Of a DNA stretch of 64,000 nt, positions 1 to 64,000 are shown piece by piece. The translations under genes and the position numbers were made by a program. The stretch is from positions 248,001-312,000 of the forward strand of contig WION01000027.1 of NCBI GenBank assembly GCA_015039365.1, read 5' to 3'. Source of the DNA: Amanita rubescens. Taxonomy: Eukaryota > Basidiomycota > Agaricomycetes > Agaricales > Amanitaceae. The notes beneath the pieces were generated by a model, which had not been told where the DNA came from, made no database searches, and saw only the letters and a list, made by a program, of their open reading frames with translations. The stretch's first letter is position 1, and every line of letters starts with the position of its first letter.

Positions 1-478
1 ACAGGCTCGAACCTTGCCAAGTTGTGCATTTTGGTATAAGTTATTCAGTTTGCCACTTATTCTTACTGCTAAAGTCTATGCAAAGGAATGATGATCACGT
101 CTTGATTACTGGGTACTTCGAGACGAGATATTCCGATAGGACTTTGCTAGATGACATACGTCGTGTTTTGTCCTATGCTACTTATTGCGGAGTCCGTGAA
201 TATCATCACAATAAGTAGCATCGGAGAAGGCATAGCACTGGGCACAGAATCGGAGCGCGTATTCCGATCCACTGACCGTTGCCTTATATCCAAAAAAGCA
301 TCATAGAAATGGGCGACTCGCCGGTATTAAGCCACGGAGTATATTTGCACATGGAAAACTAATCTCTGGGCGCTGAGCGGAATACAAGAGGATGCTTGAA
401 TAGGAAAATCCTTCTGGAATGGCATGAGATCCAGGGCGCTGTTTAGGCGCCGCATGTAACACAGTCGGATCCACGATC
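1..478. other. No gene recognised
   Basis: Short open frames exist on both strands, but none shows splice-linked continuation or family motifs. I see nothing I can support here. Confidence 0.4.
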
Positions 479-608
479 TCACATCGCCTTTCCAATCCCC
501 TCCAACCAAGCCTCAGCGTCTTCAAAGGCTGAACCTTCCACAAAAGAAGCCCTATTTGGCCTTCTGCCGCGGAAAGTCGAGGGCGAGCAAGTACCGGCGA
601 CTACGATC

Positions 609-3451
<2,843 letters not shown>

Positions 3452-3597
3452 ATGATCATCTTATTTATTTGATGAGCTGGGGAGTCAAATGTTTGAATAT
3501 TTTCTTGGTGATGAACAGGACGACGACTGGTCACTACCTTTCGTAAAAACACCAGAAAAACTCTTTTTCCCCACAAAACTGACTAAACATTACCCAA

Positions 3598-3772
3598 CCA
3601 ATGTCCGACACTCACCAGCATGTATGATGTGCAACCTCTCAGATCTCAGTGATCGCATCATACACGCAATAACTCCGAGTCCGTTCGAATTTTGGCCATT
3701 GTTCCAACACGGCCACGTGCTGGTTCTAGCACCCCCAACTGATGTCCGACACTCACCGGCATGCATGATGTG
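3598..3772. repeat. Short direct repeats, 141 bp apart
   Basis: ATGTCCGACACTCACC followed by a GCATG-rich tail (GCATGTATGATGTGCAA and GCATGCATGATGTGCAA) occurs near 3600 and again near 3741. The spacers also look alike (CGCATCATACACG versus CGCACTGTCATACACG), so this is a degenerate two-unit tandem repeat. No coding function is seen. Confidence 0.6.
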
Positions 3773-4023
3773 CAAACCTCTTGCCAATCGCACTGTCATA
3801 CACGTAACATGCTGCTCATTGACGATAAGTAGCCTATAGCGTGGAACCGAAATACTTTGAAAAGCAGGGAGTAGGAACCGACACTTTCGCAAACGCTGCA
3901 GAAGAGGGTAAGCCTGCTACAGAGGAGAGAGGGCGCGACTGGAGGCCTGATACGTTTCCGCATTGCATACAAATTCTCGTGAAAGGATGTCAAAAGCGAA
4001 GTACAGAAGCCCTATTTCCTCCT

Positions 4024-4359
4024 TCATCCATATCGGAGATCGTCAACAGACTCCCAGACACCAGGCGTCAAAACTCGCAGCACCTGCTTAGGGAGCGTTT
4101 CAGGGAGGTCGACATCGGTTTTCTTCAATGCCACTTCATCATCCCCATCGTCAAGGACGAGTACCAAGTTGTGATGACCATCGGGTTCGAGTCCGCTTCC
4201 AACGTATCTATAGGCATCATCTGGGATGTAATCAACAATTGGCTGATACCAATAGATGTCGCAGGTCTCTTCTGGAAGATCAGGCTTTCTGCTGAAAGTT
4301 TGGCGTATTTTCTCTGGGTCAAGCTTATATCCCTTTATATAAAACTTTCTTTCGGCCAT
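4024..4359 (-). CDS. Small hypothetical protein, 111 aa
   Basis: The minus-strand frame starts MAERKFYIKGYKLDPEKI and contains a DIYWYQPIVDYIPDD stretch followed by an acidic run VLVLDDGDDE. Amino-acid use is balanced and protein-like, and the frame is stop-free over its length. I do not recognise the family and see no signal peptide, membrane segment or catalytic motif. It sits between the decayed helicase and an F-box remnant, so it may be a remnant exon of a larger gene. The overlapping plus-strand frame (3841-4365) looks like a shadow. Confidence 0.4.
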   Translation of the reverse strand: MAERKFYIKGYKLDPEKIRQTFSRKPDLPEETCDIYWYQPIVDYIPDDAYRYVGSGLEPDGHHNLVLVLDDGDDEVALKKTDVDLPETLPKQVLRVLTPGVWESVDDLRYG

Positions 4360-4549
4360 CTATAAGACTAGTCAGTAAAGACAATGAGCATGATATACCA
4401 GCGAAACTTAATGCATAATGACGCTGACCGTATGACCAAACAAACCCAGTTTCCCACCTATAATTTGTTGGTTGCTCGCCGCGAGGTCGACGCATCTTTT
4501 ATCAAAATATATGTAGAGGACACTTAACTTCACCCTACGCCACAATGTC

Positions 4550-5668
4550 ATCATCACCACGGTAACAATCCCGATAATCGCCATCGTCATAGTAGGGCCA
4601 TATCTCAATATGCCGAGTAGACGCAGCCGAGGTAAGCACTAGACGTTTGAATTTCTCAATGTCTGCCCGACAGACACAATCCAATACTAAATTTCCGACA
4701 TCTGTGGAAGGACGATCGGTGATTCTGTATCAGGTAGACTGGAAAATGTAGCATCCAAGGTAGGCCTCAGAGCGCAATCCACGAGGGACACTCCTTGGCG
4801 TAAGATTATGTCAAAACACATTAGGGATGGTATAGGAAATTGAAGGTGAAGTTCCTTCAAGTTATGCCAAGGCACGGCTGAGATGAGCTTGTCGAGATTC
4901 AATGCGGCGAAGCACTTGCAGAGGGTGAGGTCTACCAGGTTTGGCAGGCGGACTGGAAGCCGCAAAGTAGCTCGAACATGGCAGAAAATTTTAATATCCA
5001 TGTCCACTGAAGCTCATGACTTCGTCGTAGTCGCAATACCGATCAGAATCGTAACAGCCAATATGCAGTAATTGCAAGTGTGACAAGTGCTCGGGTGGGA
5101 TTTCGTTGAGGGATTCTATTTCGTTCCGTTCGAGCCTAAGGCGTAGTTTCAAGAATGGGAATGGCGCAACTAGCTGTTGCACCACGTCGGAATTTACATC
5201 GTAATGGTTTATGTGGTCGATCATTAGTCCCGCCCTGGGAAGGGACCCTCCACGGGTTAGCCACAGGTGGAATAAGCGGTGTTTGGGGACGTTCAAACAG
5301 ATATACATCTGGACACAACTCCTTGGCAGGACGTCGCCGGTGAACTTTATTCGCAACGAGACTCCGAGTCGGGACCAGACGTGAGGCATCTCCAATATGA
5401 TGCGCCGCCACGCAGAGCATACATATGACAAGACCATGGCAGGATGAGTACTGATTGTAAGGCGAGCACCCGACCCAGACTGGCACATGAGATCGAATAT
5501 GATCCGCAATACATCTTCCGGGAGCTCAGTGACATGGAGCGCGAAAGCCTGAGCTGCTTTGTATCCTGCGTTTTCTTCATTAGGCTCGAGGAAGAGTGCT
5601 TGCCTGTTGACTGCCTCTTCTTCGGATGAGTCATTGGTAACGCCTACATCACTTCGATCTATAGCCAT
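4550..5668 (-). pseudogene. F-box/LRR-like protein, frame-disrupted
   Basis: The 225-residue N-terminal frame (4991-5668) has an F-box-like segment: LPEDVLRIIFDLMCQS, then VCSAWRRI, then MPHVWSRL. F-box proteins are substrate receptors of SCF ubiquitin ligases. The reading continues in another frame at 4687-5007 with leucine-rich strands (PNLVDLTLCKC, WHNLKELHLQFPIPSL) and then in a third frame to about 4550 (GNLVLDCVCRADIEKFKRL, ending in an acidic tail). No GT-AG intron explains the frame changes near 5000 and 4690, so I call it a pseudogene. Unrecognised introns are the alternative. Confidence 0.65.
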
Positions 5669-6183
5669 CGGATCTGCAATTGGGGGTCACGATTGATAGA
5701 ATTTGAATGTGTGATGGCGTACCAATGTGTAATTTAGTGCCTGACTTTTCTTTCTTTCGAATCAACAAATTTAGTGCCTGTCGATTAAAAATGCGACGCA
5801 ATTGTGACCCCATGACTGAGTCTAAACGTAGGGATGAGCTGAGAAACATGTCGCATTCAAGGATGTACCTGGTGGTGAATGGTGTGAGAATGCAGGCGCT
5901 TTCTTTCAAGCACCACGGGCATGGAAACGTTTCCAGGAAGGAGAAAGTGTTGATGAAGGTTGGCTGAAATACCAAATTTCATAAGGGGAATTAGTGTCGA
6001 AGCTCGATTAGCGCCGAATGTACTGAGGTCTCAAAATGCTTTCACAGCAGTTTTTGTCTTTTATCGATAATACATGTAGCAAGTGCTATAGGGTTGAAAC
6101 TACCTAAAGGCCGAAATACGGTACGGGCGACTAAGCACCCCTTTTTGGAGCAAATTATCTTCTGCAAGAATTGTTACATGTAA
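5669..6183. other. Intergenic, nothing recognised
   Basis: Only short shadow frames occur here. No motif or repeat could be supported. Confidence 0.4.
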
Positions 6184-6860
6184 CTAGTATTCGAAATATG
6201 GTAACTCGCCGCTCACCTGAATAAGGGACCGAGCACAGTCACTTACGAGGGCACGTTGCATTGGGTGCGACTGAGGAAGCTCCATAATTGCATTAGCATA
6301 CTGTGAAAACTCCAAATAGGATTGAGCTGTCGATGCAGTCCATCCACCTAATGTCTTGGTGTGACCGACAAGACATGCCATTCCTCGGGAAACATCCCGT
6401 TCAAGTTTCACATCAAACTCCTTTGCGATCGCTGTCTCGTTAGCCACCATTTTTTCCTCGTCGTAATCCTGACTCTTCGGTAATTCGATCACTGTATCCA
6501 GAGATACAATCCCTGCTCCCTGGAGCAAAGAGAAAGTACCAGACTTCACTGAGGTATGTCATAGTAGAAACGGGGTCCGACTTGAAAGATGGATCGGCCG
6601 GTTGGGGTTGCGGCTTCGAGCCCGAACTCGCTAATGTCCATGAGAGCTGTGAGGAGCTCCGGCACAAAGTATCCGAAGAACTTTGTCTCGTCGAACATTT
6701 TTGCGAGGTCTGCGACCGTTTCTGGGAGAGGCTTGGTCGCTTCAGTCTCCCAATCATATCCATATTGGTCTAAAAGGTACTTCTTCGATGCCTCTGGAAC
6801 GCGGGCCCAATTGATCTTGGTAGACCTGGAGACGAAACGAAGGTAGGACGGGTCTCCCAT
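6184..6860 (-). CDS. Hypothetical protein, two overlapping frames
   Basis: Two minus-strand frames meet at 6546-6549. The first starts MGDPSYLRFVSRSTKINWAR and ends at YYDIPQ. The second continues with VKSGTFSLLQGAGIVSLDTV and runs to PMQRALVSDCARSLIQ, where CAG|GTGAGC looks like a donor site, so the gene may continue below 6220. The shift at about 6548 is either a one-base frameshift or an intron I cannot place. Composition is protein-like. No family was recognised and no membrane segment is seen. Confidence 0.45.
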
Positions 6861-7086
6861 TGCAATGTGTAGATGTAGGAAGTTTCAGAAGCATGGCGCT
6901 TTTGAGGACGGCGTTATTGCGAGACATGCTGCGCAAAGGCAAACGTCATTATGTCGTTGTCAGAACATACGTAGTTCTGGCACACTTCCCACGATCATCT
7001 CGTCGATCGATTGCCCATCATTTCTGAATCTCAGATCTCAGAACCCATACTCGGCCCTGCTCGGTGTTCCTTCTCGCTCATCAGAC

Positions 7087-7166
7087 CGACTCAATGTTGA
7101 TATAAGTACAAATTCTTTCAAGTGACGCACGGAGTTAATACTGCTTGTATGTTATCTCTTGAACAA
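7087..7166. repeat. Dispersed repeat, copy 1 of 2
   Basis: About 78 bp starting CGACTCAATGTTGAT and ending GTTATCTCTTGAACA is repeated in the same orientation at about 11186-11263 with only a few substitutions. Nothing in it looks coding. Confidence 0.8.
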
Positions 7167-7324
7167 ATCGTGCACTAATGAAACTGGTGGACATGGACAA
7201 CGATCTAGATTCCCGAAGCCCGCCGTCTGACTCGGACCGAAGATAACCGTCCGTTGATCAACTTAGAGCAATATTTCATGGCGTGAGTCTTCGTTCATCT
7301 TCATGGTCTGATAACTCACAATAG

Positions 7325-8339
7325 ACCAAGTCTGGGAACGATTGGCGTTTCTCCTATCCCAACATGGCAATCCGCGCCCGCAGAAATTGTCCAAGAGTTT
7401 TTCAAGTATTTCTCATCCCCGTTGCACGTACGCAACAACGGTCATTCTATCAATTTTCCATGGTATCTGGGTCACATCTGATCTGCATGGCGGATAGAAT
7501 TTCTGTCTATGAGTACCGAATTCTGGAGCACGTTCCGCCTAGACTTTCGATCATATGACACGTCGATTGACGATGTCGTTGCCATGGCCAAGGTTTTCCT
7601 GCAGTGTAATCGGGGGCAACTGTTTTCCTTCAACATACGGCCTGGGGGTGCATTCGATACGGATGTTCTCCAAGTGTTTATCCCAGAATCGTCGCGTTGG
7701 TTGGACGTCTCAATCTCTCTCCGAAAAAGGGACATTTCAATTCTCTCCCCTGTAAAGGACCGTCTTCCTCACCTGCGTTCCCTCGAGCTGAATACCGAGT
7801 CGCACTGGGAGGCAAATTCGCTGGGTTTTTTGGAACATTGGGACTGTTTCGAGATCGCGCCCAATTTGACGTATGTCAAATCGAATGCCGTCAGGAAATG
7901 GCGTTTTGACTGGTCAAATATTACCACTCTCGTGCACACAGACTTTCTCGAGCGCGCGTTTCACAAAATTATCCCCAAATTGCACAATTTGGAGAAGTTG
8001 GTTATACCTGGCATGCTTGAGGAAACTTCAAACGATTATGACAACATGTCAATCTTAACTTTTCCGCGTCTAAGAGTTTTGCGAACTTTGGAGCCTATGA
8101 TCTTAAAAGTTCTCCAAACTCCTACACTTGAACAGCTATATATAGATGACAGTACGTCGTTCCTTGAATTGGAACCAGTCCCGCCATTCTTGGACAGATC
8201 AAAATGCGCCCTCCAAAATCTGTACATCGGGCACTTGAAGTTGGAGTCAAGCGGTGCTTTCCCCGCAATTTTGCAGCGCTCACCAGATATCAAATCCTTA
8301 ACTATACGCGTTTCTGGTCATGGTTATACTTTTTTAGCT
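7325..8339 (+). pseudogene. F-box/LRR-like gene, 5' part with in-frame stop
   Basis: The frame upstream of 7479 reads SAPAEIVQEFFKYFSSPLH and then PWYLGHI, followed by TGA at 7479-7481. The same frame then continues with SAWRIEFLSMSTEFWSTF. This is the usual agaricomycete F-box pattern (GHICSxWR...W) with a Cys codon turned into a stop. From 7509 an open 281-codon frame follows with regular leucine-rich segments (DRLPHLRSLELN, IPKLHNLEKLVIP, FPRLRVLRTLEP, DIKSLTIRVSG). At about 8340 homology-like sequence ends in an insertion, and the probable C-terminal part resumes at 9351. The 7479 stop could be a sequencing error. Confidence 0.65.
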
Positions 8340-9350
8340 GAAGTCCAGTGTTAAAGTTGTTAATCGGTATTAATTTATGGAAATGCATGTAATGACAAGT
8401 AATACTGGTTAAATCTCTTAAGCATTGGAAATAACCAGCAATGATAAACAATACTGGTCAAGTCTCTTAGCATCTATGTGATTAGAACAGTTAGGGCTAA
8501 GTTATAACTGATAGCTGGCTTCGGAGAACTATGAAAATAGGTCCGAGCAGCAGGGGTAATGGATGAGCTCGTGCAAGATGTTGGGACTCGTAATGTTTAC
8601 AGCCGAAGGTGCCGTCTCAGCCAAAGCGAGGTAATGAATGGCGGTTCAAGTACAGTCAAGGGTGTGAGCGCTAGGGGATGGTAGCTAAGGGACAGGGAGC
8701 ACATGGGAGTGGCGTTGAGGGGCCCAGGACACGAGTGGGTCAGCCAATGAGCCAGGGAGGGAGCTGGAGGCAACCAGGGGCCAGGGAGCGGGTGGGAGGT
8801 CCAGGGCGTGAGTGGGAGGTAGCGAGTAGGGAACAAGTGGGAGTGAAGATCGGAAAAACTGCAAAGTCCAACATTCACGTGACCCAGTGTGACACAAGAG
8901 TTCGCTCCTCCAAACGGTGCTCGCGCGCTCGCTCTTGATCCTCATAAATAATACAACCTTCCACCACACCTCAAAGGCCCCAAATTTAGTGCTAGCTTAT
9001 CAACCTGCCTCCAGCCAGCCTCCTGGCTCTTTGGCTATCTCCCACTTGCGCCCTCGATCCCTGGCCACCTCCCCTTTCTCCCTGCACTTCCCACTCACTT
9101 CCTAGCTCACTCGCTACCTCCCACTTGCGCCCTGGACCCCCACTCGCTCCAGCTCACTCCATGACCCTTTGGCTAACTCCCCCTTGGCCCTGGACCTCCG
9201 GCTACCTCCCACTTATGCCCTGAACCTCCCACCTGCTCCCCGGACCCACCTGCGTAAACCAATACCCATCACCTTGCCTTGGTTGAGACGGCATCTCTGG
9301 CTGCTTGCAAAAGCTCATTTGTTTATTGTCCCTGCTATCAACTTCACTAC
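8340..9350. mobile_element. About 1 kb inverted-repeat insertion with GC-rich minisatellite arms
   Basis: The left arm (about 8602-8870) is G-rich with AGGGAGCxGGTGGGAG-type motifs. The right arm (about 9020-9300) is its approximate reverse complement. For example, GTGCCGTCTCAGCCAAAGC near 8610 pairs with the complement of the GGTTGAGACGGCATC segment near 9280. The two edges also resemble each other inverted: CAGTGTTAAAGTTGTTA on the left, and TAGTGAAGTTGATA as the reverse complement of the right edge. Removing 8340-9350 joins two F-box-like frames without a shift. No transposase is seen. A clear target-site duplication is not visible beyond a shared AGCT. Confidence 0.5.
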
Positions 9351-9677
9351 GAGCTCTTGACATGTCGCCCTAACATGCCATCGCTCGCACCCAAACTTAA
9401 GGCATTGACCATTGTTTTCCCTGACAACTCAACTAACGACATCGACGGTTTCACGGCAATGGTAGCATCTCGTACTGCTGAACGGCTCTCTTTCGTTGAG
9501 CAGCTACAGCGGGTAACCGTGGTCTTGGACAGTCGTAAAACGATACCAGACATTTTCCAGCAAATATGCGAAGAACATGCTGTTAATTTCAACTTCGTGT
9601 ATCATGACTGTTGGAACATCAAAGGCAATGATCCCATCTGGGGCTTGGAAGATGATGATATCAAGTGGTCAACGTAA
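9351..9677 (+). pseudogene. Probable C-terminal part of the split F-box/LRR-like gene
   Basis: The frame reads ELLTCRPNMPSLAPKLKAL, continues with TIVFPDNSTNDIDGF and ends GLEDDDIKWST. It resembles the C-terminal tail of fungal F-box/LRR proteins, where a last ranked segment is followed by an acidic end. Joining codon GCT at 8337-8339 to GAG at 9351 keeps the frame, so this piece and 7325-8339 are probably one gene. It has no credible start of its own. The alternative is an independent small gene. Confidence 0.5.
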
Positions 9678-9974
9678 CATATGTAGGAAACCCTTACCGG
9701 ACAACGCTAAATAATGATTTCAAGTGTAGTCGATGTTGAGTAGATGATGTAGTTCGCGCTGGATAGCTCCAAGAATGTCATATATGTATGATCATAATCT
9801 TTTTATTCGCAGTGGTATATTGGAATTGTAAGATAGATCCTCAGCTCAGGCTTGTACCTGGACACAAATATCTGACATACGTCTTACATCTACATTCAGT
9901 ACCGGCCGTGGGACCGACAACTTGAGAAAATAGAGCATTGAGCGACAAAAAGGACATGCATACTGGCAACGTCC
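9678..9974. other. Intergenic, nothing recognised
   Basis: A+T-moderate sequence without a convincing frame or repeat. Confidence 0.4.
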
Positions 9975-10300
9975 GCAAAATTAATTTGGATAACGGGTGG
10001 GCGTGGGGTGTGAATGAAGGGCAGCGGCCTGTAAAAGACGGTCAGCCTGCTGCGTATATATGGGAGATGGAGGCTGCACCTTCATGAGAGCAACGCCCGA
10101 CTCGGGGCGACCGCATCTGGCCGCAGCGCCACATAATCTGTATGCGCTCTCTGCCCCCTCCCACGTGTTCAAACTTCATGAAGTATGGGCTACGGGTTTA
10201 CGTTCCGTATATGCTCGGAACACGGTCGCGGGCGGTACCGTGATAGAAGGGAAGGGAGAGGTAGTGTTATCGGAACGGTTGATACCAGGACCTTACGCTC
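9975..10300 (+). repeat. Degenerate dispersed repeat, copy 1
   Basis: Matches 12020-12390 in the same orientation. Shared landmarks are GGCCTGTAAAAGA, TATGGGAGATG, CGCTCTCTGCCC, TACGTTCCGT and GTCGGAACGGTTGATxCCAG-like tails. Identity is patchy with indels. The frame running through it is not conserved between copies, so I treat it as a non-coding repeat of unknown class. Confidence 0.6.
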
Positions 10301-10379
10301 GCATACTACGTGCAGAGCATGCCGACCAGGCTAGTGCCGTTTGTAGCAGTGAAGGGAGTTGGAGGAACGCCTGACGACA

Positions 10380-11185
10380 GTAGACGTCTTACGCTCAGCA
10401 TAGGCACGGAGCAAGTCATCTCACAAGCAGGACTGCGTAGACACGATGGTCATAACAGAACTTGAAGAAAGACGTGGTGGCGACGGTGAGAGGGTTAAAA
10501 GATTTGTGGGATATGTGGGGCGGGACAACGGTTGGAGGGTCAGGAGGGGAAATGAAGGTATGGGAACAGGGAAAGATAGAACGAGGAAAGAGAAGCAATC
10601 AGGGCTCGGAATTAGTAGTAGGCAACAACAAATTGCACGCGTCAAACAAAACTGACGAGAGGCCCTACTCCAGATCACTGGCTGATATCGTGGCATCACG
10701 GAAATTCCTTAAAATGAGCTGTGTGAAGTTGTGAGAATATTTATTTATTTATTTATTGTGAAAGGGAACATACACTATCGCCGACGCTGGAAGAGCCAAA
10801 CCGGTCGCACATCTGTTTGTTTCACACGACCCCAGCTTTCTCCACGACGAAGGCACAATACGGCGCCCTGGATGAATGTGCATTCACGCTGGATGGCCGT
10901 CTTCGACCTTTGGATAGCGGGTATAGACTTCTTTAGTGCAGGTGTTGATGCCGTGGAGGTATAGCCCTGTTTTTTTCTGATGGGTATGGGAGGACGTGTT
11001 CTTCGAACGAGTGATCACAGAGCTGAAGTGTTACTAAGGGTGAGTTAAAAACCACAAAAGGCGGTAAGGACGCGTACCTCCAGTTGTTATCCCATCTTTC
11101 TTGCTTTTTTGTTCTAGATAGTGTTTCAGCCAGGCTTCACCTGCGGGCTACGGTTTGACCTGTGACAGGACGAATTGCGCATGCG
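10380..11185. other. Intergenic with a TTTA microsatellite
   Basis: No supported gene. A short (TTTA)n run lies at about 10738-10758. Confidence 0.4.
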
Positions 11186-11263
11186 ACTCAATGTTGATAC
11201 AAGTACAGATTCTTTCAAGTGACGTACGGAGTTAATACTGCTTGTATGTTATCTCTTGAACAT
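11186..11263. repeat. Dispersed repeat, copy 2 of 2
   Basis: Direct match of 7087-7166, ending in the same TATCTCTTGAACA. It is followed immediately by the minus-strand coding remnant. Confidence 0.8.
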
Positions 11264-11740
11264 CGTGGTGTCCTCCGCGGAGCAGCGCGCTGAACCAGGT
11301 CGTACTATCGATCCACTGCTCGATCCACTCACTAACGTTCTTGAAACACGCATCATCAATGAACGTGAACCTCAACAAATGAAAAGACCCACCCAAGGTC
11401 CATCCCGCTCATCCTCGCGACCGCATTCACCGCCTCATTCTTCGTATTATTTCTTCGCTTGGCATAGAAAGCCCCCAAGTTCAACACTCCCAAGTCTCCA
11501 CCAATGACTCGCCTGCCGAAACGTCGATGATAGCATCCAGCCGAGGGAGAAAGTCCGACTCGCTAATAAACTCCGCGTCGTATAGTTCCAAGAGGAAGAA
11601 GGCTTGAGCGCAGAGGAGGGAGGCGCGTTGGGATCGACTGTTACCTCCGCACATGGACCCGTTCTGTTGCAGCCGATGAAGATGGTGGACGGAGGCTTAA
11701 AAGAGGTGTCCCAGTAGAGAATGAGTAGCCGAGGAGTCAA
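11264..11740 (-). pseudogene. Unrecognised coding remnant
   Basis: Minus-strand stretches read like protein but in different frames. One near 11510-11630 reads SLLCAQAFFLLELYDAEF, then SESDFLPRLDAIIDV. Another near 11280-11370 reads FTFIDDACFKNVSEW and WIDSTTWFSALLRG. A third covers LYWDTSFKPPSTIFIG near 11700. Stops and frame changes lie between them and no clean introns were found. The family is not recognised. Confidence 0.35.
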
Positions 11741-12019
11741 GAAGAGATGTCGACTCTTGCTTGGTCTGGCTCATTCCCTGTTTTCGCTTCTTCGTTTGTT
11801 GTTTTTTTCTTCTCAAAGATTTCACGTAGTGCGACGCGATGCATGGAGGGGGTTACTTCTTGAAGAGCGTCAGCGAACAAACAAGCATAGAGCGAATAAA
11901 TACATACTTGTCTGTCCGCACGACTCGAACCCCACTCATTTCTCCTTGATTACGACTAAATCGTCTCGCTGCCACCGAGCGCTCCAGTGAAACTCGCCGG
12001 ACATCCATCAGGACATCCA

Positions 12020-12390
12020 TACAGCAAAATCAGTTTGGGTAATAGATGGGCGCGGGGCTGGGGGCCTGTAAAAGAAGGTCAGTCTACTGCGCATACTATG
12101 GGAGATGAAGGCTGACCTTCATGCCTGACTAGACCCGGGATGACCGTATTTCTCCGCTGCGCCATATAATCAGTGATTTAAAATTAATCAGCATCCTTTT
12201 CCTTGCTTTGTACCTCCGTACAAACCGGCGCCTACGCTCTCTGCCCTCTCCCTTATATTCATGGAGTGCGAGCTACGGCCTTACGTTCCGTGTATGCTAG
12301 GAGTACGGATGGGGGCGATACCGTCGTTGCCTGGGATAGAAGCGAAGGGAGAGGCAGAGTTGTCGGAACGGTTGATGCCAGATGCAGAGG
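12020..12390 (+). repeat. Degenerate dispersed repeat, copy 2
   Basis: Counterpart of 9975-10300. It carries an extra segment near 12170-12230 (GTACCTCCGTACAAACC) that copy 1 lacks. Confidence 0.6.
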
Positions 12391-12798
12391 GCCAGGAATT
12401 CAGCAGACGTGCGATATGGAGAAAAGCCCTCGGAGACGATTAGCGTCCGAAGAGCATTCCGAGCAGGAATTCGAACAAGGGCCGCCGTCTACTACTATGG
12501 TTGTGATAGGGATCTATATTTGAGTCGAGATAAGCATGATAAGTGCGGAATTTACCTAATAAAGTAAAACAAGCATACCACGCGTTGGACGAGCGGCTAT
12601 GCCAATGACGGGGTACGGGTTCGCTGAATCTGACACTGCCGCTTTTGTAGTAGTGCTTTCAAGCCCAGCCTTCAAGTTGAGAGAGAGGTTCCATTCGGAT
12701 GGGTCCGGGAGGGAAAGAAGGTCGAAGTTGCGGTAGGGAGAAGAATCAGAAGAGAACCGATGTGGTCGAAAAGCCTGGAACTACTAGACTCTCACCAT

Positions 12799-12804
12799 CG
12801 AGCC
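12799..12804. repeat. Target-site duplication TCGAGC, left
   Basis: TCGAGC directly abuts the left terminal inverted repeat and is repeated at 14687-14692 directly abutting the right one. Confidence 0.85.
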
Positions 12805-13227
12805 ACTGTGGGAAGTAAAAAATGTGAAAAAAAAATGACGCAGGGCCCGAAAAACAGTTTGGAGCAATTCTTTTTTCAATGGAGCCGTCGTCTCAAAATC
12901 AACTTTTCAAGAGTTTGAAAACGGAGTATTGAATCACGTAAATTTGTTGGCTGCTGAGTACTGAGTTGCAATTCAAAGCCCGGCCGGATACTGAATTCCT
13001 CATAATCCAGCCAATTTCAGTACCCTTGGTGTGATAATCAGGATGCTTGGGGCATGACAATCAGCTTATGATAGCCCGAAAAATATAGTATGTTTTGCCA
13101 TGCCACCACAGTGTAATCCATTTATTGTATGGAATTATACATACAGAACTAGAGCAGAGTCACTTGTAACTACGGAAATGGGGTAGAAATGAGGATGCGA
13201 GATGTGATGTGATGCAGGGCGCTAGGG

Positions 13228-13515
13228 CGCACTCAGCACGGTGAAGCAATCCACAGGGTGAAGAGACGAGGATATGAGAGGTGGAGTAACGCTAGACGCG
13301 CTCAGCGTCATGCGCGAGTCCACGGGGTGCAGAGATGCTATTGCGAGGAGCGGAATGTCACTGGACCGTGGACGCGCTCAGCGTCATGCGTGGGTCCATA
13401 GGGTGTGGAGACGATGGCACGAGGAGCGGGATGGCACGGGACACACTCAGCGTCGTGAGGGGGTTCATGGAGTGCGGTGCGAGGAGCGGAACAGTGCGAG
13501 ATGCGCTCAGCGAGG
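13228..13515. repeat. Degenerate minisatellite, about 70-78 bp unit, four copies
   Basis: Units start at CGCxCTCAGCGTCATGCG-like motifs and contain GGTCCAxxGGGTG and GAGGAGCGGAA. Copies begin near 13228, 13297, 13375 and 13444. It lies inside the TIR transposon. The frames running through it are artefacts. Confidence 0.75.
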
Positions 13516-14362
13516 GGAGTCCTATATTATAATCTAGGAGTCGTGGGACGCACCTTCAGTTTGTAAAAGCATGATGGGAGCATTAGTCGGAGAAGCAGGT
13601 GGCTGTCGGCAGTTGGGTACATTCGTGAACGAGTAGAACGCATGCGGCACAAGTAGTGGACCCACACCTTGTAAATGGGATGATGTGTGAGGCAAAGCGG
13701 TCGAGATTGCGAGTGGTTGGTGAGTCGCGACGCGGGGAGATACAAAAGTGTGTGAGGAACGCAGAAAACTCCATATATGCGCGGACTTACTTTAGTCCAA
13801 CTCAGTGCAGCGTTTGTGACAAGTCCAAGGATTGTGAGCCGTTTTCGGATGTGAGCCGTTTTCGGATAAGTGCCGAACAGAGCGCACTAGTCCCAGGATC
13901 AAGGTGAATTGAATACACATTCATTTTCGTTGAATATTCGATTGTCGCTATTGGCGATGGGTTTCAATGGCGCACGGTGAAGGGATGACCTTGAAGGCTG
14001 AGAGGTTGTTCGTTGACACGCATATAGTCAACTCTTACCTCCTCGTCAGCAATTTGGGGCATGCGGACTTGGCGCGAGAGGGCATCGATCTGGGGAAGCT
14101 GGGAGGCGGATAAGAGGGGAAATGCATGACAGTTGGGATAAACGTCATTGTTTGGTCACCAAACAATGGACTTCGGAATTTTGTCGCAACAGCGCAGTCT
14201 CCGTTGACCTAATACACAGATGACAATCGATCTGTTAGTATAGCGCGCGCACTACTTCGACGCCGGAGTCCACGAAGCCCGATAAACCGGCGTGCGCAAC
14301 GTAGAAGTTGCCCTAGAGACGGCATTTGGGTATATTAGTAATTAGTAGCCGAATGCATCAGT

Positions 14363-14435
14363 GTTATTGTGGCTGAGCGGTTAAAGCGTGTCATTCTCTC
14401 GAGCGCAGCTCTGAGTTCGAATCTTGGCTAATGCA
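14363..14435 (+). ncRNA. tRNA-like segment (degenerate tRNA or SINE head)
   Basis: A D-arm like that of tRNA-Ser/Leu (TGGCTGAGCGGTTAAAGCG, box A) precedes a good T-arm: CTGAG-TTCGAAT-CTTGG, with the stem pairing once G-U pairs are allowed (box B). The anticodon arm does not fold and only about four of seven acceptor pairs form. It is therefore not a functional tRNA. It is more likely a decayed tRNA or a polymerase III SINE head inside the transposon. Confidence 0.55.
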
Positions 14436-14686
14436 GTATTTTTGTACATTACCTCGTTACAAATGTTACAAAGTCATTACTTAATGTAAACTAATCAATG
14501 ACTTGATAAGAGTGAATTTCAAAATTACATGAATGAAAATCAGTATCCAAAATTTACACTTTGATTTTTAATGCCTGTTGGATGGGCATTGAAAAACACA
14601 GACCCAACATTCATATTCTGGGCTGTTGATTTTAAGCAAATCAACCTCTGCGTCATTGATTTTCAAGCTATTTACTTCCCACAGTG

Positions 14687-14692
14687 TCGAGC
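14687..14692. repeat. Target-site duplication TCGAGC, right
   Basis: Perfect copy of 12799-12804 on the outer side of the right inverted repeat. Confidence 0.85.
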
Positions 14693-14711
14693 TGCAACCG
14701 GTTTGACGTAG

Positions 14712-15150
14712 TAGTTGTATATATACAACCTTGTACTACCAGACTGGGGAGCCAGTCTTGCGATAATCTTGTACGTAGTACACTCTACCATGAATCTCAT
14801 CCTTCTTTCCTCTCCCTTCGTCGGTGACCTTGAGATAGTGGTTCTGACACTATTTTATAAAAGCCAAAATCCTCATCAGCAATCTTGGGTTTTGCTATGG
14901 AGCATTACATAACATTCCATAGTGTTGTAATGCTCGTAACATGGGTCTATTATTTCATAATGCTCTGTAATGTTGATCATCTTCCCTGTAATGTCCCATA
15001 GCACTCCATAACATACTAGTCCACAACTGGTCAATCCATAAAATATATCCACCACCACTACTTATTCCTCCCTTTTCAGTAATGTTCATATTTGTATATT
15101 TGTATAGAATCAGTTCAAGTACCAGTACACATGATTTGATTGGCTAAGAA
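14712..15150. other. A+T-rich intergenic with short palindromes
   Basis: Contains GTTGTATATATACAAC at about 14715-14730 and AGACTGGGGAGCCAGTCT at about 14741-14758, both able to fold as hairpins. No gene is supported. Confidence 0.5.
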
Positions 15151-15159
15151 ATATTTGCA

Positions 15160-15250
15160 CTCTGACAGAATTGAACCCTCAGCCTCACACAGTCACACAT
15201 GCTAAGCTATTCTATCTATGATATAACCACTACACTATAATTGCATTTCT
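15160..15250 (-). ncRNA. tRNA-derived SINE-like head
   Basis: On the minus strand TAGTGTAGTGGTTATATCA matches a box A of the Gln/Glu/His tRNA kind and GAGGGTTCAATTC matches box B about 45 nt downstream. Cloverleaf pairing is poor, so I read it as a SINE-like element or tRNA pseudogene rather than a working tRNA. Confidence 0.5.
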
Positions 15251-15284
15251 AGTGTGCTCACAACTTACTACTTAGGTACCTCCC

Positions 15285-15990
15285 TGCCCCTCATCTGCCT
15301 GCCCCTCATATCCTCCCTGCCTCCCTACCCCTCATCCCCTCCCTGCCCCTCATCTGCCTCCCTGCCCCTCATCCCCTCCCTGCCTCTCTGCCCCTCATCT
15401 GCCTCCCTGCCCCTCATCCCCTCCCTGCCCCTCTGCCCCTCATCTGCCTCCCTGCCCCTCATCCCCTCCCTGCCTCCCTACCCCTCATCCCCTCCCTGCC
15501 TCTCTGCCCCTCATCTGCCCCCTGCATCTGCCCCCTGCCCCTCATCCCCTACCTCCCTCCCTGCCCCTCATCCCCTAGTGCCTCCCTCCCTGCCCCTCAT
15601 CTCCTGCCTCCCTACCCCTCATCCCCTCCCTGCCTCCCTACCCCTCATCTCCTCCCTGCCTCTCTGCCCCCCATCTGCCCCTCATCCCCTGCCTGCATCC
15701 CTGCTCCTCATCCCCTGCCTGCATCCCTACCCCTCATCCCCTGCCTGCCTCCCTACCCCCTGCCTCCCTACTACCCCCCTCATCCCCTGCCTACCTGCCT
15801 ACCCCTGCCTGCCTACTACCCCCCTCATCCCCTGCCTGCCCCCCTGCCTCTCTACCCCCCTCATCCCTAGTACCCCCTCATCCTCTCCCTGTTCCCCTCA
15901 TCCCCTCACCCCCTCATTTCCCACTCCCTGCTCCCCTCATCCCATCCCTGCTTCCATCTCCCCTCATCCCTGCTCTCTCTCCCACCATAT
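15285..15990. repeat. Pyrimidine-rich minisatellite (CTCCCTGCCCCTCATCCC)n
   Basis: About 700 bp of degenerate tandem 18-21 bp units made of CTGCCTCC, CTGCCCCTCAT and CCCCTCCCTG blocks. The strand is almost pure pyrimidine, which favours non-B (triplex) structure. A 258-codon Pro/Ser/Leu frame across it is a composition artefact. Confidence 0.9.
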
Positions 15991-16070
15991 TCTGTATTTT
16001 TTATGGGAACAGAGTGCAACTACTAAGTAGTGTTACAGAGCACTCCAGAAAGTACCCAGAATTATGAAGC

Positions 16071-16187
16071 ATTACAAACAATTACAAAACAGCAGACATA
16101 TTACAGCACATTACAAACAATTACAAAACAGCAGATATATTACAACATATTACAAACAATTACAAAAAACTGGACTTATTACAACCA
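16071..16187. repeat. 39 bp tandem repeat, three units
   Basis: ATTACAAACAATTACAAAAC starts at 16071, 16110 and 16149, an exact 39 bp period. The last unit is diverged in its second half. It lies just downstream of the NWD gene. Confidence 0.9.
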
Positions 16188-16214
16188 AAAACAGGGTTTA
16201 CTGATGCTGATGAC

Positions 16215-19200
16215 CTATGGTGTATAACAGTGAACCCAACCAAGACCTATCATGGCCTGACAAAAGTCAACAGTGGCAAATCCAGAACGAGAAATGATGA
16301 GGATGTTTAAAGGTGAAAGCAATCCAACTTCTTGTGGCACCCACATAAGGTAGTTTTGCCGCTGAGAAGAAATAATCCAATTTGTGTTTGTCAGATTCCA
16401 AGGAAAGTACTCATCAACACATCCCACACTTGCAGACTTGTCATCCGAGCTCACAATCTGCATCCCATCGCTCGAAAACGCGACCGATCTGACCGACCCG
16501 GTGTGGCCCTTCAGCTCCTTCAGCTCCACACCTGTCGACGCATCCCACACCCGCACAGACTTGTCATACGAGCCAGACACAATCCGCGTCCCATCGCTCG
16601 AAAACGCGACCGAATTGACCAACTCGGTGTGGCCCTTCAGCTCCTTCAACTCCACACCTGTCGACGCATCCCACACCCGCACAGAGTTGTCAGACGAGCC
16701 AGACACAATCCGCGTCCCATCGCTCGAAAACGCGACCGAAAATGACCAACCCGGTGTGGCCCTTCAGCTCCTTCAGCTCCACACCTGTCGACGCATCCCA
16801 TACCCGCACAGAGTTGTCATCCGAGCCAGACACAATCCGCGTCCCATCGCACGAAAACGCGACCGAAAAGAGCCACTCGGTGTGGCCCTTCAGCTCCTTC
16901 AGCTCCACACCTGTCGACGCATCCCACACCCGCACAGAGTTGTCATCCGAGCCAGACACAATCCGCGTCCCATCGCTCGAAAACGCGACCGAAAAGACCG
17001 ACCCGGTGTGGCCCTTCAGCTCCTTCAGCTCCACACCTGTCGACGCATCCCACACCCGCACAGACTTGTCATACGAGCCAGACACAATCCGCGTCCCATC
17101 GCTCGAAAACGCGACCGATCTGACCGACCCGGTGTGGCCCTTCAGCTCCTTCAGCTCCACACCTGTCGACGCATCCCACACCCGCACAGACTTGTCATCC
17201 GAGCCAGACACAATCCGCGTCCCATCGCTCGAAAACGCGACTGAATTGACCCACCCGGTGTGGCCCTTCAGCTCCTTCAGCTCCACACCTGTCGACGCAT
17301 CCCACACCCGCACAGACTTGTCATACGAGCCAGACACAATCCGCGTCCCATCGCTCGAAAACGCGACCGATCTGACCTCCCCGGTGTGGCCCTTCAGCTC
17401 CTTCAGCTCCACACCTGTCGACGCATCCCACACCCGCACAGACTTGTCAAACGAGCCAGACACAATCCGCGTCCCATCGCTCGAAAACGCGACCGAATTG
17501 ACCGACTCGGTGTGGCCCTTCAGCTCCTTCAACTCCACACCTGTCGACGCATCCCACACCCGCACAGACTTGTCAGACGAGCCAGACACAATCCGCGTCC
17601 CATCGCTCGAAAACGCGACCGAATTGACCAACTCGGTGTGGCCCTTCAGCTCCTTCAGCTCCACACCTGTCGACGCATCCCACACCCGCACAGAGTTGTC
17701 ATCCGAGCCAGACACAATCCGCGTCCCATCGCTCGAAAACGCGACTGAAAAGACCGACCTGGTGTGGCCCTTCAGCTCCTTCAGCTCCACACTTGTCGAT
17801 GCATCCCACACCCGCATAGAGTTGTCATCCGATCCAGACACAATCCGTGTCCCATCGCTCGAAAACGCGACCGAAAAGACCAACCCGGTGTGGCCCTTCA
17901 GCTCCTTCAGCTCCACACCTGTCGACACATCCCACACCCGCACAGAGTTGTCAGACGAGCCAGACACAATCCGCGTCCCATCGCTCGAAAACGCGACCGA
18001 AAAGACCGACTCGGTGTGGCCCTTCAGCTCCTTCAACTCCACACCTGTCGACGCATCCCACACCCGCACAGAGTTGTCAGACGAGCCAGACACAATCCGC
18101 GTCCCATCGCTCGAAAACGCGACCGATCTGACGAACTCGGTGTGGCCCTTCAGCTCCTTCAGCTCCACACCTGTCGACGCATCCCACACCCGCACAGAGT
18201 TGTCAGACGACCCAGACACAATCCGTGTGCTGTCCCCTGAAAATGCAACAGCCAAGATTGATCCCCCAGCTGATACCGTCATCAATGGCAAATCAATACT
18301 ACTGCCTTTGGTATGCGTAAAGACAGGGATGCGAGTGAATTGGTTTTTCCACTTCCGAGAGAGACTAGTTTCCCGCGACCATGTTGCCAACGCCGAGATG
18401 TACAGATGCGGTGTCGATTCGGCAGCCGGGCTCCCAGCAAAATAGGTAGCAAAATTGGCAGCTTCACCAAGGTCACGTGCCAATTCCGAATAACTGTTCC
18501 CGTACTGACCGACACCGTTAGTTCTTGCAGCACAACTCAAGCCTTGCGATCCATACCTTCAATACCCACTGACGTGCATGCTGAAGCATTGGGGTACACT
18601 GATTGCATAATCCAAGCAAATTCATACCCTCGATCCAGAACAGGACACGAATTTGGAGGAACTCCGAAATGCAGCAACGAAGATTATCGGTATTGATCAG
18701 CTGGGGCAATGGCAAGTGGTCAGTCCAGTGGCGAGATGAGTACCTAAGAACAGCAGTGATGTTCTGGTCAACCTGCTTAGACAGCGCAGCGGCGTTGTCG
18801 CAGTCGAACAGGAAGGATGAAGTTATATCACCCATGTTGAATCGCAAACTGGACTTCATGACGCCGAAGCAAGATTCACCAAGAAGATTGTGGTGGGCTG
18901 GTTCGTTACATGAAAACAGAAAGTTCTTCTCACTAACGCGGAAGTTTGACCGGGTTGGATCAAAAATGAAGTCGGGGAACGAGGCATGGTACCAAAAAAC
19001 TCGATCGTCCTGGGTATATAGCACGGAATGGAGATTATCCAAAACGGCCTTTGCGGCTTCATTATCGTTGCCTGCGATGAGCGCAGCAACGGTGGAGGGT
19101 GATGTGCGTTCAGCCGTACATAGGAAGGTATAAAGGATATGCAATCGGCGAGTCAAGATATTTCCTTCGAACTCCGAAAAGGCGTCGTGCAGAATTTGGC

Positions 19201-21247
19201 GGTATAATATGTCGATTAAGAATGTAGCATTTGCGGAAGCCGATTTGGAAAGGAGATTGTTAAGCATCTCGGTCTGCTCTTTAGAGGAGATCGAGTTACA
19301 CCGGGTCAAATACCTCACCACCGTCGCAGCGTAGATGAACAGACCACCTGCCTGTTGTCCAACCTCGGCCAGCTCTGGACTGCCAGCAAGCTTCGGCAGC
19401 TTGATGTTCAAGTACATTTTGATGTCTGACTTTGCCTCTTCGATCGGCACGTCTTGGAGACGACAAACAGCCTCGGACGCGAAGGACTCGCAGAGTGTAG
19501 CAATTTTAGGATCTGATCGACTGGTCACGAGAAACTTCAAGCCTCTGAGATCGTCTTCGTTGATTGCTGTGAGTAGGTCGCGCAGAAACGCTGACCCTCC
19601 GTTGTCCATGATCTCGTCGAGAGCATCGATGACAATGAGGTAGGGTGGTAGTTTAGGGGAGCGTGTGGCTTCGGACAGTTGCCAAGGTCCAAGAAGAAGA
19701 TTCTTTATCTGGCGGGAGACGTCGTGATTGACTGCGTCGAATTTGTCGGCAACATGCAAAGCGTTTGCATACGATTTGCATTTACGAGCAAGCTGGTAGG
19801 CGATGGTGGGAAGGATACGGGTCTGGCCTTGCGTTTCTTGGTATTGTCGTGAGCAGAAAAAGTTGCCGCCCAGGACGGTGAGCTCGTTGGCTTCACCATC
19901 CTTCTCGAATCGTTTGGCTATGGTATACGCAATTGTGGTTTTGCCGGAGCCAGCTTGACCAGTAAGCCAGAAGACACGCGGGCTCTCAGATGAGCAATCA
20001 TTAGCCCATTTGATAATATCTTCCAATATCTTGACACGTGTTCCGTCCGTGCACACTTCCCGCTTCAGGCCCTGCTCTTCGAGAATAGTATTGTGGTCGG
20101 CCTTCTCGGAGGGACGCAGGCTTTTTAGGGCCTCTTTCTGTTCAATCAATCAGTGTTGGTCACAAGCCAGGAAACCGAGATACTTGCCTTGATGTCGTCG
20201 TGTATTATGTTCGCCGTTTCCTGGATGCTGTTCGCCATTTCGAACTGGGAACAAACAATGAGCAAATACATAAGCTTAGACGAATATAAGAGTATGGACC
20301 TGGAAGGATGTCGTAGCACCATTTACACGTTGAAAGATTTGGCCGATCATCTTCTGATATTCTTCATGGTCTAGCGTTCGTATGGTCAGCGATTTACAGG
20401 TGAGGTCTTCTAACTTCTTCATTTCTTCCTGAAGGATCCTAGATGGCGACGCGTTCATTGTGGTATACCAATTGACGCAGGGAGGACGACGTACTGTTTG
20501 AGTTTCTCCATCTCCTGTTCGGCGGCCTTCGGAATACCGATAGCTACAGTCCTCTCCACAGCCAGGAGTCTGTTCGCCGTTTCTTCGAGACGTTGTGCAA
20601 GCTCGTCCTTGTTGTCTGCGACTGCCTGAGATAAAGATTAGTCTGTGCTCGAGATACAGAGGCGAGAACCCACATCTTTTATCTCGATGATCGCCTTAGC
20701 AATGGAGAATGCCATCTTAACTGGATTAGTCTGGATGCAGTCCGGCAGCTTCTTGAGGAGCGTTTGGGCGAACCGCGAAGCTACTCCAAGACCCTGTTTT
20801 GTAGTCGCCTTCCAATCAGAATTAATCGACGCTGGTTCTTCAGTACGAGTCGGATTTCGCGGCCGTGCTCGAAGTCAATTCTCAGACGCAACAACCGAGC
20901 GTATTGCAATCTCACCTTGAACAGCGGAACCCCGCAGATCCGGAATGCTTGATGAAAGATGTTTTACTGACTGGAAGGGGGTGGTAGGACCTGGATAGTG
21001 GGCTGAGTCCGCTAGATCTGTGAGGTAGAAATCCATACCCTGATTCAAGGTAGCATCGGTGCCTAGAGAGAGTTTGTTTGAGTCAGATAAAGCTAAGATG
21101 GGACTACTTACTTGAAGATGCATAGGAGATGGAAACCCGAGTTGAATTCGACGGGCTAGCTGAGGCGCTGGCTGATTTGTGCTGCTTAACAAGGGACTTT
21201 ATGTTCTTGAATATCGTTCGTGCAGTGCCTTTACGTCGGTCGGCCAT
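16215..21247 (-). CDS. NWD gene: NACHT NTPase with WD40 propellers (STAND)
   Basis: NWD proteins are fungal NLR-like STAND receptors; in Podospora relatives (HET-E/HET-D) the WD40 repeats recognise partners in non-self recognition. I start at ATG 21247 (MADRRKGTARTIFKN); an upstream in-frame ATG is at 21298. Introns: 21063-21111, 20626-20673, 20439-20494, 20245-20299, 20138-20187 (GC-AG) and 18505-18556 (branch-like AACTAAC). One more near 20840-20910 is unresolved. The N-terminal region is helical (KMAFSIAKAIIEIKDAV, NKDELAQRLEETANRLL), compatible with a HeLo/MLKL-type bundle. NACHT follows: P-loop GQAGSGKTT near 19945 and LIVIDALDE near 19630. Then APAAES-type linker and 14 WD40 units, and the usual C-terminal tail LMWVPQEVGLL...GWVHCYTP. 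One extra base near 16742 shifts the frame after blade 12. If real it truncates the protein, but the tail stays conserved in the other frame. Confidence 0.9.
16440..18250 (-). repeat. 14 near-identical 126 bp WD40 units
   Basis: Each 42-residue unit reads VxSVAFSSDGTRIVSGS, xDxSVRVWDASTGVELKEL and KGHTxx. Units differ mainly at the two residues after GHT, the residue after V (R, F or N), and around SGSxDx (S, D, Y or F; N or K). The DNA between these positions is almost invariant, as expected for concerted evolution by recombination with diversification of the ligand-facing positions. A fifteenth unit at the C-terminal side is degenerate (VSSDDKSASVG). Fourteen units equal two seven-bladed propellers. 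Confidence 0.9.
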
Positions 21248-21459
21248 GGAGGGAGACCGTAAGGGAAGCCACGAGGCTAGACTGGTGACCCGGGCCACAA
21301 GCGCCGTGACGCGCGACGCTATAAGCGGGCATTTCTGTCGTACGTCAATAGTTTGCTTCTGTGTTCCAATGATAAAGTTACGTTCGTATTTTGGGTAGTG
21401 TGGCTGTGCAGATTAGTAATCGACCGTGACCAATCACATTTTGAGTCCACCATGAAGAC

Positions 21460-22458
<999 letters not shown>

Positions 22459-22559
22459 TGAAGTTCATGGCCTTGACGGCGTGACGCGTCCCATGTCAGC
22501 TTTTCGTCATCCTTCACCCAGCCTGCTGCCTTAAGCCTTTACTTACAGTCACTGGACAT

Positions 22560-23265
22560 CATTCCCGATACCACAATATCCGTATCATCCATCGGTCACA
22601 TGGATAGCCTCTGGCTCCCGAAATCATATTGGGACTTAAAAATGCTGCCACCAACATCTTTCGTCTATACGCGTTTCCTCCATTCACATGATGCTGGTAT
22701 ATTTGTATGGAGAAGATCCATGACGTCTCGCTGGACAAAGTAATCGATACATTGACTGTGGAACAGCTCAGTCACATTGCCTCCCAGCTGAAGTCCATCT
22801 TGGCACAGCTACGCTCTGTCGAGTCCTCGCAAATCCTAGGGTCCGTTTCCGGGGGGCCTTATCGCAATGAGTTTTTCCCACCACATGTTGGCCCCGAAAC
22901 ACGCCTTCTCGAGCGTCGAAGAGTTTCTCGACTATTACCGCGAGATGTTGATGTTATTTTGCACGGAACAGTACACAGAGTCCCTCCTGTCCCGAATCCC
23001 ACGAAACGCTGCCATAAAGTTCACGCATGGTGATCTACTTCCCAAGAATATCATTATGGAAGGATCTCGCGTTACGGGCATTGTAGACGGGGCAACTGGA
23101 GGATTTTATCCTGCATATTGGGAGTATTGCCGGATGCATGGTCCGTTTTTCATGACGCCAGGGTGGAAGCTGGTACTTCAAGAGGTCTTTCCGGGCGAAC
23201 CTCGCGAAAGGGAGATAAATGCAGTCTCCAAACTTTTGCAGGCCATCGCGGTTACTCTCGCGTAA
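22560..23265 (+). pseudogene. APH-family phosphotransferase-like gene, frame-disrupted
   Basis: The fungal APH (phosphotransferase) family has an aminoglycoside/choline-kinase fold with mostly unknown substrates. Two frames, 22707-22910 and 22900-23265, join as MEKIHDVSLDKVIDTLT, then SGGPYRNEFFPP, then AFSSVEEFLDYYREM. The Brenner motif FTHGDLLPKNII near 23015 holds the catalytic Asp, and GIVDGATGGFYPAYWEY follows, where the metal-binding Asp is kept but the usual Trp after it is Gly. A one-base loss near 22905 and further shifts near 22690 (around LYAFPPFT) break the gene. It lies directly downstream of the truncated helicase copy. Confidence 0.75.
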
Positions 23266-23343
23266 CAAGGAGTTCTGAAGATTCGTACATTCGACAAATC
23301 CCTCTTCTCTGAATTCCTCATCCAATACTCAGTATGTGAAGAC

Positions 23344-23519
23344 ATGGCATCCGCAACCGTTGACCCAGATCCTGACTGTAAGGTACCGCTACCCTGCTGC
23401 TGCTCAAGTCAGCGCTGGAATTACGTCGAGGACAAAGGGTATTTGGACAAACTGCGTACCGCTCGCGGTAAGAAGACGAGTGACATCTTTGGTCCGCACC
23501 ATGCAAAGGTGCTCAGTTG
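23344..23519 (+). CDS. Small hypothetical reading frame
   Basis: Reads MASATVDPDPDCKVPLPCC, then WNYVEDKGYLDKLRTARG, then FGPHHAKVLS and stop. It is Cys-rich early and protein-like in composition. No family is recognised. It could be a remnant exon of the neighbouring pseudogene's partner. Confidence 0.3.
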
Positions 23520-24145
23520 ACATCGGGCGAGATGTCATTTTGACGATACCGTCTGGTTCAAAAGGCCGGGACGATCGAATACGGGAACTTGCAGCTTGGG
23601 TGATGGTACATGGACGAGGCTAGGGAGAATTCATACGTTGTTCTCTGAACTAGCAGAATGGGACCCAAAGAAAAAGACAATGCGGAGAGGAGCCAAAAGC
23701 ACCTACCATGCATTAGCCGAAATGGTACTGGGACTCGATGCAGGTTCACCTGGTACACTCCCCGAAACTCAATTACATCGCACTCGCTCAAGTTACCCGA
23801 ATCAGCGAGCATCATCCACAGCCAGTCATAGCAGGTTCTTCTCCCACCAACTGGTCCACGTCACCCGGTTTTCCCCGAAGAAAAGTCGTACGCGCACTGG
23901 ATCACCAGGCAGGGCGGGGACTATTGCCTCCAGCAGATACGATAGTACGAAAGCAGGAAATCTCGCTGTATATCAAATATATTACGAGCTACATTACTTA
24001 TCCTACACGTATCTTGGATCTAGGAACTCGGCGATGTATGTACCACAACAGCCAAACACGAAATAGAAAAGATAGAAAGGTTTGACCTGATGGTTATGCC
24101 GAAAATTACGGACTAAAACGACGACTCAACGGGCTGACAAGCAGC
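23520..24145. other. No gene recognised
   Basis: Plus frames at 23596-24085 and a minus frame at 23558-23815 overlap. None has motifs or splice support. Confidence 0.35.
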
Positions 24146-24510
24146 CTAAGCTACCGCAAATGCTGAGCCTTTACGCCAATTCCAGATGGCGGTGGGGTAA
24201 GGGTAGCGCCAGGGAAAAGAGTGCAGATTTTCCCCGATATTTTGACCTTCCGGTATCGACATCCCAGGCCGATAAATCTTAGCGTGGTCGAGGAACTGCT
24301 TTGCCGTTTTCGAATGCAAGTCCGTCCCAGCGCGTTTCGTTCCTCCGAACGTCATCCACCCTGATGTCGTCCCACCGCGCATACCAAACTGCGCGTCTCC
24401 CATACACCTCGAAATCCACAGATCTTCTGAATCCACACTGTCGCGTGATGGGCGAAGGTGCCCATGGTAATGACTTGAGGGAGAATCGTGCCCCACTCAG
24501 GCTTGTCATC
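24146..24510 (-). other. Possible C-terminal coding remnant
   Basis: A minus frame ends GTDLHSKTAKQFLDHAKIYR, continues to WRYPYPTAIWNWRKG and stops. An overlapping second frame (VDFEVYGRRAVWYARWDD) is also plausible, so the true frame is unclear. Related-looking scraps occur on the same strand near 24560-24790 (VGPGTHYVRHGDKDFRNDAY) and 25300-25460 (RFGDTTRPGPDFFDPVRVEY). I cannot assign a family. Confidence 0.25.
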
Positions 24511-24859
24511 CTTATCCTCTTCTCATCTGGTTCATAATCCGATCTCTCGAGCTCATCTACACACCGGATTCAACTCGAGTGCATCTTTCGCCCTCCACCT
24601 GGACTGGTCAGCATCACATCCGCCGCATAATGGAGAACCTCAGAGACGATCTAAGTTGCACGATAACCGTGGGCTGACCATTAAAGTGCGGGGTTGTGGA
24701 GTAAGACGGACGCGTTTTGGTTCGCTGTATGCATCATTGCGGAAATCTTTGTCGCCATGTCTGACATAGTGGGTTCCAGGACCGACAGTCACATCGTTGC
24801 AAGACTTCTTGTGCGATCCATCCCATTACGAGAAGCTGATGAAGCGGCTAGACATGGAC

Positions 24860-25780
24860 AGGCTGTCTAACATTTTGACGCCCAGCTATACTGCGGTATG
24901 GTTCGAAAGTCTCGAAAACGGGTTAAGCGTGGGCTTGCGGTATAGCTCTTCCAGTTAAGCGAAGTCGTGGTCTCAAGTCCCCGTCCCTTGCGCCTCGAGG
25001 TATCGTGATATCGGTGGCGACAGTGGGTGCCTGGTTGAGGTTGAGATTGGGAAAGGGTCATAATGATGGAAAGATGTTGGTTTGCAATATACTCCTTTTC
25101 TCATGTATTGTCGTGGTATAGGAGAGGCCAACCAGCAGCTATGATAACAACAAGATGTCCTTTCCAAACATGAAGCACGTCCTTCGGGATCGCACCCTCA
25201 GAACTTATCCTTAGAGCGGATTATCAGCTTGATCTCGCAACAGATGTTTTGGATAACCGAGTTTCGATGACCTACATAAGAACCTACATGTACCCCGGCG
25301 CCTGCGCTTATGGAACGCCATTGGGGAAATCTACCTTCCTCATTTCCCGCACCTTACGGCGATACTCGACACGAACTGGGTCGAAAAAGTCGGGGCCTGG
25401 TCTCGTCGTGTCACCGAAGCGACTTGGTTGGTTAGAGGAACCTTCCTTAGCGGCTGAAGAAATAGTTATATATTATTCGTCGGCATAACAATGTCGTAAT
25501 TTAACTTACTCTGAGGGGGGTGTACGGTGGGGACTGCAGTTGCAGAATTGTGTCATATAGCGATGCCGCTGATACTGACTCGGTAAGTCCCAGTTTTATC
25601 GAGTGCATGGGCTAGTCCATCTGCCGTGACTGTTACGGATGGGGAGGTCGACGAAGTAGTGGCCATGGTGGAGTTGACTCACGTCGAAACGAGACATTCA
25701 TGAGGTCCGCGTTACATCATAGTAATATTAGTCCTACTACCGATCCACGACAGCCTCATGCTCAATATGCTGGTTTAATC
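24860..25780. other. Mostly unassigned sequence
   Basis: Apart from the minus-strand scrap near 25300-25460 I see no supportable gene or repeat. Confidence 0.35.
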
Positions 25781-26016
25781 ATAAAACAGAATACATTTGT
25801 AGGCGCCGCATAACGTAGCGAATAGTGTAGTGCAAGTTCATTGCTAGCGCTTGTGTAGTTGAGCCAGAACCACTCGCAGAACGAGTTCCAAGTGCGGCCT
25901 TGAGCCTATATCCCTTGCGCCAAGGATTGGATGCGCCTATGGTAAGCACGGATAGGCACATTGACCATCTTGTATTGTTCGAAAATACCAAGAAATGTGC
26001 TCGCTGCGATTTCAAG

Positions 26017-28578
26017 TTAACGACGAGTCCTTTTCATAACACTCGACTTCTTCCACTTCCCACGTCGATCGAGGAGAGATTGAAGCTGTAAACACTCGCG
26101 ATTTTTTGCGTCTTGGTCAACGCACACTTGCGAATGACTAAAGTCTATGATTGTCAGACCCGAATCAGCCACAAGTATGTTGTCCAAACTAAGATCGCCG
26201 TGGAGTATGTCGGCATGATGTATTTCTGCCAAAGTTGCAAGAACTGTTTCCCTGTCCCAAACTTGTCAGAAAATGTGGGGTAAGAACAATACAAAATACC
26301 AATGCACCGATATGAAATGGGCAAGACAAGCTCGGGCGTTGCAGCGAGCGGAGCGCCTACATATGGCATGACAAGTATACATGCCCCACCCTCCACATCG
26401 TCAAACAAACCCAGAGGTGTCGTGATTCCGGCCGTAACCCCTTCTGACCTCAGCCGACGATAAATTTCGTACTCTTCCCTCAGGGCTTCGCGCTGTCCAC
26501 TAGCTAACGCAAGCTTGACAGCAACATCCAACAATGCACATTCTGACGCCTCGACCTCCAGTGTGCCACGAAGCACCTGGCCAGTTGCGCCATGTCCGAT
26601 CTCAGACTTCAAGACAATGGTGAGACATTCTTCGAGCTGATAGTTTTGGACAGTTTCCTGTGAAGGGAGCAAGGTAGGGTGGCCGATTGGACCGGAGCGA
26701 ACAAATGTGGAAGGGGCTGATGAATCATAAATGCCATATTGGAGGTAGAGCAGAATTACATTGCGACCGCTGGCTAGTTCCAGGGTGCTCTGATCAGTGA
26801 TATGTACGGTTAGGCGAATGATATCGCAACATCAGATGAAACACACCTTTGCTGCCATTTCATGCGCAGCTATGGCCATCTTGTTCCTGTGCCCACTGCC
26901 TGGACCACCGCCGCTCGGACCATCCTGCTTGTCGCAGCCATTGCCGCCACTGCCAGATGGACCGTTGCCACCACCGGGTGACTGGGGGGAGTGAACCTGT
27001 CTTTCCCGATCGAGGGCATCCTTAAGTCCTGCAATATATAAGCCAACATGGAGTTTTCCATATGATGGCTCCTTGCAGGCGTGCGGATTAATGAGATCTG
27101 AGATATAGAGAGTTCGAGTAGCTCGATGACGAATGCCAATGAACTCATGATTGCCAGACTGGAGAACAATGATGGAACCATCTACCCGCGTGGCCTGCGC
27201 CCATGCCTTAGTAAAATCTCAAATTAGCGCTGTGGACCTCGGGAAGTATGGAATGTTAGCTTGCCTGTTGAACAATGAACTGCGCGGACAGGTCGTGGCT
27301 ATCTTTGTAGGATGGGTCGTCGACAGCTTCGTCATCGTCTCCACCTTGTACGGCCTTCCCCTTTGACCTTCATGAGCGATCATTATTACACTACAGACGG
27401 ATGAACAGACATTGAGAGGATCATCCGGCTTCCGTTTCTTAGCAGCTATCCGACTAGTCTTCCGGAGTTTAGAACCGCTCGAGGTTTCGGGAGCAGGGGG
27501 AGAATTAGCCTGCGGCGTTGTGAGACGAGTAGCATTCCTAGAGTGGATAACAATGGCTTGCCCTGCTTTCGTTACTACTGCCATCGTTCCGGTTTCGTTT
27601 TACGGCCTTGCTAGTTCTCACGTCTTCTGAAGAACCTTGGACGCTGGAGCTCCCTGTTGATAGCGATGGAAAAGCTGAAGCAGGGGCAATCTCCCCAATC
27701 TCACGAGACTGGGGAAGCGTCGGGGGTTGTGGTCGAACTGTCTCCGAGCTCGAGGGAGACATCGGGTTGTTTGGGAAAGTCCATGGGGTTTTTTTGGCGT
27801 CGGGTCCCACAAACACATCCTTTACTTTGTCGCGTTCCTTCTTGTAGTTTGTCATCGCACACTCCGGAGCGTTACAACTAGTCCAATCAAAGCTCGGTGA
27901 ATTTGAGAGGTTAGGGATCGCAAGCAATATTTCGGGACCACCAGCGGCCATATTCTTGAATTCACTTGTCATCAGGGACGCACGACGTGCTGAAAGCAAT
28001 CGAAAAAGCCTGAGGGTTTCTTCATCCATGGCCTTCCTAAGCTCCGCCTCCCTTTCAGCTAATCTTGTTGGGCCGGCAAATGTCAGGAATCCGTCAGCGA
28101 TGGCATAGCCAGAGACAATGGCTGACTGAGTCCACTCGAGCAGAGTAGACCAATTCGAAACTCGAAGAGCGAGAGTCGACGCCACGGGCGCGCAGAACGT
28201 GGCAGTGGTTCTCTCATAAAAGCTGGCCACGGCTTTCTCATCTGCCATATCCAGACCAATGTTGCTTACAGCATAATCACGATGCTCTGCCGACAATATA
28301 CCAGATGGTGGAAATTGGACACCATCGTTGAGGGAATCCATGATTGTTTTGTCAACAATGGCGGCGATATCGTGAGCAAGAGATGGAAGACGCGTTACGC
28401 GGAGAAGCTTAAGTTTTTCGCTAAAGTGCTTATCGAAAAACGCCGGTGGACGAGTTTTGGTCGACATTTTCTTGCCAGGAAACGGGAGCGGGTTCAGCAT
28501 AGGCGGGTTCCAGGAGAATAAGTCGTTGAGCTCCTGGGGAATTCTAGACGACGGGTCTGATGCACTTGATGACGACAT
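26017..28578 (-). CDS. Protein-kinase-like protein with long N-terminal region
   Basis: The C-terminal part is a compact kinase-like fold: Gly-rich loop GHGATGQV, VAVKLALASG (Lys), a hinge near LVMPYVGAP, catalytic loop HGDLSLDN and IIDFSHS in place of DFG, then about 40 residues to the stop. Introns 26790-26846 and 26252-26307 (GT-AG) and 27207-27264 (GC-AG) restore the frame between exons. The middle exon holds a strand-rich stretch (VDGSIIVLQSGNHEFIGIRH, then ISDLINPHACKEPSYGKLHV) and a Gly-rich linker. The N-terminal 330 residues (from MSSSSASDPSSR) are of unknown function. A frame change near 27600 was not resolved. Short kinases with HGD loops and large unknown N-termini are common in agaricomycetes, and their substrates are unknown. 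Confidence 0.75.
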
Positions 28579-28738
28579 GTTTAGACCATGGCTACTCTCG
28601 GATGTTTGTGACGCGTCAGACTCCTCCAGTCGCATCTGTTTTGTCTTGTTGACGCGCCCTGATCTTTAGCACGCGTCTGGTAAAGCGCCCATATATATAT
28701 TTGGATGTCTCAATTCACAGCCTCTTTTGAACTGCGCC

Positions 28739-31700
28739 ATGAATGACAGTTTCGGTGAAACCGTCAGTCCAGTTGCAGCGATTAGAGCGATTTTACATGA
28801 CTATCCATTCTCTGCAAGCATTCTTCGTGAACTATTACAGAACTCGGATGACGCGAGGGCAAAAAAGCAGGTTAGTCCAATGCCACTCACGGACCCATCA
28901 GCGTTTAACAAAGTTCTAGATCTTTGTCCTCGACGTGGGGGATGACCCGGCCTTGATAGCTTATAACGATTCTCAGTTTCAAGAAGAAGACTGGAAAGCA
29001 ATCCAAAGCATCCACGAATCGTCCAAGAAGGCGGATACCTCGTGAATACTTCTACCTATTTCCGCACAATCAGCGGCGACTAATCTGATCGTCAGTAAAA
29101 TAGGAAAATATGGTGTGGGCTTCAGGGCTTGTTACCACGTACGTCCATTTGTTTCGCACCAGGCTACAGACACTGAAGAGCATGCAGGTCACCGATCGAC
29201 CTCAAATCCTTTCTGGGTCTTCGTTCGCCCTTCTCGATCCCCTTCGCTCAGGCGGAAAGAAAATTGGATACGATGAATTCAAAGAATCAGATGACCGCAA
29301 ACGTTTTGATTTCTTCTCGGACGTCTTTCAACCTTCTTCTTTTCCCGGCACGATCATTAGATTGCCGCTTCGGTCGTCACCTAGTGACCTAAGTCAGCAT
29401 ACCGTGCTCGTGCCAGAACTTGACCAAATGTTGAGAGATTACATCACCGCAGAAATGAACATTTCTCTACTATTCCTCGACAATCTCAGGACGATCGAAG
29501 TATGGAAAGCTCGCGGTACCAACAAGACGTGCCTAGCTACGTGGACTAAATCTGATAACACAGTTGAACGCCAAAGTGAAGAGTCTCAGCTCTCCATCTA
29601 CGACTCAGTTTTATCCGACGGGGAAACAAAGTTCTCCTGGCGCATTGTTCAAACGCAGGATGCCGAAGACGAAGCCAAGTCCCGTCTCTCGACCCAGGTT
29701 GGCGGCGAGACTGTGAATCACGTCTTTGAAAAGCATAAATTGCGCCCTGAAATGCGAATTGCTTATCCATTGTTTTCTGACGAATACACCTCCGGACGCC
29801 TCTTCACGTTCTTGCCGTTGCCATCCAAAACAAACTTCCCTGTACATATTCACGCACTGTTTGCGTTGACTTCATCAAGACAAAGCTTGCGCAATCGTAA
29901 CGAGACGGGAATCGTAGCTGGTTCCGACAACGAGTACGCATATATCTCATTTTTTGATCCGATTTTAAACTGAAAACCGTTGGTTAGCGTCTTAATCAAG
30001 TGGAACAGTCTGTTGTTCGATTACTATATTCCGCAAGCTTGGAGTCGACTTTTGAAAACTTTGGCTGAAGACGCCGTTTGCAAAGATATTTTCAGAGCTT
30101 GGCCTCCCTACTGTTCGTCCATAACGTCTGGTGATGGGTTGTACTGGCAAAACATTCTCCAGGCGACGTTTAACTTTGCTGTCCAGTCCGGTTTAGCAAT
30201 CTGGCCGAAAGTATCGGTGACAGACACAACGACATATGTAGACTTGAAGTCGTCCCTTGTGGTGGCTAGGGGCCAGGTCGACTTGGATGTGCTTGTTGCC
30301 TTGGCTCAACTTGGTCTAACGTTGGTTCAATTGCCTCAAACTCACATGACATTCCTCGATGGCTCTATAACCAAGTTGACTCCGCGGGTTGCTCGAGACC
30401 AACTTGCGCTACGTGGCTTGGTTTCTGCGGGATTCAATGCTTTGTCTCACAACCAAAGGAGGATTCTGTGCGCCTACTTCCTATCGGATCAGGACTTTAG
30501 CAGCATATACGGTCTTCCCTTGTTCCCCGTCCTGAATGGATCATACATATACCTTGAAGATAGGAAAACGACAACTCGACGCTACATTGCCCTGGCCACT
30601 GATGAAGTCGACATATTCGGAGCAGCAGCGGGCGACGCTATATCTTTAGATCAGTTGCAGCCCGAAGTAGCTGCTCTGGTACGAGAGAAGGGAACCACTC
30701 AGGCCAACGTCGATCTGCTTTCTCCATCGTCTGTCATTGCTTTCTTGTCAAGCGAACCTAAGCCCCGCAGCGAAGAGGATTTGGCAAAGTTCTGGTCTTG
30801 GTTAAGCGAATGGTCTCACCGAAAGCAAGCCATGATATTGTTCAACACCAATGATTCGCTTCGTCTTATTCCGACGTCAAAAGGACCTCAGCTCGTCTCG
30901 TCTCCCGTATTTCGGGTGCTAGGCGATCGCTTGTTTGAGAAGCTTGGACTCGCCTTTATCAGTCCTCTCCTTTCGACTACAGTGGTTCAATTCCTGAGTA
31001 ACCACAGAGTCGTTAGAGACATGGATGATATGAACGAGTTTTTAGCTGCCGTCGATTTGACTGGATTGCAGCCTCTCAGCAATGACGAAGCAAAGTCAGT
31101 CTTCGACCATATCTCTTTTTGTTACAGGCCACTTTCCGCGGGCAACTTGACCAAGTTGAAGAAACTTCCCGTTTTTCCTGTTTTGGTTCCCTCCACGACA
31201 ACTCAGTCTCTGATCGTCGGTAATACTTGTGTAGAGTGGCGTGCCATCGACGGTCTTACCGTCAATGGGATTTCACCTATCCCGCTCATCCCTTTGACCG
31301 ACGAGATCAAGTTCCTCGACCAGTCTTGCTTTAGCAACCCTATATCCCCTTTGTTGAAGGCACTGAAAATATCCGTCCTCAAGGACAAAGACATTTTATT
31401 GCTGGCTCTCGGTCAATTTTCTTCACAGCCAAAGTCTCTTCAAGCCTCCTTTGTCTCCTATATCCGAGGAAACCTCAGATGGACCAATAGTGTTACATCG
31501 GTACTTGGGAAGACACAGTTTATTCGGGTAGCAAATGGTACCTTGCGATCGCCAGTCGAGGTTATCGATCCAAATTCAGGGATTAGAGGTCTTTTCCCAA
31601 TGGATTCTGGCGGCCTCCTTATCCCAACGGTGGAGGATGGTTACGATCGCCAGATGCTCGATGATCTCCGGAGTCTAGAGATGATGAAGACATCCTTGTC

Positions 31701-34700
31701 CTTCGACATGATGCAAGAACGAATTTCCTACATCTCGTCAAATCGCGCGTCAGCCGACGCGTTGAGTATTGCCCGTTCCTTGCTATCTCTCATGAATGAG
31801 CCGAATTTCCTTTGCTTTGGGTTTTCTATCGACCCCTCTATGTGCTGGTTACCAACACGAGTCGGTCTCGTCAGCTCCAAAGAGGGCATTGATAGCAGCC
31901 GTCTGGATACTGACTTGTTTGACGAAGTCCTCGCTCCGCTCGATGAAACTATTACGATTTCACCTTCTTTTCGAGCTCTCCTAGGCTGGGACAAGCCTCT
32001 TCCCTTGAGCATTCTTACGAGGCAATTGGATCGTGTTCTGGATTTGCCGGGTTCGGATGTGCAATATCGCAAAGTTCGTGGGATAATACGAGAATTGGCA
32101 GGTCGCCAACTTGGACATGCGGACATCAAAGCTATAGAAGAATGTGTTGCTGAACGGCCTTGGGTACCTACCGAATCCGGTGTTTTGGCATCGCCGTCTC
32201 GTGCTGTGTTCTTTACTGTGCCCGGTTCAAGCTGCTTTCATGAAATCGGTTTTTCGCAGGCAGAGAAACAAATAGGTTCGTTCTTGCTGAGGATGGGATG
32301 TCAGGAACGGTATGTTTCCATTATAAGAAGAAACGGATTCATTTGACAATCTACCTAGACCTTCTGCCTCGGCGATTATAAGCGAACTAGCTGCATTACG
32401 TGAAAAAGAAGGGATGGATATCACCGTTATTCAGCAAGCGGTGCAATTATTGGAAATGTTACCCGAATCCATCACCGACCAAGAACGAGCCTCTCTGTTG
32501 GTTCCGACAGATACTGGAGATCTCGTGCCATTGCATTCCGGTGTATTCTATTATAGAGGCGGGATCAACGTCAACGACGGAAAGACGATCGTAGCTCATC
32601 ATCTTATTACTGAAAAACTTGCGGAGAAGATTGGAATGAAGCATTTGGGCCTCGACGAAGCGGATAATGACATTGACTTGGGAGGAAAGCCTATCACTAT
32701 CATACGCAACACTCTTAAGCAATACGATCCTAAACAATTCTTTACGGAATTCATCGCCAACGCATCAGATGCAGGCGCAAAACGGTTCAACATCCTCCTT
32801 GACAGTCACGAGGGCCCAACGGAACGCCTCCTCTCGGAGGGACTAGCCGTATTTCAGACTGCATCGTTGGTCGTACATAACGACGGGACCTTTTCTCGGG
32901 ACGATTTCAGAGGGATATTGCAGACAGGTATTGGTGGAAAGACGGGAAAAACCGGCGTCATTGGTCGCTTTGGACTAGGCGCTCTCTCGATGTTTCACTT
33001 TACAGAGGTGAAAAATGGTGCAACTGATGTTCCGAATACTGATATCTTTTTTTGATCTAGTTGGCTATGATTGTCTCCGGGGAACATGTCCTTTTTATGA
33101 GTCCATCAAAGAGAAACTTGTCGTTCTGCGGGAAGCACTCGCTTCTCCTTCCTTTGCAGAGCGTGAAAAGGTAATAATCATTACAAATCTATACTTTGTA
33201 TGTTCATTCCTCGTTCTAGGCTATATGCTGATCATCTTGAACCATTGGATGGATTGTTTGGCTTCGATCTTCTTTCCACGGAGCCGTACCAAGGGGTTTG
33301 TGACATTCCTTTCAAGTACTTCGCCATATTGATGCATTTTTTCAGACTTTGTTTAGGCTGCCGCTGAGGAACGAATTCCACTCAAACCAAGATTCTGCAT
33401 GGACAACGCACTGGAGCTTAGAGACGGCTCGGCAAATGCTTCTCGCCGAGTTTGACAAGCTAGCATACAAGTCGCTTCTTTTCACGGGGCTTGGTTGTAT
33501 CAATATTTATAAACGGCAGAGGGTCGATATCAAAGTTCTTCGCGTCCTCGAAAGCACCCGAGAAACGCACGATTCTACGCCCGACGACTCATACACGTCT
33601 GAAACGGTGGCATTTAAATCAACAAACCTGCATCTACCCAAATGGCTTATCGTCACGATGCCCGTCAATATTCCAGAACTTTTCAAAGCAGAGCTTGCGA
33701 AGAAATACGACATGCATCACCTTCTGCCGATGCGCATTGCCGCAACGTTGGATAGTGACCAAGTTCAGAAACACGAATATAATCTCTTCTGTACTTTGCC
33801 CCTGCCCGTCACCACGCCTCTACCAGCCCACATATCTGCTCCGCTAATCCTAGAACAGGAGAGGCGGAACGTGCGCATCGACAGTGACCGAATTGGTATA
33901 GAGTCCGAATACAACCAGTGGTTATTATCGTCCCAAATGCCGCTGTTATTCCTCTGCTTGCTCGAAAAGCTGTTGCAAATTCACAACGACAATGTTCAGT
34001 GGTGGCCTGAAGAGAAAAAGAGCACTGATAACAATATCAATGTTTCGAGCAGGGTCTTTTTAGACGGGTTCTGGGGTGATGAAATTATCAAAGGAAGCTC
34101 AAGACGTATCTTCGTCAGCAAATATAATCCTACGACGTTCCTTAGCCCCAAGGACGCTGTTTTATTCTCTAAACATGTTCGCGAATATTTGGGATGCGGT
34201 CCGACGCTTTCCAAAGTCCTTTCTGTTACTCAGCCTCCGAGCGTCGTAGAACTTCCTAGACTGCTGTTTGAACACACAAAAAAGGCGATGTTGCGTTCTA
34301 TCGATGGCGAATTCCTTAAAACGCTGTTGAGTGGTTTCGGCGAGTTCAGCTGGTTGAATATGGATGAAATTCGTTCCTTGTTGGTATACCTGCTGGATAG
34401 CAAGGTGTCATTGGATGGTCTATCACTGATTCCGCTCGATAATGGTTCCTACGCGAAAATTCAGACGCAGTTCACCACGGCGAATTACATTGTAGGCTCG
34501 TTGCAGATGGCAGCCTACACGCTTTTCCCGGCCAATCGTCTTGTAAATCGGAATTTCAGGGTTCCAGAAGAGCTCTTGAAGCGAAATGTGAATGTATCAA
34601 GTTTATCTAATCCAGCGATGGTAGGACTCGTCGAAGAGCGCATCAAACCTGGACATGCGCTGACTGGAAACGAGGCAGATCAAGCTTGGATCGCTTCGTT

Positions 34701-37077
34701 CTGGGAAGCTAGTAACCTGAGCATTCCGCCATCAATGATTGCGCATCTTCCTCTGATTCCAACGTTGCAACCTCGTCATTTCATCTCTATGAGAAGCATC
34801 AACGGCCCTTCTGTTATTGTTGTCGATGCGGAGTTGAGCGCAGAAAATTTTGACTATGGAATCTTGCAGAAGATTGGAATGACTGCCGTCCTCAAAAGAT
34901 ACGCCCTGCTTGCAGTAGAGGGAGGAGGGAAAGGGAGGGGAAAGGGCAAGGGCAAGTTGACGAATTTCAGAAAATTCTTGGAGTATATGGAGAAAAACCA
35001 GTCAGAAGGACTTGACGCAATCTCGTATCTCGAATCTAACGATCACGAAGAGCTGGCTCGCTGGGTTAGGCTAAAGTTCTTGTCCACTCCATCGCACTTG
35101 GTGGATGTCGCCTCTCGGTTGCCCGTCTGGCGTGTTCAACAACGTGGTAAACCTGCTCGCCTAGGCGCCCTGAACGATGCTGTCATCCTTCCTGCCTCTA
35201 TGCCATCCAGCTCGTTGTTACCTTTTACAAATTTTCCAGTCATAGACTGGGACTTTGGGATGCGGATCATTGATAAAGATGTGTGCAGTGCAAAGCGTAT
35301 CACCCAGCTCTTGCGTGTCTCTTCCGGCACTATTCTCCGCTCTCAAGTTGAGCGAACAGGGTACAAGCGGTTCTTAAAGGACTTCCTGCTTTTGGAAAGG
35401 GTAGAGGGATATTCCCTATTAGTACCCAACGAGGGATGGGTTCTAACGCCAGTCGAGAGATTGTTTGAACACCATGAACTCTTTCTCGTGGCCTTCAGAG
35501 CATCTCCTGAACGTCTCCTTTTAAATGACTTCCAGGATATTGCGGAGTCTTTGGAAAAATACGGTTTGAATCGGAAGCGTCGACTTAATCTTGGCATGTT
35601 CATAGAATGTGCGAAGGCATTTGATCAAGACGATGATGACGACGACGGAGAAATCGAAGACGAGAACAATGAAGATAACGGCAGGCACTCACGAAACAGC
35701 AGGCGCTCACGGTCCGTGGTACTATATCGATATTTCAATGGACTTTCCCTCCAATATCAACGTGACGCTCGTCGGTGCGGGGAACTGGATCAACTCAAAT
35801 TTATTCCGAGCGACACTACCGAGAGGATGGGCTACGACGGGATCAGCTTAAAGAGGTATATGCGGCGCCATGTACTCTCTCCCAGTAAAATTGTTCTTCA
35901 CGAATACGAACCCATCTGTTGGAGCCAGAGGGGTCGAGTTGACCCCCAACCCAACCCAGCTCTAAGCGGTACTTATGAAAGTTTGGGAAAGCCCACCGGA
36001 AAAGAAGTCGTATGGGTCATTCTTTAGTTATTATTATTGATTCTCAGTTATCATTATTCTATAGGTGAAACACCTCAAGGTCCTTGCTGAGATTGGTCAA
36101 AAGCATGGTCGTCGCTCAGCGCTGCTGTCAGACCTCAAAGCAACCTACAAGTGGCTGGACGAACACGTAGAGGATATTTTCGCAGAGATTACGAATGAAA
36201 ACTTCAACAAAATATTCCTCAATGTCGATAATCCTGATTCTGACGAGTGGGTATGGCATTCCGCTTCCTCCCTTGTCAAGGATCTACAAGACGTTGGAGA
36301 GCTGCACGACGTGAAGAGTTTCCTTCGGCATTACGACGACCTGTTGAAAGCAGCTAGCGTCAGGACGATCCAGAAAGTAACGGCTAAACCTATCACGGTT
36401 GTAGACAGGACATCGTTCTATCGACAACAATTCTGTGACTTGCGTAAACGAGGATTCGACGTCAGCGTCACCTTTAAAGCCAAGGACGATGAACATGAAA
36501 TATTGCCTGCGCACAAAACCTGGTTGCTTATGAACAGCGAGCATTTCTGGCAATTGTTCATAGGAGCAGGTCTTGGGGAGGCCCAAGGACATGGTTCTGG
36601 AAATCTTGTGCCAGTGATCGTGCCAGACTACTCAAGCCTTTGCGTCAAAGAGACTATTGGTGAGTATTCATATAACATTCTATTCTATGCCTTTTGACCG
36701 ACCCGATGATGGCGCAGATTGGATATACGTCGGCGAACTGCCAGAGTCGATTACCAGTCCAAGTAACGGTGATGAAGAGTCCAAGGCTAAACTTGATCTG
36801 ACTCTGGAGATGCTCAGCCTCGCCCACTTTTGGGCTGTCACTGGTTTGCATGAACGCCTCCAAGAGTTTATTATCAATGCGCCGGATTTCATCAATCCTT
36901 ACTGGGTTAAAGATAGTGAGTTGCACGATTCCAAGGTCTGTCTCATACTAATTGAGATTTGCAGTATACGAACATGCAAAGCCCGCAGAAGCGAAGGAGC
37001 TTTTGAGAGCTTGTGAAGAATTCGAGGAAAAGAACCGGGACATTATTGACGGGGTGCCGTGGAACGTCGATGGTTGA
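28739..37077 (+). CDS. Sacsin-like protein with two Hsp90-type ATPase modules and C-terminal BTB
   Basis: Twelve exons with clean GT-AG introns: 28739-28870, 28920-29041, 29096-29138, 29188-29933, 29988-32309, 32359-33007, 33061-33170, 33220-33295, 33346-36009, 36065-36659, 36718-36915, 36965-37077. They give 7,770 nt, 2,589 residues, with no disruption. The start is the first ATG before the ATPase. Module 1: ILRELLQNSDDARAKKQ (N-box), VLDVGDDPALIAYNDSQF, SSKKADTSKIGKYGVGF (G-rich lid), RACYHVTDRPQILSG. Module 2 from about 32690: FFTEFIANASDAGAKRF, VVHNDGTFSRDDF, GVIGRFGLGALSMFHFTE, and FGFDLLSTEPYQGTLFRLPL. This is the sacsin repeat pattern, linked in animals to Hsp90/Hsp70 proteostasis. The last about 210 residues form a BTB/POZ domain (FDVSVTFKAKDDEHEILPAH, TIDWIYVGELPE), suggesting dimerisation or a cullin-3 link. 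An acidic run lies near 35625. The module order is inferred by eye. Confidence 0.9.
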
Positions 37078-38130
37078 ATATATTACTTCTTGCGTGATCT
37101 CACCATCTACTGAATATAGCTTGGTTATTTTACTTTCTTGTTGAATGTTCCCTTCTTCCAGGAGCTTAAGAAGTCCCGAAGAGCCCCGTTCCCCCTCTCT
37201 CATGAGCGACAGTCCATTGCCCACTAGACACGAGTCGCCGAATGTAAAATTGATGCGAGTTTAAGCTCGTCTCATGCTTCGTTTATTTTATGGGCTTCTC
37301 GTGGTGTCCTACCGACTTCCTCACTTTGGTTCTTGTAAAGTTCATAGATGTTTACGCGACTAACTTCTTCTCGTAATCGTTTGACTATAGGCAGCGCGTG
37401 ATGAAGCGAACATGGTTGGATGGAAGAGATATGATGATTTCTCAGCCGTATAAAGTTGTCACGAGGAAAGATAGTCCAATCATTTGCGATGGTATTGAAA
37501 CATATCAACGTTAGTAGTTATGCGCGCCTTTTGCGTAGAAACCCGTCGAGCTTTTTCTAGTATACAAAACCCCATCCATCTCAGTTGCATTTCATAAACT
37601 AACCTTTCTCCATCCAACCTAGGATCGCAGATACATCGACTTCCGGTTGTTAAGTTGCTTCGGAAATTTGGGCCTGGTCATAACTCACCAGCTGATATAG
37701 AGGGTCTTGCATATCCAATCACATCAGGTCACGCTGATGAACAGAAGGCCTTTCAATGGGCATTAATATCAATTCCTTGACACCTTGCATAACGTTCCAT
37801 ACCCATGAGGATTCCCTTTGCCGGCAGTTTCTCTTTCAAGGAGGCAATATTAGTCTAACTGCGTGACGCTCTGGGAAATTCTCGGTCATACCTCGGTTCC
37901 TGAGTATGCTTAGCACCGGCATGAGACCTTTGAAGGAACAATCAATCGCTTAACACTTGTTATAATGCATCATCGTACCCGAGAAGGGCAGTGTTTTCGG
38001 TAGGCCTTTCATCGAGGAATATGAGTTTTGATCGCTCAATACCTTGAGAATTGCATCAATCGTACCCATGAGCATGATCGGAAGCAGGACCGGCGGTCGA
38101 CTCCCTATAAATTATCAGCCTCAAGACATT
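37078..38130. repeat. Non-coding, degenerate tandem motifs
   Basis: Variants of TTGATAATGCATxAATCGTACCCATGAGG recur at about 37780, 37960, 38045 and 38130 (CATAACGTTCCATACCCATG, ATGCATCATCGTACCCG, GCATCAATCGTACCCATGAG, GCTATACACCGTACCCCTG). This suggests an old tandem repeat of about 90-180 bp spacing. No gene is supported. Confidence 0.35.
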
Positions 38131-38139
38131 GATAATGCT

Positions 38140-38990
38140 ATACACCGTACCCCTGATTTAAACTGTGTGGCCCTGGACGATTGGCTTCAGCGTCAGGTTC
38201 CTGAGGATGTCTTCCTCGGCATTGCCTTACGACACCAGTTACGATCGTGTAACTACAGTATATCACCGAAGCCCCCACCACGGCCCCGCCGATCCCGTTC
38301 ATAACATCCGTAGCGGGACTGTCGTTGCGAATCTATTAATCCATCTCGGTTAAGAATAAACAAAATAATACTCACCCAGGGATTCGTAATGGGGAAGTGG
38401 GGCACCACCTTCGCCAGGAAGTAGACCCGAGGGGACGGGGAGGCCAACTGAGGTTCGAGAAAACAAGGCAAGTTGAAGGAGTGCAAGAGAAACGGAGGCA
38501 TTGAATTTAACCATGATAAAGTGAAAATATTCTCAAGTGGCCAGCACGTTGAGTGGATAGTAGCACGCTGGGGACTCGAAGGTTGGCAGAGTTTATATGA
38601 TTCAGAAGCGACCCAAAAGGCGATACTCGGCGGCAAAATTGGCTCTGTTGCGACTGGCCGTTCATCGAAATCAAGATGGTAGTAAAGTAATGCATCTGTT
38701 ACGTGTAAGGAGATGTTGAACCAGTGGAGGATGTCCATGAGGAAGTTCCGATAAGCGGCAAAATTCACTTGCCATGTTTTTGGCAGAAGCTGAGTGAGGT
38801 AAGATCGAATGACGTGCATGAGTGCTTGATCCGAGTCGCATGGAACTTAATCGGAGACCTAGTATCAAGAATGAGAAGAGGAATTCGTCGAGTAAAGAAT
38901 GGCGCGCGCACGAGATCATAAATGGCCATGCCCCATGTCAACGATGTTTCCGCTCCAAGTAGTTCCTGTTGGCCCATGGGCGTGGAAGGT
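38140..38990 (-). pseudogene. Unrecognised gene with frame shifts
   Basis: A 188-codon frame (LLPKTWQVNFAAYRNFLMD, then LHVTDALLYYHLDFDERPV) is preceded in another frame by TSLTWGMAIYDLVRAPFF and LLILDTRSPIKFHATRIK. At its lower end W|GTGAGT near 38378 looks like a donor, and a small exon with a hydrophobic stretch (GIGGAVVGASVIYCSYTIVT) may follow near 38300-38190. The frame change near 38810 is unexplained. It could be a small membrane protein, but no family was recognised. Confidence 0.35.
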
Positions 38991-41900
38991 AGTCCGTCGG
39001 GGAATATCAGTGCTGAGTGATGGGTGTGACGGAAGAGTGCGACCGTAGGGAAATCCAGCCGAGCTGAAAGGCGCCCGTCAATTGTTTATGGCAAACGTTC
39101 ATTTGTTTCATCGGATGTCTGAATCGTCGTAAAGACTGTGGGAATTTGCAATGGAGGGTGTCCGATATAGACCATTTATACACGCCAGGCACGTCACAGT
39201 CTCAACCTGCGCCGGCGTAAGTGCTAGGCTGTATACTATATGTAGTAGTTAGGTCATGACGAGTTTGTTCACGCTTGGCAAGTCGCGGCTCGGCAATTGC
39301 CGTTGTCTTGCGACTCGGAGGTGAAAGGCCGAGCCTCATTACATTCGGCCTCGGAATGTAATAGCATAGCACTACGGCGATGTACAAGTTCCCTGATTTG
39401 CTGGTAGTCTGAGGCTGATATCACCGACATCCTTATGAGGAGATTTTTGCAATGATTTCACCGCGGAATAACGGAAGAGAGGCCTTCTACATTTTACAAA
39501 ACAATCCAACTCCATGATCCTGAACCAGAAGACATGTAATATAGGTACTTGTCCAAATCCTAGTTCTCGGTATGAAAGGTAAACAGTCAGGCCCTTGACA
39601 TTGGAATGCGAGCTGTGTACAACCCAAGGTCCTTAACTACAGGGTGACTTGAAGCAGGACAAGAGAACGAGACAAGGTCATCCGGGACGACAAACACAAA
39701 ACGCCAGTTTGTGCGGGGAGGTAGCCCACTACAAGATGCAAGAAAGTCATAAAGGCCACCCTTGATGTCGTGATCTTTGCCCCCAGTGCACTGAAACACG
39801 TTGAGATATCCTCCATGTAGTATAAAGGAGTCGAGAGCAACTTGTTGGCCGCTTCGGGGTACATAGTAGACGTCTGGTCGAATACTTAGCGTCATGGTAG
39901 TATCGTAGACGAATGTGTTGCCAACATCAACCTGGAGAGAAAAGTCTTGCTGTGCCACTCCATGAACGGTGGCAGAGTGAGGTCGTTTGGTGCTGAATGA
40001 AGCATGCCAGCGGAAATTGGCACGGTTCGACCGAAACATTGGCGTAGCGTCCAGATAGACACGCGTTCTGAAACGCCGATGGACGAAAACTTCAAATATC
40101 GGACCAGTCATTCCCCGAGCATCCCCAAACTTCAAAAAGTTATTCCACATATCCAACAGCTGATCATCACTGAACTCCTCAAGCCTTTGCACAACTCGTT
40201 GCTCAACTGTGACCGAGATGAGATCAGTTGTAATGCGCCTGTCACCCAGTGCGGGTCCTGGCCTGCGCCGAATCAGGCAGATTTTATGCGAGAGGGCATC
40301 AAGTGATAATCGGGAACTATCTGAGAAAAACTTTTTGAGGAGATCAGGACTAGTCTCGTTGATTGCGTTGTCACGGTCAGAGTTGTGGCCTGTAACTTCG
40401 TCGGAAGTTAATTCGAAGCAGAAGCGTGCGGTGGGGCCTAAGGAATCATATCTCACTAACACGTCATGTAGCTTTTGATTTGAAAATAGGAACTTGATGC
40501 TGTGTTGGAGAGGGCTCAGCACGAGTGGGTCATGAAAGGAACATACTCACGCATACTCGATCTCCGCCCTTGTCCAAGGATTCATTATCACCTGATGGAA
40601 CGTCCATGATTGCGTAATCCCTGACCAGCGACCTGGCTTTGGGGAGGTGATATAGATAGGGAAAACACCGGACTCGAAACGGGTCAGGGTGCTCGGAATC
40701 CCGGAGGGCGATTGAGCAGAATCAATGATGGTCCATACAGGGGGCCCGTTAAATTCCCTGAAGGGGAATGTTGCAGGGACGACGAAAACCCCTTCGGAAC
40801 AGAAGAGATAGTACTCGGATCCTTGACACCACAGAGATACAGACTTTTCCCCAAGACGTCGACGTAGGACGTAGTAGGCCCAGAACGACTTTCCTGTGAA
40901 CAAAAGAGTATCAAAAAAAAAAAAAAGCTTCTCATATTGATGACAGAGTACTGACCGATTCCGGGCTGGCCAGTGACAACAATAGCAGACGGGCGATATA
41001 CCTTGCCCACCGGGTACATCTCTTCAACCCATTTATAGATTCTAAGGTATTCAGCACGAATGAGAAGTCGCGGCCAATCGGTATCAATGATTGGGGGCGG
41101 CGTCGCGGGAAGGACATCGTCTCCATTCTCCTCGTCGTTCTCTTCATCGTTAGGATCATGAATTGAATTCTTAAGAGAAATGTGTTCCTGAGGTAGAGGA
41201 ACGCCCCAAAACTGCTCATAGAAACGCAAGGTTTTACCGTGACGCAGTGGACGAAACCCTGAGAACATTATTCAAGGCAATGAAGTAAAGAGCAACATAG
41301 AAGCCATATACCAAAATTCGCGTAACAAGGGCCATCATCCACAATTGAAGAATCTGCGGATAAATATCAGTGTTATGATGCATATAGGAATGAGAAGTCA
41401 AAGGAGAGATGGCAATGAGTCAGATGAGGCTGAAAGCTAACACAACGCCCACTCACCCGCTTTATGTCTTTTACCCATCTCTTCATCGGAATTAATGCCA
41501 TCGAGGTTACGCTTGCGGGCGGCTGTGGAGGATGGAATGTGGTATTAGAGCTAGGTGCAGAAAAAACATGTTAACTTTGCTTACGGGGTGGATCTTCGTG
41601 GGTTGAGGATCAGTTAGTAATTGTCTAGAAACCTGGTCTATGCGCACTCACCAGCTCGTCTCACGAAAATGTGTAGACAGTCCTTGGGAACACCTTGGGA
41701 AAAGTAACTTGAGATGGTATGCGTAGGCTGTCTCAGGTTGACGAAAAACTCGGAGGGGAATCGCGGAAGACGATTGGAAAGGGTCTCTACGGGTGTGATC
41801 TCTATAGGATTGACGAGCTACGCAGCGTGAGTGGAATGTTTACATTAACAATTAAAACATACTCACTTTCCAAAGGACGATATCTGAAGCATCTACACTG

Positions 41901-42369
41901 CGAAGAGCTGCTTTCTCTCCTTGAACGAGTTTCTTTTTCCATCAGGAAAAACGTCGTTGTCCATTTAGACCCAATAATCTCTACTTACATCTAATGTGAC
42001 TAATAATGTCTAGCCCAGATATTCGAGTCTAATTTACTAATAAACCATACAATGTTTTGTCCAATCCGCTTAGTTAAAGAGAATATAGGTATCTGGGATA
42101 TTAGTACAAGGAAATGACCAGTACTGTATCACTAGTACTTAAGTCCTGAGGTATCGTATGACCGACCAGGGAGGGCACACGTTGATATGCAGATGTCGAT
42201 CGCTGCGGCGGGGAGTGGCCATACTAGTGCTGCGGTTTGCGATACGCAATGGGGAGATGTGGTTCATGTTCATATCGCCATCTGCATCGTCTTTTCGTTC
42301 TTGATGGTAGTACTCTCGGATTTACCACTGTGAACATGTTACATGGACGATGTTCTAAGGTGAAACAAA

Positions 42370-43160
<791 letters not shown>

Positions 43161-43640
43161 TTGCAGGGAAACCGTGACAGACAGGGCGCTCTCTCTGTGT
43201 CTCGTGAAGGTGACAATTGGCGGAGTCGTCCGTTAGCTTTCCCGATGACGGTGTGGGCGACCTTCAACATATGTGAGGGGAATCCGAAAAAATCCCAAGT
43301 CCACTATTTGCTTCTGTTTCAGTATTTGTCACGTGAGATGTTCAAGTTGCTTGCACGCTCTCTAGTCTCAGGCTCTCAGCTTTCCCCCATCCCCCACTGT
43401 GCTACGAGGTAAATGACTTCACTGTTCATCCCACCCTGACTCACATTTGCTCCGCACAACCTGACCTCAAATAAGACGTGCCCAGAGAGCGCACCGTGAC
43501 TGCGCTGTGACTCGGAAACTTCAAGTTGAATGTTTGCCCTTTCCTTTTGGCCCTCGTTCTCTCGCTGACAACATTAAGCATATCAGACCATCCAGTTTTG
43601 AGTTATGCCACTGTGTGACGGTGTGTGGCAGTCAAGCTTA

Positions 43641-44290
43641 TGGAAGGGACATGTCGCAAGCTCCAGTCTCTCGGACGTTAGGCCAGGCAACATCTGTAGA
43701 GGAGCTGACACCATCTACTTCAATCGACCCTGCCATGTCCAGTACTGCTACGAATATCACCAACCTTGTCATGGGTCTCAATCCCACGACCTCTACTCAG
43801 CCTGCCAAAGCCGAAGGTAATTCTCCAATGCGCGGGTGGAGAGCTCGCGGCGCATTCAACGAGAATTTTATCTGCCCGGCCGATCAAAGTGATTCTCCCA
43901 ACGGCACTCGCAGCGGATGCCCTCTACCTTCCAGCCTCAGTTCTATGGTGTACGGGCACCTCACCAGAGACCTAGGAAACGCGCAGACCCCTTCTCATCT
44001 GGAAGACGATACCCTCAACCCTTGCCGGCGTCACTCAAAACCCGGCGATCCGTCGGCACCAGGACGTCCAAAACGTCTCGGACGAGTGGCACCATCCAGG
44101 AACCGGTCACGGTGCACGCGGTACCTACACCCTTACTAAGTGCGCGCGCTAGAAAGCAACTTCCACCCACCAGCGAATTACCTACGGCACCAGTGACCAA
44201 GAAGCCGTCCAAGTGGAAGTTGAGCTTTGGCAAGGCTAGCGCGGTCGTGCAGTCGATTCCTCGGGGAGATATGAACATAGCAATTATGTT
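43641..44290 (+). pseudogene. Ser/Thr/Pro-rich coding fragment, unrecognised
   Basis: Reads MSQAPVSRTLGQATSVEELT, then STATNITNLVMGLNPTTSTQ, then in another frame STFQPQFYGVRAPHQRPRKR and KKPSKWKLSFGKASA. It is low complexity and basic toward the end. At least one frame change lies near 43915. I do not recognise the parent gene. It is carried within the TIR-bounded insertion. Confidence 0.4.
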
Positions 44291-44379
44291 CCATGCGCGG
44301 TGTCACCTGTTTGTGGTTGCCGTACCCGAGGCCCCGAAACGGATAGCAAGCGTATCATGGCTTGGTTGAAATATATTCC

Positions 44380-44880
44380 ACTACGTTCTCTCGAGATCCC
44401 GAGGAAGGGTGAGGCTGCTTGCGGGCGGTCTTGGACCTGGTGAGCGTAAAACACTCGCCAAATGCTTTGTATTAACAACACCCTCGCACACCACTGCCAC
44501 GCCATCAGCCTCCAACAAGATCTGCGTTAAATAATACTTGTTCACAATCGAGCACTCCACCACTGGTGTCGGCAGGTAACCCACTTAACCCATCAACCCA
44601 CTGTAAATGATATGGGTAAGCGAGCACGTTAGTAATGCATACACTAGTACTATATTATAGTCTAGATACCCTCTTTAATAGTAATATACATGGTTTATTC
44701 TGAATTCATTGTGGATTTGAGTGATCTTGAGGCAGAAATGCCAATACTATTCTGTAAAATCTCGTATAATATGGTTCTTTTATTGCTGATTAGGCATAAC
44801 TTAGACAAAAATATAGGGGGGGTGAACTAATCTAATCCTGGCGTAATTAGATCAAATTCTGTCTATATACATATAATTGG
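44380..44880. other. A+T-rich end of the insertion, no gene
   Basis: Nothing supportable apart from A+T-rich sequence between the Ser/Pro-rich fragment and the right inverted repeat. Confidence 0.4.
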
Positions 44881-45179
44881 AGCTAAACAGAGTTCTCCGT
44901 TTTTCCTGATGTCAGGTCGTGTATATCCTGTCCAACATCTGCCATAACTTTGAACGGTTCCGCCTCGCCATCAAGGAGACACCAGAGGTGGTACAGGTTG
45001 GCCGTTTGCATTGGGGGTGGAAGAAGTCCGGATGACATGTAGGAGTTATAATAAAGAAGTTGTAGAGGGGAAAAATGAGAAGCAGCGTTGGACTCATCGT
45101 AATCTGAGACTAACGGCAGTGCGAGTGTATCCATACATAGTAGCGATTAAAGTACTTTTAAGCAGGAGCTCTCCCGCTA

Positions 45180-47923
45180 TCTCTCACTCTGGCATCCCAA
45201 TACCTGCCGCTCGTGTCAAGACAGCGGCTAGGAACAGCAGCTGCCTTAGTTGCTATCGTCCTATCCACCCCACCAAATTGGGAAGATTTCATTGGTATTG
45301 TTTGTTTGTTGTTCGTCAACTCGGCGATTGGTTTCTACGAAGAGCACAATGCTGTCAGGGCGCTCATATTCGCTTGCTCCCAAAGCAAAGGTTAAACGCG
45401 ACAGTTCATGGTCAGAAATTGAATCCGCTAATCTCGTGCCTGGTGACGTGATTGCATTCAAAATTGGTGACATTGTTCCCGCGGATTGTCGTCTAGGCAG
45501 GCTGCGCTCACCGGTGAATCACTTCCTCAGTCCAAGAAAGTGGGTGACCAATGTTTCTCGTAAGTTCAAAGTCGTTCTCTTTTCAGCGTTTTTATTCATT
45601 CTCGATCCAACATGTAAGCAAGGTGAAGCGAAGGGTGTCGTCATCTCTCCTGGTGCCAACACTTTCTTCGGTCGTGCTGCATCCCTTGTTGGTCACGATG
45701 ACGATAATACTGGTCATCTACAAAAGACAAATTGGAACGTTCTGCATTGCTAGCATCGGTATCTTTATCATCGCCGAAATTTTCTGCTTGTACGCTGGAT
45801 TCCGCTACAAGTACCGCCGTGGTCTCAACAATATCCTCGTCCTCTTGATTGGTGGTATTCCTATTGCCATGCGACCGTCTTATCCGTCACACAGGCCGTT
45901 GGTGCGCAACAACTTGCAAAGCACAAGGCCATTGTCACACGTATCACCGCCATTGAAGAATTGGCGGGTGTTACCACTTGTGTTCCAACAAGACCGGCAC
46001 TCTGACGACGAACAAAATTGATCATTGATCGCAATACCCTTCGCACATACGGACCCTTCTCAGCAGAGGTCATCATTCTCCTATCTGCATACGCATCACG
46101 TACGGAGAATCAGGATGCCATCGATGCCGCCGTTATAACCGCTTTGGGTGACTTGCCGCGTGCCCGCGCTGGCATCAAGATTTTGGACTTCAAGCCCTTC
46201 AACCATGTTGACAAACGCACGGAAGCTACCTACCGCGAGGAAGCAACAGGTAAACTGAAGAGGGTCACGAAGGGCATGACGGGTATCATCATTGAGCTTT
46301 GCACACGTAACAAGACCGAGGAGATTGAAAATCTTCTCGAGGCCGACGTCGAGGAATTCGCTTCTCGTGGTCTCCGTGCCCTTGCCGTCGCATATGAAGA
46401 ATTGGAAGGTGATGATCTGGAAGCCGAAGGCAATGGCTTTGAGCTCATCGGTCTGCTCCCCGTCATCGACCCACCTCACGAAGATACTAAAACAACAATC
46501 GACGATGCCCTTACTCTCGGCGTCAGGGTCAAGATGATCACTGGTGATCAGTTAGCTATTGCCCAGGAAACGGGGCGTCGTCTCGGTCTCGGCGATCATA
46601 TGTACCCTGCCAAAGTTTTGAAGGACGGCGGCAAATTCAGCACTCTCGACGACCTGATTCTTGATGCAGACGGTTTCGCTGGCGTATTCCCCGAGCACAA
46701 GTATGAAATTGTCAAGCGTCTTCAAGGCCTCGGTCATCTTTGCGCTGTGACTGGTGACGGTGCCAACGATGCCCCAGCTCTCTCTCGTGCCAACGTTGGT
46801 ATCGCCGTCGAGGGTGCTACGGACGCTACTCGTGGCGCAGCCGATATTGTCTTGACTGAACCAGGTCTTTCCACCATCGTCCACGCCATTCGCGGATCCC
46901 GTATTATCTTCCAACGTATGCGCAACTACTCCATTTATGCCTGCGTCGTCACTATTCGTATCGTTGTCTGCTTCTCCATCCTGGCTTTCGCTTTCAAGTT
47001 TGATTTCCCAACATTTATGGTGCTGATTATTGCCCTCCTCAACGACGGTTCCATAATGACCCTGTCTCTCGATCGTGTGCTTCCGTCGAGTACGCCAGAC
47101 TCGTGGGATCTGAGGGAAGTTTTCGCTTACGCCATTGCCTATGGTCTGTACCTTGCCGTGTCGACGTAAGTTTCTTGCCTTTCAACTTGAGTTGTAGTTG
47201 ACGACTCCCTCTTAGTATTGCACTGGTTGCAATCATTCTCAAGACACATTTCTTCCAAGATAAATTTGGTGTTGCTCTCGAAAGCGATCCCCCGAAGGCC
47301 AACGATAGTCAACTTCATATGATTGTCTATCTTCAAGTTTCCATTATTTCTCAGGCGCTCATCTTTGTTACACGTTCACACGGATTCTCCTTCATGGAGC
47401 GACCTTCATACGCACTTGTGGGCGCGTTCTGCTTTTCTCAGCTTATTTCGTCCATTATTGCGGCCTATGGTAATTGGGGTTTCACCGACATTGCAGCCAT
47501 TTCTGGTGGATGGATCGGCATTGTCTGGGTTTGGGTATGTCGTTTTCATTGAATCTTTAGGGCAGGACTGAAACGAGCTGGTAGAACATTGTCTGGTTCA
47601 TTCCCCTCGATTGGATCAAGTTTGGGATGAAGTTTACTATCATCAAGTGGTTGCGTCACCATCGCGCGATGTTGACTGCGCAAAAGGTGGCAATGCGGGC
47701 TATGGGCGGGGGTGTGATCCAGACGCGGACTCAGTCGCGCGCTACATCCATTCAGGAGTCCCTGTACTCCAACCGTGTTTCGTTCATTCGTCGGGCTGCC
47801 CGGAAGGCTGGCTTGGGGGGCAAGGTGTCCGTCAAACCAGAAGAGTTGCGGAGGTTCAGCAGTATTCAAGCACAACGTACGGGCGCAACACTAGCGCGTC
47901 ACCCCACCCGAACGGGCACATAG
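45180..47923 (+). pseudogene. PMA1: PMA1-type plasma-membrane H+-ATPase, copy A
   Basis: P3A ATPases pump protons out of the cell through a phospho-Asp intermediate. From ILxFLSFMW-type sequence only scraps of the N-terminus remain. Readable parts include [49 protein letters not shown] and the phosphorylation loop, which reads CSNKTGTL with Asn for the catalytic Asp. An extra A in ACAAAATTGATC breaks the frame at about 46010. From 46018 the gene is open and family-like: [51 protein letters not shown], introns at 47169-47217 and about 47535-47583, and a normal C-terminus RRFSSIQAQRTGATLARHP. It lies head-to-head with CRN1 and is duplicated at 56062-58050. Confidence 0.9.
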
Positions 47924-47943
47924 AGAAAAGGATCAACTACTAA

Positions 47944-48480
47944 CGATCGTTTATTACTAGACGTGTCCCTTGACACTATAATTCATGACATTATCCTATT
48001 CACACGACATTGGCATATATCCTTTTTTCAACTTTCCACGACTCTTACGTTTCACTCTTACGACGACTACTAGGCATATATGAAATTTACTGCACAGATT
48101 TCTTGCATTTACGGAAATCAAAGAACTGTAATACCGTACAAGGGCAGTCTAATACAAGGAGGACTGTAGTGATTTCACGATGGCCGAAATATTACTCTTG
48201 TATAGCGCTCAAGCTTGACGGTTCTGTTATTAGTATGAAGCCCTATAGTCCCCAGCCTTGGACCACGCTACGCGAAGCGGTGGCCCATAACCCACAAGTA
48301 ATCCTGCCGATGCCCGACGAGATGCATTTGCCCTCGCTTTTCGAAGAATTCGTGGCACAACGCCCCCAGAAATCAAAAACAAAGTCAATGACGTGACGTG
48401 ACTGGTCATAGAATGCATTCAAAGGCTACGAACTTGTTCTTCGAAAAGCTCTTCGCTATCGCCAATACATCTGGGCTTTG
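47944..48480. other. No clear gene; one short protein-like frame
   Basis: A frame at 48235-48396 (MKPYSPQPWTTLREAVAHNP, ending KSKTKSMT) is protein-like and could be a first exon of the nuclease-like remnant downstream. The support is weak. Confidence 0.3.
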
Positions 48481-48489
48481 CAGACGGCG

Positions 48490-49136
48490 TTGCTCTGAGC
48501 ATTATTAAAGAGTTGAAACGTCGGGTAGAAGCTGAAGAAAAGGCCCCAAAGGAGTTCACACTCGACGAGGCTGTTCTGGACTTTAACCTAACGTACAGCC
48601 ACGCACTGGAGGATCAGTGGAAGATTGAGGTGTTGCCAGACGTCAAGACCTTTCAGCCATCGGCGTGCCTTGGTAAAATTCTCCCTGATTTTTATTCAAT
48701 CGTGCAACTTTGACAAAGGGCCTTATTAGTGTCGCTCTTGGAAAACTATACTGAAATCTACGATCGATCGAGCAAGACGGCATGTAGATTTGCTGTGGAC
48801 TTCCTTCTGTGCGAGTGCATAGCGGCAATGGTGAGTTGGTTAAACATTTTGCTGGCGATTCTACTTAAACACAAAAAACTTCAGCGAGACGAGGTTTCTG
48901 GCATTTCAGCAACTCAGTCAACCGACGTCGGCCGACGTACACCATTACCTTGGGATACTGTCAAAGTACACTGTGACGTTTCATTCACCCACAAAATGCA
49001 GGCAACCCCGAAGACCGTCGTCTACGGTCGTGTTGATTATGGCGTCGGAATCAGATCCAATCGGCTCTTTTATTCCCTCCTGCGAGTAATGGCGAGGATT
49101 AAAGCAGAAAACCGTATTGGTAAGTTTTGTCAATGA
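48490..49136 (+). pseudogene. PD-(D/E)XK nuclease-like remnant
   Basis: Exons read IIKELKRRVEAEEKAPKEF, DEAVLDFNLTYSHALEDQWK, then CRFAVDFLLCECIAAM|GTGAGT. After that intron come RDEVSGISATQSTDVGRRTP and VVYGRVDYGVGI. The GRVDYGVG segment matches the first acidic motif of fungal PD-(D/E)XK-like proteins seen beside CRN and kinase-like genes. The following ExK half is not found: after LLRVMARIKAENRI the sequence becomes A+T-rich and frames decay (49150-49490). Function is inferred from pattern only. Confidence 0.4.
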
Positions 49137-49519
49137 AGTAAGGATATATACAATGCAGTTTCTCATTCTTGTCCATATCTTTCTACCGAATTTCTGAAAA
49201 AACGATCTTGACAATATGTGCAAGATACCACTCGCTCTCGTTACACAGGGGTGAAAATGCTATACATAGTGGGAAATGTGGAGGTTCAATGTCGCTCCTA
49301 TGCGTACTTTGTAAAGCAGAAGAAAGGGCTCAAAATATCGATCAAGCGAATCATGACGTTGTCGCTTAGGAAAATATACCCTTCTTTTCTAGTTAAAAAA
49401 ATTGGAGCGGTCATTAGCGAGCAGCAGAGGATTGAGATAGCGGAGAAATGGGAATTGTTCAAAAAGACAGGTGAGAACGAATGAAATATCAAAGAAATAC
49501 GGATTAATCAATCAGACAG

Positions 49520-50132
49520 GTGCGAAACCTTCACAGAAAAAGCATCTGGGAAGGGGAACATCATTTCGGAGTGTGGAGAAGATATCAAAACATACCATTT
49601 ATAACAAAAGACAGTAAAAAACAAAAGAAGGCTTCGGACGAGTTTTTAACCGTCCTTCGTAATTCCGTCGCAAGAAAGATAGCGACTTTTACTGAAAACT
49701 ACGCCTCAAATCTGTGGTCGAAACAGAAGGGGTGAGTGCTGGTTACTGATAATGTATCAGTTATAATTGAAATGTCTTAGGATCTCAAACTATCTATCGC
49801 AATTTGAGAACATATCATCGCGCACTGCTTTAGATTTCGAAAGCGCATTCACTACAGTGGCAGTAAAGGAAGGAAGTAGCGATCACATTCACATTGACAA
49901 AAATGATCAAGGCATCACATGGGTACTCCCAATTGGAGAGTGGGAGGGCGGAAACATGGTCATCCCTCAACTAGGACTGGAGATCCCAGTAAGGTCAGGG
50001 GAATTGCTCGGATTCAGAGCCAATTTATTGGCACATTTTTGTACTCCAATAACGTCTGGTAACCGACTAGTGATTACCATGTTCACTTGTCGTCACATTT
50101 TTAGTGACGCTCTACTGTATGCTGAGCTTTAG
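49520..50132 (+). CDS. 2OG-Fe(II) dioxygenase-like protein (partial or short)
   Basis: Two exons joined across an intron at about 49731-49781: RNSVARKIATFTENYASNLW, then ISNYLSQFENISSRTALDF. The core shows the Fe/2OG pattern: HID of DHIHIDKND (His and Asp ligands), a GEWEGGNMVIPQLGLEIPV hairpin, the distal His in LLAHFCTPITSG and Arg in GNRLVITMF for 2-oxoglutarate. This is the double-stranded beta-helix layout of agaricomycete dioxygenases related to the prolyl-hydroxylase and TET/JBP groups. The substrate cannot be told. The N-terminal side is short, so the gene may be truncated. Confidence 0.6.
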
Positions 50133-50359
50133 ATTCTCATAAATGAAAATTTCAAGTTTATTACATCTACTAGCGGTCGTCACTGCAGTGCCGACACGAA
50201 CCTTGCGCCTGATTTATTTATATAAAACTGTTTAAATCTATTATCTACCAGTGTCCAAACCAAGAAAGGGTAATATTTCGGTTGTGCTTGTATTCAAACC
50301 CCCAATTTCCATTTTTTCGTTCAAGGTATTACTTACTTGATACTTTTCACAGAAGCAGG

Positions 50360-50411
50360 GCTTGACTACGGATGCGTCACTCGCTTCGCTCGGACGCATC
50401 CTCCGTCAAGC
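50360..50411. repeat. Perfect-like hairpin, 19 bp arms
   Basis: GCTTGACTACGGATGCGTC pairs with GACGCATCCTCCGTCAAGC (17 of 19 positions) across a 14 nt loop. It lies in gene-free DNA downstream of the dioxygenase-like gene. Confidence 0.8.
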
Positions 50412-51265
50412 TTTTTCAAGCTGAAGGTGAGGATAAGGGGAATAATGGAGCCCTCAAAATACAGTTGTAACGACAGATAGATTGGCAAAATGTTGACTAA
50501 AACGGGTAGCTTCGATGAGTCAGGAAACAGTAACACCTTGAAAAAGGGATGGGGTTCCTGTGCATAATAAGAAACTAAAGGATATTGATCAGCTTGTACA
50601 TACAACAGCAATTTCACAACTTAATTCAAGTATTTCGGGTTTATGAAGATAGAGTGAAGTGGAACAGAGTAGGATACAGTGAAAAGAGTACAGAGTGGAC
50701 ATATACTATTCAGGAATAATGGCAAATAAATAGAGGATGGTTGCCATTGACAGCTTGGGGAGCCGGATGTTACTACAAGGATGAAGGCAAAAAGTAGAGT
50801 AGAGTACAAGTTATCTTATCTTATCGTTACTTAGTAATCGTTTCCCACATTTTGCAGGTTTTGTGAATTTACCTTTCGATATGACCTTGCTGCGCAAGGT
50901 AACATGCGAAGTATTGTAAATTTATTAAAGAACAACAACAACAATGAGATCCTCTGCAGCTGTCAGCATCGAGGTCCATCTTGAAGCCGATATCACGCTT
51001 ACTAACAGTAGCTACAGATAGATTCGATGATGGAATCATGGAGAATGAGTGATAGCGATGGTAGGTATATGAGAGTATTGCTGGAATAGTTGATCACGAG
51101 CGATGGCGAATGCGAATGCGAGTGCGCTGTGATACGAACGTAAGGGGGCCAGATGATCACACCAAAACCAAGGAAACCGTAGTGAAACTACGCAAGTGCC
51201 TTACACTTGTCATCTGGAACTCTGGATGACTCGCTGACATTCCTGATCAGTCTCGTAAGACCCAG
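50412..51265. other. Intergenic, nothing recognised
   Basis: A+T-rich sequence with CAACAACAACAAC-type and GATGGCGAATGCG-type simple stretches. No gene. Confidence 0.4.
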
Positions 51266-51269
51266 CCAA

Positions 51270-52938
51270 CTACAGGGACGCTCCCACGGAAGGAATCAGA
51301 TGCATTCTTGAGATCGCAATGGGTGAATCGATACCCAGCGGGTCGGTTTTACCAACGGACAAAATTGGTGCGTTAGTGCGGATCGGCCTGCGCCGAATCA
51401 GGCAGATTTTATGCGAGAGGGTATCAAGTGACAATTGGGAACTATCTGAGAAAAGCGTTTTGAGGAGATCAGGACTAGTCTCGTTGATTGCGTTATCACG
51501 GTCAGAGATGTGGCCTGTAACTTCGTCGGAAGTTAATTCGAAGCAGAAGCGTGCGGTGGGGCCTAAGGAATCATATCTCTCTAACACGTCATGTAGCTTT
51601 TGATTTGAAAATAGGAAATTGGTGCTGTGTTGGAGAGGGCTCAGCACGAGTGGGTCATGAAAGGAACATACTCACGCATACTCGATCTCCGCCTTTGTCC
51701 AAGGATTCATTATCACCTGATTGGACGTCCATGATTGCATAATCCCTGACCAACGACCTGGGTTTGGGGAGGTGATATAGATGGGGAAAACACCGGGCTC
51801 GAAACGGGCCAGGGTGCTCGGAATCCCGGAGGGCGATTGAGCAGAATCAATGATGGTCCATACAGGGGGGCTAAATCTTCCGAAGGCGAATGTTCAAGCA
51901 GGGACGACGAGGACCCCTTCGGAACAGAAGAGATAGTACTCGGATCCTTGACACCACAGAGATACAGACTTTTCCCCAAGACGTCGACGTAGGACGTAGT
52001 AGGCCCAGAACGATTTTCCTATGCACAAAAGAGTATCAAACAAAAAAGCTTCTCATATTGATGACAGAGTACTGACCGATTCCGGGCTGGCCAGCGACAA
52101 TAATAGCAGGCGGGCGATATACCTTGCCCTCCGTGTATCTCTCTTCAACCCATTTATAGATTCTAAGGTATTCAGCACGAATGAGAAGTCGCGGCCAATC
52201 GGTATCAATGATTGGGGGCGGCGTCGCGGGAAGGACATCGTCTCCATTCTCCTCGTCGTTCTCTTCATCGTTAGGATCATGGATCGAATTCTTAAGAGAA
52301 ATGTGTTCCTGAGGTAGAGGAACGCCCCAAAACTGCTTGAGATGATTTCGGCAAACAAGAGCGCGAACGCAGTCCAAATCGTGGAGTTGGTAAAGGAAAA
52401 AAAAGTTTTCGGGGAGAATCTCATCAGCAACGTTCAGCTACGGATATTTACTTCCACTCACCAGTGGCCGGGGCCTTTACAATTATGTGGATTTCGTGTT
52501 TGGGAGGCGACATTGAAAAGATATCGAAGACGCTGTCCGTGGGGTCTAATTTGTCCGCAAATTCCGAAAGACCACCTTCCAGGGACCCGATACGTGCAGC
52601 CAAAGTCTTTTCTGGCTTCGCAGCGATAGGGCCCTTGGGCTGAGAAAAGTAATGTCGGCACTTCACATCGCAAGTCATCAATGGCGCTTACCTTCCACAA
52701 GTCCAGAGTGAGGACCAACATCCTTTAAGGTACCATGTCTTGCCTCGCTTTGTATAACTTCCTTCAATTCGCTAACCACATAATCGCGCCCCACGGTAAC
52801 TACAAGGACGCTAGATTCGCCTTTTATAAGACAATTAAGCCGGAGAGAGCCGTCCTGGGCCAGTGGGGTACCAAGCATTCTGTCACTGTCGTGTAAGTGT
52901 TGAAGGCAGAAAGGAGCCGACAGGCTAGTCTGAGACAT
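51270..52938 (-). CDS. CRN2: Crinkler-family protein with truncated C-terminus
   Basis: The header (from MSQTSLSAPFC at 52938) has a ubiquitin-like stretch LRLNCLIKGESSVLVVTVG, then VVSELKEVIQSEARHGTL. After an intron (about 52640-52690) comes DPTDSVFDIFSMSPPKHEIH and IIVKAPATG. The NTPase module is nearly identical to CRN1 (FWGVPLPQEHISLKNSI, WPRLLIRAEYLRIYKWVEE, GQPGIGKS split by an intron at about 52020-52079, VWTIIDSAQSPSG). The C-terminal exon follows CRN1 up to HKICLIRRRP (about 51380) and then diverges into 40 unrelated residues, so the PD-(D/E)XK-like domain is missing. The header differs from those of CRN1 and CRN3, so this copy is a mosaic. Confidence 0.75.
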
Positions 52939-53022
52939 GGTGCATGAAACAGTCTGCTACATTCCCCGGGCCCAAGCTTGGAGTTGTCATCGGATGCTGT
53001 ATGCGAGTCCTGTTGAAGACTG

Positions 53023-53265
53023 TCAAGTTCGCGAATTTGAGCATTGTACTCTGCCAACAGCTTGCAGAGTGCCGAAACTTCCTTCGTGCACTCTGTAACT
53101 AGTCCTATGTACATAGTAAGCATCGCGCCCTTGGTACGCAAGATCCGGGCTCGAAGGAAATCGAAGACGGAGAATGATAGTTGTCCAAAGCGATGGGATA
53201 GAATGTGTGACTGCAGCAAATGTTTTGCAAGTTTTTGAAATGGAGAGATTGTCCCATTGGCACAC
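53023..53265 (-). pseudogene. F-box-like fragment
   Basis: Reads NLSISKTCKTFAAVTHSIPS, then LWTTIILRLRF, resembling the SVCRxWRxLALSTPxLW part of agaricomycete F-box proteins, followed in another frame by a helical stretch (TECTKEVSALCKLLAEYNAQ). No start or complete domain is visible. Confidence 0.35.
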
Positions 53266-53517
53266 GATTTCGGTCAGGACCTCAGTACTCAGTGGGCAGG
53301 TCGAAGAATATATGAGTGTCGTCGTGCATCACGTCAAAAAAGACACAAATTTATTGGTCTGAGAAGATGATGTTCATGTTGTGAGAAAGTTTTACGTAAT
53401 GGGGTTGATGCAGCGTAAACAGCACACTCAGTATCTGTTTTCATTTCGTCCGAGTCATTTCTACAAAGTACTGTAGCTCAAACAAGCTAAGGTTCAAAAA
53501 AAAGAGAAACATGACAT

Positions 53518-55895
53518 TCACAATGATTCATCCATCGAATTACCATCTCCCTCTTGATCCGGCACCAAGACTGTGTCATCGGCCTGTTTGTATACGGAAG
53601 TTTATGAACATCCAGGTAATTTTGCTGTGTACTCACATTTTCCAAAATAGTCTCAAGGCGCTGTGCATGTAGTTCATTAAACTGGCCCAATGGCAGCTCA
53701 CTTGCATAAACTTGAGTTGACCACTTCCAATCGTCCCCCAGTTCCTGGTGATCCCGAAGTTCCATCGCATTCGTCAAGTCTGAGCCTATCATAACTAGGT
53801 GCCATTTGACATTTCTTTTGTGGTTCATCCCTTCACGGATCTCGATAAGGCCGTCTGTCGCAGCAATATGTTTTGCGCTTATCGAGTACTGTAGCGCCCA
53901 AACATCGTTGCCGTCGCGAATGATAGCATCGACACCTTTGAAGTTGGGCTTCACAGGTCGCCAGTAGAAGTCGCATGGTGGCTGGATGCGCGCCAGAGCA
54001 GTGGAGCCTGCGATAATTTTGGCAGGCACAGGAATGTCGTGTGCTTTGCCATCACGGCTATGTGCCTTAAGTGACTCACGGGTTGGTTCAGAGAGGCGGT
54101 TGTGGGCATAATGCTCAAACAGCCATCCTGCAGCATCGCGAAAAGTTGGATGACTGCTGAGCATCCTGAAAAAAGTATGTTGTTGGGCTGCCGCCTGGTG
54201 GGCCATAGCTAAGCCAAAGATGCGACAAAGAAATGGTGTTTGGATCGACAAAGCATGCTTTCCTCGCGACGTAGTATTCGGCCTGACGGTAAATATCTTA
54301 GAGGAAGTCTCGTCAGCACCGAAATCCAGACTTTCGAGCCGCGGGAAAACTATTGGGAATTCGTTTGCAAGCGTGGCGGCCGCTTGTTCGACTTCGGCCT
54401 GGTAATCATCCTCCTTGGTTTTCTTGATGAGAATGTAGATGATGATCCTGGGGCTTGGTCCATATTTCTCAAAGAGGACCTTACCTTCCGGAAAATCGAG
54501 GTTGTGGAGAGCGCTGGTATGAATACGTCAGTGGAACAACGGTGTGGTACACGATACCACGCACAGCAATGTTTGAAGCTCCTCCAACGACCACACGTCC
54601 ATGATGTACTTACGAGCGCCAAGGCGCTTTACCCAATTCTTCCAACGACGGTGAGACGGCGAGCTTGTGTATATGACGTGGAATGCTGGCTGCTGGAAGG
54701 CCATGCAAAGGCCGCGTCGACTTGATGCATCGGAATCGGAAAGTGCCCAGGTGCCTTCTGGAACTTGACTATCTGTTGTTGAATGCAAAGTTACACCGTC
54801 CTGATCGAAGAGGACAAAATTATGCTCATCGATCTGGAAAGCGACGGGGCTCTTATCATGGAGTCGACGGGCCAAAACGTAAAATAAGAATAGAGACTTT
54901 CCTATCGAACTAGATCAGCCGCCGGGACCATGCACTCGAGTCGACGCACCGATTCCTGGTTGACCTGTGACTAGCGTTGCTGACCTCTGCCCATCCGTCG
55001 TCGAGATCTTGAGTGTATCCTGAAGAATATCGTCATATGCGAAGACATACTCGTCACGGATGAGGAGGATCTTATCCGGACGAATATTTAGATTGAGGAC
55101 GCCGAAAAGCGCAAGGTCGAGAATTGAGCAGGCCATTTCACCTCTGCGGACAATCCGGTTTTCACCCCACAAATGCGTGTGGAGCTTGCGGAGTCTCGCG
55201 AGTAAGTGACTGTCGTTGGCTGAAAAGCCATGAGTTGCTGCATCATGGATGTTGGATCTGCTCACCAGAAGAGCCGGCGTTAGATTCGTTAGATGTACTT
55301 GGACTGATTGTGGCTGATGAGATCGCGGAAACAATGACGGGAAAAGGTTTTAGGGACAGAAAAGCAGGGTGGTACGAACGCAGTCCAAATCGTGAAGTTG
55401 GTAAAGGAAAAAAGTTTTCGGGCAGAATCTCATCAGCAACGTTCAGTCGCGGAGATTTACTTCCACTCACCAGCGGCACCAGTTTCTGTTCTCACGAAAA
55501 TGTGTAGACGGTCCTTGGGAACACCTTGGGGAAAGTGCCTTGAGATGGTATCCGTAAGCTCGAGGCCCAGGTTCACGAAAAACTCGAGGGATAATCGCGG
55601 AAGACGATCGGAAAGGGTCCCCATGGGTTTGATCCCCACAGGATTGACGAGCTACGCAGCGTGAGTGGAATGTTTGCATTGGCAATTAAAACATGCTCAC
55701 TTTCCACAGGACGATATTCGAGACATCTACACCGCGAAGAGCTACTTTCTTTCTTTGAATGAGTTCCGTCAGCTGGTACATGTTCTGTCCAGCATCTACA
55801 ATAACTTGAAACGGAGTCACATCGCCTTCAAGGAGGCACCAGAGCTCGCACAGGTTGGTCGTTTGCATTGGGGGTGGAAGAAGTCCGGATGACAT
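53518..55895 (-). CDS. CRN3: Crinkler-family protein, apparently intact
   Basis: Start ATG 55895 (MSSGLLPPPMQTTNLCELWC). Header exons 55701-55895 and 55471-55651 carry LLEGDVTPFQVIVDAGQ, VALRGVDVSNIVLWK, LPRLSLEFFVNLGLEL and DRLHIFVRTETGAAG. After a long intron, the pre-NTPase exon (THGFSANDSHLLARLRKL) leads to GQPGIGKS, split by an intron at about 54904-54952, and then LFLFYVLARRL, VAFQIDEHNFVLFDQDGV and TWALSDSDASS. The C-terminal domain (VLFEKYGPSPRIIIYILIKK, FDFYWRPVKPNFKGVDAII, VWALQYSISAKHIA) is the widespread fungal CRN type. A last intron at about 53584-53637 gives the tail ADDTVLVPDQEGDGNSMDES. The cellular role in fungi is unknown. It is head-to-head with PMA1 copy B. Confidence 0.8.
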
Positions 55896-55964
55896 GTAGG
55901 AGTTATAATAAAGAAGTTGTAGAGGGGAAAAATGAGAAGCAGCGTTGGACTGGAAGTCGCTCAT

Positions 55965-56039
55965 CGTAATCTGAGACCAACAATAATAGGGGCGTGACTT
56001 TAGTACTTTAGTTATTGCCGCTTTTGGTGCAGTGTTCGG
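55965..56039 (+). repeat. Direct repeat flanking PMA1 copy B, left
   Basis: CGTAATCTGAGACCAACAAT through ATAATAGGGGC to CTTTTGGTGCAGTGTTCG recurs at 58227-58290 with a 10-12 bp deletion. It bounds the pseudogene on both sides. Confidence 0.8.
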
Positions 56040-56061
56040 AGCGTGAGTCACGGTGTATAAG

Positions 56062-58050
56062 CGCTCTCCCGCTATCTCTCACTCTGGCATCCCAATACCT
56101 GCCGCTCGTGTCAAGACAGCGGCTAGGAACATTTTCGGTCCCAACCAACTAGAGAGCGCCATCCTCCAGGTATTTCCTTGCGCTGAGTAACAATGTAGTT
56201 TCTGAGTTTCATGTGGAATCCATTGTCTTGGGTCATCGAAGCAGCTGCCTTAGTTGCTATCGTCCTATCCAACGGTGATGGCAGCGTTGTTCGTCAACTC
56301 GGCGAATGCTGTCAGGGCGCTCATATTCGCTTGCTCCCAAAGCAAAGGTTAAACGCGACAGCTCATGGTCAGAAATTGAATCCGCTAATCTCGTGCCTGG
56401 TGACGTGATTGCATTCAAAATTGGTGAACTGACATTGTTCCCGCGGATTGTCGTCTAAGCGAGGCTGTCAATGTGTCGATCGATCAGGCTGCGCTCACTG
56501 GTGAATCACTTCCTCAGTCCAAGAAAGCGGGTGACCAATGTTTCTCGTAAGTTCGGAGCCGTTCTCTGTTCAACGTTTTTATTCATTCTATTCGTAGCGG
56601 TCCAACATGTAAGCAAGGTGAAGCGAAGGGTGTCGTCATCTCTACTGGTGCCAACACTTTCTTCGGTCGTGCTGCATCCCTTGTTGGTCACGATGACGAT
56701 AATACTGGTCATCTACAAAAGATTTTGTCACAAATTGGAACGTTCTGCATTGCTAGCATCGGTATCTTTATCATCGCCGAAATTTTCTGCTTGTACGCTG
56801 GATTCCGCTACAAGTACCGCCGTGGTCTCAACGATATCCTCGTCCTCTTGATTGGTGGTATTCCTATTGCCATGCCGACCGTCTTATCCGTCACACTGGC
56901 CGTTGGTGCGCAACAACTTGCAAAGCACAAGGCCATTGTCACACGTATCACCGCCATTGAAGAATTGGCGGGTGTTACCATCTTGTGTTACAACAAGACC
57001 GGCACTCTGACGACGAACAAAATTGATCATTGATCGCAATACCCTTCGCACATACGGACCCTTCTCAGCAGAGGTCATCATTCTCCTATCTGCATACGCA
57101 TCACGTACAGAGAATCAGGATGCCATCGATGCCGCCGTTATAACCGCTTTGGGTGACTTGCCGCGTGCCCGCGCTGGCATCAAGATTTTGGACTTCAAGC
57201 CCTTCAACCATATTGACAAACGCACGGAAGCTACCTACCGCGAGGAAGCAACAGGTAAACTCAGACTGAAGAGGGTCACGAAGGGCATGACGGGTATCAT
57301 CATTGAGCCCCGCACGTAACAAGACCGAGGAGATTGAAAATCGTCTCGAGGCCGACATCGAGGAATTCGCTTCTTGTGGTCTCCGTGCCCTTGCCGTCGC
57401 ATATGAAGAATTGGAAGATGATGATCCGGAAGCCGAAGGCAATGGCTTTGAGCTCATCGGTCTGCTCCCCGTCATCGACCCACCTCGCGAAGATACTAAA
57501 TCAACAATCGATGATGCTCTTGCTCTCGGCGTCAGGGTCAAGATGATCACTGGTGATCAGTTAGCTATTGCCAAGGAAACGGGACGTCGTCTCGGTCTCG
57601 GTGATCAGTTTTGAAGGACGGTCCACCCCCCGGCGGCAAATTCAGCTCTCTCGACGACCTGATTCTTGATGCAGACGGTTTCGCTGGCGTATTCCCCGAG
57701 CACAAGTATGAAATAGTCAAGCGTCTTCAAGGCCTCGGTCATCTTTGCGCTATGACTGGTGACGGTGCCAACGATGCCCCAGCTCTCTCTCGTGCCAACG
57801 TCGGTATCGCTGTCGAGGGTGCTACGGACGCTGCCCGTGGCGCAGCCGACATTGTCTTGACTGAACCAGGTCTTTCCACCATTGTCCATGCCATTCGCGG
57901 ATCCCGTATCGTCTTCCAACGATGCGCAACTACTCCATTTATGCCTGCGCCGTCACTATTCGTATCGTTGTCTGCTTCTCCATTCTGGCTTTCGCTTTCA
58001 AGTTTGCGCTGTTTAGGGAGATTCTACAACGTGTGGGTGATATGGAGAAG
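56062..58050 (+). pseudogene. PMA1: PMA1-type plasma-membrane H+-ATPase, copy B, truncated
   Basis: More of the N-terminus remains than in copy A ([20 protein letters not shown] near 56211). IGIFIIAEIFCLYAGFRYKY, LIGGIPIAMPTVLSVTLAVG and QQLAKHKAIVTRITAIEELA are intact. The phosphorylation loop reads CYNKTGTL, again with Asn in place of the catalytic Asp, followed by the same extra A as copy A. Other shifts lie at 56430, 57315 and 57612. [17 protein letters not shown] is kept. Sequence leaves the family after FAFKFA near 58005, so the last membrane helices and regulatory tail are missing. Shared lesions show that both copies descend from an already broken gene. Confidence 0.9.
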
Positions 58051-58226
58051 GAAACGGCGATGGGGTGGTGGTATGCTAATCTTGAGGAGTTGAGGGGTGC
58101 TGTTCGAGGTGGAGATGGGGAGCGGTGAATTGAATTGGACGCTGTCGCTGTTGTGCGCATTTACTAGAAATGGGATCTACTGTTTCACCATCTTTGCAGG
58201 TCGTTTCTCCAGGCATCGACCCTTTC

Positions 58227-58290
58227 CGTAATCAGAAACCAACAATAATAGGGGCACTTTAGTTATTATCGCTTTTGGTGCAGTGTTCGA
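58227..58290 (+). repeat. Direct repeat flanking PMA1 copy B, right
   Basis: Partner of 55965-56039, same orientation, ending GCTTTTGGTGCAGTGTTCGA. Confidence 0.8.
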
Positions 58291-58850
58291 ACTCCGCTGA
58301 CAATTCGGAGCCTATACGAATAAGATCCTCTTTTTGTCTTCTATGGACACCTGCCTGTCCCACATGCCCCCTCTAATTAGCTGAGACATGTGCTCTACTG
58401 CCCTGGGTAATTAGAGCCTCTAATAGCTCCTCCTGCATCCTGCTATACATCTTCCCTAATCCTGCAATAAATTTTCAACTTTTTGTGCTGCCCCCAGCTA
58501 TACTATTATTAGTACATCTAATTAGAGTACCCTATATAGTATATGGCCCAGCAATAAAGTTCTTTCAAATTAGCCTCATTCCCATTAATCTGGCTATAAA
58601 TCACAGTAAATTTGAACTTTGTTGATGTGTACTTTCAAAGTGAAGGGAGCAGAGGAAGTGATTGGAACAATTGCCTCAGCCTTGGTAGGCACCTTGTTAC
58701 AAATGTAAAATTGAATTTATTTTGCATACTAAGACATTCACCCAATTTGCAATACATGTATATGTTTATATGTATGGCTTGTCTCAAGAACACATGCATA
58801 CAATCATGCAAAAACACAATTTGCATTTCAGACTTGGCCCTTGCCAGGTA
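58291..58850. other. A+T-rich intergenic
   Basis: Composition changes from the mixed sequence upstream to A+T-rich DNA that continues to the window end. No gene is supported. Confidence 0.45.
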
Positions 58851-59008
58851 CAGTAGACTTGCTCACAATGAGTAACCTACTAATGTATGTGTACATACAG
58901 TAGTTGCTCATATTCATCATCCTTAGGCCAAAGACAGTGCTCATAATCCATTGGAAAATGGTCATTGGTGGGAACAACTGCTAGTATGCATTATGAGCAA
59001 GTCTACTG
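58851..59008. mobile_element. Tc1/mariner-like MITE, 158 bp
   Basis: Terminal inverted repeats CAGTAGACTTGCTCA (then C or T, AATG) face each other at 58851 and 59008, and each is flanked directly by TA, the usual Tc1/mariner target duplication. There is no coding capacity. It lies 246 bp beyond the 3' exon of the micro-exon gene. Confidence 0.8.
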
Positions 59009-59253
59009 TAACAACTTCTCTCACAATGTCTAGAACCAATGCAACTTTCATAAATAGGTATAGCTCTGGATGGAATTTGTGCAAAATGGGACAAATCATG
59101 TAGAAAGGGCTGAGGGAAGGCATAAAACATGGCATATGCTAACATGTCCTAGGTGCTGTCTTGGAAATTGATGTTGTTCATGATCCTTGCTATAGAAGTT
59201 TGAGCAGTGCATCATGGACATGAAATAAATTGTTACTCAACCACATACCGCTA

Positions 59254-62200
59254 TCAGATTTGTGCTATGAGTTCATAAATGAATCCATGTAGATCTTGAT
59301 GATTAGAAGGCAAAGACACTGAAGTAATGCAAGTTTTCAGTTTCTCCACATAACCATCCCTTTTGAACTGATCCAAAGCCTCCACAATTAATTCCTCAAA
59401 TGGCTGGATTTTTTGAAACAGTAGCTTGGAAATGATTGATTTCTTGGCTGGCTTCCCTATCCAGAATGAGAGTTTTGCAATGATAGCCATTGCTTAAAAA
59501 TATCAGTCCCTTCAATGAAATGTAAATAACAAGTATGCACTACCAGCTAAAATTTGACAAGAAGTAGGCTAGTTGCAGAAGCATCAATTGACAATTGCTG
59601 TATCATGTGAGGAAAGAGAAATCTTACATTTGCTGAAAATATCTGTGATTTTCTAAATAAAGTATGAAGTTGAGGCTGACAATGGAAAAAATAAAGATTC
59701 TGAATTTGACTTGGTAGTGGACCTACAAACTAGATGAAGTGTAGTACATTAGCTATGCATCACAGATGCAGGAATGTGCCTTACAGTTGCTGAGAATGGT
59801 GCTGATTTATCCCCAAACAATGAAAGTAGTTCAGGCTGATCACAGGAAGAATGAAAAATCAAGTGCAGTATTGGAGTGGACATACAATCTAATACTAGAT
59901 TAGCATGGTATTGATACTTTGTGGTGTTTCTCACCTAGCAGGAATGAACTATGAGAGAATGTCAAAATTGAAAGTATATCATCTTACAATCTATGATACA
60001 GGGATGATTGTCAATGTAGCACAGAAATAGATTTTCATTTACTTTCTGTCAAATGTATGTCAAAATGCAATGTCTTAGATGAAATCCCAATTTCACTTAC
60101 TCTCTGCATTTATGTGAAACATCATGAGAAAAAAAAGCAAAAAGAGTACTACCACTTACTTTCTGTTGTTCATAGAAAAACAAATGTTAAGAGTGTCAGG
60201 TGATGGAGGCCTGGTGTCACATACAATCTAATTATAGTAATGAGATAGAACTGAAAGAAATGTTGTCACTTACAAACTATTTATCATGAGAGGTGGCATG
60301 AGGTGACATGTTGGACACAAATGATGGTGTTACTCACTTTCTGTTGCTCATAAAATGTGATGAGATAAATTGCAGACCATAAAGGCTGTTGTAGTAAACT
60401 CACATGCTATTATGTAGTTGTAGGATGTGTTAAGATAAGGCCACCCAATGAAATGATGAGCTCACCCTCTGTTACAATTGATATTCATTGCTAAATTAAT
60501 GTGGGGTTCCACTCACTTTCTATTAAGATAACATTTGTTGCAACTGTTGTTGCAAGAAATTGCTGAATCACTTACATCCTGTGACACATGATATCAGATC
60601 TAATAAATTGTTCACAAAGAGAATGTAACTTTCTCTCTGTTGGTTAAGAGAAGTTGTAATTATGACAGCTTGGGTTTTTGGACACAAGTAAAAGATCACT
60701 TACTTCCTGTTAATCAGGTTTGCTTAGAGGTCCAAGTAGAGACAAGAATAACATCACTGACATGCTGTGGGTGGAACATATGTTGGCCATATTGTGAGAA
60801 GTGATGAGATGGTGGTCAGGAAAAAGCAAATGCAATATTACTCACATGCTGTTTGTAATAGAATGAGACTGCATGGTAAGGAATAAAGGTGGTGCCACTC
60901 ACTTTCTGTTAACCATAGGATGAGCTGCAATGGCACTTGATAAAGGGGGGAAAAGGTATCACTCACAATCTATTGGTCATGGGATGAGCTGCAATAGGTA
61001 AAAAAAAGAATATTGGCACTCACTCCCTGTTGTACATGAGAATCCATAAGACTGCATGGCAAAGAAATGCAGCATCACTCACATACTGTTGGTCATGGGA
61101 TGGAATGCAATGAGAACACATGTCAGAAAAAATGCAGTGTCACTCACTGCCTGTTGGTCATGCAAGAGACTGAATGAGACTGAATGGTAAAGAAAGAAAT
61201 ATGTGACACTCACTTCCTGTTAGTCATTGGGATGAAATACAATGAGACTGCAGGGTAGAGAAAAACATTTCAGTCTTGCTCACTTGCTATTAGTCATGGG
61301 ATAAAATGCAATGTGACTGCAGGATAAAACAAAAATGTAGTGTCACTCACATTCTGTTGGTTATGAGATGAAATGCAATGAGACTGCATGGTTAATGAAA
61401 CTCACAAACTGTTGGTCATGAGATGAAATGCAGTCAAGACTGTATGGTAAAGAAAAAATGCAATGTCCTCACTCTCTGTTGGCCATGGGATGAAACACAA
61501 TAAGATTACTCAGTAAAGAAACACATGCAGTATCACTCACAAACTGTTGTTCATGGGATTATGCTGCATGGTAAATTAAAAAATGCAGTGTCACTCACTC
61601 CCTATTTTCCATGGAATGAAACACAATGAGACTGCATGGTAAAGATAAAATGCAGCATAACTTACATACTGATGGTCATGTGAAAAAATGCCATGAGACT
61701 GCAGCATGCTAAAGAAAACAATGCAGTGCCACTTACTCCCTGTTGGTCATGGAATGAATGTAATGACTGCATGGTAAACAATGGAGTGTCACTCACAACC
61801 TGTTGGTGATGTGAGACTTTGGGAATGCAGCATGATAGAGAAAAAAAATGTCACTCACATACTGTTGGTTGCAAGATGAAATGCAATGAGACTGCATTCT
61901 AAAGAGAAAAAATGCAGTGTCCTCACTGTCTGTTGGCCATGAGATGAAATGCTATGAGAAAATGCAGTGTCACTCACTTCCTGTTGATCATAGGATGAAA
62001 TGAAATGAGACTCCATGGTAAATAAAAAATACAGTGTACTCACATACTGTTGACAAAATCCATGATGCAGTCTCATTAAATTAAAAAACGCAATGTCACT
62101 CACTTCCTGTTAGTCATGAGATGAATTGCAATGAGACTCCATGGCAAAAAACAAAATAGAGTGTCACTGACATGCTGTTGGTCATGGGATAAAAATTCAA

Positions 62201-63962
62201 TCAGACTGCATTGTAAAGAAGAAAAATGCAGTGTCTGAGTCACTCACTTCCTGTTGGTCATGGGATAAGATGCCACAATGAGACTCCATTGTAAAGAAAA
62301 AGCAGTATGACTCACTTCCTGTTGGTCATTGGATGAAATGCAATGAGACTGATAAAGAAAAATGCATTGTCACTCACATACTGTTGGTCATGGGATGAAA
62401 TGCAATGAGATTGCATTGTAAAGAAAAAAATGCAATGTCACTCACAAACTGTTGGGTCATGAGATGAAACACAATGAGAATGCATAGTAAAGAAAACAAA
62501 TTTAGTGTCACTTGCTTCCTTTTAAGGTATGACATAATCAGTTTGTCAGGCTGCACCAAGTGCTTCAGCATACACTCACTGTTTGACAGGAAAATGAATT
62601 AATCAGTTTGATTAGCCAGAAGGCAGCAACACAAACTCCCTGTTGTTAAGATAACAACATCTGGTATAATCCAATAAATAATGAAATTGCTCACTCTTTG
62701 TTGTTTTGCATATGTTGGGACAGCATTCAGAAAACAGACATGTAATATCACTCACTTCCTGTTGGTCATTGATGGACTGTCATTAAGGCACAAGTAGCAC
62801 TTCCACTCACTGCCTGCCAAGCATGCAATACTGAGACAATCATTGCAGATGTATATGCAATTCCACTCACTCCCTGTGACATATTGAGATGACTTTCCCA
62901 CACAAAAAGAGATACAGTGCAACTTACAGCCTGTTGGCCACAGGTTGTGACAGGATTATACTCTTTGGCACAGTGAATGCATTGTTGCTCACAATCTGTA
63001 AGCCATCAGATGATTGAGATGTAAGAGGACAAGATCACATACTTCCTATTAGTGAAAGAACATGGTGACACTTCTTGCAATTGGGAATATTTCATCACTT
63101 ACATCCTGTATCATGATACAGGAGATGCATTACAAGTGACTTCTTGGCCAAAGAGAGTTACCACTCACTGCCTATTGATTATAGCATGAGATACAATTTT
63201 AATTGCCTCAGATAAGAGTTTAAATTACTTTCTGTTTATCAGATGGTATAATTAAATTATCACAAAAGTGCACTATCACTTACATGCTATTGCCTATTGT
63301 AATATTTCCTGGATATATAAGTAGCATCACTCACAAACTATTAGTTGTGAAGTCAATACTGATTAAAGATCAATTGAAATCACTTGCCCACTGTTGTTAA
63401 AGGCATCAGATTTACTGCAAGAAGTCGTAGGGTTACTCACATCAATGTCATTTTGTTGCTTGATACAACATTGTCTCAGGAATTATGAAACATAATTGGC
63501 AAATTCAAGTCAACATACATCATCCTTATTTGTTTAGTCAAGGCAATCATGAAAGAAAAAAATTGTGATACTCACATCAACCTTGAATTTCAAATAATAC
63601 ATAATTGCTGGCACTTCACTTCTTTTAAAAACATGCTTACCTCTCTGGCAATCTAGTTTCAACTTAGACTTTAGTGTATGTGAGCCTTGTTTGTACTTAC
63701 CCAGTAATGTGGAAATTTGCTCAGTACTATGATAAAGGCAGATTCCAATGAGGCTTCCTCTCGTTCCAAGACATGTCTAGACACTCAACATTTTATAAAA
63801 GAAACCCAATTTAGTGTGATACTCACTCAAGTCCAGATTTAACACAAAGGTCAAGATTGTTCATTTGTGTTGAAACAAACAGTTCTTGTAGACTGGCATC
63901 ATCAATCACATAGGCTGTCTTCTCACTCAATTCAGGACAGTCATTTTCTGGTTTATCCATAT
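59254..63962 (-). CDS. Micro-exon gene, about 66 exons, predicted 207 aa
   Basis: The first coding exon in view, 63827-63960, starts ATG (MDKPENDCPELSEKTAYVID) after TACTAG|AT. Exons 63701-63726 (26 nt), 63641-63644 (4), 63576-63581 (6), 63519-63524 (6) and 63441-63458 (18) follow. Then come 56 three-nt exons between 63390 and 59544 (for example TGG 63388, GAA 62516, TAT 61859, AAA 60043), plus 60630-60636 (7), 59785-59789 (5) and 59628-59632 (5). The terminal exon is 59254-59492 (AMAIIAKLSFWIGKPAKKS to FIYELIAQI, stop). Introns are about 40-110 nt, GT-AG, with GC donors before 63388 and 62516 exons' downstream introns. Spliced in order the total is 624 nt, open throughout, with phase preserved. 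The product is Met/Lys/Asp-rich and probably helical (MKNMNMKHMLDMDLDLIKK), with a basic C-terminal half. No family is recognised. An upstream exon beyond the window is possible. Confidence 0.7.
59535..63395 (-). repeat. Tandem array of (intron + 3 nt exon) units
   Basis: Units of 46-85 bp carry, on the minus strand, a polypurine/pyrimidine intron body with CATTTCATCCCATGACCAACAG-like ends, then NNN, then GTGAGTGACACTGCAT-like starts. The core 60850-62520 is most regular and the flanks are more diverged. The three bases between AG and GT vary (18 kinds among 56), while AG and GTRAG are kept even in strongly diverged units. The 3 nt cores start at 63388, 63335, 63284, 63229, 63169, 63103, 63043, 62993, 62928, 62871, 62811, 62756, 62637, 62516, 62446, 62378, 62316, 62248, 62172, 62104, 62044, 61978, 61927, 61859, 61797, 61737, 61666, 61599, 61541, 61473, 61406, 61351, 61284, 61214, 61148, 61083, 61024, 60967, 60903, 60846, 60762, 60704, 60576, 60517, 60466, 60404, 60338, 60274, 60225, 60160, 60101, 60043, 59988, 59886, 59727, 59544. 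Confidence 0.85.
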
Positions 63963-64000
63963 CTAGTAAAATATGGTATCTTTGTTGAAGCAGGAAATAG

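Follow-up and report, generated by a model that had tools for sequence, protein, structure and literature searches.

The middle of a GTPase gene of Amanita rubescens, located on the minus strand of the 64,000-nt stretch of DNA analysed here (the window), is very probably encoded by more than 50 single-codon exons that are spliced into a continuous protein; we place the probability of this reading at about 0.92. The best model of the gene, running from 63962 to 59254, is one open frame of 67 exons, 56 of which are 3 nt long; 54 of these are consecutive (63390 to 59988), and the frame is kept to the stop at 59254 (Table 1). This final model fixes every array exon at exactly 3 nt, and its exons on both flanks were positioned manually with the paralogue alignment as guide. 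The introns are mostly 46-73 nt long, with extremes of 39, 81, 116 and 122 nt. The count of about 56 three-nt exons given in the initial annotation is reproduced, but its 624-nt frame of 207 codons plus stop gives way to a modelled stretch of 710 nt after splicing (236 codons plus stop), with more flanking exons. Likewise, the 134-nt exon that had been taken as the first one is internal and 136 nt long, and the two larger exons, which had been taken to bound a whole protein, belong to the tail of a GTPase. A 60-nt exon at 62.6 kb (GVCVAAFWLIKLINSFSCQT), favoured by earlier models, was left out because no such insertion is present in the homologous proteins P0001, P0002 and P0004, although it may still be genuine.

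Table 1. Exons of the window gene, 5' to 3' on the minus strand
Feature	Position	Strand	Basis
Earlier exons, encoding Walker A, DxxG and TKFD	C190:312001+, beyond window	-	tblastn of P0001, paralogue alignment
Internal GTPase-gene exon, 136 nt (..DMDKPENDC..LQELFVSTQMNNLDLCVKSGL)	63827..63962	-	final model, P0001 tblastn, paralogue alignment
76-nt exon, end ..LSKFPHYW	63701..63776	-	equal length in C124 paralogue, donor weak there (GTACTT)
12-nt exon IARE	63641..63652	-	equal length in C124 paralogue
6-nt exon VD	63576..63581	-	equal length in C124 paralogue
6-nt exon DD	63519..63524	-	identical in C124 paralogue
18-nt exon QQNDID	63441..63458	-	15 nt, HNNID, in C124 paralogue
Array, 54 consecutive 3-nt exons, reads WFHKADEIAGAEGQFYEEHEYETYVGYGFRFNQEAYGIKHHEKDKRHKFIKRKI	59988..63390	-	spacing counts, chain searches, final model
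First array exon TGG, GC donor	63390-63388	-	final model
Last array exon ATT	59990-59988	-	final model
14-nt exon	59935..59948	-	exon and donor conserved in C124 paralogue
3-nt exon ATT	59886..59888	-	conserved in C124 paralogue
5-nt exon CAACT	59785..59789	-	exon conserved in C124 paralogue, donor weaker there
3-nt exon TTT	59727..59729	-	exon conserved in C124 paralogue
5-nt exon CAAAT	59628..59632	-	conserved in C124 paralogue
25-nt exon, restores frame of last exon, weak donor gtagtg	59544..59568	-	25/25 nt identical in C124 paralogue
Last exon with stop	59254..59492	-	150 matching genome places scored, itself included

The pattern YAG-N(k)-GTRAG was found on the minus strand of 59.25-63.96 kb 44 times at k=3 and only 0-2 times at every other k from 0 to 12, which agrees with the earlier description of YAG|NNN|GTRAGT units with exactly 3 nt between the splice sites; on the plus strand of the same interval, the pattern was found 0 times at k=3. 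Chain searches scored the splice sites with matrices trained on sequence outside the window. With no preference for any exon length, 48 of 74 exons came out as 3 nt long, and 52 of 56 did so when the search was limited to stop-free exons in multiples of 3. In the strand control, the free-length search of eight arrays found 35-71 three-nt exons per array on the true strand, compared to 0-2 when the sequence was reversed or reverse-complemented. Weak units of the window array are those at 62514 (donor gtgaca), 60632 (donor gttaca) and 60519 (low acceptor score); the units at 60632 and 62514 look damaged.

Judged by its sequence, the window gene belongs to a large Amanita P-loop GTPase family and starts outside the window, and the motifs GRANAGKT, HDSQGFE and TKFD are recognizable. 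Five proteins scanned for MMR_HSR1 (PF01926) scored 16.1-19.3 bits, under the gathering score of 21.9, and PF01926 is precomputed on a few relatives among the 120 proteins listed. The Pfam scans gave weak GTPase-type and chance matches alone, with no NACHT or ankyrin domain, and the PDB profile search gave 0 matches at E 0.01. The motifs GxxxxGKT, DxxG and TKxD are common to agaricomycete G-domain (MMR_HSR1-like) proteins, and homologues include proteins of Mycena, Suillus and Jaapia; the proteins scanned here differ in that they are under the Pfam cut-off, and the microexon-coded middle was examined at the DNA level in A. rubescens. By eye, the N-terminus of P0001 looks cytosolic, and no signal peptide was noted.

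The same units are found throughout the A. rubescens genome (75.7 Mb), in which 5,683 double YAG-NNN-GTRAGT units were counted, compared to 8 at a spacing of 4 nt and 11 at 6 nt; together with the 150 places scored for the C-terminal exon, they outline an expanded multigene family. The 12 arrays that were modelled hold 587 three-nt exons, and extrapolation suggests approximately 13,000 three-nt exons in the genome, with single-codon exon arrays at some hundreds of genes. The array triplets behave as codons. No stop is present among the 245 strict triplets, and TAA or TGA is the first unit of a pair only 4 times, while approximately 358 cases are expected from the base make-up of these 245 triplets. 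Codons ending in G or C make up 56 of 508 in the microexons and, in four ordinary exons from the window gene, 88 of 229 (p 7.5e-17); the few G/C third bases are read as a splice-site constraint. The scarcity of TAA and TGA may partly arise because a donor that overlaps the triplet (AG|TGAGT) is avoided.

In the subfamily of the window gene, roughly twelve microexon residues at either end of the array follow a frame common to the paralogues, approximately WFExADxxAxxER where the array opens and KERDKRxxF[L/V/I/F]KREI where it closes; the centre differs in length and composition. Of five regions retrieved upstream of close copies of the C-terminal exon, two (C86 and C439) have no array, C86 with 1 unit and C439 with 6 units over 6.5-7 kb. 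In the C1 array, one unit is 4 nt long. Compared to the closest paralogue, the flank microexons of the window gene are identical at 61 of 72 bases and the intron interiors at 873 of 1,087, so that the microexons are little more conserved. The lower codon identity of the tandem centre (35 of 57 bases) was set aside because its units may face the wrong counterparts. C170:53-68 kb, a candidate allele for a selection test, was dropped because it is too close to C1:105-117.5 kb, with 99.9% identity there and 99.3% in a shorter piece next to it.

The splicing of these exons can be judged from transcript-sized homologues. P0001, a protein of 478 aa, is encoded on a contig of 1,486 nt, and the residues of the array at C1:30.9-34.3 kb, called from splice sites with exons as stop-free multiples of 3 and with the 3-nt exons alone used, are found in it in order, 41 of 49 being identical (score 214; best of 1,000 shuffles 59). 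The same array scores 84 with P0002 (1,506 nt; shuffle maximum 50) and 92 with P0004 (1,492 nt; shuffle maximum 54). Among the other transcript-sized contigs, the best score of P0010 with the arrays (45, shuffle maximum 41) is unconvincing, and P0012 and P0015 score under their own shuffle maxima. Based on its transcript-like size, the P0001 contig is probably a cDNA, which suggests that the microexons are joined by splicing in a close homologue; P0001 is such a homologue rather than the product of the window gene, and its best A. rubescens match among the matches listed is approximately 90% identical. The assembled query is covered to 99% by four of the 120 proteins listed, each from a contig of 1.5-1.7 kb. 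The profile search gave no full-length transcript-sized protein beyond these four among the best 120 of 272, and P0001 was the sole hit when its residues 300-478 were used to look for further full-length homologues.

A satellite or tandem repeat that merely resembles splice sites and holds no exons would be consistent with the diverged repeats reported by Tandem Repeats Finder at 61061-62496 (period 51-126 nt, main rows 67-68 nt). However, the repeat rows account for no more than 1.4 kb of the 3.4 kb that the array spans, and the 3-nt spacing persists elsewhere in it. In addition, the spacing is genome-wide, the triplets avoid stops, one peptide frame recurs among the paralogues, and the residues stand in order in P0001, a match that refutes a satellite unless it is a coincidence to which 1,000 shuffles come nowhere near. 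A repeat without exons is thus extremely improbable, and the initial annotation was right to favour a genuine micro-exon gene. A more serious objection is that the array may be excised as one long intron, or skipped in most mRNAs, so that the GTPase and the C-terminal exon are joined and inclusion is minor or noise. Such skipping is conceivable because the annotated protein P0043 (C650) joins the G domain almost directly to the C-terminal exon across 24 three-nt exons, and the loss of 3-nt units is always frame-neutral. On the other hand, the full-length proteins P0001, P0002, P0004 and P0012 each keep more than 30 residues in the array interval, three of the four match arrays above every shuffle, and routine skipping would not keep the flank residues common to the paralogues. 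Excision of the whole array is accordingly considered quite unlikely.

If the single-codon exons are indeed joined, the region between the G domain (..FPHYW) and the conserved C-terminal exon would be encoded as one residue per phase-0 three-nt exon, with the spliceosome excising introns of approximately 60 nt and the codons fusing into an unbroken protein. Since a 3-nt exon cannot have both of its splice sites occupied together, the introns are probably removed sequentially and in an intron-defined manner, and one codon would be laid down per step, each step rebuilding the 5' splice site three bases onward. A skipped unit would cost one residue and leave the frame intact; as each unit is a whole codon, any subset could be dropped without a frameshift, and a very large set of variants would be possible per gene. 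Alternative skipping of units may occur, and a recognition-type function is conceivable. The stepwise removal resembles recursive splicing, in which a 3' splice site is directly adjoined by a new 5' splice site and 0 nt are left, whereas here 3 nt would be left per step. In fact, the exon length between splice sites is 3 nt in 245 cases and 0 nt in 17, which sets the arrays apart from zero-length AG|GT sites.

Genes rich in very short exons are known from several lineages. In schistosome micro-exon genes (MEGs), which encode short secreted proteins with a signal peptide, the coding region consists mostly of short symmetric exons, longer than single codons, whose skipping keeps the frame; the Amanita exons are likewise short and symmetric, but they are single codons and lie in a GTPase. 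According to a passage of PMC5825161, MEG expression takes place in cell masses whose products are secreted proteins. The closest parallel, in the available excerpts, is found in the nank (NACHT-ankyrin) genes of Tuber melanosporum, an expanded multigene family with tens of codon-sized 3-bp microexons and reported alternative splicing (Iotti et al. 2012, as cited in PMC3689799, PMC4986451 and PMC10197012). The window gene, with its 56 three-nt exons, is likewise a member of an expanded fungal multigene family; the Tuber genes, as described there, encode an ascomycete NACHT-ankyrin receptor, whereas the Amanita genes encode a basidiomycete P-loop GTPase, with roughly 13,000 three-nt exons by extrapolation. 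The earlier statement that no gene with dozens of consecutive 3-nt exons had been described therefore overlooked the nank genes, although these excerpts do not state whether the exons are consecutive. Among basidiomycetes, the P450 microexons of Phanerochaete chrysosporium encode 2-10 residues (shortest exon 6 bp, introns 45-55 bp) and share with the Amanita genes very short exons, short introns and an expanded family, but the passages of PMC1184071 describe no single-codon arrays such as those in Amanita. No basidiomycete gene with codon-sized exon arrays was found among the matches listed from the open-licence literature, as far as its excerpts go. The kind of gene is thus not wholly new; what is new is its occurrence in another phylum, in GTPases and on such a scale, and the presence of near-alike introns beside nearly unrelated codons.

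This last feature bears on the origin of the arrays. Within arrays, the introns are related to one another, with identities of up to 93%, and paralogues differ in the length of their centre, as expected if [intron + codon] units were duplicated in tandem and then drifted neutrally. In 57 intron pairs at least 88% identical, base 1 of the upstream codon also agrees above chance (0.47 versus 0.31). However, the other five codon positions are at chance level (upstream bases 2 and 3: 0.26 and 0.46, expected 0.31 and 0.44; downstream bases 1-3: 0.35, 0.28 and 0.44, expected 0.30, 0.31 and 0.46), and intron similarity hardly drops from lag 1 to lag 15 in the three arrays profiled (0.70 to 0.69, 0.59 to 0.58 and 0.63 to 0.59), which makes tandem duplication rather improbable. 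The flat profile and the largely decoupled histories of introns and codons argue instead for an introner-like burst of one short intron between pre-existing codons, or for intron conversion while selection keeps the codons different, and this origin is considered somewhat likely. The introns of the arrays at C1:104.5k, C1:132.6k and C190:184.5k are equally alike between genes (0.82-0.85) and within them (0.81-0.89), while the encoded centres differ; the gapped identity measure, however, has a shuffled baseline of 0.72, and several of 11 arrays reach only 0.73-0.75 within themselves. A precedent is provided by fungal introner-like elements, near-identical short introns multiplied per genome in unrelated genes, as described in the excerpts of PMC4457414. 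By comparison, the Amanita introns are found in such arrays alone, at 3-nt spacing: over 259 kb (C1, C2, C190, C1b, C1c), the array-intron profile matched no convincing copy other than in such arrays, and of its 25 matches outside the seven listed arrays, 9 with E <0.5 lie in small-array stretches of C1b/C1c and the remaining 16 have E >=0.51. To our knowledge, no introner that inserts every 3 nt has been described. It is conceivable, although speculative, that one short intron invaded the Amanita GTPase family between codons of a fast-changing protein segment and that stepwise splicing now yields many variants, an evolvable recognition surface convergent with the NACHT-ankyrin receptors of Tuber.

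If borne out by RNA, the arrays would show that a spliceosome can join approximately 50 three-nt exons in a row, which lies outside exon-definition models. The arrays would then serve as a natural test system for the use of splice sites three bases apart and, should the variants be confirmed, as a system for splicing-made diversity in a fungal GTPase family; the seemingly separate histories of codons and introns also make them a test case for intron gain. The arrays further break gene annotation, in which entries end short. All four A. brunnescens entries retrieved stop 6-23 residues past FPH(Y/F)W, and none of the species-named proteins among the 120 listed covers more than 69% of the query.

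Splice-site spacing along 59.25-63.96 kb of the minus strand is dominated by a single exon length: YAG-N(k)-GTRAG matches 44 times at k=3 and 0-2 times at each remaining k between 0 and 12. Matrices for both splice sites were trained on arrays (runs of YAG-NNN-GTRAGT units) elsewhere in the genome and used intron-side bases only, so that no exon length was favoured. With exon length left free, 48 of the 74 exons in the best chain of the window gene are 3 nt long, and when exons are restricted to stop-free multiples of three, 52 of 56 are. In the final model, the array exons were fixed at 3 nt and the outer exons were placed by hand from a paralogue alignment; the resulting 67 exons include 56 of 3 nt, 54 of them in succession, which agrees with the approximately 56 minus-strand exons of the initial annotation. 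The single open frame proposed through the array is also retained, but it comprises 236 codons plus a stop rather than 207 codons (624 nt). Across eight arrays, the free-length method recovers 35-71 three-nt exons per array on the true strand, compared to 0-2 when the same arrays are reversed or reverse-complemented.

The closest paralogue, on contig C124, aligns over approximately 6 kb from a start upstream of the window end, and its exons encode the P-loop GTPase motifs GRANAGKTT, HDSQGFE and TKFD. Since GTPase exons of the paralogue lie upstream of the window end, the exon at 63827-63960 that was originally taken as the first is internal. The Pfam MMR_HSR1 match falls below its cut-off, and no solved structure was matched by sequence. 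The inverted repeat TGAGCAAGTCTACTGTA, seen by eye directly downstream of the gene, is perhaps a small transposon.

Homologous proteins encoded on transcript-sized contigs bear on whether the units are spliced. For the C1 array at 30.9-34.3 kb, residues were called from splice sites, with exons as stop-free multiples of three and only the 3-nt exons read. The predicted residues are DWESADNAAAKERQYYDDGVHAGYGYYGGEKISEKERDKRKDFVEREIL, and the corresponding residues of P0001 (478 aa, on a 1,486-nt JGI contig) are DWFESADDAAGKEREYYDDGIHSGGYGYYGGKKISEKERDHRRDFVEREIL, with 41 of 49 identical and a score of 214 (maximum of 1,000 shuffles, 59). Because the genomic gene spans approximately 5 kb, the P0001 contig is, judging from its length, most simply read as the spliced mRNA of a homologue; among the matches listed, its best match in the A. 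rubescens genome is approximately 90%. P0002 and P0004 score above all shuffles, P0010 barely does (45 vs 41), and P0012 and P0015 stay below their shuffle maxima in the array comparison. On the other hand, the annotated protein P0043 joins its G domain almost directly to the C-terminal exon over an array of 24 units, so skipping of a whole array is possible; perhaps P0043 is instead a case of annotation failing at a microexon array. AG and GT are 4 nt apart in one unit of the C1 array, at a position where P0001 has S; this represents a sequence error, a damaged unit or a skipped exon. P0137 (239 aa, on a 2,135-nt JGI contig) shares an N-terminus with P0055, the annotated C1 protein, but stops before the array; it is probably transcribed from the C1 gene or from a close copy of it, the frame being broken or unspliced.

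The array triplets behave as codons. No stop triplet occurs in 245 strict units (259 kb), and TAA or TGA is the first triplet of a pair only 4 times genome-wide, compared to approximately 358 (6.3%) predicted by base composition. After AG, TAA or TGA would create an overlapping donor; since TAT does likewise, yet is common (16/245), avoidance of such donors is probably not the whole reason for this scarcity. Third-position G/C is scarce (56 of 508 microexons, vs 88 of 229 codons in four exons of ordinary length in the window gene), which we read as a splice-site constraint.

In the 75.7 Mb assembly, YAGNNNGTRAGT in two successive units, 30-60 bases apart, occurs 5,683 times, compared to once for the backwards-read control; double units with 6-nt spacing number 11 (control 11), and those with 4-nt spacing 8 (control 66). 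The 12 modelled arrays hold 587 three-nt exons for 253 strict pairs, and scaling by this ratio gives about 13,000 three-nt exons in the assembly, near-identical duplicate contigs included. Of 216 candidate places for the C-terminal exon, 150 were scored and 150 match, several in tail-to-tail pairs 0.8-1.8 kb apart. All 13 checked arrays of at least 9 units lie between GTPase exons and this exon. A four-unit array at C1:764 kb gave no family match, and two of five regions upstream of close C-terminal-exon copies are nearly unit-free (C86, 1 unit; C439, 6), which slightly lowers our confidence in the microexon reading. The near-identical C170 and C1 regions reflect a second haplotype, an assembly duplicate or a recent duplication.

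Arrays of the window-gene subfamily (two on C1, and those on C776, C650, C124 and C190) share a start, approximately WFExADxxAxxER, and an end, approximately KERDKRxxF(L/V/I/F)KREI, at one exon per residue, and their centres vary. Other arrays form a second type that begins near WFEKGKxxD and has many G/L or Q/L/E/K residues; the product of its C190 member looks coiled-coil-like by eye. Composition is unequal across arrays (chi-square 183, 110 d.f., p 1.5e-5), and P0002 and P0004 diverge from each other in the middle, with almost the same sequence at either end. Tandem duplication of whole units would be the simple origin, and introns within one array are indeed up to 93% identical. Next to 57 intron pairs of at least 88% identity, however, agreement is at chance level for five of the six codon positions and somewhat higher at the first upstream one (0.47 vs 0.31 by chance). 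Intron similarity hardly changes with distance in the three arrays profiled, and in three arrays with unlike centres it is as high between genes as within them; in several others, the introns are too diverged for this measure. Near-chance codon agreement, the flat distance profile and between-gene likeness therefore favour introns that arrived, or were homogenised, independently of the codons over tandem unit duplication. An intron profile search of 259 kb gave no convincing match outside arrays of the single-codon type and did not demonstrate a free-roaming introner.

The kind of exon is already known in one ascomycete family, since Tuber melanosporum nank genes are described as having multiple or tens of codon-sized, 3-bp, alternatively spliced microexons, in passages that leave unstated whether they follow one another directly (PMC3689799, PMC4986451, PMC10197012). 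In basidiomycete P450 genes, microexons encode 2-10 residues (PMC1184071). No description of a basidiomycete GTPase with single-codon exons was found in the open-licence literature searched.

Among introns of 40-85 nt that separate 3-nt exons (453 in all), the median length is 59 nt. Array introns would be recognised by intron definition and removed stepwise, with one codon gained per step. Loss of a unit would cost one residue and always keep the frame, which may let arrays persist and vary. We guess at a function in recognition or fungal immunity from the analogy to Tuber nank genes and immune-type GTPases.

Elsewhere in the window, the WD40-repeat protein resembles fungal NLRs of the NACHT-WD40 type, and the long plus-strand frames look sacsin-like.

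Coordinates of the window features and of related loci elsewhere in the A. rubescens genome
Location	Strand	Feature
Window 16452-20149	minus	P-loop protein (GQAGSGKTT), then WD40-type repeats (126-nt repeat, 14 copies, 94% matching)
Window 29110-36697	plus	Several long open frames, apparently one very large protein
Window about 58860-59010		Inverted repeat
Window 63962-59254	minus	Final model of the GTPase gene
C1:32499-32502		Unit with 4 nt between AG and GT
C1:105-116 kb; C170, C154, C168, C23, C67, C770		Tail-to-tail family-gene pairs
C124:109700-116200		Closest paralogue
C170:53001-68000		99.9% identical to C1:103-118 kb over 12.2 kb, plus an extra ~1.1 kb
C190:184501-191500		Second-type array, Q/L/E/K-rich: 79 exons of 3 nt and six of 6 nt (CAATCT, CAATAT, AAATCT)
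C650:813001-817000		24-unit array bridged by P0043
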